Of a DNA stretch of 63,404 nt, positions 1-63,404 are shown piece by piece. Positions within the stretch are counted from its first letter, which is position 1, and each line of letters begins with the position of its first letter. The stretch spans positions 948,279-1,011,682 of the forward strand of contig CP070705.1 in the NCBI GenBank assembly GCA_020349965.1. The letters run 5' to 3'. Position numbers and translations under genes: made by a program. The DNA is from Caldifarciminota bacterium. GTDB lineage: Bacteria; Hydrothermota; Tepidihabitantia; SM23-42. Under the pieces are notes generated by a model. It was not told where the DNA came from, ran no database searches, and worked only from the letters and a program-made list of their open reading frames with translations.

Positions 1-309
1 GTAGTTGTATCCGGTTGCCACTACGTCGATTGCCACTATATCGATGCAAACCGCTGGACCCAGAAGAGGGTGGAGAAACTCTGGGACAAACTCGAAAAAT
101 GGGGGATCCGACCGGAGAGATTGCTCCTCGAATGGATAAGTGCTGCAGAAGGGCAAAGGTTCCAAAAGACCATGCAGGATATTGAAGAACTGAGAAAGAA
201 AGTAACACATGAAGAGATCGAGCACACAATCAAGGTTCTGACCGAGGAAGAAGAAAAAGAAAAGGCAAAGAAGAAGCAGGCAGGCAGTAAAGCTCAGAAG
301 AAATCCTAG
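1..309 (+). CDS. MvhD/FlpD-type hydrogenase iron-sulfur subunit, C-terminal part
   Basis: Only the last 102 codons are present; the start lies upstream of the window. The visible part opens with a GCHYVDCHYI stretch and continues to a GIRPERLLLEWISAAEG segment. This pattern is typical of the methyl-viologen-reducing hydrogenase delta subunit (MvhD/FlpD), a [2Fe-2S] protein that passes electrons between a hydrogenase or formate dehydrogenase and heterodisulfide-reductase-like HdrA. The last 35 residues are Glu/Lys-rich and unusual for the family. It is followed after 24 nt by a zinc-ribbon gene on the same strand, so the three genes up to position 962 look co-transcribed. The HdrA or hydrogenase partners, if any, would lie outside the window. 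Confidence 0.75.
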   Translation, partial: VVVSGCHYVDCHYIDANRWTQKRVEKLWDKLEKWGIRPERLLLEWISAAEGQRFQKTMQDIEELRKKVTHEEIEHTIKVLTEEEEKEKAKKKQAGSKAQKKS

Positions 310-333
310 CAGGGTCAAAACCCGGAGGTTTCT

Positions 334-504
334 ATGGCCGAAGTTGAAGAAAGAAATTTCAGATGTTTGCGATGCGGCGCTGAATTCAAGTTGCCGTACA
401 CAAAGGGCGTTATGCAGGAAAGGACATGCCCAAAGTGCGGATCAAACAGCGTGCGGCTCGACAGGAAGAAAGAGCAAGCCGCCTCGACAGGAACGGAAAA
501 ATAG
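334..504 (+). CDS. small zinc-ribbon protein (56 aa)
   Basis: A GGAGG Shine-Dalgarno lies about 8 nt before the ATG. The 56-residue product has two cysteine knuckles, CLRCG near residue 11 and CPKCG near residue 32, which would bind one zinc ion, followed by a basic Lys/Arg/Glu tail. The spacing resembles generic rubredoxin-like or FmdB-like zinc ribbons. The function is not recognisable. It sits between the hydrogenase-type iron-sulfur subunit and a Minf_1886-type protein and probably shares their transcript. Confidence 0.7.
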   Translation: MAEVEERNFRCLRCGAEFKLPYTKGVMQERTCPKCGSNSVRLDRKKEQAASTGTEK

Positions 505-545
505 ACTGAGTCACAGGAACGCGACGCAGAAGAACGTCGCAACCG

Positions 546-962
546 GTGACCCCATCGCGCATGACGATGAATGACCGCATCCGCCTCAAACAGATAGCAA
601 AAGAAGACACGCGCTATCATATAGAAGCATATGTATTCGTGCTGGAAGCGCTGAATTATACACGCCAGAGCTTCAACATTGAAGGCCATGTCACGGGCCG
701 CCAACTCCTCGAAGGGATCAGAAACCTCGGCCTCGAACGCTACGGCGCCATGTGTAAGATGGTCTTCGAACATTGGGGCATCACAAAGACGATAGATTTC
801 GGCAATATCGTCATCACCATGGTAAACACAGGACTCTTGAGCAAGACGCCCGAAGACAGCATCGATGATTTCGTCGATGTCTATGACTTCGACGACGCGT
901 TTGTCAAGGGATACCGAGTGGATATCACAAAGAAGAAGAACGAACCTCGCCGGAAAAAGTAA
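546..962 (+). CDS. Minf_1886 family protein
   Basis: The 138-residue product matches the pattern of the uncharacterised Minf_1886 family: a YHIEAYVFVLEAL segment near residue 24, HVTGRQLLEGIRNL near 47, EHWGITKTIDFG near 75, and a C-terminal YDFDDAF motif. No enzymatic motif is evident. The longest frame begins with GTG at 546, but no clear Shine-Dalgarno precedes it. ATG codons at 561 and 567 are in-frame alternatives that leave the conserved core intact. It ends in a basic tail. It is the last gene before the promoter at 1011. Confidence 0.75.
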   Translation: MTPSRMTMNDRIRLKQIAKEDTRYHIEAYVFVLEALNYTRQSFNIEGHVTGRQLLEGIRNLGLERYGAMCKMVFEHWGITKTIDFGNIVITMVNTGLLSKTPEDSIDDFVDVYDFDDAFVKGYRVDITKKKNEPRRKK

Positions 963-1010
963 GAAATCGGGCTATTCTGCACCACAACAATGGCAAAATG
1001 AAAATAATAC

Positions 1011-1038
1011 TTGACAAATTTGAAATATTGAATAGAAT
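1011..1038 (+). promoter_or_regulatory. sigma70-like promoter for lipoprotein gene
   Basis: TTGACA (1011-1016), a 16-nt spacer and TAGAAT (1033-1038). The predicted start is near 1045, giving an 18-nt leader that contains AGGAGG. Confidence 0.75.
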
Positions 1039-1062
1039 TTACAGAATGCAAAAGGAGGAATG

Positions 1063-1536
1063 ATGAAGAAGTTCATGATACTTATTCTGTTGGCGATGAT
1101 TTTTGTAGCATGCGATTATGCGAGTGATTCACTGGCATTGAAACCAGATATCGAAATCACCTGGATCAATCCATTGGCATGGCCTACCTTCGCGGGTGAC
1201 TCGACAACCGCGGCAATGATCGATGAGATACACTTTGTGGCCGAGAATTCCCTCGACAGTTACCTGAAGGATTACACCATCGAGTACTATATAAACGATT
1301 CGCTCGTCTTTGGACCAACACCAGCCCTGGCAATCTACGGTAAGATCAGCGGTATTGTCGAACAAGGCGTCGTCGACACGTTCATGCTCCTGAACGTTCC
1401 CGTGCCCCTTGCCCCGGCACGCGATCGCCTGAGCTCAGGAGAAACCGCCAAAGCGGTATTGCGTTTCGTCGCCATCGATGAGTATTTCGAGAAAACCGAC
1501 ACCGCCGACGTCTGGTTCGGTATCTTGATGTTCTGA
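1063..1536 (+). CDS. small secreted lipoprotein, unknown function
   Basis: The product starts with a lipoprotein signal peptide, MKKFMILILLAMIFVAC, whose lipobox FVAC places the lipidated Cys at about residue 17. The remaining ~140 residues look like a beta-rich extracytoplasmic domain with no family I recognise. Two in-frame ATGs occur at 1060 and 1063. AGGAGG at 1053-1058 lies only 1 nt from the first but 4 nt from the second, so 1063 is preferred. It has its own promoter upstream and a strong bidirectional terminator downstream, so it is probably monocistronic. Confidence 0.8.
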   Translation: MKKFMILILLAMIFVACDYASDSLALKPDIEITWINPLAWPTFAGDSTTAAMIDEIHFVAENSLDSYLKDYTIEYYINDSLVFGPTPALAIYGKISGIVEQGVVDTFMLLNVPVPLAPARDRLSSGETAKAVLRFVAIDEYFEKTDTADVWFGILMF

Positions 1537-1552
1537 GGCAAAGAATTGTCCG

Positions 1553-1582
1553 AAAAAAGGCCGCTTTGAGCGGCCTTTTTTT
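1553..1582. terminator. bidirectional intrinsic terminator
   Basis: A perfect hairpin with arms 1553-1564 and 1570-1581 (GC core GGCCGC/GCGGCC) and a 5-nt loop, flanked by A6 and T7 runs. It can terminate both the lipoprotein gene on the plus strand and the convergent aminotransferase on the minus strand. Confidence 0.92.
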
Positions 1583-1587
1583 CTAAC

Positions 1588-3015
1588 CTAACGGACTCCG
1601 AATACTTTTCTCAACGCTCTCTCGAATATCTCCAGCCCCATGTGAAGTTCGTTCTCGGTTATGACGAGCGGCGGTATGAACCGCACCGTCGACTCACCCG
1701 CTCCGAGAAGCAGCAGGCCATTCTTGAATGCCTCATAGATGACCGCATTGCGCCGGTCTTTCACCGGAACCTTCGATATCGCATCGCCGACGAGTTCCAC
1801 GCCGATCATTAGACCCTTGCCCCGCACGTCGCCGATGAATTCAAAGTGTTCCTTCAAAGCCGATAACCGCGCGAGCGCCACGTCTCCGCACCGCGCTGCG
1901 TTGTCCAGCAACCCGTTCTCCAATAGATCGATGGTCTTGAGGGCCGCGGCGCAACTAACGGGATTGCCAGCAAATGTCGACGCGTGAGAGCCCGGTTCCC
2001 AATCCATGATCCCAGACCTTGATATGCATGCTCCAAGGGGCAGTCCAGACGCAACCCCCTTTGCCACACAATAGATGTCTGCTTTCGTGTTGAAATGTTC
2101 GATCGCGAACATCTTACCCGTCCGCCCCATGCCCGACTGGACTTCATCATCGACGAGCAGAATTTCGTACTTGTCACACAGCGCACGCAGCGCGGGCATG
2201 AACCCCGGCGGCGGAACGATGTATCCACCCTCGCCCTGGATAGGTTCAATGAACATCGCCGACACCTCTTCTGGTGGCACGATCTTCTTGAACAGTACAT
2301 CATCTATGTATTTCACGCAGGCCATGTCACACGACGGATACTGCAGATTGAAGGGACAGCGGTAACAGTAAGCATAGGAAACATGCGTGACGCCGGAAAG
2401 GAGCGGAGCAAAGTATTTGCGCTGCGTCGCTTTTGATGCGGTGAGCGACAACGCGCCGAATGTACGGCCGTGAAACGCACCAGTGAAGGCGATGTATCGT
2501 GTCCTTCGTTTATGATACCGCGCCAATTTCATCGCGCACTCCACCGCTTCGGCACCCGAATTGCAGAAGAATACCTTCTTGTTTCTTGCACCAGGGACGA
2601 TTTCCGCCAGTTTCTCGGCTAGATTTGCCTGATTGGGATAGTAGAAATCCGTGCCCGACATGTGGAGCAGTCTCGTTGCCTGATCCCTTATTGCCTTGAC
2701 GACTTCGGGATGGCAGTGACCGGTGGAGACAACCCCGATACCCGATGAAAAATCCAGGAAGACGTTGCCGTCGACGTCCGTCACCCACACCCCTTTGCCC
2801 CGTTCGATCACTGCAGGGTAAAAACGAGTATATGACGGAGAGACATATCTCCGGTCTTTATTCAGAATGTGCCTCGCCTTCGGACCGGGTAAAACGGTTC
2901 CAACGTTCGGCCTCTTCTTCGCAGTCGCCGCCCGCGAACGGCCAGATCTCTTTGATATTGTGCGCTTCTTGGAAACAGCCCTTGCCATAGTCTCCTTTGC
3001 CTTCGCTACTGCCAT
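1588..3015 (-). CDS. class-III (acetylornithine/GABA-type) aminotransferase
   Basis: A PLP-dependent fold-type I aminotransferase of 475 residues. It moves an amino group from an omega-amino acid to a 2-oxo acid. The PLP-lysine is K319 in VAKGVASG, and the cofactor-binding acidic motif is LLVDDEVQSG (about 287-295). A CYRC...C...C cluster (about 217-233) is seen in archaeal/Thermus-like members of this group. The first ~36 residues are a Lys/Arg/Ala-rich tail not usual for the family. An in-frame ATG after it (2988) could be the real start. The gene overlaps the upstream aldehyde dehydrogenase stop by 10 nt, so the pair is an operon that should convert an omega-amino acid (GABA, aminovalerate or lysine type) to the corresponding acid. 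The exact substrate cannot be read from sequence. Confidence 0.88.
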   Translation of the reverse strand: MAVAKAKETMARAVSKKRTISKRSGRSRAATAKKRPNVGTVLPGPKARHILNKDRRYVSPSYTRFYPAVIERGKGVWVTDVDGNVFLDFSSGIGVVSTGHCHPEVVKAIRDQATRLLHMSGTDFYYPNQANLAEKLAEIVPGARNKKVFFCNSGAEAVECAMKLARYHKRRTRYIAFTGAFHGRTFGALSLTASKATQRKYFAPLLSGVTHVSYAYCYRCPFNLQYPSCDMACVKYIDDVLFKKIVPPEEVSAMFIEPIQGEGGYIVPPPGFMPALRALCDKYEILLVDDEVQSGMGRTGKMFAIEHFNTKADIYCVAKGVASGLPLGACISRSGIMDWEPGSHASTFAGNPVSCAAALKTIDLLENGLLDNAARCGDVALARLSALKEHFEFIGDVRGKGLMIGVELVGDAISKVPVKDRRNAVIYEAFKNGLLLLGAGESTVRFIPPLVITENELHMGLEIFERALRKVFGVR

Positions 3016-4493
3016 GTATCGATCTGAGCTCTCTGCAGGGCTCCGGAATAATCGATGTAGACGGTCTTTATCTCAGTGAATATTTCGTAAGCGGTCCATC
3101 CACCCTCGCGATGACCGTTGCCAGTATTCTTCATGCCGCCGAAGGGAAGGTGGCACTCTGCACCTATCGTAGGTGCGTTAATATATACGATACCGGTTTC
3201 TGCCAGTTCGATCGCCTTGTGCGCTCGGTTGAGGTCATTCGTATAGATGCTCGAGGAGAGGCCGTACACAGTGCCGTTGAGAATTTCCATTGCCTGTTCG
3301 AAATTCTTTGCTTTGAGAACTGAAAGAACCGGGCCGAAGATCTCTTCTTGGGCGATCCTCATCGTTGGAAGAACATCGATAAATATCGTTGGTCTGTAGA
3401 ACCATCCTTTGGCACATTCGCCTTCGGTATGGAACTCGCCACCGGTGATCAATTTGGCGCCCTCTTTCTTGCCTATTTCGACGTAAGCATGGATCGATTC
3501 ACGTTGCGATTTGCTCACGGTCGGACCAACCTCAACGTCCTCATTCAAACCATTCCCAATCTTCAACCTTTCGGTCCTGGCCTTGAGCATGTCAATGAAT
3601 TTCTCGTAGATCGGTTCTTCGACGATGAGCCGTGAAGTTGCGGTACAGCGTTGCCCGGTTGTTCCAAATGCACCCCAGAGTACACCTGCGAGCGCGAGTT
3701 CAAGATCGGCATCCTTGAGCACGACCTGCCCGTTCTTCCCTCCAAGTTCAAGGGAACATCTCTTCAGCGTCTTACCACACACTTCACCGATACGCCTTCC
3801 AATGTCGGAAGAGCCGGTGAAGGAGATGCCGGCGATATCACTATGATTTAACAGCCCCTCGCCGATCTCTCCGCCGCCACCGTAGACGACATTGAGCACA
3901 CCATCGGGTAACCCTGCCTCGTGCAGAATCTCGGCAAGTTCACCAACGCAGGCCGGCGTATCCGTTGCCGGCTTTACAACGGCAGTGTTACCGCTCAACA
4001 GGCACGGAAAGATCTTCCATGAGGGAATGGCGATCGGAAAATTCCAGGGCGTGATCAGACCCCATACGCCCATCGGCTCGCGCCGTGTCAAACATGACTT
4101 ATTGGGCAGCTCAGATGGAAGGGTGTATCCAAAATACTTCCTTCCCTCGATACCGGCATAAAGAGCAGTGTCAATACCTTCCTGCATATCGCCCCTTGTT
4201 TCCTTTATCACCTTACCCATTTCACGGGTCATGATCTGCGCCACGTGCTCCTTTTTCTCAACCATAATTTCCGCTGCACGCCGCATGATCTCCGAACGCT
4301 TAGGCCATGGAACTGCCCGCCACTTCTTATATGCCTTCTTCGCCGCGGCGATCGCCAAATTCAGATCCTCGACATTTGATTTCGGAAAGATGCCAACGAC
4401 TTCATCCCAGTTTGCAGGATTCCGGTTCTCGAATGTCCGACCCGACTTTGAATCCATCAATTTGCCATTAATAAGATTCTGGTATTTTTTCAT
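3006..4493 (-). CDS. NAD(P)+-dependent aldehyde (semialdehyde) dehydrogenase
   Basis: A 495-residue ALDH-superfamily enzyme with all catalytic residues: N151 in ITPWNFP, general base E249 in LELGGKNG, and nucleophile C283 in GQRCTATSR. The C-terminus has GEGGWTA-like and VYIDYSGALQRAQID segments typical of a thermophile/archaeal ALDH subgroup. The ATG at 4493 is chosen because TCCTCC (AGGAGG on the sense strand) lies about 6 nt upstream. The frame stays open further upstream but without a better start. The coupled aminotransferase gene downstream makes oxidation of an amino-acid-derived semialdehyde the likely role. Confidence 0.9.
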   Translation of the reverse strand: MKKYQNLINGKLMDSKSGRTFENRNPANWDEVVGIFPKSNVEDLNLAIAAAKKAYKKWRAVPWPKRSEIMRRAAEIMVEKKEHVAQIMTREMGKVIKETRGDMQEGIDTALYAGIEGRKYFGYTLPSELPNKSCLTRREPMGVWGLITPWNFPIAIPSWKIFPCLLSGNTAVVKPATDTPACVGELAEILHEAGLPDGVLNVVYGGGGEIGEGLLNHSDIAGISFTGSSDIGRRIGEVCGKTLKRCSLELGGKNGQVVLKDADLELALAGVLWGAFGTTGQRCTATSRLIVEEPIYEKFIDMLKARTERLKIGNGLNEDVEVGPTVSKSQRESIHAYVEIGKKEGAKLITGGEFHTEGECAKGWFYRPTIFIDVLPTMRIAQEEIFGPVLSVLKAKNFEQAMEILNGTVYGLSSSIYTNDLNRAHKAIELAETGIVYINAPTIGAECHLPFGGMKNTGNGHREGGWTAYEIFTEIKTVYIDYSGALQRAQIDTWQ

Positions 4494-4575
4494 AAATCCT
4501 CCTGTTTCATGTATTTGTTCTGCGGTCAAATCATTGGAAATAAATAAAAAAAAACAGCAGATTGCCCAGTTGTTT

Positions 4576-4603
4576 ATTATATACATTTTCCCGCCAAAGT
4601 CAA
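4576..4603 (-). promoter_or_regulatory. promoter for ALDH-aminotransferase operon
   Basis: On the minus strand TTGACT (4603-4598), a 16-nt spacer and TATAAT (4581-4576). The predicted start is near 4569, giving a 76-nt leader that contains a run of nine Ts. Its -35 box lies 5 nt from the -35 box of the divergent promoter. Confidence 0.8.
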
Positions 4604-4608
4604 CACAG

Positions 4609-4636
4609 TTGACAATGTCGGGTAAGTCCCTATACT
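4609..4636 (+). promoter_or_regulatory. promoter for lipoprotein gene
   Basis: TTGACA (4609-4614), a 16-nt spacer and TATACT (4631-4636). Predicted start near 4643, with a 20-nt leader carrying GGGAGG. Confidence 0.8.
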
Positions 4637-4662
4637 GTATTACTGAAAAGGGAGGAATCGCC

Positions 4663-5250
4663 ATGAAAAAAACCCTGTTATTCATACCAGCCTTGATTTT
4701 GATCATCAGTTGTACCGCCGATGACGATACCGCCGATTATCATCCATTAGCGGTCGGCTACAGTTGGGAATATGATGTGATACAAACAGATTCCCAGACA
4801 CAGACCGCCGTGCAAATCTCCACGATTACGGCAGAAGTTGTATCATCCCACGGTACGTTATTTGAACAGGTCACATCCACTGACTGGGAGGATACATCCA
4901 CGACTGCCTGGCTTGACACTTCATACCTTCAGGAGAGAGGTGGCAATGTTCTCTTCTACAATGACATCAACGACTCTGAACCTGACACATTGCTCGTATT
5001 GCCGCTGGTTCTCGGAAATACCTGGACCGTACGAATCGAGCCATGGGGTAGCATGACCGGCGAGGTGCTTGGTCTTGAGGACCTAGCTGTTCCGGCCGGT
5101 ACGTTCACCGAATGTTGGCGTATCCAGTATACTGGATTAGATGATACCGGCTATAGCTGGTTTGCACCCGATGTCGGTCTTATCAAACACGAGGCGGCTG
5201 GTCCCACGACCGCCTTCTCAAAGGAGTTGACAGACTTCAGCACTCAGTAG
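4663..5250 (+). CDS. secreted lipoprotein of unknown function
   Basis: A 195-residue protein with a lipoprotein signal peptide and lipobox ISC (lipidated Cys near residue 17). The mature part carries PLAVGYSWEY near its start and a VPAGTFTECWRIQYT segment near residue 145, followed by YSWFAPDVGLIK. This arrangement recurs in small secreted beta-rich proteins of FCB-like bacteria, but I know of no assigned function. The start is fixed by GGGAGG at 4650-4655. It is divergently transcribed from the ALDH operon and convergent with the flippase gene. No clear terminator separates it from the flippase. Confidence 0.8.
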   Translation: MKKTLLFIPALILIISCTADDDTADYHPLAVGYSWEYDVIQTDSQTQTAVQISTITAEVVSSHGTLFEQVTSTDWEDTSTTAWLDTSYLQERGGNVLFYNDINDSEPDTLLVLPLVLGNTWTVRIEPWGSMTGEVLGLEDLAVPAGTFTECWRIQYTGLDDTGYSWFAPDVGLIKHEAAGPTTAFSKELTDFSTQ

Positions 5251-5348
5251 GCTTTCCTCCCAAAAAAGAACTCCGGAATAATACTTATTAGTACCATTCT
5301 CGATATGCACCTTACGGCAGAGAACACTGGCGACACCCTTGCGTCGTG

Positions 5349-6755
5349 TTACCGGACCACGAACATGCGGGCAATGCTCTTCAGATCCTGCACAGAGAAG
5401 CCGCGGAACAGGTAGAGTAGAACCACGTAAATACAGGCACCAACCACGATCAGCACAATTGAGTGCCACTGTCTGAGTACGTATAGAACGACGATCATTA
5501 AAAGCGAAGCAGCGACCGGTTTCGTCACATATCGGAGACTCCCAAAACTGATCACCCTCTGCAATTCCCGACGCATCAGGGAGATACTGATGGCTTCACT
5601 AACCAGCAGCGCAACGGCGGCGCCATACACGCCGAACCTAAGACCCAACAGGATTATGAGCACGGTGCTGACAACGGCAGTTATGGCGATTATCCTGAAA
5701 AACCGCTTCTCCCTATCCATCGCAATCAAACCGTAACCATAGATCGTGTTGACCGGAACGATCATGAAATACAGAAGGAGAATACGCAACACAGTAGCTG
5801 CATCAGAAAACACCGGGCCGTATACAATATTGATGATTCCAGGAGCGAGTATCAATCCCCCCAGGGCAAGAGGAATTGTCAGTGCAAATAGAAATCTGGT
5901 TAGAAAACTGAAATTGCTCTTCAGCTTTGCCGGATTCTCAGCGTAATCTCTCGAAAGAACCGGAAAGAATACATAATAGAAAACCCTCTCGATTATCAAT
6001 AGCGTGAAGATGATCTTGTATCCGGCGCTGAATATACCAACTTCATAATTCGTCCTGAACAAACCGAGTACAATGGGCGGCAGGCTGATCGTCACCTGAT
6101 TGAAAATGATCGCCAGTCCTACCGGAATTGCCGCTGTCAGGACCGCACGCCATCGCAAAATCGAAAATCGGGGTCTGAATACCCGATATTTTCTGATGTA
6201 TACCAGAAGTAAAAATATGGCAGAGGCTGCATAACCAAGAACGAACGAAAAGGGTACGGCCAGTAAGTCAAGGCTACTCCTTACCAAAAGCAAAAGAAGC
6301 AACAGGTATAAGACGTATTGCAGGATGCGGCCGGCACCTATATACTCCATCTCTTCCCTGCCTTGGAAGACGAATTCCAGGAGAATGGCAAAAGGGAAGA
6401 GCGTTGCCGAATAGATCAAAATGATCTGTTTGGTCATGCCTTCACCAGGTAGCAGGAATATGGCGGTAGCGAATACGACAAAAATGACCACTGCCAGGAA
6501 CAAGCGAAGACCGAGGGTTTGTTCGATAAATGCGCGGTCCTTCGGGTCCTTCGCTACCTCACGTGCGCCGATGATCGTCAGACCCGGATTGGCAAAAAGA
6601 AGTGCATAGCTAATGAAAGCCAGACCATAATTAATCAAGCCGAACCCTTCGACTGCAAGCACCCTTGCAATATACACGGTTGCCGCAAAACCGATGATGC
6701 GTGTTATACCGTCACTGAAAAATAGGGACAAAAAATTTCTTGATATCTTCTTCAT
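5349..6755 (-). CDS. oligosaccharide flippase (MATE/RfbX-type)
   Basis: A 468-residue polytopic membrane protein with about 12-14 hydrophobic segments. It starts with KISRNFLSLFFSDGITRIIGF and has early AREVAKDPKD and FQGREEMEY loops, typical of Wzx/RfbX-like flippases that move lipid-linked oligosaccharides across the inner membrane. No glycosyltransferase neighbours are present, so the substrate is unknown. The ATG at 6755 is preceded by no Shine-Dalgarno. The predicted transcription start is only 8 nt upstream, so the mRNA is nearly leaderless. Confidence 0.88.
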   Translation of the reverse strand: MKKISRNFLSLFFSDGITRIIGFAATVYIARVLAVEGFGLINYGLAFISYALLFANPGLTIIGAREVAKDPKDRAFIEQTLGLRLFLAVVIFVVFATAIFLLPGEGMTKQIILIYSATLFPFAILLEFVFQGREEMEYIGAGRILQYVLYLLLLLLLVRSSLDLLAVPFSFVLGYAASAIFLLLVYIRKYRVFRPRFSILRWRAVLTAAIPVGLAIIFNQVTISLPPIVLGLFRTNYEVGIFSAGYKIIFTLLIIERVFYYVFFPVLSRDYAENPAKLKSNFSFLTRFLFALTIPLALGGLILAPGIINIVYGPVFSDAATVLRILLLYFMIVPVNTIYGYGLIAMDREKRFFRIIAITAVVSTVLIILLGLRFGVYGAAVALLVSEAISISLMRRELQRVISFGSLRYVTKPVAASLLMIVVLYVLRQWHSIVLIVVGACIYVVLLYLFRGFSVQDLKSIARMFVVR

Positions 6756-6769
6756 GGAAGTACGGACTC

Positions 6770-6797
6770 AGTATACTCTGAATTCAGTCATAATCAA
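6770..6797 (-). promoter_or_regulatory. promoter for flippase gene
   Basis: TTGATT (6797-6792), 16-nt spacer, TATACT (6775-6770) on the minus strand. Predicted start near 6763, 8 nt before the ATG. Confidence 0.7.
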
Positions 6798-6878
6798 TGG
6801 GCATGTACTTCGTACATTCGATCAGCTAGATGTGACTACAAGATTACAGTGATCAACATTCAGATAACAGCCACACGA

Positions 6879-7916
6879 TTACCGCAAGAGATGAACGTTG
6901 CCTAGGTGCGTATTCTTAATCTCGTAGTCTGCCGCGATGGACAACGCCATCTCCGCCTGCTTACGTGAAGTACAGGGCATATCGTCGAAGCGAAAATGCG
7001 GATAGAATGCCAGAAAGGACCAGGGTATTTTCTTGTTGATCGAACCGATGAACTTGGCCATCGACTCCAGTTCCTGCTCATCAATATAACCCGGTATGAT
7101 CAGTGTGTTCACAATAAGAACCGGCGGTTCTTCCCTCTGCTCAATGCATTCAGCGACCTGCCGTATGTTCTCTTTAGTGTTTCTGTTTGAGGCACCGCAT
7201 AAGGCGATATTCAGATTCTCATTGAATGTCTTGAAATCGATCTTGATGCAGCCGTCACTCGCCAGCGCAAAGGCAAGCCATTTCTCCATATATGCTGGAG
7301 CCACTGATCCATTCGTCTCCCAACAAATCCGCGGTTTTCTCCTTCTCTCGCTCATCAGTCTCGATGCTTCGAGGCTATGCAATGCAAAGGGAGTCGGATC
7401 TCCACCAAAATAACAGACGCAACCGGTCAGTGAATCGACCGCCTTCACCAAGTCCTCTACAGACGCCTTGTTCTTCCTCTCACGAAAATGCCAGTTCTGA
7501 CAAAAAAGGCAATCGAAGGTGCAAGCCCCGTAGAATACCGCAAGGTTCTTGTATCCGTGATCTTTGCTGCCTCTGCAAACCCAATCCGCGACACAATTCG
7601 TCGGCAACGGATCATAGTACCAGTCGACATATGCCCAGTCGCCATCCGGACCGTCTATGCTTCCGGCTATGTTTCTGCGTACGCCGCAATATCCCGAACC
7701 ACCCTCCCCAATGCTGCACTCATTAACACATAGTGAGCACTTCACGCCGCCGGCTTCGGCCGGGATTCTTGCCGGTAGGTGGAAGGAACTTCTCGCTCGT
7801 TCGTGTGCTTCATCGATTGCGGGCCGCAGCTCGTCGAACCGCTCACGTATGCACACCGGGCAATACGGCATCGCTCTCGAAATGGTTGCCTCGCTGCCGC
7901 ATGACCGACACTGCAT
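6879..7916 (-). CDS. radical SAM protein, PFL-activase-like, with N-terminal zinc ribbon
   Basis: A 345-residue enzyme. An N-terminal CRSCG...CPVC zinc ribbon is followed by a second Cys-rich segment (CSLCVNEC...GYCGV). The radical SAM signature ACTFDCLFCQNW supplies the CX3CX2C [4Fe-4S] ligands near residue 133. The layout resembles the pyruvate-formate-lyase-activase-like proteins of the AmmeMemoRadiSam group. The AMMECR1 and Memo partners are absent here, so the reaction cannot be named. No Shine-Dalgarno precedes the ATG, and the predicted transcription start coincides with the start codon (leaderless). Confidence 0.85.
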   Translation of the reverse strand: MQCRSCGSEATISRAMPYCPVCIRERFDELRPAIDEAHERARSSFHLPARIPAEAGGVKCSLCVNECSIGEGGSGYCGVRRNIAGSIDGPDGDWAYVDWYYDPLPTNCVADWVCRGSKDHGYKNLAVFYGACTFDCLFCQNWHFRERKNKASVEDLVKAVDSLTGCVCYFGGDPTPFALHSLEASRLMSERRRKPRICWETNGSVAPAYMEKWLAFALASDGCIKIDFKTFNENLNIALCGASNRNTKENIRQVAECIEQREEPPVLIVNTLIIPGYIDEQELESMAKFIGSINKKIPWSFLAFYPHFRFDDMPCTSRKQAEMALSIAADYEIKNTHLGNVHLLR

Positions 7917-7921
7917 TCAAA

Positions 7922-7950
7922 AGTATAATGGCAAGAGAAATGTGCGTCAA
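7922..7950 (-). promoter_or_regulatory. promoter for radical SAM gene (leaderless)
   Basis: TTGACG (7950-7945), 17-nt spacer, TATACT (7927-7922). Predicted start near 7915; the ATG begins at 7916. Confidence 0.65.
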
Positions 7951-8060
7951 GCTTCACGGTATCATACCCTGCCTGCCATAAGATGCTTACCACCATCTTT
8001 CACTCCGTCATTCCGGTAATTCTCGGATTGACGGAGTATGAGAAGTGAATTTCGCAACCG

Positions 8061-8088
8061 TTGACTTTTGGTTGTATTTGGTTAGTAT
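8061..8088 (+). promoter_or_regulatory. promoter for ammonia-lyase gene
   Basis: TTGACT (8061-8066), 16-nt spacer, TAGTAT (8083-8088). Predicted start near 8095, giving a 67-nt leader ending in AAAAGGAG before the ATG. Confidence 0.7.
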
Positions 8089-8161
8089 TGTCCATTCTTT
8101 GAGGAGCATCATAGTCTTTCATCGATTTATGTCATGGACATGGAAATGAAAAGGAGAATCT

Positions 8162-9685
8162 ATGGCAATTATGTTGGATGGTGACCATCTAACGATCGAA
8201 AAACTCGTTGCTATCGCGCGTTACGACGAAAAGGTCGAAATCGCACCTGCATCGGTCGAGAAGATAAAAGAATGCCGCGCCATGCTTGAGGATAAGATCA
8301 AGGCGCGAGAGATAATGTACGGGATAAACACCGGCATTGGAGAACTCTCCGAGGTTGTACTCGACGACAAACAGGTGAAGGATTTCCAGAAGTACCTAAT
8401 ATACAATCACGCGGCTGGCATTGGCGAACCCGCACCCATTGAACACGTACGAGGTGCAATGGCAAGCCGCGTCAATGTCATGAGTAAAGGCAAATCCGGT
8501 TGCCGACCCAAGATACCTCTCACCTATGTTGAGATGCTGAATAAGGGTGTCACTCCGGTCGTTTGCAAGAAGGGATCGGTTGGAGCCTGCGGCGATCTCG
8601 CACCGATGTCGCAGATCGCTCTGTTGATGATGGGCGAAGGTGAAGCGTTTTATAAGGGTGAACGCCTCCCAGGAAAGGAAGCAATGGATCGGGCTGGTAT
8701 TGACATCCCGGACCTTGAAGCACGCGACGGCCTATCATGCATCAACGGTTCCAACCTCATCACGGCGATAAGCGCACTGCAACTCTTCGATATCGATCGC
8801 TGGCTCAAACAGGCGGAGATCGCCTGTGCCATGACCCTGGAGGCACTCCTGGCCAATATGAAACCTTATGACGTACGCGTGCATGAGGCCCGCGGTTTCC
8901 CGGGTGCCGTCAGATCGGCGCGCGCCCTCATGAAATGCATTGGTGGCAGTGATCTCCTGGAAGGAAAGCACAAGATGAAAGTGCAGGATGCGTATTCGAT
9001 GCGCTCTTCGCCACAGGTGATCGGCGCCGCGCACGATGCCGTGGCATACGCCAGAAAACAGGTGGAGATCGAACTCAACGGCGTCGGCGACAATCCCATC
9101 TTCCTTCCCGAGTACAAATTGACCCTGACCGGTGCGAACTTCCAGGGCAGTCCGGTATCCCTGCCAATGGATATGGTCGGTGCCGCAGTAACTATGGTTT
9201 GCGTACTCTCCGAGAGGCGGTTGAACCGTATGACCAATGCGAATCTCAGTGTCGGCTTGCCGGCATTCCTGACCAAAGGCGCCGGCATGTTTTCCGGACT
9301 TATGTTGAGCCAGTATACTGCCGACACTCTTATTGTCGAACAACGCATACTCTCTGCTCCAGCATCGACGATGTCAATACCGGCAGCTGCCGATCAAGAG
9401 GATTTCGTATCGATGGGCATGAACACGGCGCTGAAGAACGCGCAGATCATCGACAATGCTTACGGGATTCTCGGCATTGAACTGATGGCGGCAGCACAGG
9501 CCCTCGATTTTCGTGAATTTAACCCCGGCAAGGGCGTTGCAGCAGCCAGGAAAGTAATACGCAAGTACGTTGAGCATCTCGAAGAAGACCGACCGCTCTA
9601 TGACGATCATAACAGGATGAAAGAACTAGTCAAATCGGGCGAGATACTCGACGTTGTTGAAAAAACCGTCGGCAGTCTCGGCTGA
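8162..9685 (+). CDS. hutH: histidine ammonia-lyase-like aromatic amino acid lyase with Cys in the MIO triad
   Basis: A 507-residue member of the HAL/PAL/TAL family, which removes ammonia from histidine to give urocanate. The numbering matches the Pseudomonas enzyme closely: Y53 in YGINTG, H83 in YNHAAGIG, N195 in INGSN, the YSMRSSPQ segment (about 278-285) and E413 in the QEDFVSMG motif. The MIO-forming triad is Ala142-Cys143-Gly144 (GCC TGC GGC at 8585-8593) instead of Ala-Ser-Gly. The urocanate hydratase at 15297 supports histidine as substrate. The QEDF motif (usually QEDH in HAL) leaves other aromatic substrates or an aminomutase possible. An AAAAGGAG Shine-Dalgarno fixes the start. Confidence 0.87.
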   Translation: MAIMLDGDHLTIEKLVAIARYDEKVEIAPASVEKIKECRAMLEDKIKAREIMYGINTGIGELSEVVLDDKQVKDFQKYLIYNHAAGIGEPAPIEHVRGAMASRVNVMSKGKSGCRPKIPLTYVEMLNKGVTPVVCKKGSVGACGDLAPMSQIALLMMGEGEAFYKGERLPGKEAMDRAGIDIPDLEARDGLSCINGSNLITAISALQLFDIDRWLKQAEIACAMTLEALLANMKPYDVRVHEARGFPGAVRSARALMKCIGGSDLLEGKHKMKVQDAYSMRSSPQVIGAAHDAVAYARKQVEIELNGVGDNPIFLPEYKLTLTGANFQGSPVSLPMDMVGAAVTMVCVLSERRLNRMTNANLSVGLPAFLTKGAGMFSGLMLSQYTADTLIVEQRILSAPASTMSIPAAADQEDFVSMGMNTALKNAQIIDNAYGILGIELMAAAQALDFREFNPGKGVAAARKVIRKYVEHLEEDRPLYDDHNRMKELVKSGEILDVVEKTVGSLG

Positions 9686-9719
9686 TCTCACATTTCCTTT
9701 CGCGCTCAGCCAGTCATTC

Positions 9720-11567
9720 CTAAAAAACCATCGCAAGCCGGCTCAGAACCAGTTGCAGATCAAAGAACGCATCATCAACGACCGTGCCGTAAATACAATG
9801 ATTCACCGTGTGCGCACTCTCACCATCGGTCAAAACATACGTTGCCAGCCCCCTTCCTGACCGTCTCTCCAGCTCGCCCAACGCATATTCCCTCTCGAAA
9901 TCATGGTAACGGATCCGGACCCGGTCCGTGATATGTATCTTCAAATCTCCATGAGTCATTTCGGCGTATTGCATCTTCCCGGGTAATTCCGCATAACCGC
10001 GCTTAACCGGATGATCCATTGACCGTGAAAGGAGGTAATCGAGATCTGTAATTCCCTCCTCATCCAAAAACGCACGTTGCCCAGCAGAAACTTTATCGGT
10101 GAGAAGAATATGCTCACCGCCAGGCGCCGTGATGAGAATCCCGCGTGCCGCGACGCAGACCGTGACATTGTCAATTGACCGTGCAAGCGAGAAGAGGCAT
10201 ACAAAGGTCAACGTCAACCAAATTGCGGCCTTTCTGATCCGCCGCCAGCACAAGCAGAAGAATGGAAAAATAAGCAGCGGAGAAATAGTCAGTCGAAGCG
10301 CCGCAAGGGGTAACCGTGCCACAGATGTCGATATTGCGACCAGTACGGAGATAAGGATGCTAACCGGAAACGCAATCACCCTAACCACACCAAACCACAT
10401 CCAACCGATCGCAAGACACAGCAGCAGAAGGAAGATAATCATCGAAGCCAGAGGTACGATCATCACATTGGTCAGTACGGCGTACAGCGGAAGCCGATGG
10501 AAATAGTAGATGACAAAGGGCGCAACGAAAACCTGTGCAGAAAAGGAAACTGCCATAGGTCGCAGCAAGATCCGCACAAGGCGTCGGCGTACTCTCTTTA
10601 TCACTTTTTCTTCGATCCTCGGATAGAGAAACAAAATACCGTAGACCGCGCTAAAGGAAAGCTGGACGCTCACGTCGAATAGTAGCAGCGGATCGTACAA
10701 GAGAAATATGATTCCAGTCACGTTCACAATGTGCATGCCGTTCACATTACGCTGTAAAGCGAGCGCTGTGCCGAAGAGAAATGCCATGAGTGTTGCACGA
10801 ACGACACTGGGTCTGAATCCGGTTACACCTGCGTAAACGACGAGCCCGCAGACGATGATGACGAATTTAATTCTACGATCCAGTGGTATGAATAACAATA
10901 TGGCTCCGAGAAATGCCCCCACAAAACCAACGTGCAGGCCGGAAACTGCCATAATATGGAGAACGCCGGCGCGGCCGAAGACCTCTTTCAATGCTTCTGG
11001 CAATCGTCCGCTACCTCCCAGTACCAAACCACTTGCGACCAAGTAATCTTCGCCTCGGAACAGATCTTTAAGCAAACGGTCAACATAAACCCTCAAGCGA
11101 TTGAATATCATGCCGAAAGGGTGGTCCTGTACGCTCGATCCGATGATCTTCCCGGTCAACTGCAAAGGCTGATGTCCATAACGTGGTTGTCTCAACCGTC
11201 CCTTGACTATGAGCCGTTTGCCAAAGTAGGCATCATGCCCGAACGCGTAGTAATGCGCCTTAGAGCGGTAGTCGATCGTATCACCCGACAGAATGATCCG
11301 ATCGATATGTACAGTCAATTTACTGTATCGCTCATACTGGTTTTCACCATACACGATTCCCGAGAAGATTGCATCACGCTCGCCCAAAGCGACGCCCCGA
11401 GGGCGGATCGCATATACATTCAACGCCGAGAGTGTGAGAACGGCAAGGTAAAGGAATCTTCTCCGTAAGAGCGAAAGTAATACTGCAACTATCGTGGCGA
11501 TGAGATAACAGAGTACGGATATCTCCATCGATGTTTGCAGAATAATGCCTACGATGATCGATGCCAA
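9720..11567 (-). CDS. comEC: ComEC/Rec2 DNA-uptake channel protein
   Basis: An inner-membrane protein of about 615 residues. N-terminal membrane segments are followed by a DUF4131-like soluble domain, then the Competence domain with HIMAVSGLHVGF near residue 210 and many transmembrane helices. The C-terminal ~150 residues are a shortened region where many homologues carry a beta-lactamase-like domain; I see no HxHxDH motif. It should pass single-stranded DNA into the cytoplasm during transformation. The start is unclear. The frame opens with TTG at 11567 and lacks a Shine-Dalgarno. A better N-terminus (MTRKKIAVGILAS) begins at ATG 11596 but requires a -1 shift on a seven-A run at 11588-11582. 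Confidence 0.82.
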   Translation of the reverse strand: MASIIVGIILQTSMEISVLCYLIATIVAVLLSLLRRRFLYLAVLTLSALNVYAIRPRGVALGERDAIFSGIVYGENQYERYSKLTVHIDRIILSGDTIDYRSKAHYYAFGHDAYFGKRLIVKGRLRQPRYGHQPLQLTGKIIGSSVQDHPFGMIFNRLRVYVDRLLKDLFRGEDYLVASGLVLGGSGRLPEALKEVFGRAGVLHIMAVSGLHVGFVGAFLGAILLFIPLDRRIKFVIIVCGLVVYAGVTGFRPSVVRATLMAFLFGTALALQRNVNGMHIVNVTGIIFLLYDPLLLFDVSVQLSFSAVYGILFLYPRIEEKVIKRVRRRLVRILLRPMAVSFSAQVFVAPFVIYYFHRLPLYAVLTNVMIVPLASMIIFLLLLCLAIGWMWFGVVRVIAFPVSILISVLVAISTSVARLPLAALRLTISPLLIFPFFCLCWRRIRKAAIWLTLTFVCLFSLARSIDNVTVCVAARGILITAPGGEHILLTDKVSAGQRAFLDEEGITDLDYLLSRSMDHPVKRGYAELPGKMQYAEMTHGDLKIHITDRVRIRYHDFEREYALGELERRSGRGLATYVLTDGESAHTVNHCIYGTVVDDAFFDLQLVLSRLAMVF

Positions 11568-11736
11568 TATACCGACAGCTATTTTTTTCGCGTCATCCTC
11601 CCACCCACACAGAAAGCTCTAACCCGCCTTTGCCGTGGCCATTGGCAATCAACAAAACCGCCATCGATATCATCGCGGTTGATGTGCTTGGGGGAAATGT
11701 GTACGATGTTACTCCGCGCGCGTGAACCGCGGCAGA

Positions 11737-12114
11737 CTAAGATTCTTGATAGATGATTCTATGGATCCTCTGCCTTGCCTTGTTGAGGACAATGCGTGCC
11801 GCGCCCGGATTGGAACCTGAGGCCTTGAGGCATGTATAGATGAAGTAATCCTCCCCGATCGGACAGATAATGAAAAATGCGTCTTCGGTCAGCCAAATCA
11901 ATTCACTCGTCCTGCTCAGGGCGAGATTGTCGCGCACTTCTTTCGCGGTGAGCATGATCGAAGATATCTCGGCGTCATACGCATTGACATCATAATTAGT
12001 GTGTATCACATGTTGGGCAACTGAGATGCCGTCGTAACCAACCAAGCTTGCATACAGGCAACCGGGGATCTTTTCCGCAACCTTCTTTATCTCATCAAGC
12101 AGTTCATCAGCCAC
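11737..12114 (-). CDS. roadblock/LC7 domain protein
   Basis: A 125-residue protein with the roadblock/LC7 fold pattern: an N-terminal helix (ADELLDEIKKVAEKIPGC), a SLVGYDGISVAQ strand-turn, and a FIICPIGEDYFIY strand pair. In bacteria these small dimeric proteins usually partner MglA-like or Ras-like GTPases in polarity or motility control. No such GTPase is nearby, so the partner is unknown. GTG at 12114 is chosen because AAGGAGG lies about 5 nt upstream. It sits between efp and comEC on the minus strand. Confidence 0.8.
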   Translation of the reverse strand: MADELLDEIKKVAEKIPGCLYASLVGYDGISVAQHVIHTNYDVNAYDAEISSIMLTAKEVRDNLALSRTSELIWLTEDAFFIICPIGEDYFIYTCLKASGSNPGAARIVLNKARQRIHRIIYQES

Positions 12115-12160
12115 AAATCCTCCTTGAAGACTCAACGTATACCGACGCCATTACGCCTCG

Positions 12161-12718
12161 CTACACACGTTCCACGTACTCACCTGTCTCGGTGCTTATC
12201 TTGAGCACATCACCGACCACGACAAACGGCGGAACCTGGCACACGTGGCCGCCCTCGAGTTTGGCCGGCTTCGATTGTGCTTGAGCCGTAGCGTCTTTTA
12301 TATAGGCTTGTGTTTCCAAAACTTTAAGGTTGACGTACTTGGGCAGGATAATGCCGAAAGGCTTGCCTTCATAGAATTCAACACCGACGCGAATATTTGG
12401 TTTGAGGAATTTAACACCATCACCCAAAAGGTCGGCACCGAGAGCGAGTTGTTCGTACGTCTCCAAATTCATGAAAAAATACCTATCATCGGTAAAGTAG
12501 ATATATTCCATTTCCACCTGTTCAATCTCGGTCTCTTCGACACGGTCGCTTGACCTGAACCTTGTCTCAGTGGACAAGCCGGTCTGAAGATTCCTCAGGT
12601 TGCATATTATCATGCCGCGTTTGTTACCAGGAGTTATATGAGTGACGCTTAGAACGACATGGGGATCGTCACCAATTTTCACCAGCATCCCACGCCTGAT
12701 CTGAGTAGCTTGTATCAT
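12161..12718 (-). CDS. efp: translation elongation factor P
   Basis: A 185-residue, three-domain EF-P that rescues ribosomes stalled on proline runs. The tip loop of domain I reads TPGNKRGM (about 29-36). The canonical PGKG loop that carries the modified Lys34 is absent; N32-K33-R34 occupy it, as in the EF-P subgroup of Planctomycetes/Verrucomicrobia-like bacteria. The TRFRSSDRVE and NLETYEQL segments are typical of the family. No EpmA/EpmB or other modifying gene is nearby. The ATG overlaps the cysS stop (ATGA), so it is translationally coupled to cysS. Confidence 0.95.
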   Translation of the reverse strand: MIQATQIRRGMLVKIGDDPHVVLSVTHITPGNKRGMIICNLRNLQTGLSTETRFRSSDRVEETEIEQVEMEYIYFTDDRYFFMNLETYEQLALGADLLGDGVKFLKPNIRVGVEFYEGKPFGIILPKYVNLKVLETQAYIKDATAQAQSKPAKLEGGHVCQVPPFVVVGDVLKISTETGEYVERV

Positions 12719-14202
12719 TTCGTATTCGATCGATACGTACTGACGTCAATGCTTTGATCGTCGACGATTATATTTATCTTCAGCAGTTTCTTCCGGATGA
12801 AATCCGCAAGTTCGTATTTCTTCTCTCTTCTGAACCGATTTCTGATCATCAGTAGCAGATTGATCAGGGCAGGACGGAGTCCGCTGGCATCACTCCGTTC
12901 CAGCATATCAAGGAAATTACCAGCCATCTCGCCGACCAGGTCAGTCATGCCCTCTTTTGCCAACCGTTCGCGCACACTCGTCACTATCGCCATTACATCC
13001 TTGTGTGGTTCACTGAATAGCGGTTTTTCGACGACAAAACCAAGCAGCGAAACGTAGTATTTCACGCTGGCGGCTATTTCTGGAGTATCCTCTTCATTAC
13101 CCTTCTTGATCAATTCATACACCACACCCAATGCCCTCGACGTGTTGAGGTCTTCGTCCATTGCATCGGTGAATTCACCGAGCATCGCCGGCTTTGAGGT
13201 TTCACAAATCTCCCCAAATTTGTTGGTAGCATTGTCCAAATATGTCTTGATCGTCGAAAGGGCTGCACGCGCCTCATCGAGCCGCTCGTCGTCATACGAA
13301 AGCTGTTTCCGGTAATGGGTCTTGAGCATGAACATGCGTATCACATTGGCTGAGTATTTCTGCAGCACCTCCTTTATTGGAGTGTAATGTCCCGTCGATT
13401 TAGACATCTTCTCGCCGGTCAAAGTCACCCAGCCATTGTGCATCCAGTACCGAGCAAATGGTTTGCCGGTCGCGGCGAAAGACTGCGCACGTTCGTTTTC
13501 GTGATGAGGGAATATCAGGTCCTCGCCCCCCGTATGAATATCGAAGGTCTCGCCGAGATACCGCATCGACATCGCCGAGCACTCAATGTGCCAACCCGGT
13601 CTCCCATTACCCCACGGGCTGAACCAGTAGGGTTCACCCGGTTTCGCCGCCTTCCACAGGGTGAAATCCAAAGGGTCGTCCTTTGCCTCGGTCGGCGCGA
13701 TCCTTGCCCCGACCATGAGATCGTCGATGCTCTTCTTCGACAGCTTGCCGTAGTCCGGCAGCATCCGGACACTGAAATAGACATCACCCTTCTTTTCGTA
13801 GGCAAAACCCTTATCGATCAATCGCCGGACCAGATCGATTATCTCCTCCATATGCTGTGACGCCCTCGGATAAAAATTGGCGCGCTTGATATTAAGTCGG
13901 TCGCATGCCCACAGGTATGTATCGATATTATCCTGTGCGATCATTCGCCAGTCCCTTTTCTGCTCTTTCTGTTTTTCGATGATCTTGTCATCGACGTCGG
14001 TAAAATTCTCGAGGGCAAGCACATTATAACCGGCTTGTCCAAACCAGCGCATCAATATGTCGCGGACGAGGGCGGCACGAATATGCCCGACGTGGGGTTC
14101 GCTCTGCACGGTCAGCCCGCATGTGTAAATCTTCACCGGATCGCCCAGGGGCTGGAAATTCTCGGTCTTACCGCTCAGCGTATTGTATAGTTTCAGTGCC
14201 AC
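12715..14202 (-). CDS. cysS: cysteinyl-tRNA synthetase
   Basis: A 495-residue class-I synthetase charging tRNA-Cys. It shows the zinc ligand Cys in YTCGLTV, the HIGH-type motif PHVGH (about 36-40), a second metal site with HTGGEDLIFPHHENE, and KMSKS near residue 266. The C-terminal helical and anticodon-binding domains are present. GTG at 14202 is preceded by AGGAG at a good distance. The start codon is only a few nt from the end of the upstream HEAT-repeat gene, and the stop overlaps efp, consistent with one transcript. Confidence 0.97.
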   Translation of the reverse strand: MALKLYNTLSGKTENFQPLGDPVKIYTCGLTVQSEPHVGHIRAALVRDILMRWFGQAGYNVLALENFTDVDDKIIEKQKEQKRDWRMIAQDNIDTYLWACDRLNIKRANFYPRASQHMEEIIDLVRRLIDKGFAYEKKGDVYFSVRMLPDYGKLSKKSIDDLMVGARIAPTEAKDDPLDFTLWKAAKPGEPYWFSPWGNGRPGWHIECSAMSMRYLGETFDIHTGGEDLIFPHHENERAQSFAATGKPFARYWMHNGWVTLTGEKMSKSTGHYTPIKEVLQKYSANVIRMFMLKTHYRKQLSYDDERLDEARAALSTIKTYLDNATNKFGEICETSKPAMLGEFTDAMDEDLNTSRALGVVYELIKKGNEEDTPEIAASVKYYVSLLGFVVEKPLFSEPHKDVMAIVTSVRERLAKEGMTDLVGEMAGNFLDMLERSDASGLRPALINLLLMIRNRFRREKKYELADFIRKKLLKINIIVDDQSIDVSTYRSNTK

Positions 14203-14203
14203 C

Positions 14204-15187
14204 TTAACTCCTTAAGTATGCTGCTGCCGCAGCAACACGCAGCAATGAATTCTGCGCACCCATGATCTCAATAAAAAGTTCTCGATAATTTTCAGCATGA
14301 TGTTCTGACAGTGCTTCTATTGCTTTGATCGCTACATTGACGTACTCATCCCGCGCAGCTACTATCAAGTAATCGTGCAATTCCGGAATATCATACCTTA
14401 TCAGCACATCAACGGCGCGGATGCGCACAAATGGATCCCGCGATTGGACGGCCTTCTCGAGCGCACTCACCCCAGCTTCGTCATCTAATATCAGCAAAGC
14501 CTCGGCAACGTCGACTCTCAGTTCGCCCGTACTCTCCCGAACCAATGCTCTCATTAGGGATCTCGCAGAGGTATCGCCGGCTTGGGCCAGCATTATGACG
14601 CCTGGACCGAGTGATTCAGGAGTCAATCTCTTCAACTCCGCCCTGATGTATTCGTACATGCCGGCCCTACCCGTCTCACTGAGCGCCTTGGCCACTGTAA
14701 TGCGGACCAAGGGGTCGACATCCTGGAAGCCTGCCTGGAGCACGTTATCATCTCCATACTCGGCAAGACCTGCATATGCGATCTGCCTCACACGCGGGGA
14801 TTCGTCGCTCACGCCCCCCTTTAGCAGATCCTCCCTGACGGTATCGATCCCCGCCGCGACATTACGATACGCGGCAACACGCACTGATGGACTCTCACTC
14901 TTGCACATCCGCACAATCACCGGTTGAAGTCGGGGTGCGGTACGGGTATACGGAATGAGTGCAATAAGGGCCGCTGCCTTTACGTCAGGTTCAGCATCCT
15001 CTACTGTTGCGAGCAATACCTCTGCACTCCGCTCCGGATCCAAGAAACGTAATCCACGAGCAGCTTCGATACGTACGGCCTTTACTTCATCTCTTAGACC
15101 TTCATCGATGATTCGCTTTGCTCTCTCTTGAGGTGAAAGAGCACAGCTGGCGAGTACGACTGTGAATATTCCAAGTAGATTTCTCAT
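14204..15187 (-). CDS. HEAT-repeat lipoprotein
   Basis: A 327-residue protein with a short lipoprotein signal peptide (MRNLLGIFTVVLASC, lipid Cys at residue 15). A series of ~31-residue HEAT/PBS-like repeats follows (for example VRIEAARGLRFLDPE, VRIAVYR-like, VRIRAVDVLIRYD). It would be a membrane-anchored alpha-solenoid scaffold; the partner is unknown. The predicted transcription start (15188) is one base from the ATG (15187) with no Shine-Dalgarno, so translation is expected to be leaderless. It appears to head the cysS-efp-roadblock run. Confidence 0.85.
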   Translation of the reverse strand: MRNLLGIFTVVLASCALSPQERAKRIIDEGLRDEVKAVRIEAARGLRFLDPERSAEVLLATVEDAEPDVKAAALIALIPYTRTAPRLQPVIVRMCKSESPSVRVAAYRNVAAGIDTVREDLLKGGVSDESPRVRQIAYAGLAEYGDDNVLQAGFQDVDPLVRITVAKALSETGRAGMYEYIRAELKRLTPESLGPGVIMLAQAGDTSARSLMRALVRESTGELRVDVAEALLILDDEAGVSALEKAVQSRDPFVRIRAVDVLIRYDIPELHDYLIVAARDEYVNVAIKAIEALSEHHAENYRELFIEIMGAQNSLLRVAAAAAYLRS

Positions 15188-15194
15188 CGAGCGT

Positions 15195-15222
15195 ATTATA
15201 TATATTTTACATGGTGAGTCAA
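15195..15222 (-). promoter_or_regulatory. promoter for HEAT lipoprotein-cysS-efp run (leaderless)
   Basis: TTGACT (15222-15217), 16-nt spacer, TATAAT (15200-15195) on the minus strand. Predicted start near 15188; ATG at 15187. Confidence 0.85.
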
Positions 15223-15253
15223 CAACTGCCACGGAATAGTCACCGCCCTCAGC

Positions 15254-15281
15254 TTGACAAGCCCCTCTTTCGGCGTAGAAT
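15254..15281 (+). promoter_or_regulatory. promoter for hutU
   Basis: TTGACA (15254-15259), 16-nt spacer, TAGAAT (15276-15281). Predicted start near 15288, immediately at the GAGGAGG Shine-Dalgarno; the leader is about 9 nt. Confidence 0.8.
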
Positions 15282-15296
15282 AAGCGAGGAGGTCTC

Positions 15297-16979
15297 ATGA
15301 AGAAAACGAGAACAGTCAAAGAACTCGCCTACAGACCCGTCGCTGCACCACATGGTACGAAACTTTCCTGTAAGAGTTGGCAGCAGGAAGGTGCTCTCAG
15401 AATGCTCCAGAACAACCTTGACCCGGATGTTGCCGAAAAACCGGAAGAACTGGTCGTCTACGGTGGAAGCGGCAAAGCCGCGCGAAACTGGCAATGCTAC
15501 AATGCGATCGTCGATGCACTCAAGAAACTCGAGAATGATGAGACACTCCTCGTCCAATCGGGCAAACCTGTTGGTGTGTTTCAGACCTTCGGACACGCGC
15601 CGCGCGTGCTCATCGCCAATTCACTTCTGGTACCCAACTGGGCGAATTGGGACTATTTCCGCAAACTCGAAGCCCTCGGTCTGATCATGTACGGACAGAT
15701 GACCGCGGGGTCATGGATATATATAGGCACGCAGGGCATAATTCAAGGAACTTATGAAACCTTCTCCGCGTGTGCGCGAAAACACTTCGGTGGTTCATTA
15801 AAGGGAAAATGGATACTCACCGGCGGAATGGGCGGAATGAGCGGGGCACAGCCACTTGCCGTAACCATGAATGAAGGAGTCATTCTCGACATTGAAGTTG
15901 ACGCCGCCCGCATCCAGAAAAGGATCGACCAGGGTTTCTGTGATGTAATGGTCGATAATCTCGATCAGGCGCTGGACCTTGTCTTTAGAGCAGTGAAAGA
16001 CAAGAAACCGCTTTCTGTGGGCCTCATCGGCAACACCTCTGATATCGAACCCGAATTGCTGAAGAGGGGTATCATCCCCGACATCCTGACTGACCAGACA
16101 TCTGCCCATGATGAATTGAACGGGTACGTCCCGGGCGGCATGAACCTCGATGACGCGAACGCGCTGCGCTCGAGAAAACCTGAAGAATACAAGAAACGGG
16201 CACTCGAATCGATCGCAAGGCAGATGGAGGCGATGCTCGCGATGCAGCAGAAAGGGGCGATCGCATTCGACTACGGCAACAACATACGCGGGCAGGCGCA
16301 CAGAGCAGGCGTCGAAGATCCGTTCAGGATTCCCGGTTTTGTGCCTGAGTATATCAGACCGCTGTTCTGCCGCGGTCGCGGACCTTTTCGCTGGGCCGCC
16401 CTTTCCGGCGACAAGCGCGATATTCAATGCCTCGACGAGAAAGTCCTCGAATTGTTTGGAACTGACGATTCGGTGCGGCGCTGGATAGAGCTGGCGCAGA
16501 AGAAGATACCGTTCCAGGGATTGCCTTCACGGATCATGTGGCTCGGCTACGGCGAACGGGACCGATTCGGTACCGAAATCAACCGTATGGTAAAACATGG
16601 CACGATCAAAGCGCCGATCGTCATCGGCCGGGATCACCTCGACACAGGTTCGGTCGCCTCACCTTATCGTGAAACCGAGGGAATGCTCGATGGGTCAGAT
16701 GCAATTGCCGACTGGCCCATACTGAATGGCATGCTCAACATCGCATCGGGCGCCTCCTGGGTATCGATCCACCACGGTGGCGGCGTAGGTATCGGCTACT
16801 CGCTGCACGCGGGGCAGGTGCTGGTCTGTGACGGATCCGACGAAATGGATGACAGGATCAAACGCGTGCTGACGAACGATCCTGGTATCGGCGTTGCCCG
16901 CCACTATGACGCCGGCTACGATGAAGCCGTGCGTTTCGCCAAAGAAAAGAGGATAAACATACCGATGATCCGGCAATGA
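15297..16979 (+). CDS. hutU: urocanate hydratase
   Basis: A 560-residue urocanase that converts urocanate to imidazolonepropionate using tightly bound NAD+. The N-terminus ([21 protein letters not shown]), the [12 protein letters not shown] segment, the NAD-binding [13 protein letters not shown] (about 175-190) and the C-terminal [18 protein letters not shown] are family hallmarks. The length is normal. It lies 5.6 kb from the ammonia-lyase on the same strand, and the intervening genes are on the other strand. The next enzymes (HutI, HutG or FtcD) are not in the window. GAGGAGG precedes the ATG by 4 nt. Confidence 0.97.
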
Positions 16980-16990
16980 ACATCCTGGTC

Positions 16991-17018
16991 TTGACTTATT
17001 TGACCGACTCGCTATAAT
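16991..17018 (+). promoter_or_regulatory. promoter for M23 peptidase-nadA
   Basis: TTGACT (16991-16996), 16-nt spacer, TATAAT (17013-17018). Predicted start near 17025; the 10-nt leader holds GGAG. Confidence 0.82.
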
Positions 17019-17034
17019 ACAACGGAGCGAGAAA

Positions 17035-17940
17035 GTGGACATCATTCTAATATCGGGGAAAGGAAGGAAAACAGCCAATCTTCGTATCAAACCGACCTAC
17101 CTCATACTCATCGTCATCATCTGCGTTTGTGTCATTGTCTCTTTCTTTTATAATCTCACAAGCTATGCGCGAAAGGAAGTCGACCGGAACAGACTGTCCA
17201 CTCTAGAAAACGAGAACCGCATCGTGCGTCGGGAGATCACAAGGATCGAAAGAGAACTCTTTAGCCTGCAAGGCACGATCGACAGTCTGGAAACCTATGA
17301 CAAGAAACTGCGCTCCTATGCGCCCCTCAGACCGATTGATGAAGAATTGCGGAAGATGGGGATCGGTGGGTATACGCCGGAATTCGCCGAGGAGGACGTT
17401 GCACCGGCTGTCCAAGAAGAATTGACCAGTCTTACCGAATCTCTCGATAACCTCCTCGGGCGTGCCCGGATCCAAAAATCGAGTTACGAGGAACTCGCAA
17501 AGCATCTCCAGGAAAAAGCCCATCTTAGGGATCATACCCCGTCGATCATGCCCATCCAGGGATGGATGATACGAGGCTATGGTTACCACATCGATCCCTT
17601 TACCGGACAGGTGAAGATGCATGAGGGACTCGATATCGCCGCACCGATCGGTACACCGATCGTCGCTCCGGCATCTGGCACGGTCCGCTATGCCGGTGAG
17701 AGGAAAGACTATGGCCTTTGTGTCGAGATCGACCATGGCTACGGTTTCGTCACGATGTATGCGCACTGTCAGAGGATAAGAGTCAATTCCGGGATGCGCA
17801 TACGGCGCGGCGACGTCGTTGCCTACGTGGGCAACACCGGACGTTCGACCGGACCCCACCTCCACTATGAAATCCGTCTTTCCCGAGTCGCGGTCAACCC
17901 ATTGAATTATGTTCTGACCGCCACCTCAATAATAGATTAG
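17035..17940 (+). CDS. M23 (LytM-type) peptidoglycan endopeptidase
   Basis: A 301-residue membrane-anchored protein with a basic N-terminus, one transmembrane helix (about residues 19-41), a coiled coil (about 45-95) and a C-terminal M23 domain. Zinc ligands are visible: H196 and D200 in MHEGLD, and H275/H277 in PHLHYE. It probably cleaves peptide cross-links in the cell wall, as MepM-like or SpoIIQ-like proteins do. GTG at 17035 follows GGAG. Its stop overlaps the nadA start, so the two genes are co-transcribed. Confidence 0.92.
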   Translation: MDIILISGKGRKTANLRIKPTYLILIVIICVCVIVSFFYNLTSYARKEVDRNRLSTLENENRIVRREITRIERELFSLQGTIDSLETYDKKLRSYAPLRPIDEELRKMGIGGYTPEFAEEDVAPAVQEELTSLTESLDNLLGRARIQKSSYEELAKHLQEKAHLRDHTPSIMPIQGWMIRGYGYHIDPFTGQVKMHEGLDIAAPIGTPIVAPASGTVRYAGERKDYGLCVEIDHGYGFVTMYAHCQRIRVNSGMRIRRGDVVAYVGNTGRSTGPHLHYEIRLSRVAVNPLNYVLTATSIID

Positions 17941-18851
17941 TGTTGGTCAAAGATATTCGGCAGCAGATAGAATCACTCAAACAGAAGAAGAACGCATTAA
18001 TACTCGCTCATAACTACCAGGTGCCCGAAATTCAGGACATAGCCGACTACGTCGGCGATTCCCTCGAACTGGCGCGGATCTCGCAGGGCATAAAGCAGGA
18101 TACGATCTTGCTGTGCGGTGTATATTTCATGGCCGAGATCACCAAGATACTCAATCCCGACAAGACCGTCCTGATGCCCGACCAGCATGCCGGGTGTCCA
18201 ATGGCGAATATGATCACACCCGCATTGCTTTCAGCCGCCAAGCAGGACCACCCCAAAGCCGCGGTCGTGTGTTATGTGAATTCCAATGCCGACGTGAAAG
18301 CCCTGACCGACATATGCTGTACCTCGGCAAACGGGGTCAAGGTCGCTGAGTCGCTCTCTGAAGATGAGATACTTTTCATTCCGGATCAGTACCTCGGCGC
18401 CTACGTTTCAAAGAGTCTTCCACGGAAAAGATTCCATCTCTGGCCAGGCTATTGCCCGACCCATATGGTGTTTTCCAGAGAAGGCTTGGAGAAGCTAAAA
18501 GAAGAATATCCTGGGGCAAAGATCGTCGCCCATCCGGAATGCCGCCTTGATGTGCAGGAGATAGCCGACAGAATATGCTCGACATCGCAAATGATAACAT
18601 ATGCCAAAGACAGTGAAGCAAAACACTTCATAATTTGCACTGAATTGGGCATGCTGCACCGGCTAAAAAAGGAGAACCCGGAGAAGGTGTTCATCGCGGG
18701 CAGTCCCAATGCGATCTGCCCCAACATGAAGCTCACGACCCTCGAGAAGATCCTATGGTCGTTGGAGCGCAACGAATTCGAAATAACGGTTGACGAACAG
18801 ATGCGGATCCAAGCTCTTGGCTCGATCGAGCGAATGCTGATGGTAAAATAA
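17940..18851 (+). CDS. nadA: quinolinate synthase
   Basis: A 303-residue NadA that condenses iminoaspartate with dihydroxyacetone phosphate to form quinolinate for NAD biosynthesis. The three [4Fe-4S] ligands are C86 (HAGCPM), C172 (GYCPTH) and C260 (AICPNM). The HNYQVPEIQDIADYVGDS opening is typical. GTG at 17940 overlaps the previous gene's stop codon by one base. NadB and NadC are absent here, but NadE is encoded at 44715. Confidence 0.95.
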   Translation: MLVKDIRQQIESLKQKKNALILAHNYQVPEIQDIADYVGDSLELARISQGIKQDTILLCGVYFMAEITKILNPDKTVLMPDQHAGCPMANMITPALLSAAKQDHPKAAVVCYVNSNADVKALTDICCTSANGVKVAESLSEDEILFIPDQYLGAYVSKSLPRKRFHLWPGYCPTHMVFSREGLEKLKEEYPGAKIVAHPECRLDVQEIADRICSTSQMITYAKDSEAKHFIICTELGMLHRLKKENPEKVFIAGSPNAICPNMKLTTLEKILWSLERNEFEITVDEQMRIQALGSIERMLMVK

Positions 18852-18855
18852 CCTA

Positions 18856-18883
18856 TTGACAAACCTCTAAAAGCAATTATAAT
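18856..18883 (+). promoter_or_regulatory. promoter for rho
   Basis: TTGACA (18856-18861), 16-nt spacer, TATAAT (18878-18883). Predicted start near 18890, leaving an unusually long leader of about 131 nt. Confidence 0.85.
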
Positions 18884-18889
18884 CTCTTA

Positions 18890-19018
18890 AAGTTAAGTGA
18901 TCCTGAATACATTATTATAGAAGGCTATCAATTTAAGTTGCCCATAGGTCATCAATAATGTAGGACCGCAGAAGATATTGTTATATCGACACTTAAATTG
19001 ACCACAAATGGAAGGTGC
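18890..19018 (+). promoter_or_regulatory. rho leader with two interleaved inverted repeats (pseudoknot candidate)
   Basis: The untranslated leader is A/U-rich and contains two perfect complementary pairs. Stem A joins 18908-18916 to 18954-18962 (9 bp). Stem B joins 18928-18938 to 18991-19001 (11 bp). The left arm of B lies inside the loop of A and the right arm lies outside, so both can form only as a pseudoknot. The Shine-Dalgarno (GGAAGG, from 19010) starts just after stem B. rho is known to be autoregulated by attenuation in enterobacteria. Confidence 0.5.
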
Positions 19019-19021
19019 ATG

Positions 19022-20278
19022 ATGGAAATAGATGACTTAAAGAAGAAGAAGGTGACCGAGCTGCATGCTATTGCCAAGGACCTGGGTCTTTCCAGTTTTA
19101 CAGACCTCAAGAAACCTGATCTAATACATGCGATAATCGAAGCCGAAACAAAACGCGCGGAACTCGTACCAGTCGAAGGGGTACTTCAAATCCATTCCGA
19201 AGGCTACGGGTTTCTCCGTTCGCCGAACTACAACTACCTGCAGAGCCAGGACGATATCTACTTGTCGATCTCGCAGATCCGCAAGTTTAACCTGAAGGTC
19301 GGCGACCACATCAGGGGGCTGGCCAGACCGCCCCGCGAGGGCGAACGCTACTTCGCGATGATTAAGATCGAACACATCAATAACATCCCGCTTTCGGAAT
19401 TCCGCGAGCGCGTCCTCTTCGACAACCTTACACCGCTCTACCCCAACGAACGCATCCATCTCGAGGTCGAGGGGAAGAACGACCGCTCCATGCGGATCGT
19501 CGACCTCTTCACGCCAATCGGCAAAGGGCAACGCGGATTGATCGTCTCTCCTCCCCGGGCGGGTAAGACCGTATTGCTCCAGAAAATTGCCAACTCGATT
19601 ACGACGAACCATCCCGAGATATATCTCATCGTGCTCCTCATCGATGAAAGGCCCGAGGAGGTGACTGATTTCGAGCGCTCGGTCGATGCAGAAGTCGTTT
19701 CATCCACATTCGATGAAACACCCGAACGCCACACCGAAGTAGGCGAGATCATTCTGGAAAGGGCGAAACGTATGGTCGAAACGAAGAAAGATGTCGTCAT
19801 ACTGCTGGACAGCCTCACACGTCTTGCCCGTGCGCACAATGCCGTCGTCCCGCATTCGGGCAAAACATTGTCCGGCGGTTTGGATTCGACCGCACTTCAA
19901 AAACCAAAGAAGTTCTTCGGCGCCGCCCGGAACATAGAAGAAGGCGGCAGCCTGACGATTATCTCGACCGCATTGATCGATACAGGGTCGAGAATGGATG
20001 AGGTAATCTTCGAGGAATTCAAGGGTACGGGTAATCTTGAATTGATACTTGACCGGAGGCTTTCCGACCGAAGGATATTCCCGTCCCTCGATCTATACAA
20101 ATCAGGCACCAGGAAGGAAGAACTGTTGCTCTCTGATTTCGAGATCAACCGGCTGTGGATAATGCGCAAACTGCTGTCTGAAATGAATACCATCGAGCAG
20201 ATGGAATTCCTGGGCGAGAAGATGGCTCGTTCAAAAACCAACAAAGATTTCCTCGAGTCAATGAGTAATGACAGATAA
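19022..20278 (+). CDS. rho: transcription termination factor Rho
   Basis: A 418-residue hexameric RNA helicase/ATPase. The Rho_N domain (about 1-45) is followed by the cold-shock-like RNA-binding domain with [12 protein letters not shown], then the ATPase core with P-loop [10 protein letters not shown] (about 178-187) and the Walker B segment [15 protein letters not shown]. The C-terminal R-loop segment is intact. ATGs at 19019 and 19022 are adjacent; 19022 has the better spacing from GGAAGG. It is followed by rpmE and prfB on the same strand. Only two intrinsic terminators were recognisable in the whole window, which fits heavy use of Rho. Confidence 0.98.
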
Positions 20279-20290
20279 GGAGTGAGTTAA

Positions 20291-20524
20291 ATGAAAAAGA
20301 AGATCCATCCGAATTACGTACCGTGCATCGTAACCTGCGCATGCGGCAACCGCGTCGAGACACGGTCAACCGTCGAGAAGATAAGTGTCGATCTCTGCTC
20401 CAAGTGCCATCCCTTTTTCACCGGAAAGCAGAAGATCGTCGATTCAGCTGGCAGGGTAGAGAAATTCAAGAGACGGTACGCTTCGAAGAAGACAACAACA
20501 AAAGCCCGCAAGTCGAAGGAGTAG
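20291..20524 (+). CDS. rpmE: ribosomal protein bL31 (zinc-binding form)
   Basis: A 77-residue L31 with four zinc ligands, C16 and C18 (TCACGN) and C36 and C39 (LCSKCHPF), so it is the C+ type. The C-terminus is a basic tail. It lies 12 nt after rho and 3 nt before the first codon of prfB. Its own end (AAGGAG at 20515-20520) supplies the Shine-Dalgarno for prfB. Confidence 0.97.
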
Positions 20525-20527
20525 ACG

Positions 20528-21638
20528 GTGAAAAGACCTATCGATGGCAGTGTTGTTACAGTCGATGAAATCAAAGAACTGAAAACGCGCTTCGATGGTC
20601 TGAAGGAGCATCTTTGACCTTCAGAAGATCGAACAGGAAGTAGAAAAACTACAAAAGAGAACCTCCCATCCTGATTTCTGGACGAACAAAGCCGAAGCCC
20701 AGAAAGTCATGTCGGAGATCAGCGAAAAACAATACTGGCTCGAAGCGATAAACGGTATAACTGCAGATCTTGAACTCCTCAACGATATCGTAGAATTACC
20801 CAAGGTCGATGAAAAGATGCTGGCTGAAGCAACCGGCGAGGTCAGAAAATTGAGCGGCAGAATCCGCGACCTCGAGTTGAAATTGCTGCTGGGCAAAGAA
20901 GATGACATGAAAGACTGCATCCTCACGATCCACCCTGGTGCGGGCGGCACAGAATCATGTGACTGGGCCGAAATGCTTTTCAGGATGTATCTTCGCTGGT
21001 TGGAAGTGAAGAATTTCACCTACCGGACGCTCAATTTGCTGCCCGGCGATGTTGCCGGCATAAAGGATGCCACGATCGAGGTGATTGGCAGCTACGCCTA
21101 CGGCCTGCTCAAAGCAGAGGTTGGAATTCACCGTCTGGTACGCATATCACCGTTCGATGCAAATGCTCGACGCCACACCTCCTTTGCATCGGTATTTGTA
21201 TACCCCGAAGTGGAGGACATCAGTGTTCATATAAACGATGACGACCTACGGATCGACACCTATCGCGCCGGCGGTCACGGTGGGCAAAATGTCAACAAGG
21301 TTTCATCTGCGGTAAGAATAACACACCTTCCGACCGGCATCACGGTCCAATGTCAGAATGAGAGATCGCAATTTCAAAACAAAACAAATGCCATGAAGAT
21401 TTTGAAATCGCGGCTGTATGATTATTACAAGAAACAGGAAGAAGAAAAGATCGAGAAACTCAACAAACAAAAAACGAAGATTGCCTGGGGCCATCAGATC
21501 AGATCATACGTGTTCCACCCCTATAAAATGGTTAAGGACCATCGGACTGACTACGAAACATCTCAGGTTGACAATGTGATGGATGGTGAAATCGACGATT
21601 TTATCTACGCTTACCTCAACATGCAAGCGAAGATCTAA
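20528..21638 (+). CDS. prfB: peptide chain release factor 2 with programmed +1 frameshift
   Basis: RF2 ends translation at UAA and UGA. The gene is split. A 29-codon first frame runs from GTG 20528 to CTT 20612-20614, then an in-frame TGA at 20615-20617. The second frame resumes at GAC 20616. The shift site CTTTGAC is preceded by AAGGAG three nt upstream, the same layout as in E. coli. Joined, the protein has 369 residues, with the codon-recognition tripeptide SPF at 207-209 and the catalytic GGQ at 251-253. The site lets RF2 sense its own level. The usual partner lysS is not adjacent. Confidence 0.97.
20603..20618 (+). promoter_or_regulatory. prfB +1 frameshift site
   Basis: An internal Shine-Dalgarno AAGGAG, 3 nt, then CTT TGA C. 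Slippage of the Leu tRNA from CUU to UUU moves the ribosome to the GAC frame when RF2 is scarce. Confidence 0.95.
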
Positions 21639-21650
21639 CACCTCAAGAAT

Positions 21651-22958
21651 TTACCTCAAGAACAAAGAAACTACAAGCAATCCCGTAATGACGGAGATGA
21701 CAATGAGGATGATCATCATATACCGGTCCCGTTTCTTCTCCTTGGACGCCTGAGCTATGATGTACTTTGAAACCTGATCACTCATTTTCCCCAGTTCCTG
21801 TTTCATTTCATTGGTACAAGTCACAAGCCTGCCATTAGCATCCTTTGTATCGTCCAAGCGGCAACACATCTCATCGGTCGCCCGCTTATATTCCTCCTGG
21901 ACTGACTTGATTGCTTTCGCCGATTGGTCGCTTAGCGATCTTAGATGTACGCTGAGGTCCGTGAGATTACTGCTCAGTTGCTGCGCAATACTCGCCTGAT
22001 TCTTGCTGAGACTGGCCAGTGCCCTGTTCAGCTTGTCGAGAGTCCCGTGCAATTCCTCCATATTCCTGTCTGAACTTTGCCGAAGTTCTTTCAACGATCC
22101 ACTGATATCGTCCATGTTGTCTTTCATCGACTGTTGCATCTCGGTGATTGCCTTCCGCTGTTCTGCAGACAGGGTTGCCAAAGATTTCTCGAGAGCTAGC
22201 CCTACTTCATCGAAACGCACGGCCTCACGCAGGCCGGCGAATGCCTCTTCGATCTTCTTCACCGACGAACCGAGTTGACTGACATCTCTTTTCAGGGTCT
22301 CCGTATGGTCGATCACCTTTACCGGAATCTCTTTCTTATCCATCTTGACATTGACCGGACTTGTCTCGGCTCGATGCGAATCCGGGGTTTTCAATTCTGC
22401 GGGTTCTGGTTTTTTCGTGCTCTTTTCAATCTCGGGTGCTACAGAAGTATCTCCTTTGGAAACATAATTATAGTAGTCCAAGATACGTTCTTCGATCTTC
22501 TCATCCTTGACGTCAAGACCCCTCAAATAATCGATCGCATTCAACACTTCCTTGGTCCGGTTCTGTTCTGTCTGTTTTTCAATATACTCAAACATATACT
22601 GAGCAGCATCCTGCTTTTCACCGAGTTCGACGAGTATATCAGCTATTGTGAAATACATGTCGAATCCGTCAGGTTCGTGTCTGAGAATCTTCTTACTCAG
22701 GGCAAGGGCATTGCGAAGAAAGTTGTCTCTCCGGAAAGCTTCGACTCCTTTTCGGAAGTTGTCTATCGATTCATCCCTGTTTCCGATCTTTAGGTACAGG
22801 TCACCCAGCCGGTTGTATAGATTACCATCCTCGGGGTTCAAATCGATGGCTTTCCTCACCTCATCCATCGCCTCCGGGACCTTACCCTTAATTTCAAGGT
22901 CATTCGCGTTCTTGAGAAGCTGCCCAATTGCATATTCTTTGCGTGCAGATATCATCAT
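21651..22958 (-). CDS. TPR and coiled-coil protein with C-terminal membrane anchor
   Basis: A 435-residue protein. Three or four TPR units span about residues 8-150 (AIDLNPEDGNLYNRLGDLYLK is a clear one). A charged linker follows (about 165-225), then a long coiled coil rich in Gln/Ser/Leu heptads (about 225-405) and one C-terminal transmembrane helix (about 413-433). It would sit in the cytoplasm, tethered to the inner membrane, as a scaffold. No family name is recognised. The sense-strand AAGGAG lies 6 nt before the start. A tiny frame in the leader precedes it. Confidence 0.8.
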   Translation of the reverse strand: MMISARKEYAIGQLLKNANDLEIKGKVPEAMDEVRKAIDLNPEDGNLYNRLGDLYLKIGNRDESIDNFRKGVEAFRRDNFLRNALALSKKILRHEPDGFDMYFTIADILVELGEKQDAAQYMFEYIEKQTEQNRTKEVLNAIDYLRGLDVKDEKIEERILDYYNYVSKGDTSVAPEIEKSTKKPEPAELKTPDSHRAETSPVNVKMDKKEIPVKVIDHTETLKRDVSQLGSSVKKIEEAFAGLREAVRFDEVGLALEKSLATLSAEQRKAITEMQQSMKDNMDDISGSLKELRQSSDRNMEELHGTLDKLNRALASLSKNQASIAQQLSSNLTDLSVHLRSLSDQSAKAIKSVQEEYKRATDEMCCRLDDTKDANGRLVTCTNEMKQELGKMSDQVSKYIIAQASKEKKRDRYMMIILIVISVITGLLVVSLFLR

Positions 22959-22968
22959 ACACTCCTTC

Positions 22969-23034
22969 CTATTGCACCCACGCCCCCCAACAGTCAGGTT
23001 TTGGCGCTTTTTCTTGCATAGACTTAAGCCTCAT
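22969..23034 (-). CDS. possible leaderless 21-aa upstream ORF
   Basis: A 21-codon frame begins with ATG at 23034, within 2 nt of the predicted transcription start (23032), and ends 10 nt before the TPR gene. The end of the peptide reads PKPDCWGAWVQ, with two Trp in a short span. It could be a regulatory leader peptide or a chance frame. Support is positional only: a perfect TTGACA-N16-TATAAT promoter and coincidence of the ATG with the start site. Confidence 0.35.
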   Translation of the reverse strand: MRLKSMQEKAPKPDCWGAWVQ

Positions 23035-23038
23035 CGAT

Positions 23039-23066
23039 ATTATAAACATAATATCTTTTTTGTCAA
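23039..23066 (-). promoter_or_regulatory. promoter for TPR/coiled-coil gene
   Basis: TTGACA (23066-23061), 16-nt spacer, TATAAT (23044-23039): both boxes are consensus. Predicted start near 23032; leader to the TPR gene about 74 nt. Confidence 0.88.
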
Positions 23067-23112
23067 CCCTCAATTGAAATAAAAATACCTCTCGAATTAA
23101 GACCCACTCTGT

Positions 23113-24237
23113 TCATCGCACTTTCTTTATCCGCGTTCCCCGATAATAATGGTATAATATCTTTCTATAATGTCTTCCCTGTGTGGCCATCTCGAGCGAG
23201 CCGAACTGACACATACCAACACCATGTCCGAATCCTCTGCCTTCGATCACGACCTCATCACCCTTGGTCTTCACGTAGATACATGTTGATTTCAGCAACC
23301 CTCCCGGGTCATCAGGCTCGCCGAACAGTGTTCTTATCCGGTAATTGGCTATCTTGAGCTCCCGCTTGTTCGTAACGAGAATGAGTTCCTTCAATCTATG
23401 GCTCCTTCTACTCCTCATCATCCTGAACGAATGGATCAATTCACCTTCCTCAAGGTTGATATTGATCCTGCTAAGACGGTGACGCAGGTGAGTGAAGAAT
23501 TCATCCCGCGTCATTACCTTTGTCCACCGGTAATGCGGGCTCTTTCTGCAGTAGTCACAACGGACGCTTGAGAGGTAGGGCGGTGCCGCCCCGGCCCAGG
23601 CATCGTTAAAATCAGCGGTCCTACCGCCACATGTCGAGTGGTACTTAGCTTCTACCGGCGCACCTCGATAGTAAAGCACCTCTCCGGCCGTGCTCTCCAC
23701 AGCCCGGCTCGTTATCTCCCTTTCACAAGTTATCCCCTTGTAAACTTGATCTTGAACCGTTGCATAGAGGTCGAAACCAAGATCTGAATACTGCCCGCTA
23801 TGTGCGAGTGCGTAGGTTCGGGCTGCAACTGCTTGAGCCTTCGCTGCCTCTAATTCCTTTTCGGTAATACCTCCAATCTCGCAAGGCACCACACCTTTCA
23901 GATATGATTCTACGTCCAGAACGTTTATCACCCACAGTCGGCCGTCGATCTTTCTCACCTCAAGGCCACCGCGATAGTTTCGCCCGTTTACGGCCACCCG
24001 ACCGTCCTTCGGCCCCAAAATCAAAGGAAAAGCCCCCTCTGGCGTGACACGATATTCCCTGCAGAATCCTTTGCCTAGGACACCAGTCACCACTGCTGCA
24101 TCAACACCACACTCAACGGCTATCCGTACCAGATTCTCTCTCCGCACCCTCCCCACATACGGCATGCAATTAATTGTGATAAGCGCTACGATGGCTAGAA
24201 TGCGGACACGTGAATCGATCCTAATCCTTAACCTCAC
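23113..24237 (-). CDS. SpoIID/LytB-domain lytic transglycosylase-like protein
   Basis: A 374-residue secreted protein with a SpoIID/LytB domain. The catalytic-region segment VVPCEIGGITEKELEAAKAQAVAARTY carries the conserved Glu, and the C-terminus has GHGVGMCQFGS. SpoIID cleaves glycan strands lacking stem peptides. Here it occurs with no sporulation gene, as in many non-sporulating bacteria, where it probably remodels the wall. GTG at 24237 is chosen because GGGAG lies 8 nt upstream. This makes a 17-nt overlap with the Mut7-C gene. The N-terminus is a hydrophobic signal or anchor. Confidence 0.87.
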   Translation of the reverse strand: MRLRIRIDSRVRILAIVALITINCMPYVGRVRRENLVRIAVECGVDAAVVTGVLGKGFCREYRVTPEGAFPLILGPKDGRVAVNGRNYRGGLEVRKIDGRLWVINVLDVESYLKGVVPCEIGGITEKELEAAKAQAVAARTYALAHSGQYSDLGFDLYATVQDQVYKGITCEREITSRAVESTAGEVLYYRGAPVEAKYHSTCGGRTADFNDAWAGAAPPYLSSVRCDYCRKSPHYRWTKVMTRDEFFTHLRHRLSRININLEEGELIHSFRMMRSRRSHRLKELILVTNKRELKIANYRIRTLFGEPDDPGGLLKSTCIYVKTKGDEVVIEGRGFGHGVGMCQFGSLEMATQGRHYRKILYHYYRGTRIKKVR

Positions 24238-24676
24238 CCAGGACTCCCTTGACCTCACTCAGCATATTCTTATAGTGGCTGCCCTTCCAATATATACGCC
24301 CGCAATGAGGGCATTTAGCATATTCTTCGAAATTCCTATACGTGAAGTATGGTACTTTGCCCTTGACCGCATTTCTCTTTGTCGGTATCAGTTCTTCGTT
24401 GCACAACAAGCATCGCGTAAATGGTTTTATGTCCTTCCATAAGTCATAAACCTCGACAAGATTGCGAAGCTGCTTCTCCGGTTCCGCCGTTTCAACAAAA
24501 AAAACACCTGCTCGCCCCCGCAGCTTCGTATTCCGCGTCACGATGATCCTTCCCTCCTTGCGTGCACTGAGGAGGATCGCCATCCCTTCATTGGAGTACG
24601 CTGAATCGATTCCGATTATTCTCAATAGCGTGGAGAGCCTGCCTAACATTCCATTACAGATGAATTTTGGCGTCAT
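24221..24676 (-). CDS. Mut7-C RNase domain protein
   Basis: A 151-residue protein with the PIN-like Mut7-C nuclease core: FICNGMLGRLSTLLRIIGIDS at the start and RIIVTRNTKLR near residue 44, holding the acidic active-site residues. A C-terminal zinc ribbon (CLLC...CPHCGRIYWKGSHY) follows. Proteins of this layout are predicted ribonucleases, possibly in RNA turnover or ribosome-linked quality control; substrates are unknown. It starts 9 nt after the holB stop and overlaps the SpoIID-like gene. Confidence 0.88.
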   Translation of the reverse strand: MTPKFICNGMLGRLSTLLRIIGIDSAYSNEGMAILLSARKEGRIIVTRNTKLRGRAGVFFVETAEPEKQLRNLVEVYDLWKDIKPFTRCLLCNEELIPTKRNAVKGKVPYFTYRNFEEYAKCPHCGRIYWKGSHYKNMLSEVKGVLGEVKD

Positions 24677-24684
24677 TACTGGAA

Positions 24685-25635
24685 CTATGGAAGTCTCAAG
24701 AATACATAAAAAAGGTGCAGCAGCCTATTTGGATTTCTTTCCAGGAGATTTATACCTTCATTTAAGACCTCGACCGCATTTACCAACTTGTCCGTGGGAA
24801 CCTTCTTAGCCTTGAATGCAATCTCGCGTTCATACCGCGCACTGCCAGCTAAATTTAGTTTCCGGTAAAGAACCATACGGTAAAGTAGCAACAGCGGGTA
24901 GAAGATCTCGATTATTCGCTTCCTCTCATATACCCTGGCCAGGTTGGCCGCCGCTTTCAGGGTTACCGGCATCTTTTTAAATACGTCGATCGCGTTCTCT
25001 ACAATATTGCCGTCACGGAATGTAAGAATTTCGCCCGCACTGCCCAAGATGAAATCGTCGGTTCCCTCAAAGACGACCTTCTTGATCTGATCCGCGTTGA
25101 GATAAACAAAGGGAATAGTCCGACAGCGAGAGCGTATTGTGGGAAGCAGATATTCAGGCCTCGAACTCGTCAGAATGAAGACTGTGTCGATCGGTGGTTC
25201 CTCAAGTGTTTTGAGAAAACAATTGGCAGCTTCATCGGTCATCTGATCGGCCTCGAGGATCAAGACTACACGCTTCGTCTCTTTGCCTGGCATGTGCATC
25301 AAACGCTCATCTAAATTACGTATCTGTTCAATGAGTATCGATGCGCGATCTTCGGCTTGGACAATCACATTGTCCGGTAGATAGCTTCTCGAATACTCCT
25401 CTATCTTGTCACCCCTGTCTTTTATTTTCGAAGGGATCGGCGTAATGAGATTGAAATATTGCGATTTTGGCGGACAACCCAATGTCTTCGCCAGAGCAAA
25501 AGCCATCGTACGTTTGCCAACACCGCGGGGCCCGACGAAGAGTAAGTTGTAAAGGTTGTCTTTCTTGATTGCGGTCCGAATGAATCTCTTTGCAGCCTCC
25601 TGACCCACAATCTCATCGAGGTAATCGATCACCAT
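24685..25635 (-). CDS. holB: DNA polymerase III delta' subunit-like AAA+ protein
   Basis: A ~316-residue clamp-loader AAA+ protein. It has a P-loop GPRGVGKRT (about 35-43), the Walker B-like VVLILEADQMT, a LKTLEEPP segment and the SRC motif (SRCRTI) of delta' and gamma subunits. The zinc module found in many DnaX/delta' proteins is missing. ATG is at 25635 and GTG at 25632. The -10 box ends at 25638, predicting a transcription start at about 25631, so the GTG may be the true leaderless start. The promoter lies within the space after hflX. Confidence 0.85.
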   Translation of the reverse strand: MVIDYLDEIVGQEAAKRFIRTAIKKDNLYNLLFVGPRGVGKRTMAFALAKTLGCPPKSQYFNLITPIPSKIKDRGDKIEEYSRSYLPDNVIVQAEDRASILIEQIRNLDERLMHMPGKETKRVVLILEADQMTDEAANCFLKTLEEPPIDTVFILTSSRPEYLLPTIRSRCRTIPFVYLNADQIKKVVFEGTDDFILGSAGEILTFRDGNIVENAIDVFKKMPVTLKAAANLARVYERKRIIEIFYPLLLLYRMVLYRKLNLAGSARYEREIAFKAKKVPTDKLVNAVEVLNEGINLLERNPNRLLHLFYVFLRLP

Positions 25636-25637
25636 CA

Positions 25638-25665
25638 ATTATAATAGAAATGAGTGCGCGGTCAA
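25638..25665 (-). promoter_or_regulatory. promoter for holB (leaderless GTG)
   Basis: TTGACC (25665-25660), 16-nt spacer, TATAAT (25643-25638) on the minus strand. The -10 box abuts the first possible start codon. Confidence 0.8.
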
Positions 25666-25669
25666 GATG

Positions 25670-26788
25670 CTACGCCGTGCACGTGTTAAAAAAATGGGAA
25701 CACAGGTTATGTCTGAGAAGATCGAGCCCGAGATTCTCCACCGCGGATACGAACATTGCTCGAGGATACTTATGTTTGAGGCGTTCTTTTTCCTCATCGA
25801 ACAGACGGTCGATCTTGTTTAAAACCAGCACACTATGTTTCGCATCTTTGCACAATTCCTCCAGCACATTGTCCACCGTGGCGATCTTCTCTTCCAGATC
25901 TTCGGCCGTTGCATCGACAATATGAATGAGAACATCAGCCTCCAAAACCTCGGCCAAGGTCGCGTGGAAAGAAGCTATTAAATCATGCGGCAGATTCTTT
26001 AGGAATCCGACGGTATCGCTTATGAGCATCTTGTATTTAGGAGGTACGAACAAGACTTTCGTGTTCGAATCGAGCGTAGAAAACAACTGACCCGATGTGA
26101 CGAGTCTTGAGTGTGTCAGTGCGTTGACAAGTGATGATTTTCCTGCGTTTGTGTAGCCCACGACTGCGATCTTAGGTATGTCGGCACGCCGCTTCCTCTG
26201 CACCTTTTTGGAATACTCGATCTTCTTCAACATCTTCTTCAATGTAGCGATCCGCTCTTTGATACGCCGCCGGTCGACTTCCAATTTCTTCTCGCCGGGC
26301 CCGCGCGTACCAATGCCACCGCCCAGCCGTGAAAATTCCAACCCCATACCGACCAAACGCGGCAACCGGTATTTCAGCTGGGCGAGTTCAACCTGTAATT
26401 TTGCTTCCTTTGTACGTGCATGCTTTGAGAATATGTCGAGTATCAGAGTCGTCCGGTCGATAACGCGCACACCAACGATATCCTCGATATTCCTGATTTG
26501 CGCTGCCGTGAGTTCAGTATCGAATATGAGCAAATCGATTTCAAGCTGCTGGCTTATCGCCGCAAGTTCCTGCGCCTTCCCGGTGCCCATCAAGGTGGCC
26601 GGATTGAAACGATGCCTAACCTGCATCAGACTTTCGATGACCTCACCGCCGGCGGTATTCGTCAAATTGCCCAGTTCCTCGAGTGACTGTATTACGCGCC
26701 ACCGATGGACCTTCGTATCCACGACGGCGACCAGCAGCACTCGTTCTCTACCGTCTCCTATGGAAGTCAGGATCTTCTTGTCGTTCAA
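25670..26788 (-). CDS. hflX: GTPase HflX
   Basis: A ribosome-splitting GTPase. The HflX N-domain has FNPATLMGTGKAQELA, a middle GGGIGTRGPGEKKLEVDRRRI linker is diagnostic, and the G domain has G1 GYTNAGKSS, G3 DTVGF and G4 NKID. The start is uncertain. TTG at 26788 overlaps the stop of the upstream CDP-alcohol transferase (TTGA) and gives about 372 residues. ATG at 26851 would add 21 residues but overlaps the neighbour by 67 nt. It is internal to a minus-strand operon. Confidence 0.93.
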   Translation of the reverse strand: MNDKKILTSIGDGRERVLLVAVVDTKVHRWRVIQSLEELGNLTNTAGGEVIESLMQVRHRFNPATLMGTGKAQELAAISQQLEIDLLIFDTELTAAQIRNIEDIVGVRVIDRTTLILDIFSKHARTKEAKLQVELAQLKYRLPRLVGMGLEFSRLGGGIGTRGPGEKKLEVDRRRIKERIATLKKMLKKIEYSKKVQRKRRADIPKIAVVGYTNAGKSSLVNALTHSRLVTSGQLFSTLDSNTKVLFVPPKYKMLISDTVGFLKNLPHDLIASFHATLAEVLEADVLIHIVDATAEDLEEKIATVDNVLEELCKDAKHSVLVLNKIDRLFDEEKERLKHKYPRAMFVSAVENLGLDLLRHNLCSHFFNTCTA

Positions 26789-27366
26789 TCCTTTAAAGAA
26801 AATTTTCTTACGAAAAATATCCGTCTGAGCATCGTTAGAATTGTCCCGCATGCCAGAATCACGATGATGTAGGGCATGAATCTCGGCCCGAAAATAGAAC
26901 CCGTAACGAGCAGGACGATCCGTGTGAACCGCTCGAATATCCCGACCTGCGGCGAAATACCTAGCCCTTCGGCTCGGGCACGCGTGTAACTGACCATCAT
27001 CGAACCGAATATCGCCACCAGAATCCAGAATTGGATAGTACCGCCTTTGTCATGATAGTAGAAATAGATACCAAAATAGACAATGAATTCATTGATGCGA
27101 TCGATTGTTGAATCGAGAAAACTCCCGAGCCTTGAAATCATGTTCTTGCGCCGTGCAATCTCGCCATCGAAAGTGTCGAAGATACCACACCAGAAAAGGA
27201 AGATCGCGCCGGCCCAGAAAACGCCGCTTCTATAGAAGAAGAAGGCCACAATCGCTAGACCCAAGCTGGAGATCGTAATAACGTTTGGATGTACGTTCAA
27301 CGCCATCAGCACGCTAACGATTGGACGCACGAATAGCTTTCGGCCGATCTCCTTTATCTCAGTCAT
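26785..27366 (-). CDS. CDP-alcohol phosphatidyltransferase
   Basis: A 193-residue integral membrane enzyme with the CDP-alcohol signature [12 protein letters not shown]...[10 protein letters not shown] (about 73-100), which holds the metal-binding aspartates. It transfers a phosphatidyl group from CDP-diacylglycerol to an alcohol. The acceptor (glycerol phosphate, inositol phosphate or other) cannot be decided here. ATG at 27366 overlaps the last codons of rsmI by 8 nt, so the genes are coupled. Confidence 0.87.
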
Positions 27367-28024
27367 TGCTTCCTTCCAGCACGATTGTGAATTCTCCTTT
27401 CCGCGAACTGAGCTTCTCAAGCACTGTGCTGACAGCACCACGGACAACCTCTTCGTGGTACTTTGTCAATTCACGGCATAGCACTACCTGTCGGTCTCCC
27501 ATTACTTCGAGAATCTCTCCAAGTAAGCGTGCGAGGCGCTGGGGAGATTCGAAAATAACAATCGTCCTTCTTTCTAACTTTAGTCTGTCCAATTCTCGTC
27601 TGCGTTGGCCGGGTTTTTTCGACAAGAAACCTTCGAATACAAAACTCCTCGTCGGCAGACCGGCCACAGCGAGCGCAGTGGTGATCGCAGAAGGTCCCGG
27701 CACGGCATGGACTTCAATTCCCTGAGCAATAGCCTCCCTCACCAAAACAAAACCCGGATCGGACAGCAGGGGCATACCGGCATTGCTTATCAAAGCCAGA
27801 CTCTTCCCCGCTTTAAGGAGTGATATGAGCTGCGGGACCCTCTTCCTCTCGCTCTGCTCGTAGAGAGCAACGAGCTTCTTCCTGATATCATACTTCCTTA
27901 GCAACAAACCGGCACGCCGTGTATCTTCACATGCTACAATATCTGATCCCCTCAGCGTCTCTATCGCGCGTTCTGTAATGTCCTTCATGTTGCCAATTGG
28001 TGTGGCGACTATATAGAGAGGCAT
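27359..28024 (-). CDS. rsmI: 16S rRNA (cytidine1402-2'-O)-methyltransferase
   Basis: A 221-residue SAM-dependent tetrapyrrole-methylase-fold enzyme that modifies C1402 in the ribosomal P site. It has [17 protein letters not shown] at the start, ACEDTRR near residue 32, a [12 protein letters not shown] motif (usually SDAGTP) and VPGPSA. It is shorter than the E. coli enzyme (286) because the C-terminal extension is missing. Its ATG overlaps the previous stop (TAATG). Confidence 0.93.
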
Positions 28025-28974
28025 TAAATTTTCAATTTCGTAAAATCAAAGAATTGTAAGGTCTTCAAGGCAAACCGGTAATCGGTCAATATCTTTCTTG
28101 CGATCAATTCACTCTCCTTGCCCAGAAACGTCGAAAAAGATTCGTAAATGAGGTCAAACATCCGTGCCATGCCCTGTGCGAATGCTTTGGGTTCAACGAC
28201 AACTTCACCGCGAAACGTGAGGTCCGAGTCCACATCGAATTTTGAGATGAATGGGAATTCTTTCTGCGCGGTGTTCTTCGAAACCAGCGCAGTGCGGAGA
28301 ACCAAAGATTGACCCAGCGGGTGGGCATAAGCTTTCAGGAGGGCCGTGAAGATCTTACAGAACATTTCAACCTGGGCAGGTGTTGCCTGTTCATCGATCA
28401 CCTTACCCACGTGGTCAAAGATCGCAACTTTTGCCTCGGTCCGCGCGAGAATGGGGTATATCGCTTCTTCCGGCTCAAGATCTTCCCGTCCCGCAATGTA
28501 ACAACCAGGAATTGCCCCCTTCGAAAAATAGACGTACGACTCATCCAATCCTGTCCTCACCCAGATAAATCCATTAAACTTGCTACTCTTCAATTTCTCA
28601 ATGAATATCTTGGGTTGTATTCTCGTCAGATCGACGGAACTCTTGAGTGGCTTGAGCGTCACGGAGGAGATCATCAATCTCAAGAGTATTTCGTCTGTCG
28701 CGTATTCACTCAATGTACCGGACGTTGCTTTCTTGGCTTTGTCAACAATCTCGCCAATTGGTACGATTTCTCTCCTTTCGGGAGTGATTCGCGCCGCATT
28801 GAACGGTTCACCCTGATTGAGAAATATGAGCTCGGAAATGTCATGATAATATATGGCAATATACCCGACGATGCGGTGCGCCCGTTCTCGCTTCGACGCC
28901 GTGAGGACATTGTTGAGATTGATGAATTCAAGCCGCGTGTTCTCGATGATCGGTCGGCCCAAGGGAAATCTCAT
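28024..28974 (-). CDS. unknown cytoplasmic protein (316 aa)
   Basis: No family recognised. The product has no signal peptide or membrane segment and begins [25 protein letters not shown] central region (about 135-165) contains [30 protein letters not shown], which resembles the output strand pair of DUF4388/roadblock-like effector domains, but this is weak. The predicted transcription start (28973) coincides with the ATG, so the mRNA is leaderless. It heads the rsmI/pgsA-like/hflX run and is divergent from mnmA. Confidence 0.7.
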
Positions 28975-28979
28975 CGGGA

Positions 28980-29008
28980 ATATTACATTAAAATACGAAA
29001 CAAGTCAA
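28980..29008 (-). promoter_or_regulatory. promoter for unknown gene-rsmI operon (leaderless)
   Basis: TTGACT (29008-29003), 17-nt spacer, TAATAT (28985-28980). Predicted start near 28973; ATG at 28974. The -10 is a weaker match (4/6). Confidence 0.55.
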
Positions 29009-29020
29009 CAACGAATCCAC

Positions 29021-29049
29021 TTGACGCCAATCCTCATTTACGATAAGAT
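29021..29049 (+). promoter_or_regulatory. promoter for mnmA
   Basis: TTGACG (29021-29026), 17-nt spacer, TAAGAT (29044-29049). Predicted start near 29056, 6 nt before the ATG. The -10 is a weaker match (4/6). Confidence 0.5.
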
Positions 29050-29061
29050 GAAGCCTCAGTC

Positions 29062-30117
29062 ATGAAGAAGACATCAGCCATCGATGCGCGAAATCGTGTC
29101 CTCGTAGCACTGAGCGGCGGGGTCGACTCTTCAACCGCAGCCGCTCTTCTGATAGAAGCCGGATATGAGGTCGAAGGGGCGATAATGGTCTTCGAAGGCA
29201 TCGAGAAAGAGAACGTAGATCTTGCATCCCGGGTCGCCGCCCACCTTTGCATCCCTCTGCACCGCGTCGATGTCGCGGAAGAGTTCAACGAAACGATCGT
29301 CAGATATTTCGTTTCCGAGTATGAGCGCGGGCGTACCCCTAACCCATGCGTGCTGTGCAACGCGACAATGAAGTTCAAGCTGCTGCCAGACAAAACACCT
29401 GCAACAACGGATAAACTAGCCACCGGTCACTATGCCCGGGTCGAAAATGACAGAGGGCGTTATGTCTTGAAAAAGGGGCGCGAAAGGAACGAGCAATCAT
29501 ACTTTCTGCACCGCCTCGATCAGGATCAGCTATCCCGGACCCTACTACCGCTCGGCAAGTACACCAAAGATGAAGTACGTAAAATGGCCCGTCTGCGCGG
29601 ACTACCGACCGCGTCGCGCAAGAAGAGCCAAGATGCGTGCTTCATTCCAGATGGCGACTACGCTGGATTTCTAAGAAGAATACTACCTGTGAGACCCGGC
29701 CCGATAATAAATCGTGAGGGTAAGGTAATTGGAGAACATAAAGGGATATTTCATTATACGATCGGTCAACGCCATGGAATCGGCATCAGCCACAAGCACC
29801 CTTATTACATCACACGGATCGACATTGATGACAACTCGATTCATGTCGGTGCCAGAAGAGACGTTTTCAAGCGCCGGTTGATCGCTACGGACTTGCATTT
29901 CATACCATTCGACATTCTTGAAAAAAGACTCAGCGTGGATGCCAAGGTACGGTATTTCTCACGACCGGGAAAAGTTATCGTCGAACCGTTGGACCATGGT
30001 CGAGCCCGGATTACCTTCAAGAAAGCGCAATGGGCGATTACACCGGGACAATCAATCGTTCTATACCGGGGCGATCTGGTCATCGGTGGGGGAATCATCG
30101 ACAGAACGGTGGACTGA
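29062..30117 (+). CDS. mnmA: tRNA-specific 2-thiouridylase MnmA
   Basis: A 351-residue enzyme that adds sulfur to U34 of tRNA-Lys, Glu and Gln using ATP and a persulfide. It has the PP-loop LSGGVDSS (about 18-25), nucleophile C96 in NPCVLCN, the persulfide-carrying C193 in QDACFIPDGDY, and a HATGHYARV-like segment. No Shine-Dalgarno is seen; the predicted transcription start is only about 6 nt upstream of the ATG. Confidence 0.96.
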   Translation: MKKTSAIDARNRVLVALSGGVDSSTAAALLIEAGYEVEGAIMVFEGIEKENVDLASRVAAHLCIPLHRVDVAEEFNETIVRYFVSEYERGRTPNPCVLCNATMKFKLLPDKTPATTDKLATGHYARVENDRGRYVLKKGRERNEQSYFLHRLDQDQLSRTLLPLGKYTKDEVRKMARLRGLPTASRKKSQDACFIPDGDYAGFLRRILPVRPGPIINREGKVIGEHKGIFHYTIGQRHGIGISHKHPYYITRIDIDDNSIHVGARRDVFKRRLIATDLHFIPFDILEKRLSVDAKVRYFSRPGKVIVEPLDHGRARITFKKAQWAITPGQSIVLYRGDLVIGGGIIDRTVD

Positions 30118-30184
30118 ATGAATCAGTTCATATGCTACGCCAGTCTCCTGTACTCCCATTCTGAGCAACAGGGGGACTCTACCA

Positions 30185-30212
30185 TTGACTCGGCCTGATT
30201 ATTCCATATACT
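30185..30212 (+). promoter_or_regulatory. promoter for MFS transporter
   Basis: TTGACT (30185-30190), 16-nt spacer, TATACT (30207-30212). Predicted start near 30219; 36-nt leader with AAGGAG. Confidence 0.75.
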
Positions 30213-30254
30213 ACCGCTGCAAAATCCGGATTATGAAAGAATCAAGGAGCCTAC

Positions 30255-31526
30255 TTGAAAGAGGAGACGAAGCCGCCAGCGGCAGATACCAAGCCTAAAC
30301 TCTGGAATATTAATTTCTTCTTACTGTGGCAGGGACAACTCGTCTCAGCGCTCGGCGATGTAGCATATTCGATCGCTCTCGGGTTCTGGATTCTTGCCGT
30401 CACCGGTTCCACAGCGCTTATGGGCACACTCATGGCTGCATCGTCTCTTCCCCGCGTACTCATTTCGCCCTTTGCCGGAGTCGTTGTCGACCGCAGCGAC
30501 CGCAAGTGGTTGCTCGTAACCATGGATGTCATCAGGGGTGTATTCGTGGTGTTCATCGGCATCGCGTCGTACCTCAGATTCATCGAGATCTGGATGGTGT
30601 TCGCCGCCGGTATGATCATCGGTGCTTGCGGCGCATTTTTCAATCCCGCGGTAAGCAGCATCATTCCCGACATCGTGGATAAACGCAAATTGGTACAAGC
30701 GAACTCAGTATTCAATATCATTCAAACCGCATCAGGAATCATGGGCAGCTCGGCAGGCGGCATCCTTTTTAAGGTATTGGGCGCTTCATTCTTATTCCTC
30801 TTCAACGGCCTTTCGTACATATTCTCTGCCTTCACCGAAGTATTCATCAAGGTTCCAAAGATCATCCACGAAAAAGCAAAACTCCATTTCTTCGCCGACA
30901 TGAAAGACGGACTCAGATTCGTCTGGCACTTCCGCGGCTTGAGAACACTTATCACCATCGCCGGCCTCATCAATTTCTTCGCGGTAATGGGTATCATGCT
31001 CATCCTACCCCTTTTTCACCAGGAAAAGCATCTCGGTCCGGTTCTCTACGGCATCATCATGGGGTTCTTTACCGGAGGTTTGTTCTTAGGATTCCTTTTC
31101 ACATCACTCGTCGAATTCAAGCCCGAACGACGATTTATGGTATTCTCCACATGCTACCTGCTCATGTGTGGATGCATGATACTGTTGCCCGTCCACCTTT
31201 ACTTTCCATTGATGGCGGCACTTGTTTTCCTGACCGGTTTTGTTAACGCGATACTCAACACCTTCATAAACACCGTCATGCAGCTCACAACGCCCCAGGA
31301 CAAACGCGGTAAGGTTTTCGGCCTGCTGACAAGTATCGCAGGTGGCCTGATGCCCGTTGCTTTTGCCTTGGGCGGCGTGCTAGCCGAATTCTTCTCCATC
31401 AGGCTATTAATCTCAGCCAGCTTCACTGTGGTACTTCTGTGTTATCTACCAATGCTTCTGAGCGCTTCATTCAGAAGGTACGTGCAGTTCGATCCCGTTA
31501 GGCAGACCCTACAAGATATCGTATAA
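30255..31526 (+). CDS. MFS transporter (MFS_3/EntS-like)
   Basis: A 423-residue, 12-helix major facilitator. The GQLVSALGDVAYSIALGFWIL segment opens TM1, and the A-loop motif FAGVVVDRSDRKW follows TM2. This layout fits the drug/siderophore exporter subgroup. The substrate is unknown. TTG at 30255 is accepted because AAGGAG sits 6 nt upstream. It is the only gene of its transcript, as THEP1 converges from the other side. Confidence 0.88.
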   Translation: MKEETKPPAADTKPKLWNINFFLLWQGQLVSALGDVAYSIALGFWILAVTGSTALMGTLMAASSLPRVLISPFAGVVVDRSDRKWLLVTMDVIRGVFVVFIGIASYLRFIEIWMVFAAGMIIGACGAFFNPAVSSIIPDIVDKRKLVQANSVFNIIQTASGIMGSSAGGILFKVLGASFLFLFNGLSYIFSAFTEVFIKVPKIIHEKAKLHFFADMKDGLRFVWHFRGLRTLITIAGLINFFAVMGIMLILPLFHQEKHLGPVLYGIIMGFFTGGLFLGFLFTSLVEFKPERRFMVFSTCYLLMCGCMILLPVHLYFPLMAALVFLTGFVNAILNTFINTVMQLTTPQDKRGKVFGLLTSIAGGLMPVAFALGGVLAEFFSIRLLISASFTVVLLCYLPMLLSASFRRYVQFDPVRQTLQDIV

Positions 31527-31647
31527 TCATCTGTCGCAGTATACAATTCGTAAGATCGTACCATCTAAACAATGGATAAAGATAAGGCAGAGAGGTATAG
31601 GGGTTGACCACTTAAAGCAGGTTCTTATTTGCGCTTGACTTGTTTAT

Positions 31648-32160
31648 CTATTTTGGCAATTTGCCGATTATGATGTCGACAAGTTTATCCCTGTTTCCCT
31701 CGGTCACTTCGAGCACCTCAACATCCTTACGTGCTCTGATCTTATCGCAAAAGGGATGGCGCTTGAATAACATGGTGCCGACGACCGCGCTCTGCGAATC
31801 GAGGGCGTCGAGCACGGCAAGCCTGAAAGACCGGGATAGTATTTCCATCTTACCGATCTCATCGATGACGACGATCTTACCAGTTTTGATACCTTTCTTA
31901 ATTGCTGTCACACCCACTTCCTCCACGCACTCGAGATCGACGCCATATTTGCCAACGTGGACATGACCAGCTATATCTCGGTGCGACAACGTGCAACTTC
32001 TCTTTGTCAAGGTGACGAGTTGGAATCCGACCCTTTCATCCTGTTCTACAATTTCCTCGGTATAGAAACCTTCACACTTGTCAGTCAGTTTCGATATGAC
32101 CGCCTTTATTATTGATGTCTTGCCGATCCGGGGCGGACCGACGAGTACGATATTAGTCAT
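31648..32160 (-). CDS. THEP1-type nucleoside-triphosphatase
   Basis: A 170-residue P-loop NTPase of the THEP1/NTPase_1 family: P-loop GPPRIGKTS near residue 8, Walker B VVIDEIGKMEI near 97. Homologues hydrolyse several NTPs in vitro; the role in the cell is unclear. ATG at 32160 is preferred, because AGAGGTGA at the right distance upstream is a Shine-Dalgarno and the in-frame GTG at 32169 lies inside that motif. Confidence 0.88.
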   Translation of the reverse strand: MTNIVLVGPPRIGKTSIIKAVISKLTDKCEGFYTEEIVEQDERVGFQLVTLTKRSCTLSHRDIAGHVHVGKYGVDLECVEEVGVTAIKKGIKTGKIVVIDEIGKMEILSRSFRLAVLDALDSQSAVVGTMLFKRHPFCDKIRARKDVEVLEVTEGNRDKLVDIIIGKLPK

Positions 32161-32230
32161 TGTATTCACCTCTGGTTGTAATCAAGGCAATAGTGAAAAC
32201 TACTTCAGGAATATGCACTGTGTGCACCGA

Positions 32231-32968
32231 TCACTTGAAATGTTTCAACGAATGTAAATTCAGGTGGTTCAAATGCACGTACATGTAGTCGGCCATAAAA
32301 ACCTCTATTTCTCGAAGTGCCTCATCATTGATAGCCGCATCTGATTTGCCGTAGATATTCCTGAGCGCATAGATCGTTTGGCGGCTCAACAACACCACCG
32401 TATCATCATGATGCTTACTACACACCACACCACCAGCGCTCACGCTGAAATCGACTTTGCCGTTACCATCGCTCAAAGGCACATGGCAAAGTACACAGTT
32501 GTCCAGATGCGGCATTACCCCCGATGCCGAAAGAGCCTTGATGAGATGACCGACGACCAGTGCACGCACTCCGGCTGAGTTCACTCTCCTCAGATTCCTG
32601 AGAAATCTGTAAAATCCTGAAAAGGCCGCAGTATCTCTCTCTTCCGTCGGCAGTGTCTTGTCGAAGTATTCGCACAGCACCATTGCTCCGCTTACCTTAT
32701 GGGGATCGCCCCGGACCTCAGGATACCCATCGACGATGACGGCATCACTCAGTGTGTAAATATCCTTGAATTCCCTTTTGTAGAAGATGATTTCATCGAG
32801 GCTGAAAGGTTCCAAAGCACCGCACATCTTGCTCTTGGGACGCCGGACACCCTTAGCGAGCAACTTGACTTTTCCCAGCTTGTTTGTGAGCACGGATGCC
32901 AGCAGACTGGATTCCTTGAAGGGTGCGGTCTTCAGAACGAATCCTCGACACTTGATGATGTTGGCCAT
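32231..32968 (-). CDS. recO: DNA repair protein RecO
   Basis: A 245-residue RecO with the N-terminal OB fold (RGFVLKTAPFKESSLLASVLT), a helical middle, and a zinc site with CVLCH (about 160) and CSKHH (about 185). It loads RecA with RecR on SSB-coated DNA. The predicted transcription start is 6 nt before the ATG and no Shine-Dalgarno is seen. THEP1 follows 70 nt downstream. Confidence 0.92.
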   Translation of the reverse strand: MANIIKCRGFVLKTAPFKESSLLASVLTNKLGKVKLLAKGVRRPKSKMCGALEPFSLDEIIFYKREFKDIYTLSDAVIVDGYPEVRGDPHKVSGAMVLCEYFDKTLPTEERDTAAFSGFYRFLRNLRRVNSAGVRALVVGHLIKALSASGVMPHLDNCVLCHVPLSDGNGKVDFSVSAGGVVCSKHHDDTVVLLSRQTIYALRNIYGKSDAAINDEALREIEVFMADYMYVHLNHLNLHSLKHFK

Positions 32969-32980
32969 TAGTATTTACAG

Positions 32981-33008
32981 ATTATATCACTTTTGTTTCT
33001 CATGTCAA
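32981..33008 (-). promoter_or_regulatory. promoter for recO
   Basis: TTGACA (33008-33003), 16-nt spacer, TATAAT (32986-32981), both consensus. Predicted start near 32974. Confidence 0.87.
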
Positions 33009-33064
33009 TCTGCCAATTAACGCCTCGAAAGTATACGGACGGCATGGCGGTCCAAGCGCAGTCG

Positions 33065-33946
33065 TCAGTCCGGTCGTGCCCGAGAATCCCGCAACACACT
33101 CAATGTGTAAAGAAGGAGCCCGCACCATACAAGCCCAAAACTTATCTGATGCGCAGTCGTGAAGATCTCACGGTAGAGGAAGACACCCATGAAGAGCATC
33201 AGCGTGGGAGCGATATATTGAAGGAATCCAACGCTCGAGAGGCGGATACGTCTGGCACCCTGTGCAAACCAGTAGAGCGGCAGAGTCGTCACCACCCCTG
33301 CGAAAACGATCAGCAGACCCATACGCGGCGAAAGAGTGATCAACACTCCTTTGCCGACAAGTATCTGATATACGATAATCGCAAGAGCGATCGGCGAAAG
33401 AATCATTGTTTCGATCAATAAACCAGGCATTGCATCAATTTGCGTAGTCTTCTTCAGCAAACCATAGAGTGCAAATGCACACGCAAGGACCACGGCGACC
33501 CAGGGGAATTTGCCGTAATCTAAAGTCAAATACAATACCCCTGAGCATGCAAGTATGAAAGCGATGACCTGCAAGGCATTCATGCGCTCCTTTAGGATCA
33601 TAACGCCGAGGATGACGCTCAGTATTGGATTGATATAATAACCCAAGCTGGCCTCGACTATCCGGTCGCTGTTGACCGCAAAGACATAGATGAACCAGTT
33701 CAGGCCGATCAAGCCACTCATGATCAAGAGTGTCTGCCGGTTTCTCACATCTCTAAGGTATTTGAATACATAGGGTTTTCTTTGGATCAGCAGAACCACT
33801 GCAATGAAGGCAAATGACCATAGTATTCTGTGAGCGAGTATCTCCAACGCCGACACGGATCCGAGCGCTTTCCAGTAGAGTGGAAGTACTCCCCATGCCG
33901 AGAATGCTACGGTCGTGTAAATGATCCCGCGTGTTCGTTCCTTGAT
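33065..33946 (-). CDS. rarD: RarD/EamA-family permease with apparent ATC start
   Basis: A ten-helix DMT-superfamily permease of the RarD subgroup; substrate unknown. SALEILAHRILWSFAF and the family start segment GIIYTTVAFSAWGVLPLYWKALG are both present. The latter lies upstream of the first ATG/GTG/TTG codon (GTG 33856). The frame back to the in-frame TAA at 33949-33947 has no ATG, GTG or TTG. AGGAG lies 5 nt before ATC at 33946, so translation probably begins at this ATC, giving 293 residues, the usual RarD length. A single-base sequence error (ATG to ATC) is the alternative. Confidence 0.85.
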   Translation of the reverse strand: MKERTRGIIYTTVAFSAWGVLPLYWKALGSVSALEILAHRILWSFAFIAVVLLIQRKPYVFKYLRDVRNRQTLLIMSGLIGLNWFIYVFAVNSDRIVEASLGYYINPILSVILGVMILKERMNALQVIAFILACSGVLYLTLDYGKFPWVAVVLACAFALYGLLKKTTQIDAMPGLLIETMILSPIALAIIVYQILVGKGVLITLSPRMGLLIVFAGVVTTLPLYWFAQGARRIRLSSVGFLQYIAPTLMLFMGVFLYREIFTTAHQISFGLVWCGLLLYTLSVLRDSRARPD

Positions 33947-33954
33947 TTACTCTC

Positions 33955-34764
33955 CTATTCCTTTTGACATATCTTCCTTAGTCTTTCGCCACGCGCGAAT
34001 GCCTCGCGCAGAAATATCGCGGGTGATTTTAAGCCAGACTCCCGCATTTCTACCTCGAGCAGGAATACCCCGACAAAGCCAAGGCGGGTGAATATCTCAC
34101 AGAAACCATTCCAGTCATACGTGCCTTGGTAGGGCAACATATGGTCATCTTTGTTGCCACGGTTGTCAGAAATATGTGTAGTAAACAGCCTACTGCCATA
34201 TTTCTTTAAAAGTGCCAATGGCTGCTGGACTAGGTTATCGTGGGACGAATCGTAGCAGAAGCCGTATCGGACGTCGCCAATTTCGTCCAGAGAGAATGAA
34301 ACGATATCGTTCGCTGCATCGTGACTGTCGTTTTCCACGGCTATTGTCACGCCAGTCTTGCCCAGATAATCGAGTAATTTCCCCAAATTCCTGACGATCG
34401 TTTTCTTCCGTATCTCGATATTGTCGTGTCTCTGGTATGCCGTTGGGTGAAATATGACGACTCGCGCTGAAAGACAATGCGCAGCCTCGATACATTTACG
34501 GTAAACATCAACAGTATCGTCTCCGGTGCCCCTATGCGGTGAAGATATGTCTAACCCCTCGCCAAAAGGCGTATGAATCGAACATATGGCGAGACCATGG
34601 CCTTGGACCAATGCCCGGATATCCTTCTGCCCCCTCGTCGTCAGATAATTGGAATGTACCACCCTTGCCCCCAGCGAAACATGGCTGAAACCAGATTCTT
34701 TAACCATCCGCAGCTGATCATTAAGTACTATTTCATAGTTGAAGGTCGTGCCGATGGATATCAT
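33955..34764 (-). CDS. sugar phosphate isomerase/epimerase (AP endonuclease 2-type TIM barrel)
   Basis: A 269-residue TIM barrel. The metal-site segments are visible: SIHTPFGEGLDISSP near residue 63, RVVIFHPTAYQRHD near 100, VAVEND-like AVENDSHD near 140, and FCYDSSHDN near 168, followed by TTHISDNRG. The exact substrate is unknown. Its ATG overlaps the upstream GNAT stop (ATGA) and its stop is 8 nt from the rarD start, so it is within an operon. Confidence 0.83.
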   Translation of the reverse strand: MISIGTTFNYEIVLNDQLRMVKESGFSHVSLGARVVHSNYLTTRGQKDIRALVQGHGLAICSIHTPFGEGLDISSPHRGTGDDTVDVYRKCIEAAHCLSARVVIFHPTAYQRHDNIEIRKKTIVRNLGKLLDYLGKTGVTIAVENDSHDAANDIVSFSLDEIGDVRYGFCYDSSHDNLVQQPLALLKKYGSRLFTTHISDNRGNKDDHMLPYQGTYDWNGFCEIFTRLGFVGVFLLEVEMRESGLKSPAIFLREAFARGERLRKICQKE

Positions 34765-35258
34765 TTCTTCAATTTCCAGAACTCACTGAGTGGAGAGACG
34801 GTCTTTCGCATCAGGATCTCTGAGTGTCCCTTTACGATATAGTCCCTGAGCTCACCGATCGTCTCGTAACCCAGTCGTTCATACAATCTCCTTGCATCTC
34901 GATTGAATGAAGAAACACAGATGAAGACGTTCGGCTGTTCTGAAAAGATGCGACGCTCAAGGTACTCCATAAATCTCTTGCCTATGCCCTGCCCCCGGTG
35001 CTGAGGTCTGACCGCAATGCTCTGGATATAGCCCACGAATGAACCCCGCATCTTGATGATTGCGAACCCGATCATCTCATCACGCAGTATCGCCAAATGG
35101 ACCTCGCTCGTTTCATCGGTGATGATCTTCGCCACATCATCGTACGTCCGTCGGAGGGTAATCCAGGGCTCGGAAACGGACATCAATTCAGCGCACTGAT
35201 CAACCACTTTCATGTTCCGTTTGTCAAACTGGATAAATTCAACTTCAGGCCGTTGCAT
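34761..35258 (-). CDS. GNAT N-acetyltransferase
   Basis: A 165-residue acetyltransferase with the acetyl-CoA-binding V/A motif AVRPQHRGQGIGKRFMEYL (about 81-99) and the C-terminal VSSFNRDARRLYERLGYE helix-strand. The layout resembles RimI/ribosomal-protein-type GNATs, but the acceptor cannot be assigned. It lies 5 nt after another GNAT gene. Confidence 0.85.
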   Translation of the reverse strand: MQRPEVEFIQFDKRNMKVVDQCAELMSVSEPWITLRRTYDDVAKIITDETSEVHLAILRDEMIGFAIIKMRGSFVGYIQSIAVRPQHRGQGIGKRFMEYLERRIFSEQPNVFICVSSFNRDARRLYERLGYETIGELRDYIVKGHSEILMRKTVSPLSEFWKLKK

Positions 35259-35263
35259 ATCCT

Positions 35264-35722
35264 CTACTCGAAGTCGGGAAAGTATGTGAAGGTCAGTTCG
35301 TCTCCGCTCTTATCTTCCGCGCCCCCTGTTTTTTTATACAACGCGGTAGCCGCCACATTCGATTTGTTAGTGAGCACCCACATCTTCATTATCTTATTCT
35401 CACGGCAGAAGGTCTTCAATTCATTAATCAGAAGCGTACCCACTCCCTGATTTCTGTTTCCTTCATCGACGACGATCTCGTATAAGAGCATCATATCCTG
35501 ATCTCTATCCGCCCTCATCAACCGATATCCGAGGGCGAACCCTGCCGGCCGATCACCGGCCAACGCCACCAAGAAGTAATTATGCCCACAAGATAGAAAC
35601 TTACCGAGGTATTCCTTGCCGAGTCTCGCAATAACATCCGCGGGCGTCTCGCTTTTCAATGTGTTGATCGCACGCTCGGCCAGTGCTTCGTCACCAGCGC
35701 CGAGTCTTATGACCCTGATCAT
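35264..35722 (-). CDS. GNAT N-acetyltransferase
   Basis: A 152-residue acetyltransferase. The CoA-binding loop NRNQGVGTLLINELKTFC is near residue 84, and the C-terminal half has VLTNKSNVAATALYKKTGG. It is similar in outline to aminoglycoside-type GNATs (AAC3-like), but resistance should not be inferred. The substrate is unknown. It is tandem with the next GNAT on the same strand, 50 nt after iorB. Confidence 0.82.
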   Translation of the reverse strand: MIRVIRLGAGDEALAERAINTLKSETPADVIARLGKEYLGKFLSCGHNYFLVALAGDRPAGFALGYRLMRADRDQDMMLLYEIVVDEGNRNQGVGTLLINELKTFCRENKIMKMWVLTNKSNVAATALYKKTGGAEDKSGDELTFTYFPDFE

Positions 35723-35772
35723 CTATCACTCGTTGTGAATCGAATCGACCCTGTGGTCGGTGCGGTGCGCGT

Positions 35773-36369
35773 TCAACCGGCAATCTCCCGGCCCCGGCCA
35801 AACGCTTGTATGTTCAGGTCTACGAATTGCTCTTTTACATTCTTTCTTATCGCATCCCGCCAGTGTTTCTCCTTCAGCCGTAGAAACCTGGACAGTACAC
35901 CGAGCAGCACAATGTTGACGACACGCATATTACCCAACTCTGCAGCAATACTCGTCGCGTCGATGAAATGAGTTTTGCCCATCCTGGTCAATCGACGGTC
36001 TATGTCAGCCGGATATTCCGCCTCGCCGACCAGGACGCTCATCGGTGGTATTTCACGGTTGTCCACGATTATTTCGCCGTTCTTCTCAAGGTAGTGCGCG
36101 TAACGCAAGGCCTCGACCTTCTCGAAAGCCAGGATATAGTCGGCCGTACCCTGAGCGATGAGAGGCGAATAGACTTTCCCCCCAAAACGAATGTGGGTAA
36201 TGACGCTCCCACCGCGTTGCGCCATACCGTGTACCTCGCTCTTCTTGACGTCGAAACCCGCGAGTGACGCACAATAGCACAGGACATCCGAAGCAAGAAT
36301 GATACCCTGACCACCCACTCCGCAGATGATGACGTTCGTGTTCTCTTTTTCTCTCACGCTCTTAGCCAT
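35773..36369 (-). CDS. iorB: indolepyruvate:ferredoxin oxidoreductase, beta subunit
   Basis: A 198-residue gamma-type 2-oxoacid:ferredoxin oxidoreductase subunit. VIICGVGGQGIILASDVL (about 12-29) is the hallmark. SEVHGMAQRGGSVITHIRFG follows near residue 44. With IorA it oxidatively decarboxylates aryl pyruvates from aromatic amino acids to aryl-acetyl-CoA, reducing ferredoxin. Its ATG overlaps the iorA stop by 8 nt. Confidence 0.92.
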   Translation of the reverse strand: MAKSVREKENTNVIICGVGGQGIILASDVLCYCASLAGFDVKKSEVHGMAQRGGSVITHIRFGGKVYSPLIAQGTADYILAFEKVEALRYAHYLEKNGEIIVDNREIPPMSVLVGEAEYPADIDRRLTRMGKTHFIDATSIAAELGNMRVVNIVLLGVLSRFLRLKEKHWRDAIRKNVKEQFVDLNIQAFGRGREIAG

Positions 36370-38113
36370 CAGATTTCCTGCTCAAGAAAATTGCACTCCG
36401 CTGGCAAAGTTGAACGCACAGCCCGCAACCGACGCACAATGCTTCGTCTACAACGGCCAGCGGTTTTTCGCGGTGCTCCGGAAAAACGAGGCTTAGGGCA
36501 GGACAACCTATTCGCAGACAGAGCTTGCATCCGTTGCACGATTCTGGATCGATCCGGTATGGTGGCCTCGGTTTTACCAACAAGGCGCACGGCCTCCGGA
36601 AAACCAGAACTGCGACACCATCGTATTCCAGTGCTTGTTTAAACGCTAACTCGGTAGCAGCAAGGTCATTAGGATTTACTACCTTGACCATTTCGACGCC
36701 GCATCCCCGAGCAATATCCTCAGGTGCAATGCGACGCCCACGCTCACCTCTGGCAAGCCTACCCGTACCGGGATGAGGTTGATGTCCGGTCATTGCAGTC
36801 GTGAAGTTATCTAGAATTAGTAAACTGAGGTTCCCTTTATTATACACGGCATTGACCAAACCAGTGATACCGGAATGGAAGAATGTTGAATCACCGAGTA
36901 CGGCGACCAGTTTCTTGCTGAATTCTTTACCCAATGCTTTTTCCATACCTTGAGCATTCGTAACCGACGCGCCCATACACACGCATGTATCCATAGCACT
37001 GAGTGGAGGTAGAGCCCCGAGTGTGTAACATCCAATGTCACCCGTCACCACTAGTTTGAGTTTATTTATAACATAAAAGACGCCGCGGTGCGGGCAACCA
37101 GGACATAGTACGGGCGGCCGCGGTGGAACCTTACTGCTCTTGGCGGGGGCTTTCGTCCTTTTCGAAAAACTGCTCTTCAGCACATCTGGGGTCAGCTCGC
37201 CGCACAATGGTATCTTGTCCTTGCCCGTGACCTTTATACCCATGGCCTTGATCTCGGTCTCCAGTACCGGATCGCCTTCTTCCACTACCACAATCTTACG
37301 CACATGCTTCGCGAATCGCTTTATCATCTTCTCCGGTATTGGATGCGTAAGTGATAATTTCAGCACGCTGGCTTCGGGGAATACTTCCTTTGCGTATTGG
37401 TATGCAACGCCTGAGGTGATGATACCCAAGGTCTTCTTGCCCCATTCGATCCTGTTGTACCGAAAGACCTCACTCTGTGCGGCGATCTTCTTCAATCTCT
37501 CTTCGACCACAAGATGTAACGCCCGAGCGTGTGCCGGTAGTACAAGCCGCTTGTTTATGTCCTTTACATATCCGCTAACTTCAATTTCCTTCCTTTCTCC
37601 CAGTTCGGTCAGGCACGTAGAATGGCAAATCCTCGTCGTCAACCGCAGCAACACCGGTGTGTCGAACTTCTCCGATATCTCGAAAGCCAGCTTGGTGAAG
37701 ATCCTAGCTTCGTTGGAATCAGAAGGTTCCAGAATCGGCACTTTTGCATGGCGCCCGTAGTGACGGTTGTCCTGTTCATTCTGGGAGGACCACATGCCCG
37801 GGTCATCGGCCGAGACGACGACGAGACCGCCGGTCACACCCGAATAACCCATTGTGAAAAAGGGGTCTGCGGCAACATTGAGTCCCACATGTTTCATAGC
37901 CACGAGGGCGCGGGCACCGGCAAAACTTGCGCCGGCAGCAACCTCCAAAGCGACTTTTTCATTGACCGACCACTCGGCATTTATTTCCGGGTATTTGATG
38001 ATATTTTCAAGGATCTCGGTCGAAGGAGTCCCCGGATATGCGGTGGCAACTCTGCATCCTGCTTCCCAGGCACCACGGGCAACGGCCTCATTACCCGAAA
38101 GTAGTGATTTCAT
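36362..38113 (-). CDS. iorA: indolepyruvate:ferredoxin oxidoreductase, alpha subunit
   Basis: A 583-residue thiamine-pyrophosphate enzyme. The N-terminal pyrimidine-binding domain (SLLSGNEAVARGAWEAGC, YPGTPSTEI) is followed by a PP domain with CPGCPHRG (about 340) and GDSTFFHSGI. The C-terminus holds two [4Fe-4S] clusters (CNGCKLCLRIGC and CVGCGLCVQLC). ATG at 38113 is chosen because the predicted transcription start is at 38119. The six-base leader has no Shine-Dalgarno. It should feed acyl-CoA from aromatic amino acids into ATP formation. Confidence 0.95.
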   Translation of the reverse strand: MKSLLSGNEAVARGAWEAGCRVATAYPGTPSTEILENIIKYPEINAEWSVNEKVALEVAAGASFAGARALVAMKHVGLNVAADPFFTMGYSGVTGGLVVVSADDPGMWSSQNEQDNRHYGRHAKVPILEPSDSNEARIFTKLAFEISEKFDTPVLLRLTTRICHSTCLTELGERKEIEVSGYVKDINKRLVLPAHARALHLVVEERLKKIAAQSEVFRYNRIEWGKKTLGIITSGVAYQYAKEVFPEASVLKLSLTHPIPEKMIKRFAKHVRKIVVVEEGDPVLETEIKAMGIKVTGKDKIPLCGELTPDVLKSSFSKRTKAPAKSSKVPPRPPVLCPGCPHRGVFYVINKLKLVVTGDIGCYTLGALPPLSAMDTCVCMGASVTNAQGMEKALGKEFSKKLVAVLGDSTFFHSGITGLVNAVYNKGNLSLLILDNFTTAMTGHQPHPGTGRLARGERGRRIAPEDIARGCGVEMVKVVNPNDLAATELAFKQALEYDGVAVLVFRRPCALLVKPRPPYRIDPESCNGCKLCLRIGCPALSLVFPEHREKPLAVVDEALCVGCGLCVQLCQRSAIFLSRKSDG

Positions 38114-38125
38114 AGGTGTGTTATT

Positions 38126-38153
38126 ATTATACACACCACACGCAACATGTCAA
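38126..38153 (-). promoter_or_regulatory. promoter for iorAB
   Basis: TTGACA (38153-38148), 16-nt spacer, TATAAT (38131-38126), both consensus. Predicted start near 38119, 6 nt before the ATG. Confidence 0.87.
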
Positions 38154-38167
38154 CTTCGCGTACACCC

Positions 38168-38275
38168 GGGGACAGGCATACACTTTTAAACTTTTGCACT
38201 TTGCAGAACGAAAGTGATGATCATCGAGTGTAATACGGTGATGACAAGAAAGTTCAAAAGTGTATGCCTGTCCCC
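38168..38275. repeat. 108-bp hairpin element with 27-bp inverted arms (REP/MITE-like)
   Basis: The left arm (38168-38194) and right arm (38249-38275) are inverted complements at 26 of 27 positions; each outer end is GGGGACAGGCATACAC or its complement. The 54-bp interior holds a smaller hairpin (CACTTT 38197-38202 with AAAGTG 38211-38216) and a weaker one (TCATC 38221-38225 with GATGA 38240-38244), giving a cloverleaf-like shape. The element begins 14 bp upstream of the iorA -35 box and ends 1 bp from the buk stop codon. GGGGACAG-ended palindromes of this type accompany Y1/REP-type transposases in other bacteria; no transposase is in this window. Confidence 0.85.
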
Positions 38276-38276
38276 A

Positions 38277-39350
38277 CTATTGGTAGGTCTTTGCCTCTTC
38301 TTCTCCGCGCAGAACCCTCAGCACACCAAGTGCCAGGGCTTCCATCTCCCCTTCGCCCGGGTAAACGAAGAACTCAGGGCACAAGAATGATATCCATGTT
38401 TTCAATTGTGATACGAATCTATCCGAGTGGGCAATCCCACCGGTGATGATTAAGGCATCTATGTCGCCTTTTAGAACGACTGCATAAGCTCCCACTTCTT
38501 TCGCGATCTGATATATCATAGCATTGTACACCGCTTCTGCATCCTCATCACCCCGGGCAATCCGATCTTCTACTACTCTGATGTCATCCGTACCCAAGTA
38601 GGACAGTAACCCTCCTTCCCGATTCAATTTCTTCTTGATGTCATCATACTGATTGCCCGAAGCGAAGCACAATTTAGCCAACGGTATCGTGGGTAGAGCA
38701 CCGGTCCTCTGTGGCGAAAATGGACCGTCCTCATTGGCATTGGACGAGTCAACCTGTTTTCCTTTCAGATGAGCGGCGACCGTGATGCCGGTACCGAGGT
38801 GAATGATGATGAAACTACAATTTTCGTAAGGTTTATTCAATTTCTTTGCCGTCTTCTTCGCCACCATGCGGACGTTCAATGCATGGCTCAAAGCCTTACG
38901 CTTTATTTCCTTCAGACCCGAAAACCGCGCAAGTTCCCAAAACTCGTCGACTGAGACCGGATCGACAAAGTAAGCCTTCACATTAGATTTGCCTGCAATC
39001 TCCGCCGCGACCATCGCACCGAGCAAGGAAGGATGCTCGGACTGGTAGTTACCCGACTTGATGTCATGGATCAGCAAATCGTCAATCAGATATGTACCGC
39101 TGGTCAGAGGTTTGAAAGGCCCGCCCCGCCCCACGACCGCACTCAGTGATTCGAGAGCGACGTTCTTCGATTGCAGTAATTCTATGATCTTGTCCCTGCG
39201 AAACTCGTACTGATCGATGATCTTGGCGAATTTGAGCAACTCATCCGGATTGTGCCTCAGGTTCTCTTCAAAGACCGGATCCTCGTCATTGAATAGAGCA
39301 ACACGGGTCGAACCTGCACCCGGATTGACGACCAGGATACTGAATGCCAT
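38277..39350 (-). CDS. buk: butyrate kinase (acyl-phosphate kinase)
   Basis: A 357-residue ASKHA-fold kinase that makes ATP from an acyl phosphate. It has ILVVNPGAGSTRVALF at the start, VVGRGGPFKPLTSGTY near residue 92, and FIIIHLGTGITVAAH near 185. Its length and motifs fit butyrate/branched-chain acyl kinases and not acetate kinase. Next to iorAB it suggests ATP capture from amino-acid-derived acyl-CoA. The phosphotransacylase is not in the window. Its ~10-nt leader is little more than AGGAGG. Confidence 0.93.
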   Translation of the reverse strand: MAFSILVVNPGAGSTRVALFNDEDPVFEENLRHNPDELLKFAKIIDQYEFRRDKIIELLQSKNVALESLSAVVGRGGPFKPLTSGTYLIDDLLIHDIKSGNYQSEHPSLLGAMVAAEIAGKSNVKAYFVDPVSVDEFWELARFSGLKEIKRKALSHALNVRMVAKKTAKKLNKPYENCSFIIIHLGTGITVAAHLKGKQVDSSNANEDGPFSPQRTGALPTIPLAKLCFASGNQYDDIKKKLNREGGLLSYLGTDDIRVVEDRIARGDEDAEAVYNAMIYQIAKEVGAYAVVLKGDIDALIITGGIAHSDRFVSQLKTWISFLCPEFFVYPGEGEMEALALGVLRVLRGEEEAKTYQ

Positions 39351-39366
39351 TCAACCTCCTCAATTC

Positions 39367-39395
39367 ATGATACCACAAATACAGACTGGAGTCAA
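39367..39395 (-). promoter_or_regulatory. promoter for buk
   Basis: TTGACT (39395-39390), 17-nt spacer, TATCAT (39372-39367). Predicted start near 39360, so the transcript begins at the Shine-Dalgarno. Confidence 0.7.
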
Positions 39396-39417
39396 TCTAT
39401 ATATGTACTGCGCTCCA

Positions 39418-39445
39418 TTGACTATGTAACACGATTCCTTATACT
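39418..39445 (+). promoter_or_regulatory. promoter for secreted TPR-like protein (leaderless)
   Basis: TTGACT (39418-39423), 16-nt spacer, TATACT (39440-39445). Predicted start 39452 is exactly the A of the ATG. Confidence 0.85.
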
Positions 39446-39451
39446 AAATCA

Positions 39452-40270
39452 ATGACACTTACTCTTCTCGCAATAGTCTTATCCAGCAGTCCTGGGGTGC
39501 TTATCGTGGACAACGTCCTTTTCTATGGTGACGACCACAGGATGCGCATCCTCAACACCGGCGATATGGTCGATATAATCGACAATGCCACCGAACGATA
39601 TCAGATAAAATATGATACCGTTTTCGGCGAATTAGATAGAAATGTGATGGTCGATCTTAACAGCGGAATCGGCGAACACGAATTGTTCATCTTCTCAAGG
39701 GGATACTTTGACGATGGAGAATACGAGAAAGCCGCAAAGCTGTTGGAAATTTTTGCAAGGTACTTCGACGTCTCATACTATCTACCCGAAGCACTATACT
39801 ATCTCGGCCAATCATTAGAAGCGATCGCTTCCCTCAATGATTCATTCCCGGGTATTGAGCGCAACGAATCCGTTCACCAGAATTACTACAATGGCGATAC
39901 TTACCGTGTGATCGTAAGAGAATTCCCGTACAGTCGGTATGCAGCAAAGGCACAGTACCGGCTGATCAACATATACCGCATTAAACATCTGCCCTGGCAC
40001 GATTCGGTCGAGATAATAGAGGAAGAACTGGAGATGTGGCGCGAGTTTTGCGATAGATACCCTGAAACCGAAGAGAACGTCATGGCATTATCAGAGACTG
40101 GATACCTCGAACGCGTTCTATACGAAATCACCAGGAGTGACGACCATCGGAGTGCAGCAGTGGCGATCTTCAATGAAATAATCTCCGAATATCCCAATAC
40201 CGTATATGCAGCCTACGCCATCGTCCATCTCCATGAACTAGCGACTGGCGAGCAGATATACAAATACTAA
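39452..40270 (+). CDS. secreted protein with SH3-like and TPR-like regions
   Basis: A 272-residue product with a short hydrophobic signal (MTLTLLAIVLSSSPGVLIV). An SH3-like beta segment follows (about 25-60), then TPR/tol-pal-type repeats (about 85-260; for example GYFDDGEYEKAAKLLEIFARYF and ALYYLGQSLEAIA). It is probably periplasmic or surface-located. No family name is recognised. The predicted transcription start equals the first base of the ATG, making this one of the clearest leaderless cases. Its stop abuts the convergent polX stop. Confidence 0.75.
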   Translation: MTLTLLAIVLSSSPGVLIVDNVLFYGDDHRMRILNTGDMVDIIDNATERYQIKYDTVFGELDRNVMVDLNSGIGEHELFIFSRGYFDDGEYEKAAKLLEIFARYFDVSYYLPEALYYLGQSLEAIASLNDSFPGIERNESVHQNYYNGDTYRVIVREFPYSRYAAKAQYRLINIYRIKHLPWHDSVEIIEEELEMWREFCDRYPETEENVMALSETGYLERVLYEITRSDDHRSAAVAIFNEIISEYPNTVYAAYAIVHLHELATGEQIYKY

Positions 40271-41980
40271 TTATTGTTTCTTTATCTTCCTCCAAGTAAG
40301 CAATCTTTTCAACGGGTAGGTATTGACTACATCCTGGGGCTCGAGCCAACCACGGCGCGCCGTCGCAACTCCGAACTTCATCCAGAGTAAGCCCTTTGCA
40401 TCATGTGCATCCGTGCCGAGCGATATCTTGATCCCCATTTCCTTGGCAACCCTGAGATTGGCATCGCTCAGGTCAAGACGGTCCCAGAATGCATTGCACT
40501 CAAGCCACGTCTTCGTTTCGACCGCCTTTTCCATCACCCTGTGAAGATCGACTGCATACCCTTCGCGTGATGAGATCAACCGACCGGTCGGGTGCCCGAT
40601 GATATCGACGTAGGGATTATCCATAGCCGCGCACATCCGCTCGGTCACGTTCTTCTTAAACCCCTGATGTATTGATGCAACGACCAGATCGAATGCCTTA
40701 AGGATCTTGTCAGGATAATCCAACTTACCGCTTGGCAGGATATCGACCTCGATTCCCTTGAGCACGCGCACCTTTTTCGACTTTGCGTTGATTCTGTCGA
40801 TCTCCCTCCACTGTTTTTTCAGCCGATCGAATTCGAGACCATGGGCGTATGCCGCAGACTTTGAATGGTCCGTTATCAATATGTAATCGTACCGTAACCT
40901 CTCTGCAGCACCGACGAGGGCAGCAATCGTCGCATCCGAATCAGAATATACCGAGTGCATCTGAAGATCGCCTTTGATATCCTTCAGTTCTACAAGCCTG
41001 GGCAGTTTCTTCTTGAACGCAGCTTCTATCTCGCCACGGTCTTCACGCAGTTCGGGTGGTATGTAGCCCAACCCGAGCATCTTGTAGATCTCTGCTTCTG
41101 TCTTCCCGGCGACCATTCGCTTTCCCTTGAACAATCCATACTCGCTCAGCTTCATGCCCTTTGTCCGCGCTATGTTCCGACACCTTACATTATGCGCCTT
41201 TGACCCGGTGAAGTACTGAAGCGCTGCACCGTATGATTTCGGCTGGACGATCCTCAGGTCAACCTGCACGCCGCCTTCGACGACTATCGAACCCTTGGTG
41301 TCACCAGATGCCAGCACACGCTCGGTCCCGGGAAACTCGGTGAATATTCTCACGATCTTTGAACCGTTCCTGCCCGTCACCAGGATGTCGACGTCGCCGA
41401 TCGTCTCTTTCCACCGCCGCAGAGAACCAGCCGCAGAAATGTCTTTGATCGCCGCTTTTTGCTGCATGTAGCCTATCACATCATTCGCAACCCTTTCCGC
41501 CACTGCGATCGAGAGGCGTTCGTGTCCCTTCTCATAGAGCTCAATTCCCTTCCTTATGTTCTCTGCCTTCTTCTCACCCATGCGCGGTAGCTCGGCGAGT
41601 TTGCCACTCCTGATGGCCTTTTTCAGATCGACCAAAGTCTCCACGCCAAGTTCCTTGTTAGCGAGGGCGAGTGTCTTCGGACCAAGGTTCTGGATATCGA
41701 GCATGTTCAATAGTGATTCGGGTATTCCCTTTGTCACTTCAATGTATTTTTGCATCTTGCCCGTTTCGAGATACTCAGCGATCTTCCTGGCAATGCCGGC
41801 GCCGATACCGGACACATCGGCCAACCTGTCCTCCCGGTTCAAAACCTCTACATCCTCGACGAGATCATCGAGCACGCGTGCCGCCTTGCGGTAGGCGAGC
41901 ACGCGAAAGACCATCTCACCCTTGAACTCCAAAGCATCGGCAATGCGGTCGAATATCCTCGCCAGTTCCTTATTCTTCAT
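40271..41980 (-). CDS. polX: DNA polymerase X family protein with PHP domain
   Basis: A 569-residue repair polymerase. The N-terminal helix-hairpin-helix domain (MKNKELARIFDRIADALEFKG...) is followed by the palm with AAGSLRRWKETIGDVDILV, holding the GS motif and catalytic aspartates. The C-terminal PHP domain has DLQMHSVYSDSDA, ITDHS, IGHP and GTDAHD metal ligands, giving 3'-5' exonuclease/AP-processing activity. ATG at 41980 coincides with the predicted transcription start. Longer in-frame starts lack support. Confidence 0.95.
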   Translation of the reverse strand: MKNKELARIFDRIADALEFKGEMVFRVLAYRKAARVLDDLVEDVEVLNREDRLADVSGIGAGIARKIAEYLETGKMQKYIEVTKGIPESLLNMLDIQNLGPKTLALANKELGVETLVDLKKAIRSGKLAELPRMGEKKAENIRKGIELYEKGHERLSIAVAERVANDVIGYMQQKAAIKDISAAGSLRRWKETIGDVDILVTGRNGSKIVRIFTEFPGTERVLASGDTKGSIVVEGGVQVDLRIVQPKSYGAALQYFTGSKAHNVRCRNIARTKGMKLSEYGLFKGKRMVAGKTEAEIYKMLGLGYIPPELREDRGEIEAAFKKKLPRLVELKDIKGDLQMHSVYSDSDATIAALVGAAERLRYDYILITDHSKSAAYAHGLEFDRLKKQWREIDRINAKSKKVRVLKGIEVDILPSGKLDYPDKILKAFDLVVASIHQGFKKNVTERMCAAMDNPYVDIIGHPTGRLISSREGYAVDLHRVMEKAVETKTWLECNAFWDRLDLSDANLRVAKEMGIKISLGTDAHDAKGLLWMKFGVATARRGWLEPQDVVNTYPLKRLLTWRKIKKQ

Positions 41981-41986
41981 CAAGGA

Positions 41987-42014
41987 ATTATGGCTAAGTG
42001 ACAAAAGAAATCAA
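41987..42014 (-). promoter_or_regulatory. promoter for polX (leaderless)
   Basis: TTGATT (42014-42009), 16-nt spacer, CATAAT (41992-41987). Predicted start 41980 is the first base of the ATG. Confidence 0.75.
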
Positions 42015-42034
42015 GAGCACGGTGGACCGGGTAA

Positions 42035-42062
42035 TTGACAACAATTGTTCACTGGTTATATT
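42035..42062 (+). promoter_or_regulatory. promoter for beta-helix protein
   Basis: TTGACA (42035-42040), 16-nt spacer, TATATT (42057-42062). Predicted start near 42069; an 11-nt leader contains GGAG. Confidence 0.75.
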
Positions 42063-42079
42063 TATCAAACGGAGAAATC

Positions 42080-44389
42080 GTGAAGAAGATCGTATTTGCG
42101 TTTTTCGTGGCAATCAGCCAGGCATTTGCCATTACGGATGTAGGCGGGACTATTGCCACCAACACTGTTTGGGGGCCGACCGGCAATCCGCCGGATACGA
42201 TCTATAATGTCGTCTCACAAGTACTTGTGCCTGACACTGTCTCGTTGATCATACAGCCAGGCGTCCGTATTCAATCACAATATTATGGATTTTCAATTAC
42301 CGGCCGTTTGATCGCCAATGGGACAGTACAGGATTCGATACTGTTCACGTCAAGCTGTCCGACCCCGAACATAGCCGATTGGCCGGGTATCAGTTTTTTT
42401 GGCACAAACGATTCAAGCCACTTCAGTTACTGCATTTTTGAGTATGGTCGATGTGGCTTGGAGTTTTGCAGACATGTCACCATCAGAAATTCTCTACTCA
42501 GATTCTGCACTGAGGGCATATCATGGATCTATGGCGGATTATTCAGTGACAACGTGATAACGAACAATGCCACCGCCGGTATAACTGTGCACCAGATAGG
42601 CACACTTCTACCAACGATAAGAGACAATGTCATTTCTAACAATCCTTACGGCATACATGTCGATGGTGGAATCATGCCATGTTACATTATATCTAATTAC
42701 TTCATCAACAATGGCGTGGGAATAGATATCGAAGGCGGTCTGTCTGAAATCACCGAGGAGATGACATGGAATCCGGCAGTTGGCGGGGTAGATTGCCTGC
42801 TTTGGTCAGGCATCACAATCGCAGAATCCGGGAAATTGACGATCACGCCAAGCAACACATTCAAGATGCACGGATCCATGATCACGGTAAACGGACAGCT
42901 TGTTGCCCGTGGCACTGCAGACAGTATGATTACCTTTACATCATCCCATTCCTCCCCCAATCCCGGAGATTGGGGTGGCATATGTTTTTCCAGCTCGGCA
43001 ACCGATTCTTCGAGTATAGATCATTGTATCATCGAGTATGGACAAGGCATAACCACATTGTTTACGACACCGATGCGAATTTCACACTCAATTGTGCAAT
43101 ATAACCAAATTGAAGGTATTTTCTGCAACGGTAACATTACAATAGACAGCTGCCAAATATCCAATAATCTTGTAGGTATAGGCTATGGCGGTTCTCATTC
43201 ATCAGGGGCAGAAGCTTATTTTGGAGCAAATACAATAAGTGATAACGACCGAGGTATAGACATGGGCGGTCACCCGACCAAATTACCCGTATTCTATACG
43301 CCAAACCATTTTTCCAATAACACACACGACATCTACATCGACGGCGATGTTCTTGTCCAAGATGAATATGTTTGGAGTCCAGCAGCCGGGAGCGTCGATT
43401 GCGAAATCCTCGGTAGTATTATCATCGATACTACAGGTACGTTCACGATCACGCCAGGTAATACTTTCAAAACATATTTCTCGATATCGGTATTCGGACA
43501 ACTTATCGCCTGCGGTACCGATACGTCAAAGATTACATTCACATCGATGGCCCCGTATCCTACACCGAACAGCTGGGGTGGGATTTTCATCTCACCGTCC
43601 GCAGATAGCTGTATATTCTCCAACTGCATCATCGAATCCGCATACATCGGGATCGACGGTCAGGGTCCATTCCGCATGGATAGCTGCCTCGTAACGGGAT
43701 GCAATCTTGGTATTGGTGCGATCAATGCCATCATTGGTGCCTGCCAGTTTTCCAACCATACTAACTACGGCATCTACTGCTACGGAACAACGGATAGTCT
43801 GTTAATATCGAACAATATGATATCAGACAATCGCATCGGCATCAATTGTGAATATGGCGCACTGCCTGTTATAACACTCAACGAGATATTTGATAATACC
43901 GAATATGGGGTATTCAATGCCGACAACGATTATTGGATCTACGCTGAGAATAACTGGTGGGGCGATTCGACCGGTCCACGTGATACGTCGGATATCGACA
44001 CCCTCTATAATCCGAACGGCCTCGGCGACAGAGTGAGTGACCACGTGGATTATGACCCGTGGATCGGTTTTGCGGGATGCAAGGAACAACCGGTCGCAAT
44101 TCCGGTCATCAGCAGCAATGTATTCTACATTCCGCGCCCAAACCCTTTTGTGAAAACAACGACCTTCTCCTTCGATCTTGCCGATGAACAGAATGTACAA
44201 TGTGTAATCTACAACGCCCTGGGTCAGGAGGTACGCGGTCTCTGTGACGAGCGGCGAAATGTGGGACAACATCAAATCTTCTGGGACGGACGAGACAGCA
44301 AAGGCAGAGCGCTGCCCGCCGGCGTGTACTGGTGCCGTTTCGAAACCCCAGCAATTAAGGCCATCCGGAAAATCATCAAACTCGAGTAG
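42080..44389 (+). CDS. secreted right-handed beta-helix protein with C-terminal sorting-type domain
   Basis: A 769-residue exported protein. GTG at 42080 follows GGAG by 5 nt and opens a signal peptide (MKKIVFAFFVAISQAFA). The body is a series of NosD/parallel beta-helix turns built as three related ~190-residue blocks, each with 'ADWPGI/GDWGGI/NSWGGI' and 'HCIIEYG'-like steps, ending near NNWWGDSTGP. The last ~85 residues (PNPFVKTTTFSF...GRALPAGVYWCRFE) form a FlgD/T9SS-type A C-terminal domain. It is probably surface-anchored or secreted. It may bind or cleave polysaccharide, but no catalytic residues can be assigned. Confidence 0.85.
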   Translation: MKKIVFAFFVAISQAFAITDVGGTIATNTVWGPTGNPPDTIYNVVSQVLVPDTVSLIIQPGVRIQSQYYGFSITGRLIANGTVQDSILFTSSCPTPNIADWPGISFFGTNDSSHFSYCIFEYGRCGLEFCRHVTIRNSLLRFCTEGISWIYGGLFSDNVITNNATAGITVHQIGTLLPTIRDNVISNNPYGIHVDGGIMPCYIISNYFINNGVGIDIEGGLSEITEEMTWNPAVGGVDCLLWSGITIAESGKLTITPSNTFKMHGSMITVNGQLVARGTADSMITFTSSHSSPNPGDWGGICFSSSATDSSSIDHCIIEYGQGITTLFTTPMRISHSIVQYNQIEGIFCNGNITIDSCQISNNLVGIGYGGSHSSGAEAYFGANTISDNDRGIDMGGHPTKLPVFYTPNHFSNNTHDIYIDGDVLVQDEYVWSPAAGSVDCEILGSIIIDTTGTFTITPGNTFKTYFSISVFGQLIACGTDTSKITFTSMAPYPTPNSWGGIFISPSADSCIFSNCIIESAYIGIDGQGPFRMDSCLVTGCNLGIGAINAIIGACQFSNHTNYGIYCYGTTDSLLISNNMISDNRIGINCEYGALPVITLNEIFDNTEYGVFNADNDYWIYAENNWWGDSTGPRDTSDIDTLYNPNGLGDRVSDHVDYDPWIGFAGCKEQPVAIPVISSNVFYIPRPNPFVKTTTFSFDLADEQNVQCVIYNALGQEVRGLCDERRNVGQHQIFWDGRDSKGRALPAGVYWCRFETPAIKAIRKIIKLE

Positions 44390-44677
44390 TCTTAGCTTTG
44401 CAGAGAATCGACTCAAACGAGGAGATTGTTCCGCCCCACTCCACGGTGTTCGCATTGATCCGCTCCTTATGTCTAATTCTTTTTAGGGCAAGCCCCAGTC
44501 CGCGGAACCACCAGCAGGCTATTGTAGCCAATAGAGCACCCGACGGTTGTTTCATGGACTTCTAAACTTGTATGTATTACAGTACCGAACTGGCTATTAC
44601 GGTATTTTGCCAATTGGCAAAATACCGTAATGTGAAGGCTGAGGCATGATACGCGGTTTACGCTGGAGCCGTCAATC
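44390..44677. other. intergenic region with no gene
   Basis: The 325-nt gap between the beta-helix gene and nadE (44390-44714) holds no protein-like frame, tRNA or terminator that I can see. It contains a small hairpin (GGCTA 44517-44521 with TAGCC 44525-44529), the 36-bp palindrome at 44596-44631, and the nadE promoter at 44678-44705. Confidence 0.6.
44596..44631. repeat. 36-bp perfect palindrome
   Basis: Each half is 18 nt (left half begins ATTACGGTATTTTGCC and ends AA at the centre) and the two halves are exact reverse complements with no loop. It lies 47 bp upstream of the nadE -35 box. No U-tract follows on either strand, so it is not a standard terminator. It may be an operator for a dimeric regulator or a mobile-element remnant. 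Confidence 0.9.
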
Positions 44678-44705
44678 TTGATTTTCGTCAGGTTTTTATT
44701 ATAAT
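44678..44705 (+). promoter_or_regulatory. promoter for nadE (near-leaderless)
   Basis: TTGATT (44678-44683), 16-nt spacer, TATAAT (44700-44705). Predicted start near 44712, 3 nt before the ATG. Confidence 0.78.
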
Positions 44706-44714
44706 CATGACAAA

Positions 44715-45434
44715 ATGAAAAATGATTTCGTCGAGCAAATTACCCAATGGCTAAGAGCACAACTGAAAGAGACAAATACGGACGGATTCGTTCTAGGATT
44801 GAGCGGCGGTCTGGATTCTGCAGTCTGCGCCGCATTGATCCGCAGGGCAACGGACAATTGCCTGGGAATTATTCTGCCCATCGAATCAGACGTAAAGGAT
44901 CTCGATGACGCCGCGAGTGTCGCATCAACACTTGACCTTAAGACCGAATACATCGATCTCACCACGATCTACAATAATTTGGTCAAACTTATGCCTGCGG
45001 GGGACCGACTTGCATTCGGCAACATAAAAGCCCGGTTACGTATGATCGTTCTGTACTACCATGCTAATGTTTTCAATTACCTCGTATGCGGAACCGGCAA
45101 CAAGACCGAGATCTCACTTGGCTACTTCACCAAGTATGGCGACGGTGCTTGTGATATCCTACCACTCGGTGACCTTTACAAAGGCGAAGTGAAAGATCTT
45201 GCACGGACGTTTAACATACCGGAGAAGGTACTCGAAAAGGTGCCCAGCGCAGGTCTCTGGGCAGGTCAAACGGACGAAGGAGAGATTGGCTGTACCTATG
45301 ATAGAATGGACGAAGCTCTAAGACAGATTGAAAAAGGCCAAATCGGTGATGATATTGCTCGCCGATTGTATGATATGGTCAGAAGAACAGCACACAAAAG
45401 AGAAAAACCGAAGATATGCCCGTTGAGGAGGTAG
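44715..45434 (+). CDS. nadE: ammonia-dependent NAD+ synthetase
   Basis: A 239-residue NadE that amidates deamido-NAD+ using ATP. The PP-loop LSGGLDSA (about 29-36) and the CGTGNKTEISLGYFTKYGDG segment (about 117-136) are typical. There is no glutaminase domain, so free ammonia is the nitrogen source. Ammonia would be plentiful in an amino-acid fermenter (inference). Its end carries the GAGGAGG that serves the next gene, hppA. Confidence 0.95.
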   Translation: MKNDFVEQITQWLRAQLKETNTDGFVLGLSGGLDSAVCAALIRRATDNCLGIILPIESDVKDLDDAASVASTLDLKTEYIDLTTIYNNLVKLMPAGDRLAFGNIKARLRMIVLYYHANVFNYLVCGTGNKTEISLGYFTKYGDGACDILPLGDLYKGEVKDLARTFNIPEKVLEKVPSAGLWAGQTDEGEIGCTYDRMDEALRQIEKGQIGDDIARRLYDMVRRTAHKREKPKICPLRR

Positions 45435-45435
45435 G

Positions 45436-47520
45436 ATGTCACCGATATTCATATTTGCGCCGTTAGGTTCGTTCCTTTCCCTTATTTTTGCACTCTTCCT
45501 TTCTAAAGCAACAAGGCAATACGATGAAGGCACTGATGTCATGCGGCAGATCGCACAGGCAGTACGCGAAGGTGCCCGAGCCTATTTAAAAAGACAGTAC
45601 CGTATCGTCGCCCTCATATTCGCGATCGTCTTCGTCATACTGCTCGCTCTTTCGTTGTCGAAGATGCTCCCCACATTTGTGCCATTCATGTTTCTTACCG
45701 GCGGATTCTATTCGGCGCTTTCCGGGTTCATCGGCATGACCCAGGCAACGAATTCGTCAGCAAGGACCGCCAACGCAGCCAGAACGAGCCTCAACAGTGC
45801 GCTGCGCGTGGCTTTTGCATCGGGCGGTGTCATGGGTTTCGTAGTCGTCGGGTTGAGTCTCTTAGATCTCAGTTTTTGGTTCTTTCTCCTCAATTGGATC
45901 TACCGCAGCCTGCCCCTCGATGCCCGATTATTGGTCGTGACCCAGACAATCGTTGCCTACGGCATGGGCGCTTCGTTCCAGGCCCTCTTTGCCCGGGTCG
46001 GCGGCGGCATCTTCACCAAAGCCGCGGATGTCGGTGCTGATCTTGTCGGTAAAGTCGAAGCCAACATACCCGAGGATGATCCCCGCAACCCGGCGACCAT
46101 AGCCGACAACGTAGGCGACAATGTAGGCGATGTCGCAGGCATGGGTGCCGATCTGTACGAGTCGTATGTGGGATCGATCGTTGCGGCCATGGCTCTGGCA
46201 TTCGCCGCCGGACTCGGATTCCGCGGCGTGGTCATACCGCTGATCCTTGCCGCTGCCGGTGTTCTCTCGTCAGTAGTAGGTACGTTTCTCGTCCGAACCA
46301 AAGAAGAAGCAAGTCAGCGGGCGCTGCTCTTCGCCATAAGAAAAGGCGTTTGGGCTGCTGGTATCTTGATGGCCATTCTTTCCGGGGTGGCAATCTACTA
46401 TCTTCTCCCAGGCTACTTCAATTTCTACTGGCCGGTCCTCATCGGGCTCGCTTGTGGAGTCCTCATTGGATACTCCACTGAATTCTTCACCTCGGACAAT
46501 TATCGACCAACACGGAGGATTGCCAGTGCTGCAACGACCGGACCGGCAACGGTCATACTCGAAGGTCTGAGTGTCGGCATGCTTTCGATCGTGCCGCCGG
46601 TTGTCGTCGTCGCGATCGCAATCGCCGCGGCATACTACCTACCGGGCGGCGCCACCAACCCGGATCACGGATTGTTCGGCGTGGCAATCGCTGCAGTGGG
46701 AATGCTGTCAACGCTAAGCATCACACTCGCTACGGACGCCTACGGTCCGGTCGCGGACAATGCCGGAGGCAACGCTCAAATGGCCAACCTGCCCGAAGAA
46801 GTCCGCTCAAGGACCGATGCGCTCGATGCCATCGGCAATACAACCGCAGCGACCGGCAAGGGTTTCGCAATCGGCTCCGCGGCTTTGACCGTACTCGCCC
46901 TGGTCGCAGCGTACCGAAGCCAGATAGCCAGGGTCTTCCCGGATCTTGACCTGCGCGTTGCGAATCCGCAGGTCATTCTCGGTCTATTCATCGGCGGTAT
47001 GATGCCGTTTCTATTCTGCTCTCGTACGATCAAAGCAGTCGGTGAAACTGCGAGCAAGATCGTCGTCGAGGTTCGGCGTCAGTTCAATGAGATCAAGGGG
47101 TTGATGGATGGCAAGGCTCGCCCTGATTACGCACAAGCCGTCCACCTCTGCACCGTCGCCGCACAGAAAGAGATGATCGTGCCTTCGCTGCTCGTCGTCG
47201 CCGTACCGATCGTGGTTGGGATTTTACTTGGTCCCAACGGGGTCATCGGATTGCTCGTTGGCGCGCTCATCACCGGCTTCGCGGTTGCGCTGATGATGGC
47301 GAATTCGGGCGGCGCCTGGGACAACGCGAAAAAATATATTGAAAAAGGTGCACTGGGCGGCAAGGGTTCAGCCGACCACAAGGCATCTGTTGTTGGAGAC
47401 ACTGTTGGCGATCCCTTCAAAGATACCGCAGGGCCATCGCTCAACATACTCATAAAATTGATGTCCACGGTCTCCATTGTCTTCGCCGGATTCATTCTGC
47501 GTTTCACGATCTTCAGGTAG
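45436..47520 (+). CDS. hppA: membrane-bound proton/sodium-translocating pyrophosphatase
   Basis: A 694-residue, ~16-helix pump that couples pyrophosphate hydrolysis to ion export. The substrate site DVGADLVGKVE and EDDPRNPATIADNVGDNVGD is intact (about 196-232), as is the second site DAYGPVADNAGG. GNTTAATGKGFAIGSA carries Ala and Gly at the two positions that in K+-independent enzymes are Lys and Thr, so it should be K+-stimulated. H+ or Na+ specificity cannot be fixed by eye. It starts 2 nt after nadE; NadE releases pyrophosphate, though many other reactions do too. Confidence 0.96.
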   Translation: MSPIFIFAPLGSFLSLIFALFLSKATRQYDEGTDVMRQIAQAVREGARAYLKRQYRIVALIFAIVFVILLALSLSKMLPTFVPFMFLTGGFYSALSGFIGMTQATNSSARTANAARTSLNSALRVAFASGGVMGFVVVGLSLLDLSFWFFLLNWIYRSLPLDARLLVVTQTIVAYGMGASFQALFARVGGGIFTKAADVGADLVGKVEANIPEDDPRNPATIADNVGDNVGDVAGMGADLYESYVGSIVAAMALAFAAGLGFRGVVIPLILAAAGVLSSVVGTFLVRTKEEASQRALLFAIRKGVWAAGILMAILSGVAIYYLLPGYFNFYWPVLIGLACGVLIGYSTEFFTSDNYRPTRRIASAATTGPATVILEGLSVGMLSIVPPVVVVAIAIAAAYYLPGGATNPDHGLFGVAIAAVGMLSTLSITLATDAYGPVADNAGGNAQMANLPEEVRSRTDALDAIGNTTAATGKGFAIGSAALTVLALVAAYRSQIARVFPDLDLRVANPQVILGLFIGGMMPFLFCSRTIKAVGETASKIVVEVRRQFNEIKGLMDGKARPDYAQAVHLCTVAAQKEMIVPSLLVVAVPIVVGILLGPNGVIGLLVGALITGFAVALMMANSGGAWDNAKKYIEKGALGGKGSADHKASVVGDTVGDPFKDTAGPSLNILIKLMSTVSIVFAGFILRFTIFR

Positions 47521-48201
47521 TTGAAGATTAAGGACTGGCCGGCAAGCGACCGACCCAGAGAGAAGTTCTACGAACGAGGAAGCTACGGTCTAACCGATAC
47601 CGAACTCCTCGCCATCATCATCGGTAAAGGGGTCAGGAATAGGACCGCGGTGGATCTGGCCAAAGAGATATTCAACAAGGCTGGCAGCCTAAAGAAATTG
47701 AGCCAAAAGACCGTCGCGGAGATCGAACGACTGAAGATCCCTGGTCTGGGTCGCGCGAAGATCATCTCGATACTCGCCGCGCTCGAAGCGGGAAGGCGTT
47801 CCCTCTCAAGTAAAGGAAGAAAGAAAGTCAAATTTGCCAACCCGGATGATGTCTTCAAGTTCTATGCTCCGCTGATCGGCGGATTGAAATTCGAGGTCTT
47901 CAAAGTAGCAGCCGTTGACGGACAAAACATACTCATCAATGACCACACGGTGTCAAAGGGTATTCTCGATGCTAGTCTGGTCCACCCGCGCGAAGTATTC
48001 CAGTTCGCGATCAACGAAAGTGCCAGTGCAATCTTCCTCATCCATAACCATCCCAGCGGAATACAGAAGCCCTCTGAGGATGACCTGAAAATCACCGAAC
48101 GGATATGCAGAGCCGGCGATATTGTCGGTGTATCCGTAGTCGACCACGTAATAATATCTGAGGACGGATATTATTCATTCTCCCAGCACCATTTGCTGTG
48201 A
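47521..48201 (+). CDS. radC: RadC/JAB-domain DNA repair-type protein
   Basis: A 226-residue protein. The N-terminal helix-hairpin-helix region (LTDTELLAIIIGKG, IPGLGRAKII) precedes a JAB/MPN+ metalloprotease-like domain with the zinc motif HNHPSG. Biochemical function is unsettled in the family. TTG at 47521 abuts the hppA stop exactly. Confidence 0.93.
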   Translation: MKIKDWPASDRPREKFYERGSYGLTDTELLAIIIGKGVRNRTAVDLAKEIFNKAGSLKKLSQKTVAEIERLKIPGLGRAKIISILAALEAGRRSLSSKGRKKVKFANPDDVFKFYAPLIGGLKFEVFKVAAVDGQNILINDHTVSKGILDASLVHPREVFQFAINESASAIFLIHNHPSGIQKPSEDDLKITERICRAGDIVGVSVVDHVIISEDGYYSFSQHHLL

Positions 48202-48273
48202 AATGAGACTCGCAAGCTCAGACTACGCTGCCCGCGCAGTCGACAACACGATTCTATGTCTTACGGGCCGAAA

Positions 48274-49245
48274 TCACGTCGCAAGAATTTCGATGATCTT
48301 ATACAAGGTGGGATCGATCTTCTTCTTCTTCTCGTAGGTCTCGCGAAACGGCGTGCAAACTATCTGCTGTTTGACTTCACCGATCATGCAGCCGAATTTG
48401 CCTTCGCGGACCGCACTGACTGCGGCGAACCCGAGTTTGGAGGCAAGGATGCGGTCGTTTGCCGTCGGCGTTCCACCGCGCTGTATATAACCTAGCACGG
48501 CGACGCGGTAATCTTCGTGTACCAGGTTCTTCACCTTCGCCGCGATCGTGAACGCATTGCCTGCCTCATCGCCCTCAGAGACGATGACAATGTTCGATTT
48601 CTTCCCTTTCTTTATGCTTTCATTGATCTTGTGGGCAAGGGCATTGATGTCGGTCGGCGTTTCAGGGATCATGACATCCTCTGCTCCTCCGGCCAATCCA
48701 ACGGCCAATCCTATGAAACCAGACAATCGCCCCATTACCTCAATGAAGAAAAGCCGCTCCAGTGATGCAGCAGTATCCCTTATCTGGTCTATTGCCTGGA
48801 GCGCATTGTTGATCGCCGTATCGAAACCGATCGTGAAGTCGGTACCGTAGAGATCGTTGTCTATTGTGCCTGGCAGGCCGATCATCTGCACGCCATACTT
48901 TATCGAGAAAGCCTCTGCACCGCGCATCGTACCGTCGCCGCCAATGACGATCACGACGTCGATACCATGGTCCTCGAGTACCTGCTTCGCCCTCGCCATC
49001 CCCTTCTCGGTCTCGAATTCCTTGGAACGCGCCGTCCCCAGTATTGTTCCGCCGCGCTGGATTATGTTTGCGACAGACCCGCGATGGAACCTTTCTATAT
49101 AATTCAAAACCAACCCGTTGTAGCCATCCTGGATACCGACGACGTCAAACCCGTAATGCAGTGCAGTCCTTACTACAGCCCTGATCGCCGCATTCATGCC
49201 CGGCGCATCGCCGCCGCTCGTAAGGATACCGATCCTTGTCTTCAC
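48274..49245 (-). CDS. pfkA: ATP-dependent 6-phosphofructokinase
   Basis: A 323-residue PFK converting fructose-6-phosphate to the 1,6-bisphosphate. It has RIGILTSGGDAPGMNAAIR at the start, the ATP/Mg motif IGGDGTMRGAEAF near residue 103, and the catalytic PGTIDNDLYGTDFTIGFDTA near 124. The GDG motif marks ATP as the likely donor. GTG at 49245 gives the usual family N-terminus and falls at the predicted transcription start (49246). ATG at 49251 lies inside the -10/+1 interval and is less likely. Confidence 0.95.
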   Translation of the reverse strand: MKTRIGILTSGGDAPGMNAAIRAVVRTALHYGFDVVGIQDGYNGLVLNYIERFHRGSVANIIQRGGTILGTARSKEFETEKGMARAKQVLEDHGIDVVIVIGGDGTMRGAEAFSIKYGVQMIGLPGTIDNDLYGTDFTIGFDTAINNALQAIDQIRDTAASLERLFFIEVMGRLSGFIGLAVGLAGGAEDVMIPETPTDINALAHKINESIKKGKKSNIVIVSEGDEAGNAFTIAAKVKNLVHEDYRVAVLGYIQRGGTPTANDRILASKLGFAAVSAVREGKFGCMIGEVKQQIVCTPFRETYEKKKKIDPTLYKIIEILAT

Positions 49246-49252
49246 TATCATA

Positions 49253-49280
49253 ATTATAGTAATTAATCCAATTGTGTCAA
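49253..49280 (-). promoter_or_regulatory. promoter for pfkA (leaderless GTG)
   Basis: TTGACA (49280-49275), 16-nt spacer, TATAAT (49258-49253), both consensus. Predicted start near 49246; GTG at 49245. Confidence 0.87.
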
Positions 49281-49336
49281 CTTCAGATCGGTAATGAGCA
49301 TGACGCGCCAAGCATTGGAAATACGTCAATTGGGGC

Positions 49337-49364
49337 TTGACAAATCCGGAATTACGTGTAGAAT
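49337..49364 (+). promoter_or_regulatory. promoter for hup
   Basis: TTGACA (49337-49342), 16-nt spacer, TAGAAT (49359-49364). Predicted start near 49371; a 28-nt leader carries AGGAGG. Confidence 0.82.
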
Positions 49365-49398
49365 AAGCATAGTGATGAACAGAAGGAGGTGAACGACT

Positions 49399-49671
49399 AT
49401 GACGAAAGCTCAACTGATAGAGACAATGTCACAAAGAGCCAAAATCTCCAAACGCGCTGCTGGCATCGCTTTAAATACGTTCGTCGAATCAATAACCAAT
49501 GCTCTGAGAAGCGGTGACAAAGTAGCACTAGTAGGTTTTGGAACGTTCTCTATTTCCAAGAGGAAGGCAAGAACGGCTCGTAATCCTCGTACTGGAGAGA
49601 CCATCGAGGTACCGGCAAAGAGAGCGCCGAAATTCAAGGCGGGGCGCGACCTCAAAAATGCTGTGAAATAA
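49399..49671 (+). CDS. hup: HU-family DNA-binding protein
   Basis: A 90-residue histone-like protein with the HU/IHF signature VGFGTFSISKRKARTARNPRTGE (about 48-70) and the DNA-binding arm IEVPAKRAPKF. AGGAGGTGA before the ATG is a very strong Shine-Dalgarno, fitting high expression. Monocistronic: its own promoter and an intrinsic terminator follow directly. Confidence 0.97.
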   Translation: MTKAQLIETMSQRAKISKRAAGIALNTFVESITNALRSGDKVALVGFGTFSISKRKARTARNPRTGETIEVPAKRAPKFKAGRDLKNAVK

Positions 49672-49684
49672 CAATACAAATGTC

Positions 49685-49715
49685 AAAAAAGGGATGGTTT
49701 TGCCATCCCTTTTTT
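49685..49715. terminator. bidirectional intrinsic terminator
   Basis: A6 (49685-49690), GGGATGG (49691-49697), a 5-nt loop, CCATCCC (49703-49709), T6. It can serve hup and the convergent UbiA-type gene. Confidence 0.92.
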
Positions 49716-49752
49716 GTTAAACTCTCCCCGCAGAGAATTCAATGACCTGCGC

Positions 49753-50685
49753 TCAACCTCCATAAAGGGTTGGATAATTCACATTGAAGCGCCGTCTGTA
49801 ATAGACGCGCATGCCGACAAACAAAACGATCAGAGCGGCGAAGTATAATGGATAAAGTACTCCGGTGACGATGGTAAATAAAAGACCCGGCAAGCGAAAC
49901 GAAGCGATCGTGACCTTTCTATGGACGGTACTCGCGGAAAGTGCGTGCACAGCTGCAAAAAGGAAGAGCGGCCATGATAGAACAGCCGGAATGAGGCAAA
50001 TATAGTCGCGTCGGATATAAGCAGCGACAATCGCGCCGGCCATCAGTAAAGTGGAGATCACATGAGAGAGTGTCGGACCCAGAAACACACCGGTCGTCAG
50101 GTCACCCGTTTTGCGGTCGCCGTCGATATCGACAATCGTTGTGTTGATGAACACAGCGCAGATGCTCAAGAAGTACGGCAGAAAACGAGCAAGAATGTGA
50201 AAATCGAACTCCTTCACCAACAGCCACCCGATGGCGAAATTTATGATCCCATAGCCAACCCCGTTCGCCAGGGTGTCGATTATCGGCTTCCCCTTGAATT
50301 TAAACGGTGGTACCGAATAGAGGGTGCCAAGCAGGATCGATGCAATGACAAGAACTGAGAAGAGCCACCCAAAACGTATCGACAGAAAGATAGCTCCTGC
50401 CCACAGTATTGCCATTTCAATATAGGCGGCCCGGGTCCTCACAAAACTCCCGCTGATGAGGAAGAGTTTCTCATTCACACGGTCAGTATCAACATCCATG
50501 ATCTGATTCAGAATATATACACCACCGGCCGCCATGGTGTATATGATTAAGCCCAATGTGATGTCATAGGTGAAACGCCCCTGTCCGGCGCCAAAATAGC
50601 TCCCGATCAGGAGGAAATTCCATGAGGGAATGAGAATGAGGGGTCTTAGAATGAAAAAATAATCAAAGGGATTGGATCTCGGCAC
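49753..50685 (-). CDS. UbiA-superfamily prenyltransferase
   Basis: A 310-residue, 8-9-helix membrane enzyme. The first Asp-rich motif NQIMDVDTDR (about 61-70) and the second DIDGDRKTGD (about 187-196) bind the Mg-prenyl diphosphate. It attaches a prenyl chain to an unknown acceptor. Quinone, heme O and archaeal-lipid-type members cannot be told apart by eye, and no quinone gene is nearby. It lies 4 nt after rpmB on the same strand. Confidence 0.85.
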   Translation of the reverse strand: MPRSNPFDYFFILRPLILIPSWNFLLIGSYFGAGQGRFTYDITLGLIIYTMAAGGVYILNQIMDVDTDRVNEKLFLISGSFVRTRAAYIEMAILWAGAIFLSIRFGWLFSVLVIASILLGTLYSVPPFKFKGKPIIDTLANGVGYGIINFAIGWLLVKEFDFHILARFLPYFLSICAVFINTTIVDIDGDRKTGDLTTGVFLGPTLSHVISTLLMAGAIVAAYIRRDYICLIPAVLSWPLFLFAAVHALSASTVHRKVTIASFRLPGLLFTIVTGVLYPLYFAALIVLFVGMRVYYRRRFNVNYPTLYGG

Positions 50686-50689
50686 TGCG

Positions 50690-50881
50690 CTACTTGACTT
50701 TTGTTACCTTGCCGGCATGCAGACATCTTGTGCAGACGAGGACTCTCTTTGCCTCGCCATGCAGCTTCACCTTGACTCTCTGCAAATTGATCCTGAACTT
50801 CCTTTTCGTCACATTATCTGCGTGACTTATCTTTGAACCAACCTGGGCACGTCTCCCGCAAACCGCACATCTTCGGGCCAT
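50690..50881 (-). CDS. rpmB: ribosomal protein bL28 (zinc-binding form)
   Basis: A 63-residue L28 with two Cys pairs (RCAVCGRRAQVGSKISHAD at the start, LVCTRCLHAGKV at the end), which is the zinc-ribbon form. AAAGGAG lies 5 nt before the ATG and the leader is only ~11 nt. Confidence 0.97.
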   Translation of the reverse strand: MARRCAVCGRRAQVGSKISHADNVTKRKFRINLQRVKVKLHGEAKRVLVCTRCLHAGKVTKVK

Positions 50882-50898
50882 ATGTCTCCTTTCTCCCT

Positions 50899-50926
50899 AT
50901 TATATTGATACGTACGACAAAGTCAA
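50899..50926 (-). promoter_or_regulatory. promoter for rpmB
   Basis: TTGACT (50926-50921), 16-nt spacer, TATAAT (50904-50899). Predicted start near 50892, just at the Shine-Dalgarno. Confidence 0.82.
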
Positions 50927-50948
50927 CGGTTCGCTGCCGGGACTATGA

Positions 50949-50976
50949 TTGACACCGTATTCATATTTCGTATAAT
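50949..50976 (+). promoter_or_regulatory. promoter for yggS (leaderless)
   Basis: TTGACA (50949-50954), 16-nt spacer, TATAAT (50971-50976), both consensus. Predicted start 50983 falls on the ATG (50982). Confidence 0.88.
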
Positions 50977-50981
50977 AGCCC

Positions 50982-51674
50982 ATGTCGGTCAAAGAGAATA
51001 TTGCATCTCTCCGCGTACGGATCGACCGCTGTGCAGCCAGGGTACAGCGAACTGCCTACGAAATTCAGATCGTCGCGGTTGCCAAAACCTTCCCCGCTGC
51101 GAGCATAGAAGAAGCGATCTCCTGCGGTATAGGGATCATCGGCGAGAACCGCGTCCAGGAAGCCATCGAGAAGTACCGGATCATTGGTGACAGAGTCACC
51201 TGGCACATGGTCGGCCACCTTCAGACGAACAAAGTGAAGGACGCTCTGAAGATCTTCTCGATGATCCAGAGCCTCGACTCCTTGCGCCTGGCTCAAGAGA
51301 TCGAAAAACGAGCAACCACCAAAGTCGACTGCCTCATCGAAGTCAATACTTCTGGAGAACGCACCAAATTTGGATTGTCTCCGAATGACGTTCTTGATTT
51401 CTACGGCAGTATAATTGCCTGCAGGCACATCGATATTCAGGGGTTGATGACGATCGGCCCGGGCTGGGCCGTCGAGGACCCGGAGGCATCCCGCCTCTGT
51501 TTCCGCATCCTGCGCGGATTGCAGGAGGAACTTGCACAGGAATACGACCGCCCCTTCCCCATTCTTTCCATGGGCATGACTTCGGATTTCGAAGTTGCCA
51601 TCGAAGAAGGTTCAAACATGATACGTATCGGCACCGCGCTTTTCGGACCGCGAACACAAAGTGGTATCGAATAA
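50982..51674 (+). CDS. yggS: YggS-type PLP homeostasis protein
   Basis: A 230-residue PLP-binding TIM barrel. K33 in VAVAKTFP is the PLP lysine. GENRVQEAIEKY, WHMVGHLQTNKV, and the C-terminal SMGMTSDFEVAIEEGSNMIRIGTALFG are diagnostic. It buffers free pyridoxal phosphate; no enzyme activity is known. No Shine-Dalgarno precedes the ATG, and the predicted transcription start is on it. The nucleoside kinase gene overlaps its end by 14 nt. Confidence 0.95.
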   Translation: MSVKENIASLRVRIDRCAARVQRTAYEIQIVAVAKTFPAASIEEAISCGIGIIGENRVQEAIEKYRIIGDRVTWHMVGHLQTNKVKDALKIFSMIQSLDSLRLAQEIEKRATTKVDCLIEVNTSGERTKFGLSPNDVLDFYGSIIACRHIDIQGLMTIGPGWAVEDPEASRLCFRILRGLQEELAQEYDRPFPILSMGMTSDFEVAIEEGSNMIRIGTALFGPRTQSGIE

Positions 51675-53148
51675 GACAATCCAGACCGGCGATCTGAAGA
51701 AATTGAACGAGTGGCGCAGCTATCAGTCTACGCTTTCCCTCATACTTTACGCAGCAGTCAAACGACTCTTTCCAAAAAGAAAACTCCGGATCGAACACTC
51801 GATGAGCAGAGGTTTCTACTGCAAGCTCGGTACGAAAATCGACCCCGCTATGGTGAAGAAGATCGAGAGAAGAATGAGGAAACTCATCGACGAGAACCTG
51901 CCCATTCAGCAAGCCTCTTTCCCGAGAGAAAAAGCCGCCTACCTTTTCAACAACCTGGGGCAACCCGACAAAGTGAAACTCCTGACCAATATTCGTAAGA
52001 AGCACGTCACACTCTACTCACTGCTCGACGTATATGATATGTATATCATCCCGCCGTTCGATACTACGGCACGGGTTCCCCTTTTCTACCTCAGGCATTT
52101 CAGCCCCGGTTTTGTTATGATCTTTCCCACTTGGCAGGACCTTTCGAAATTGCCGGAATTCGTGCCGCAACCACGACTCAACCGGATATTCAATGAATAC
52201 GTGGAATGGGCGCGCATCCTAGAGATCGACGACGTCGGACCACTGAATGCCGTAATAAAGAACGGCGGAGGACCCCAAATAATCAAGATCGTGGAAGCAT
52301 TACATGAAAAGAAGATCGCTCAGATTGCCGACCGGATCGTCAAGGAGAGGAGCAAGGTCGTTCTCGTTGCTGGCCCCAGCAGCGCAGGCAAAACGACATT
52401 CACAAAGCGCCTTGCAATACAATTGATCGTCAACGGAACAAGACCGCTTGTCATATCGACCGACAACTACTTCCAACCCCACAGCAAAACACCAAGAGAT
52501 GAGTACGGAAAGCTTGATTTTGAAACGATCGAGGCGGTCGACACCGCACTTATGAATACTCATTTGCTTCAGATCATCAATGGCCGCACCATCACAGTTC
52601 CCAAATTCAATTTCGTCACTGGAAGACGCATCAAGGGCCATGTGGTCAAGGGGAAAGACTTTGATGTCGTTCTTCTCGAAGGGATACACTGTTTGAATGA
52701 TCAACTGACGCACAGGATACGGAGGGATATCAAGTTCAAGATCTACATTAGTGCATTGACCCAGCTCAATATCGATGATCATAACCGCATTTCTACGACT
52801 GACACGCGTCTGATAAGGAGGCTGGTACGCGACACCCATTTCCGCGGCTACCGTACCCGGGAAGTACTGAAGCTATGGGGCAGGGTCATCAGGGGCGAGG
52901 AAGGGAATATCTATCCGTACCAGGAAGAAGCCGACGAGATGTTCAATTCGGCGCTCGTTTACGAACCCGGCGTACTCAAGAGATTCTGCGTGCCGCTCCT
53001 CAAACGTATAGCGAAACGCTCATCCGAGTTCGCAGAAGCGAAGCGGCTCATCGACTTCCTCAATCTGTTCTATGATCTCTCCGGCCGCGATGTCCCCTCC
53101 AACTCGATCCTCCGCGAGTTCATCGGCGGGAGTTCATTCGTTTATTGA
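51661..53148 (+). CDS. two-domain nucleoside (uridine-type) kinase
   Basis: A 495-residue protein. The N-terminal ~200 residues resemble the ThrRS-type additional domain seen in long nucleoside kinases. The C-terminal half is a uridine/phosphoribulokinase-like P-loop kinase with VAGPSSAGKTTFTKRLAIQL (about 236-255), STDNYFQP and LEGIHCLND. Such fused kinases phosphorylate uridine, cytidine or related nucleosides. GTG at 51661 lies inside the yggS 3' end, so translation is coupled. Confidence 0.88.
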   Translation: MVSNKTIQTGDLKKLNEWRSYQSTLSLILYAAVKRLFPKRKLRIEHSMSRGFYCKLGTKIDPAMVKKIERRMRKLIDENLPIQQASFPREKAAYLFNNLGQPDKVKLLTNIRKKHVTLYSLLDVYDMYIIPPFDTTARVPLFYLRHFSPGFVMIFPTWQDLSKLPEFVPQPRLNRIFNEYVEWARILEIDDVGPLNAVIKNGGGPQIIKIVEALHEKKIAQIADRIVKERSKVVLVAGPSSAGKTTFTKRLAIQLIVNGTRPLVISTDNYFQPHSKTPRDEYGKLDFETIEAVDTALMNTHLLQIINGRTITVPKFNFVTGRRIKGHVVKGKDFDVVLLEGIHCLNDQLTHRIRRDIKFKIYISALTQLNIDDHNRISTTDTRLIRRLVRDTHFRGYRTREVLKLWGRVIRGEEGNIYPYQEEADEMFNSALVYEPGVLKRFCVPLLKRIAKRSSEFAEAKRLIDFLNLFYDLSGRDVPSNSILREFIGGSSFVY

Positions 53149-53172
53149 CGAGCGTGTCAAAAACGGTATAAT
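53145..53172 (+). promoter_or_regulatory. promoter upstream of CsgG/TolB-like gene
   Basis: TTGACG (53145-53150), 16-nt spacer, TATAAT (53167-53172). Predicted start near 53179, leaving an unusually long leader of about 247 nt. Confidence 0.78.
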
Positions 53173-53178
53173 CATCGA

Positions 53179-53425
53179 GGAGTATACTTGGAACCCGTAT
53201 GTAAGGTACACCATGCATGATTATTGTGCATTATATACTGATTCAGTGCATTGGCCAACGGAATCCGCCGTGATTTCGTGCATTTGCTCTGGCACACGTT
53301 TTGCTATATACATCTGTAACAATGTCTTCTACAGAGACTTTCATAGAGTTTTGACAATGAACAGCCGGTGGCCACACGTCCATGCCGGTCGCCGGCTGCA
53401 ACAACGATAAAGTGAAGGAGGAACT
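53179..53425 (+). other. long leader with overlapping short frames and a hairpin
   Basis: The leader holds three short frames in chain: TTG 53188-53220 (10 aa, preceded by GGAG), ATG 53217-53273 (18 aa, ATGA overlap) and GTG 53270-53410 (46 aa, overlap). None looks protein-like. A 7-bp inverted repeat (53362-53368 with 53392-53398) lies shortly before the gene's Shine-Dalgarno. It may be a regulatory leader or a small RNA; no known riboswitch class is recognised. Confidence 0.35.
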
Positions 53426-54487
53426 GTGAGGAACGACATGATTAAATGGCTTACCCTGATTATGATACTCGCCCTACCATTTACAGGGCACGCAACAAAG
53501 TATGGGATCTTGCATCTTAAGTCGGTGGGTGTATCTTATGCAACGACCGAGGCCGTAGCCAATCTCTTGGCCGGCGACCTCACCAGTCTCGGACATACTG
53601 TACTCAATCCCGAAGCCATGGATGATGCAACCGGTACGATCATCGAGTGTTATCAGACCGCGTGTGCGGCCGATGCCGGAGCAGTAGCTGAGGTCGAAAG
53701 AGTCATCTACGGTTCACTTTCAACGCTTGGGGAGAAGCATATCGTCCAGGTCTCAGTCGTCAACGTTGCGACGAGAGAAGTAGTCTGGGCAGGCAGTCTC
53801 GCCGCCAAAACGGCTGAAGACCTTGACACTGTGGTAAAGAGATTGGCAAAGTCGATCTCTGAAGGGAAAAAGGCAGAAGAGACGGTTGAGGTCGGATTGA
53901 TAACCGAGGAAGAAGAAAAAGAACCCTTGCGCAGAAGGGTATTCCATACCACCGGCATAAAGGTAGGAGTGATAAAACCATTGGGCGGGTATGCCGATGC
54001 CGGCATGCTCTTCCTCTCCGGTGCGCAATACTGGTATGAAATGCCCAATTTGGCCGTGGAAGTTGCCGCGTATTACGCCTGGACAGGGAGCTTAGGATTC
54101 GATTTGGAAGGAAATGCTGCCGAATTTGTTGCACCCGAGATATCGATCCTGTACATGACGAGTAAAGGGGACATATCACCTTATTTTGGCGGTGGCTTCG
54201 GTTTGGGATGGATTACGCTTCAGCCTGAGGGTGACTTCGATTTGGGTACGGCGATCGGTCCCGCCTTCAATGCCGGCTGCGGTGTGGTCTTCTTCCGGAC
54301 GTACGACTTAAAGATCACCGCGGATATCAGATACCGAATCAATTTTGCTCAAGTTTCGGCCATCATCGACCAGGACAATCGATTTGAAGGGCCCCACCAC
54401 GGGATCACATTTTCCATTGGCCTCAGTTACCGCCCAAGACCGAAAGGCTGTGGTGGGTGCGGTGGAGGATGCCTCAATATATGGTAG
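53426..54487 (+). CDS. exported CsgG/TolB-like protein with beta-barrel C-terminus
   Basis: A 353-residue product. A signal peptide (MIKWLTLIMILALPFTGHA within the first 25 residues) leads to an N-terminal alpha/beta domain (about 25-150: KYGILHLKSVGVSYATTEAVANLL, VVNVATREVVWAG) like the TolB-N/CsgG fold. A charged linker and an alternating-residue beta-strand region follow (about 165-340), which may form an outer-membrane barrel. It ends in a Gly/Cys-rich GCGGCGGGCLNIW tail, which is odd. GTG at 53426 follows AAGGAGG; ATG at 53438 is the alternative. Confidence 0.72.
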   Translation: MRNDMIKWLTLIMILALPFTGHATKYGILHLKSVGVSYATTEAVANLLAGDLTSLGHTVLNPEAMDDATGTIIECYQTACAADAGAVAEVERVIYGSLSTLGEKHIVQVSVVNVATREVVWAGSLAAKTAEDLDTVVKRLAKSISEGKKAEETVEVGLITEEEEKEPLRRRVFHTTGIKVGVIKPLGGYADAGMLFLSGAQYWYEMPNLAVEVAAYYAWTGSLGFDLEGNAAEFVAPEISILYMTSKGDISPYFGGGFGLGWITLQPEGDFDLGTAIGPAFNAGCGVVFFRTYDLKITADIRYRINFAQVSAIIDQDNRFEGPHHGITFSIGLSYRPRPKGCGGCGGGCLNIW

Positions 54488-54496
54488 GAATGATGA

Positions 54497-55636
54497 TCAA
54501 TCTATGAGCTCGACCGTCGTTCTGTCTGATATTTGCCAGTAGAGCGGCTTCACCGAGGCAGCATTCTCGATCCTTAGGATGCTGCCTCTGGCAGTCTCAC
54601 CGAAGTCTCTGTTGCACTGGTTCTCGTTCTTGTTCAACCTGACCAATTCCACCCTCCCCCGCGGCGAACAGAGATAACATCGGCTCCTTCCCTTCTCTCT
54701 AAGCAAATTGCTGACGACCCGATAGCCGGCTGTGGCGGAAAGCGGCACTTTCGTCCTGACCGCCACGAGATAGGAGAATTTCAAGAGACCGATCTCACGG
54801 TTGAGCCCCTGGTTTATCACTCTGAGATACTCGGGCGGTGACCACGCCACTGATTGATGGCACCACTCGTCCCTGCCTTTCACATTCAACAGCGCACAAG
54901 GACCATCATGCAAGCAAGGCAGTATAACCTGGATACGTTTATGCCTTGTCAAATCATCCCTTAAATACATCAGACGGCGTGTGAGTTTCTTCAACGCAGG
55001 CTCGATGATAACAAGCAACCCTCCTTCAACGAGGCTGCCGTACAGCCTGCCCATGAAATCACTCGGCAGCGTATCATCCTCAACTATCTCAGCCAGCGAA
55101 TTGACGAGCAGTATGATATCGTACTTCTTTCTACTTGTAGCGCTACAGACTTCTCTCGCATTCCTCTGGAACAGTCTTGCCTTCAACCTTGGATCTCCCC
55201 TGCTTCGAAATTGTAGCATCTGTCGGGCTCTATCGAGCATTATCTTCGACGAATCGATCCCCATCAATCGGAATTCCACATCAGGGACTCTGTCCTTCAG
55301 AGCATGATAGAGCCCGATCATCCCCGCACCATCACCGCATCCGACATCGAGCACGCTGTAATGATTTCTGTTCAGTAAGAACTGCGACCAGTGTTTCCTG
55401 ATCTCCTCCGCCACGAACATTGTTTTCATCACATTTGTTGGGAAGTTATATAGAAAATATGCATCTGAATATTTCGCTTCTGACGGATTGTTGACGAAAA
55501 AATCGGCAGTGAGCCGTCTCATCTCTTCTCTTACACGTTTCAATTTACGGGTGTAGCGTGATTGTGTTCTGAAATTCAATCCCTCCAGACCCGTACGAGA
55601 GAGAATCTCACTCTCAATCTGCTGAGGTAGTCTCAT
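54497..55636 (-). CDS. Rsm22-type (METTL17-like) rRNA methyltransferase family protein
   Basis: A 379-residue class-I methyltransferase fold with the SAM motif VLDVGCGDGAGM (about 94-105) and post-motif LMGIDSSKIML. The C-terminal half carries conserved cysteines: CLHDGPCALL, EWCHQS and RCYLC. This set is characteristic of Rsm22, whose mitochondrial homologue METTL17 binds an Fe-S cluster and assists small ribosomal subunit assembly. It is the last gene of the NUDIX-nuclease-ATPase run, 18 nt after the ATPase gene. Confidence 0.85.
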   Translation of the reverse strand: MRLPQQIESEILSRTGLEGLNFRTQSRYTRKLKRVREEMRRLTADFFVNNPSEAKYSDAYFLYNFPTNVMKTMFVAEEIRKHWSQFLLNRNHYSVLDVGCGDGAGMIGLYHALKDRVPDVEFRLMGIDSSKIMLDRARQMLQFRSRGDPRLKARLFQRNAREVCSATSRKKYDIILLVNSLAEIVEDDTLPSDFMGRLYGSLVEGGLLVIIEPALKKLTRRLMYLRDDLTRHKRIQVILPCLHDGPCALLNVKGRDEWCHQSVAWSPPEYLRVINQGLNREIGLLKFSYLVAVRTKVPLSATAGYRVVSNLLREKGRSRCYLCSPRGRVELVRLNKNENQCNRDFGETARGSILRIENAASVKPLYWQISDRTTVELID

Positions 55637-55654
55637 GAATGCAATTGCGTAGTG

Positions 55655-57733
55655 CTACGTCAATGTCACAACTCTTGCACCGCAACTTTCGAATAGATCG
55701 CGCGTGTGATCATCTGATGTTAGATAAATTACCTGATTCCCCTTTTCGACAAAATTCTGCACTAACTTAGCCAGCCGCTCACGCCGCTGCCAGTCAGCAA
55801 AGATAAAAGCATCATCGAGGAGCATGAAGGTACCATTTGGATAGACTTTCCGCAAGGCGGCCATACGAAAACACAGGAGCAGCTGGTCTTTAGTACCGCT
55901 ACTCAAGTTATCCAATGCATACTTTCTGCCGGACCTGTCTTCGACGATGAAATTCTCACTCTCAACAGAAACCTTTTCGTACCTGCCGGTCACCGCGCGA
56001 ATGAATTCGCTCAAACTGTCTTCGCCCTGTAGTACGCCGCCGATGAACTGGTCGAGTTCGCTGCTCATACTCCTCAGAATCTCCCGCACCTTCAGTGCAG
56101 CCTGTTTTTCGAGATCGTAGTCGTGCAATTCGCGATCCAGTCTATCGTATTCGATGAATGCGGCACGATCGTCACTTACTCCGGATCTTGCCTGCTCCAC
56201 CTCGCGGAAGAGCTTTATCGAACGCGTCAATTCATCGATGCGGTGTTGAATGCTGTCCCTCTCTGAGATCAATTCCTTCTCTGCGGCAAGGTCGCCCTCA
56301 CGTTCCGGCCGCGTGACCTTTCTCTCGTTTATCATTCTTTCCCATTTTTTCGAATCCTTCTCAAGTAGAAGCCCGGACAGGCGAGTGGCTAGGTCCGTCA
56401 GTTCGTTCTCCAATCTTCTCTTCTCCGAAAGCTTTATCTCCAGGTCGGATAATTCGGCAAGCCCCGTTTTGGCTCTCAGCTCTTCTATTTCGCCATCGAT
56501 GACATTGGCCGCGCGTGCCGTCGATATACGGTCGACGATCCTCTTCTTTTCCTCGATCGACGCCGTCGTCCTTATCAATTCTGTCTGATTGCTCTCGATC
56601 CGCTCGGACAATTGTTCAATATCACCAACCTCTGGAAACACCTTTCTCGCCTTTTCCAGCCAACCCTGTCTCTTCATCACAATCTTCTTCACCAGGCGGC
56701 GGCGGTATAATACGAATCCGAAGAATGAGAGTGAACCTGCAAGCAGAAGGAGTGACGGAATGAATAGTACTCGGCTGAACAAAGCAGCCGCCGCAGCGAT
56801 TGTTGTCAACAGCGCGATCACTGCAGGAAATACAATTGACGGCATACGCGGCACTTGGGTGGGATCGCTCCTTGCCTTCAGTCCTTCATCGTTTATGTAC
56901 TGGTCGATTTCGGACAGCTTGCTCCTCTTTCGTTCCAGTTCCAAAACTTCGGTCTCGATCTCTTTCACTTTTTGCCCTTCGCCGGTGCATGCCGCGCGCT
57001 CGATATTCAGTTTCTGCCACTCACTTAGATACTCATGCTTGTAACGTTCGTACTCCTGAAGTATTGTCCTCGTCTCAACATAGGAATGATAAAGCCGGAC
57101 GAGTTCCTGATAATTCAGAAAAGCCCTGTGATGAACGATCTTTTCGATCTCTTTCTTTAGGAAGTCATGTCTGATGGCAAGTGCCGAAAGTTCGGCTTCC
57201 TTCTTTCCAATCTCCCCGATCTTGTCCAGATAGTCGCCCAGTGCTTCTTTGCGCTGCCGTTTGCCATCGATCTCTGCCTGTTTTGCCCGCGTCCACTCTT
57301 CTTTTGCCGGCTGCAGCTCGACAGCTTTGAAGATCTGTTCATCAAGTTTGGTAAATGGTATGCCTGTATCAGCCTTGCTCAGCATTGTCTTGATGCCGTC
57401 CCAAAAACGCGTGCCCCGGTCGCTGAAGACGATAGACTCCGAGGCCTGCACGTATAGCAGATTGGCCACATCGCCGACGGGCAGTTCAATACCCAATCGC
57501 TTGGCGGGCAGCGTATAGGTATGGTCGTTCTCCTGTAATTCGACTTCGGCGCCTTCTGGTTTGCCATACCTGAGACCCGCCGCCGATCTCTTGAAAAGAA
57601 CATGCCCGAGTACCTCAACCAATGCTGTCTTGCCTGCTTCATTCAATCCGAAGACGACATCGAAATGACCCGGGTCCATGGAAAAATCGCGTAGCGGACC
57701 GTACTCGCCGATACGGATACTCTTGATCCTCAC
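55655..57733 (-). CDS. membrane-anchored SMC/SbcC-like ATPase (YhaN-type)
   Basis: A 692-residue ABC/SMC-type ATPase. P-loop GLNEAGKTALVEVL (about 30-43), coiled-coil arms on both sides (about 160-270 and 350-560), ABC signature LSSGTKDQLLLCF (about 605) and Walker B FMLLDDAFIFAD (about 640). Two adjacent hydrophobic helices (about 295-345) lie in the middle, as in Bacillus YhaN, and would tether the hinge to the membrane. No zinc-hook CxxC is evident. GTG at 57733 overlaps the nuclease stop. With the neighbour it forms an SbcCD/Rad50-Mre11-like complex. Confidence 0.85.
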   Translation of the reverse strand: MRIKSIRIGEYGPLRDFSMDPGHFDVVFGLNEAGKTALVEVLGHVLFKRSAAGLRYGKPEGAEVELQENDHTYTLPAKRLGIELPVGDVANLLYVQASESIVFSDRGTRFWDGIKTMLSKADTGIPFTKLDEQIFKAVELQPAKEEWTRAKQAEIDGKRQRKEALGDYLDKIGEIGKKEAELSALAIRHDFLKKEIEKIVHHRAFLNYQELVRLYHSYVETRTILQEYERYKHEYLSEWQKLNIERAACTGEGQKVKEIETEVLELERKRSKLSEIDQYINDEGLKARSDPTQVPRMPSIVFPAVIALLTTIAAAAALFSRVLFIPSLLLLAGSLSFFGFVLYRRRLVKKIVMKRQGWLEKARKVFPEVGDIEQLSERIESNQTELIRTTASIEEKKRIVDRISTARAANVIDGEIEELRAKTGLAELSDLEIKLSEKRRLENELTDLATRLSGLLLEKDSKKWERMINERKVTRPEREGDLAAEKELISERDSIQHRIDELTRSIKLFREVEQARSGVSDDRAAFIEYDRLDRELHDYDLEKQAALKVREILRSMSSELDQFIGGVLQGEDSLSEFIRAVTGRYEKVSVESENFIVEDRSGRKYALDNLSSGTKDQLLLCFRMAALRKVYPNGTFMLLDDAFIFADWQRRERLAKLVQNFVEKGNQVIYLTSDDHTRDLFESCGARVVTLT

Positions 57734-58770
57734 TTCAACACCTTACTGAAAACGGGAAGACAAATCTCGAATATTTTCATGCGAAGATCGTCGTCGAGGT
57801 CTGCGGTTTTGGCAACAAAGTTCCGCACCATCGGGTTGGCGAGAACCGTATCCCAGGATTGTATCTCCGGATCGAAACGCAGATAGGGAAACCTAGTTTC
57901 GTGCTTCAGTCGTACGGCCGACAGCGCTTCCAAGTAATCATTTTCCTTTTCCGCAATATACCCCTGTACTACCACACGAGGCATTACGCGTGGATCACCG
58001 ATACTCCGGAGGAATTCCTCTATTGCCTCAAGCACACTTGCCTCGGCCTGCGGATACACGAAGAATTTTTTATTGAGATAGTAGGGTGCATTCTCAACGA
58101 CATGTTCCTGTAAGTCGATACTGCCCGTGTTGACCTCCACCAGGCGAAATGAACGCTCACCCTCGCATTTTGTGTCCAGAGCGATCGGTGAACCGGGATA
58201 TACTACTTGCGTACCTTCGTAGTGTAACATTACAGAATGCGCATGGATATGACCCATCGCCACGTAACGCGCGACGTTCTGCAGATCGACCGGAAATATC
58301 GGCATGTATTCGGTTTCCTGATCACTGAGCAGCGAGTAGATATATGACTGGTCATATACCGTACCATGCGCCAGCAGAATGTCAATGCCGCCCGGCAGTT
58401 CTTTTATACATTCGCTGAATCTAGCCTCTTGATAGGGTATTCCGCAGATCTTCAAACTGTCGATCTCCAGACAATGAAAGGGTTTCTGGATCAGCTGTAC
58501 GACATTCTTTCCGTAGTCGCAACCCGAGCCGAATGAAGCTGCATCATGGTTCCCGGGAATGATGATGAACCTGCATCGTGCCGCATCGCAGATGCGTCGC
58601 ACATCCTTCCTCAGCAGCGTGCCATCGGTATCAGAATCAAAGAGGTCACCTGCGATCAAGAAGTAATCGGCCCCCAGTTCATCCGCCTTCTTCACCAACC
58701 ATCCGAGGGTCTCGAGACGCCCTTCTTCCCCTTTTTTCAAATGCAGGTCAGCCGTGTGAATGAACTTCAT
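57730..58770 (-). CDS. SbcD/Mre11-like DNA exonuclease (YhaO-type)
   Basis: A 346-residue calcineurin-like phosphoesterase with the full metal set: HTADLHL (residue 4), IAGDLFDSD (about 41), IPGNHDAASFG (about 66), LLAHG (about 126) and MGHIHAHS (about 160). It should cut DNA ends or hairpins with the ATPase encoded next. ATG at 58770 begins the Mre11 consensus MKFIHTADLH directly; the longer frame upstream is not homologous. It starts 4 nt after the NUDIX stop. Confidence 0.9.
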   Translation of the reverse strand: MKFIHTADLHLKKGEEGRLETLGWLVKKADELGADYFLIAGDLFDSDTDGTLLRKDVRRICDAARCRFIIIPGNHDAASFGSGCDYGKNVVQLIQKPFHCLEIDSLKICGIPYQEARFSECIKELPGGIDILLAHGTVYDQSYIYSLLSDQETEYMPIFPVDLQNVARYVAMGHIHAHSVMLHYEGTQVVYPGSPIALDTKCEGERSFRLVEVNTGSIDLQEHVVENAPYYLNKKFFVYPQAEASVLEAIEEFLRSIGDPRVMPRVVVQGYIAEKENDYLEALSAVRLKHETRFPYLRFDPEIQSWDTVLANPMVRNFVAKTADLDDDLRMKIFEICLPVFSKVLK

Positions 58771-58774
58771 AAAT

Positions 58775-59170
58775 TCAATATTCCCGATCGAAAAAATCAG
58801 ACAGGATCCGGCGGTGGTCAAAGGCGAGCATTTCCGGAATCTCATCAGGGGCGAACAGACCGATGTCGGCCGCATCATCACACGCCTTCGGAACACCGCT
58901 CCCCTGTGCAATGAACACCAGTGATATGGTGTGCTGGCGCGGATCACGAGACGGATCAGAATAACAATGGAATTGTCTTACCAGGGTGACATCCAAACCG
59001 GTCTCCTCTTTTGCCTCACGCACGGCAGCTTGCTCGGCCGATTCTCCATAGTCAATGAATCCACCAGGTAGTGCCCAGCCATATGGCGGGTTTCTGCGTT
59101 TGATCAGAACTACTTTTTCATTGATTTCAATGATGATATCGACCGTTGGTAAAGGATTACGCTGCGTCAT
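58775..59170 (-). CDS. NUDIX hydrolase
   Basis: A 131-residue NUDIX protein. The Nudix box [23 protein letters not shown] is complete (about 36-58), with an upstream ALPGGF. The ADP-ribose pyrophosphatase or nucleotide-sanitising subclass is likely, but the substrate cannot be stated. ATG at 59170 is chosen because the -10 box ends at 59178, making +1 about 59171. It heads the nuclease-ATPase-Rsm22 operon. Confidence 0.9.
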
Positions 59171-59177
59171 CCATGGA

Positions 59178-59205
59178 ATTATAGGCATAATAACGCCCAA
59201 ATCAA
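59178..59205 (-). promoter_or_regulatory. promoter for NUDIX-nuclease operon (leaderless)
   Basis: TTGATT (59205-59200), 16-nt spacer, TATAAT (59183-59178). Predicted start near 59171; ATG at 59170. Its -35 box is 3 nt from that of the divergent M14 promoter. Confidence 0.78.
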
Positions 59206-59208
59206 TAG

Positions 59209-59236
59209 TTGACAGGGCTTTATTGTGTATTATAAT
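59209..59236 (+). promoter_or_regulatory. promoter for M14 peptidase gene
   Basis: TTGACA (59209-59214), 16-nt spacer, TATAAT (59231-59236), both consensus. Predicted start near 59243; leader of about 150 nt that includes a short upstream frame. Confidence 0.85.
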
Positions 59237-59334
59237 AACAGAACGGAAGGCAAGTTACGTTGAATACCATTTATTATTTCTCGATATTCCAACCAATCAC
59301 TTGACACCGTTTGATACTAAATAGGGGGTTATCC

Positions 59335-59397
59335 ATGGAAAAGTTTGTCGAATTCGCGACAATTTCTAAAAATAGCGACTATCAGGACGGAGGATGA
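59335..59397 (+). CDS. possible 20-aa upstream ORF coupled to M14 peptidase
   Basis: ATG at 59335 follows TAGGGGG by 7 nt. The 20-codon frame reads MEKFVEFATISKNSDYQDGG. Its TGA (59395-59397) overlaps the ATG of the peptidase gene (ATGA at 59394-59397), and its last codons contain the GGAGG used by that gene. The arrangement suggests translational coupling. No homology is claimed. Confidence 0.4.
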   Translation: MEKFVEFATISKNSDYQDGG

Positions 59398-61451
59398 CAG
59401 GGAACATGCCACGGAGAATATCATTCATCTTATTAATTATCATTGGCCTCGGACTGGCCGCCGAAAACGAAACGACGAGACTCGTCGACATAAAGATCGA
59501 GCACCACGATCAGGTTTACAGCCTGAATAGATATCGTTTGACCATCACCGATGCAGGCACAGATTATGTCAGGGCACTGGTAAATGACCACGAGATCGCG
59601 ACTCTTGAAAGCGCAGGCTACAGGGTCACGATTGTGATCGAAGACTACCAGGCATACAAGGATGATGTTTTCAAGAGGGGATTCTATCGCACTTATGCCG
59701 AGGTTTATGCAGCGCTCGACTCTTTTGTCACCGATTACGGCAACATCTGCCGCCTCGACACCATAGGCCTCAGTGTCCAGGGACGTGCAATCTGGGCGAT
59801 GCGGGTGACTAATAATCTCCAGATCGAAGAAGACGAACCGGAAATCAGGCTTGCCGGCAATATCCACGGTGACGAGCACATCGGAACCGAGATAACCCTG
59901 TATTTCTTGAGATACCTGCTCACCAATTATGCAACGAATGCCCAGGTTCAGGCGTTGATCGATAGCAATGAGATCTGGATCCTTCCGACTTTGAATCCTG
60001 ACGGTAAAGTAGCGAACACGCGCCGTAACGCAAACAATGTCGATCTGAATCGGGACTATGGATATTTCTGGGATGCCTGGGGCGGCAGTCCCGCACCTTC
60101 ATCACAGATAGAGAACCAACTGCTGATGCAACATCTCGAAGAGAACAACGTAAGTCTTGAATACAACTATCACTCTGCGGCCCAGTATGTCAACTACCCC
60201 TGGGATTATCATCAGGCCGACCCTCCTGACAGCCTATATATCATCCTCTTGTCCGAGATATACGCCGATTCGGCCAGCCTCGTGGCGATCAACGGCTATG
60301 ATTGGTACCAGATAACCGGTTCGCTCCAGGACTACACTATAGGCACGAACGGCGCATTTGCCTGGACGATCGAAACTCTCGAACCTTCGGCCTCGTCGGC
60401 GATCGATCAAATATGCTACAACAATCGTGACGCGTTGATGGATATCTGCAGCCGTACCCGTTGGGGAATTACCGGAGTTGTCAAGGACAGTATAAGTGAT
60501 TCACTGCTCTATGCCAGGGTCGAATTCATCGAGCCCGAACGAATAGACATTTACACTGATCCGTATAGAGGTGATTTTCACAAGATGATCGAGCCCGGAA
60601 CCTATAGCCTGAGGATCACTGCGAATGGTTACACGCCGAAAACAATGAACGACGTGAGCATTGCGCCGCAGAGCGGTGTATCGGTCGGCGACATTCTCCT
60701 CGTGCCCGATTCCACTTATCATCATGCCTTCAAGGTCGTAATCACCAGGTACGCCGATCACGACGAGCAAGGAAACAAAACTCAACCCCGACATGCACTC
60801 GGCCCTGCAGACAGCCTGTGGTTTTCTCTGGGACGGTCCGGATACATCGTCCTCGACATGGGCGCTAACTCTCCTATCACCGACGGACCAGGCGATGATT
60901 TCACCCTATTCGAAGGCGACGACGGCATCGATGAGGGCTATGGAGTGTACGTCAGTACAGATTGGTTCGGCTCATGGGTTCTATGCGGCACGGATACGGG
61001 TACGGCGAGTTTCGATCTTTCTACGGCCGGGTTGAGCGAGGCCAGATATGTCAAAATCGTTGACGACGGTGACATGCAGCTCACGCAATATTCGGGTTTT
61101 GATCTCGACGCAATACATGCCGGGCCTCCTGTAGGAATAACTAACGATCGCGTAATCCAAACTACCGATCCTTTTCCGTATTTGTCTGTGCTGCCGAATC
61201 CTTTCACCGAGCTGACGATTGTCAGCTTCAGCACAGGGCATAGGGCAGAAAGAACGGAGCTCATGATTTATGACGCTGCCGGACGTATGGTCACGGACCT
61301 GTCCAGTACTATAACCCATGCACCAAGCACCATGCAGGTTGTCTGGGACGGCCGTGATGGAGAGGGACGCAGGGTACCGTCCGGTGTTTACTTTGTCCGG
61401 CTCGATGCGGATCGATACAGTAGCATCGAGAAAGTGATTTTGCTCAGGTAA
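59394..61451 (+). CDS. secreted M14 zinc carboxypeptidase with C-terminal sorting-type domain
   Basis: A 685-residue exported peptidase. It has a signal peptide (about 1-23) and a propeptide-like region. The M14 domain follows with HGDE (about 160), NPDG, RRNANNVDLNRDYGYFW, the third zinc His in YNYHSAAQYVNYPW (about 260), and the catalytic Glu in IETLEPSA (about 324). A carboxypeptidase-regulatory beta-sandwich (about 360-440), a jelly-roll-like domain (about 450-575) and a FlgD/T9SS-type tail (NPFTELTIVSF...GRRVPSGVYFVRL) follow. It likely degrades external peptides. Confidence 0.92.
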   Translation: MTGNMPRRISFILLIIIGLGLAAENETTRLVDIKIEHHDQVYSLNRYRLTITDAGTDYVRALVNDHEIATLESAGYRVTIVIEDYQAYKDDVFKRGFYRTYAEVYAALDSFVTDYGNICRLDTIGLSVQGRAIWAMRVTNNLQIEEDEPEIRLAGNIHGDEHIGTEITLYFLRYLLTNYATNAQVQALIDSNEIWILPTLNPDGKVANTRRNANNVDLNRDYGYFWDAWGGSPAPSSQIENQLLMQHLEENNVSLEYNYHSAAQYVNYPWDYHQADPPDSLYIILLSEIYADSASLVAINGYDWYQITGSLQDYTIGTNGAFAWTIETLEPSASSAIDQICYNNRDALMDICSRTRWGITGVVKDSISDSLLYARVEFIEPERIDIYTDPYRGDFHKMIEPGTYSLRITANGYTPKTMNDVSIAPQSGVSVGDILLVPDSTYHHAFKVVITRYADHDEQGNKTQPRHALGPADSLWFSLGRSGYIVLDMGANSPITDGPGDDFTLFEGDDGIDEGYGVYVSTDWFGSWVLCGTDTGTASFDLSTAGLSEARYVKIVDDGDMQLTQYSGFDLDAIHAGPPVGITNDRVIQTTDPFPYLSVLPNPFTELTIVSFSTGHRAERTELMIYDAAGRMVTDLSSTITHAPSTMQVVWDGRDGEGRRVPSGVYFVRLDADRYSSIEKVILLR

Positions 61452-61542
61452 CGGTTGCGTTTCGGTAACGAAGCACATTACCGCTTTATGAAACGGACAT
61501 CGGAACCGTATACCGACAGACGATCTTTTTATAGGGGGTTTT

Positions 61543-63404
61543 ATGATACTTAGAAAAATCATGGTAACCATTTTATTTTTTGTGACCGCGGTGCTTGCCG
61601 CAGAATATCTCGTCAAAGTAGACCTGGATACAGAGCGACTGACTCCGCTCTTCGAGGAGGGATTGAGGCCGATCGCCGAACTTGATAATACCGCACTGGT
61701 CCTCGTAGCAGATAATGAAACACTGAAACTTACGGGCTATTCATTCCAGATCATCGCGCAGGATCCGCAACCCGATGAATACTACCTCGTCTCCACTTAT
61801 TACGAAAGCATCGATCTGGATTACTACGGAGAAATCCTGATGACCGATGGCACTGTTCACCTGTTGAGACTGCACCCTGGAATGCTCGAACCTCTGACAA
61901 GAGAGAGAGTCGACCTCTTGCGGCTGATGTTCACGCCGATCATTCGAAGCGATCCGCAGGCATCTCGCACTTACTACGATCCGCTGATTCAGTTGATTGT
62001 CGACCGCGTCGACCCGGATAGTGTACTGCATTTCGTGCAGCGTTTACAGGACTTTCGGACCCGATATTCTACACATGACTCGTGCTTTGCTGCAGCTAAT
62101 TACATCGCCGGCAAATTCACCGAATATGGCTGCGACTCGGTCTATCTACAATACCACACGACCAACCATGCACCCAACGTAATTGGTGTTAAACGCGGTA
62201 CCATGCACCCTGACAGTATATATGCTGTCGTCTGTGGGCACTTCGACGCGACATCGAACCAGGCTCCGAACATCGCGCCCGGTGCCGATGACAATGCAAG
62301 CGGAACCGTCAGTGTAATTGAAGCGTTGCGCGTGATGACCGACTACCAGTTCGAATACTCAATACGATACATTGCCTTTTCCGGTGAAGAATTTGGATTA
62401 TACGGAAGTTACCATTATGCATCACTCGCCCGGTCTCAGGGCGACAGTATTCTCGGCGTCCTCAATGCCGACATGATCGCCTATGTCAATGCACATCCGG
62501 AAAGCCTCGACGTCCTCGCGAAGATTTCAAATCCGCCGTGCGAACCCTTTGCCGACTTCTTCATTGCGGCGGCCGATTCATATACGAACTTGCTGACGAG
62601 AAAGCGCATGGTTACTTCTGCGGGGTACTCTGACCACCATCCTTTCTGGCAGAACGGGTACCTTGCATTATGCAATATAGAAGATAATCCGCTTGTCAAT
62701 CCCCACTATCATCAGACAAGTGATACGATCGGTGCCGGCTACAACGACAATCCATTCTGTACAGAAGTAACAAAGGCACAGGTTGCAGCGCTATGCATGA
62801 TGGCGATCCCGATGGCAACAGCATATCTGAACGTACCTGCCTACTGGATCGTGGACTCTGCTCCAGGAGGCAACGGGAACGGACTGTGGGAAAGCGGCGA
62901 GGAAGTCGATCTGGTCGTAGAGATATCAAATGTGGGCGTAGACATCGCCGCCAATACGTACGGGCTGATCAGCAACACTAGCCCTTATGTGACGGTTCTC
63001 CAGGATAGTTGTTATGTCGGCAACATTCCGCCGCAAGATACAATGGAAATGGCTTTCCGCATGTCGGCATCAGGTTCAACGCCCTTGGGTCACGAGACGA
63101 ATTTTGACCTTCACATTGAATGCAACAGCGGATCATGGGACTACCCGCTACAGATCTTCATCAACCCCATGCCCGTTCTTTCTTTTTATGAATATTCGAT
63201 AATCGATGCGAACGGTGTGCTCGAGCCCGGAGAGACGGCTGATCTCGTCGTTATGCTCACGAACCAGGGTGCTGCTCCGGCACAGGGTGCAAATGCGACT
63301 CTCTCATGCATTTCGCCGTTAATAACGTTAAACGATAATACGGGTAGTTACGGTCCGATCGCGATTGGCGATACGATAGGTAACGTATCGGATCCGTTTA
63401 CGGT
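61543..63404 (+). CDS. secreted M28 metallopeptidase, 3' end missing
   Basis: The frame opens with ATG at 61543, 6 nt after ATAGGGGGTTT, and remains open to the window end (620 codons). A signal peptide (about 1-20) is followed by a propeptide. The M28 domain has the two-zinc set: CGHFDATS (about 230), GADDNASGT (about 247), catalytic FSGEEFGLYGS (about 282), LNADM (about 307) and NPHYHQTSDT (about 387). A beta-sandwich domain starts near residue 430 (GGNGNGLWESGEEVDLVVEISN), and a second copy is cut off. An aminopeptidase or PA-type exopeptidase role is likely. It is tandem with the M14 gene. Confidence 0.92.
   Translation, partial: MILRKIMVTILFFVTAVLAAEYLVKVDLDTERLTPLFEEGLRPIAELDNTALVLVADNETLKLTGYSFQIIAQDPQPDEYYLVSTYYESIDLDYYGEILMTDGTVHLLRLHPGMLEPLTRERVDLLRLMFTPIIRSDPQASRTYYDPLIQLIVDRVDPDSVLHFVQRLQDFRTRYSTHDSCFAAANYIAGKFTEYGCDSVYLQYHTTNHAPNVIGVKRGTMHPDSIYAVVCGHFDATSNQAPNIAPGADDNASGTVSVIEALRVMTDYQFEYSIRYIAFSGEEFGLYGSYHYASLARSQGDSILGVLNADMIAYVNAHPESLDVLAKISNPPCEPFADFFIAAADSYTNLLTRKRMVTSAGYSDHHPFWQNGYLALCNIEDNPLVNPHYHQTSDTIGAGYNDNPFCTEVTKAQVAALCMMAIPMATAYLNVPAYWIVDSAPGGNGNGLWESGEEVDLVVEISNVGVDIAANTYGLISNTSPYVTVLQDSCYVGNIPPQDTMEMAFRMSASGSTPLGHETNFDLHIECNSGSWDYPLQIFINPMPVLSFYEYSIIDANGVLEPGETADLVVMLTNQGAAPAQGANATLSCISPLITLNDNTGSYGPIAIGDTIGNVSDPFT

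Follow-up and report, generated by a model that had tools for sequence, protein, structure and literature searches.

RAYT-like genes with long GGGGWSAS TIRs have been named TIRtrons or TIRYTs by Di Nocera 2013 (PMC3733652), and that paper describes their dispersed TIRs as moderately abundant and often present as dimers. According to the TnpAY1 survey of Quentin 2018 (PMC6006769), most TIRYTs fall into subclass 2.1, which is RAYT group 1 of Bertels and the second largest subclass, found in 14.9% of strains. A C-terminal HTH was noted in these enzymes and its target was left open. The survey was unable to link the HTH with GGGG-headed repeats, and it reports that REP-like sequences were not found beside subclass 2.1 genes.

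Here we describe a palindromic element of 108 bp that lies between buk and iorA in a bacterium of candidate division WOR-3. Judged by its sequence, the element is of the TIR/TIRYT (TIRtron) type, subclass 2.1, because of the GGGGACAG head, the long inverted repeats and the C-terminal HTH of the enzyme; this assignment fits every feature tested. Very probably it is a non-autonomous TIR dimer of a TIRtron, with the single-copy Y1/HUH transposase (TIRYT) encoded elsewhere in the genome. We read it as non-autonomous since it has a dispersed family and a Y1_Tnp gene is bracketed by the same arms. We observed, besides the family and the matching transposase ends, tandem boxes in the arms, left and right arms that evolve together at fixed sites, and placement beside outward promoters.

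The element and its site

The DNA analysed (the window, 63,404 nucleotides) lies in a 2.30-Mb single-contig genome (G000). The features at the site are as follows.

36362..38134, minus strand: iorA, indolepyruvate ferredoxin oxidoreductase alpha (TIGR03336, profile match)
38126..38153, minus strand: iorA promoter TTGACA-16-TATAAT, directed away from the element (motif, 12/12 matches)
38168..38275, no strand: palindromic TIR dimer of 108 bp, very probably a non-autonomous element (fold, arm pairing, family)
38168..38179, plus strand: left head GGGGACAGGCAT, near-invariant in the family (sequence; 233 arms)
38180..38195, plus strand: left tandem boxes ACACTTTT and AAACTTTT (sequence; tandem analysis)
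38196..38247, no strand: interior, forming two small hairpins; its sequence is a degenerate version of an interior core found also in some other elements (fold; core comparison)
38248..38263, minus strand: right tandem boxes, inward on the minus strand, ACACTTTT and GAACTTTC (sequence)
38264..38275, minus strand: right head GGGGACAGGCAT, inverted (sequence)
38277..39350, minus strand: buk, butyrate kinase (TIGR02707), stop codon 1 bp from the element

The 27-bp arms (38168-38194 and 38249-38275) are complementary at 26/27 positions and are separated by 54 bases, which fold into two small hairpins at about 38196-38215 and 38220-38242. As RNA, the stretch 38160-38285 folds with −54.4 kcal/mol, and shuffled sequences average −26.5 (z −8.4); the corresponding values for DNA are −31.7 and −8.6 (z −10.5). 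Both arms have a GGGGACAG head, which matches the TIRYT motif GGGGWSAS. The arms pair with each other and not internally, and GTAG is absent from them. An Rfam search of the element gave no match, and there is no direct repeat or target-site duplication at the window copy, the flanks being GTACACCC and ACTATTGG.

The −35 box of the iorA promoter is 14 bp from the edge of the element. The start codon of iorA is likely the ATG at 38113, since a start at the beginning of the longer ORF would overlap with the −10 box. The sequence-only reading had described a 108-bp hairpin whose 27-bp arms agree in all positions but one, two small interior hairpins and a position between the buk stop codon and the iorA promoter, and in all this it was accurate. 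Its further suggestion that the hairpin might end buk transcripts is not supported: the element is no intrinsic terminator, the stem lacks a T run, and no T-tract or terminator-like site is found in 37900-38500.

The same site is occupied in six species of the genus (G000, G003, G004, G005, G006 and G007), with a flank identity of roughly 71-94%, and the window copy is therefore old. Across the six species the box types differ (ACAC, AACC, AAAC, AACA), and in G005 the left arm has decayed. At the iorA-buk junctions of other genera the element is absent, these junctions being too diverged for base-by-base alignment.

Elsewhere in the window, 42035-44389 encodes a repeat protein of 784 aa, the C-terminal tail of which (VIYNALGQEV...GVYWCRF) resembles a sorting domain. 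ORFs beside other elements, e.g. L076 4939-6435, have tails of a similar kind.

A dispersed family in the host and the genus

The first 16 bases of the arm occur within the window only in this element, and they recur across the genome. Allowing up to 3 mismatches, the arm 20-mer has 33 copies in the host genome as compared to 0 in the reversed control, and each of the 8 genomes of the genus (8/8) holds 15-42 arm copies. These counts come from pattern searches only, with at most 3 mismatches, and several of the compared genomes are fragmented or incomplete (G003 67%). About two dozen relatives of the element are scattered over the host genome, with ends that match those of the resident transposase gene.

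From the loci examined, 233 arms and 72 full palindromes of 79-207 bp were collected; the remaining copies are single arms. We rejected the notion that the interiors are all unrelated, as a degenerate core is common to 19/72 full elements at scores above the 99% shuffle level. The window element is one of these 19, with a low score of 27.

An outward TTGACA lies within 40 bp of the edge in 31/72 full elements, a count in which each genome contributes its own copy of an orthologous site, and the outward box starts number 31 in the first 20 bp and 5 in the next 20 bp. Inward TTGACA within 60 bp of the edge was found in none of the 72. By approximate gene calls most elements of the host are intergenic, often a few bases past a stop codon. 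Most simply, a compact genome would offer no harmless place other than the gap from a stop codon to the following promoter. The elements might also serve as boundaries.

Short imperfect hairpins of the form GGGGACAGGCACC...GGAGCCAGTCC (L072:2053 and L073:1377) lie near the arms at G000 2087552 and 2094276; they have a similar head and a different design.

A transposase gene with matching ends

The host genome has four Y1_Tnp genes. One of them, G000 1101206-1102060, lies outside the window and encodes a Y1 (HUH) transposase of 284 aa with Y1_Tnp and HTH_23 matches. Two direct arms stand upstream of it and one inverted arm downstream, and its stop codon sits inside the downstream arm.

L076 3037 and 3125, plus strand: arms upstream of the transposase ORF (L076 3207-4061)
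L076 4079, minus strand: arm downstream of the same ORF

The head of the downstream arm is GGGGACAG, those of the upstream arms are GGGGGCAG and AGGGGCAG. Homologues elsewhere in the genus are placed in a similar way, and the same layout, with arms locally matching on both sides, surrounds homologues in other WOR-3 genomes and in one Spirochaetes MAG. No genome of the genus was found to have more than one full-length close copy. An IS200/IS605 insertion sequence, which would be multi-copy and have subterminal hairpins in place of TIRs, was rejected on this count and on the presence of TIRs.

Residues H60-x-H62 and Y119 are invariant in alignment A1, and the Y motif reads YIHRQ. Foldseek with the AlphaFold model, which is of moderate quality (mean pLDDT 67.7, pTM 0.42), matched ISDra2, IS608 and the REP transposase 4er8. 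The C-terminal HTH helices (217-280) are mostly above pLDDT 80, and HTH_23 and Bac_DnaA_C match weakly in the transposase family. The NCBIfam REP_Tyr_transpos score of the enzyme is 36 against a cut-off of 80.

The two upstream arms, at G000:C1:1101036 and 1101124, have the same orientation, and the double arrangement is seen also in L119-L121. The inner arm directly follows a TTGTATATATTGTA stretch, a candidate transposase promoter, so that autoregulation by the enzyme is possible.

Separate TIRs, with the heads GGGGTCAG and GGGGACGG, belong to two other Y1 genes of the host, and for the latter gene two more dimers occur in the host genome. The second TIRYT gene, 657881-658774, has the TIR GGGGACGGTGCTTGACAATTTGACA, its two palindromic dimers in the host lying at G000:C1:1674159-1674283 and 1876009-1876117; about a dozen copies of this arm are present in G002.

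The window element was thus proposed correctly for the most part as a possible non-autonomous copy: it has relatives, and of the four Y1_Tnp genes one is bracketed by the same arms, outside the window. The case named as refuting it, one copy only and a genome free of transposases, does not apply. The idea of a REP-type palindrome moved by a RAYT/Y1 transposase holds as far as the Y1_Tnp enzyme with the same arms is concerned. It does not hold for the type, as there is no GTAG and the arms have no separate hairpins; hence we place the element with the TIR/TIRYT type. It is doubtful that the resident TIRYT mobilises the window element at present, because the arms of the former have AACA boxes and the latter has ACAC boxes. 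For the same reason we regard the window copy as a probable relic, left by an earlier or a different specificity. G006 and G007 have many ACAC-box elements, yet a full-length close TIRYT was not found there, which counts against the TIRtron explanation. The repeats may have outlived the enzyme in these two species, or the gene may be absent from the assemblies.

Head and tandem boxes of the arms

Each arm consists of the near-invariant GGGGACAGGCAT head followed by two tandem boxes of 7-9 bp. The box types are AAACTTTT, AACATTTT(T), ACACTTTT(T) and AAACTTCT or AACCTTTT, mostly alike in both positions. In 33 distinct TIRs, which belong to different transposase genes, a repeat period of 8 (z 8.4) or 7 (z 5.8) is seen beyond the head. 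The two boxes of a TIR are at least 6/7 identical in 67% of TIRs, as compared to 16% between different TIRs when the same freedom is given. Base pairing alone does not explain this match, because direct repeats cannot pair mutually. Recognition of both copies of the box by a protein would explain it, and the C-terminal HTH is the natural candidate for this.

Seen by eye within the genus, AACATTTT boxes go with a TVxRAL helix and AAACTTYT boxes with MA(V/I)xKxL. Co-variation of helix and box was not significant in a partial Mantel test given Y1 similarity (p 0.41 and 0.55), and we therefore do not claim it.

Plasmid TIRYT relatives of other phyla are too few for a conclusion. Three of them, from P. 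aeruginosa, R. rubrum and Iodobacter, are short and show no HTH match; their repeats have a GGGG[AT]CAG head and no clear tandem boxes. Among the longer plasmid relatives, that of Sporomusa has a weak box match (6/7, one side only), that of Acetoanaerobium, without an HTH match, a weak 6/7 match of low complexity not above shuffles, and in that of Legionella tandem boxes are doubtful. A search of published text for GGGGACAGGC together with 'transposase' returned only unrelated papers.

Paired change of arms at fixed sites

Left arms resemble their own right arms more than others of the same genome: the value is 997 as compared to 926.5 (sd 11.6) when partners are shuffled within genomes, and 0/2000 shuffles reach it. 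With concatenated flanks, we compared 21 host elements to G003, which is about 90% identical at the buk site, and most of the comparable sites are filled in both. At site 694749 the interiors are 92% identical and three of four boxes differ, AAAC in one having become AACC in the other. At host site 386743, G003 instead has the element G003:C1:1162381-1162496, the interior of which is 98% identical to that of the neighbour 1161489, 0.9 kb away; here the exchange is confined to the element. The 21842 site is without an element in G003 and resembles a deletion as much as an empty site. Neither the G003 sites nor the iorA-buk junctions of other genera gave a clean case of insertion in which an empty site aligns exactly, and this too counts against the TIRtron explanation.

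Discussion

Only one copy lies within the window, as would be the case with a chance or one-off inverted repeat. Such an origin is refuted by the folding energies of RNA and DNA and by the genome-wide family, and it deserves practically no credence. A canonical GTAG REP/REPIN mobilised by a RAYT would involve the same enzyme superfamily, and it would likewise be an inverted extragenic pair with a single-copy enzyme gene that has matching flanks. What tells against it is that the defining GTAG or GT[AG]G head is absent, that no hairpin forms within an arm, and that the enzyme has an HTH tail and remains far below the REP_Tyr_transpos cut-off; we consider it very unlikely. A MITE of a DDE transposon was rejected on the lack of a target-site duplication.

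Two further explanations concern what keeps the elements in place and their arms alike. The host might select for a functional RNA or DNA structure of whatever origin between transcription units, which would protect the 3' end of the buk transcript, attenuate transcription or insulate the iorA promoter. Presence in the six species at the buk-iorA site, arms that change in pairs, the intergenic position of most host elements and the preference for outward promoters, most of them within 20 bp, all agree with this. Nevertheless, a neutral gap in a compact genome would yield the same distribution, the family is spread over unrelated genes, the left arm could decay in G005, and neither a terminator-like site nor an Rfam match supports such a function, which makes it unlikely in our view. 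Alternatively, arm matching may be kept by mutation and not by selection, either through correction templated by the hairpin (template switching at quasi-palindromes) or through gene conversion among the copies. This is a serious possibility, although on the improbable side. The joint change of arms around a homologous interior at 694749 and the replacement of a whole element in G003 are in agreement with it. Template switching can explain the match of left and right arms, but not the match of two tandem boxes, which are direct repeats, and also not why the elements of a genome tend to be similar to the ends of its TIRYT.

Folded single strands are the substrate of Y1 HUH enzymes. If the element is a TIR dimer of a TIRtron, the palindrome would extrude when single-stranded, e.g. 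on the lagging strand, and the enzyme would act there. The HUH domain might cut at the G-rich head and the C-terminal HTH might read the tandem boxes. Copies would have moved or been exchanged long ago, and old insertions could persist in the stretch from a stop codon to the promoter that follows, where they would be neutral. We tentatively propose, as a model that seems nearly as plausible as not, that TIRYTs use a two-part code: a near-fixed G-rich head for the HUH domain and variable tandem boxes of about 8 bp for a DnaA-like HTH. Specificity would switch when the box changes in both tandem copies and in both arms genome-wide, with the elements held just upstream of promoters. The tandem box is a concrete and testable candidate target for the HTH of subclass 2.1, and it suggests how such enzymes might recognise DNA. 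Paired arm change at fixed sites across the genus is a natural record of a repeat family following, or outliving, its enzyme.

Comparison with known systems

With TIRtrons/TIRYTs as described in PMC3733652, the family shares a Y1 gene inside long GGGGWSAS TIRs and dispersed TIRs that are single or dimers. It differs in the WOR-3 host, the co-changing tandem boxes, the outward-promoter placement and the paired evolution of arms in place. The HUH-Y core, the C-terminal HTH (HTH_23/Bac_DnaA_C-like) and the low copy number are those of TnpAY1 subclass 2.1 in PMC6006769; the Y motif is YIHRQ here and Y---NP in the common form, and here the tandem box is a candidate target of the HTH.

REP/REPIN sequences and their RAYTs (Nunvar 2010, PMC2817692; Bertels and Rainey 2011, PMC3116915) are similar in having a single-copy enzyme between inverted repeats of its own, extragenic pairs and co-evolution of repeat and enzyme. 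The present family has no GTAG, no hairpin per unit, longer arms (27-30 bp) and 15-42 arms per genome. Like MITEs, the elements are short, non-coding and bounded by TIRs, with the enzyme encoded elsewhere; unlike in MITEs, the window copy has no target-site duplication, the enzyme is of the HUH and not the DDE kind, and the interiors diverge fast while the arms are retained.

Based on this comparison, three features go beyond what the available parts of PMC3733652 and PMC6006769 mention: a head followed by two co-changing tandem boxes in 33 distinct TIRs, paired evolution of left and right arms at fixed sites, and full elements that abut an outward TTGACA in 31 of 72 cases and an inward one in none.
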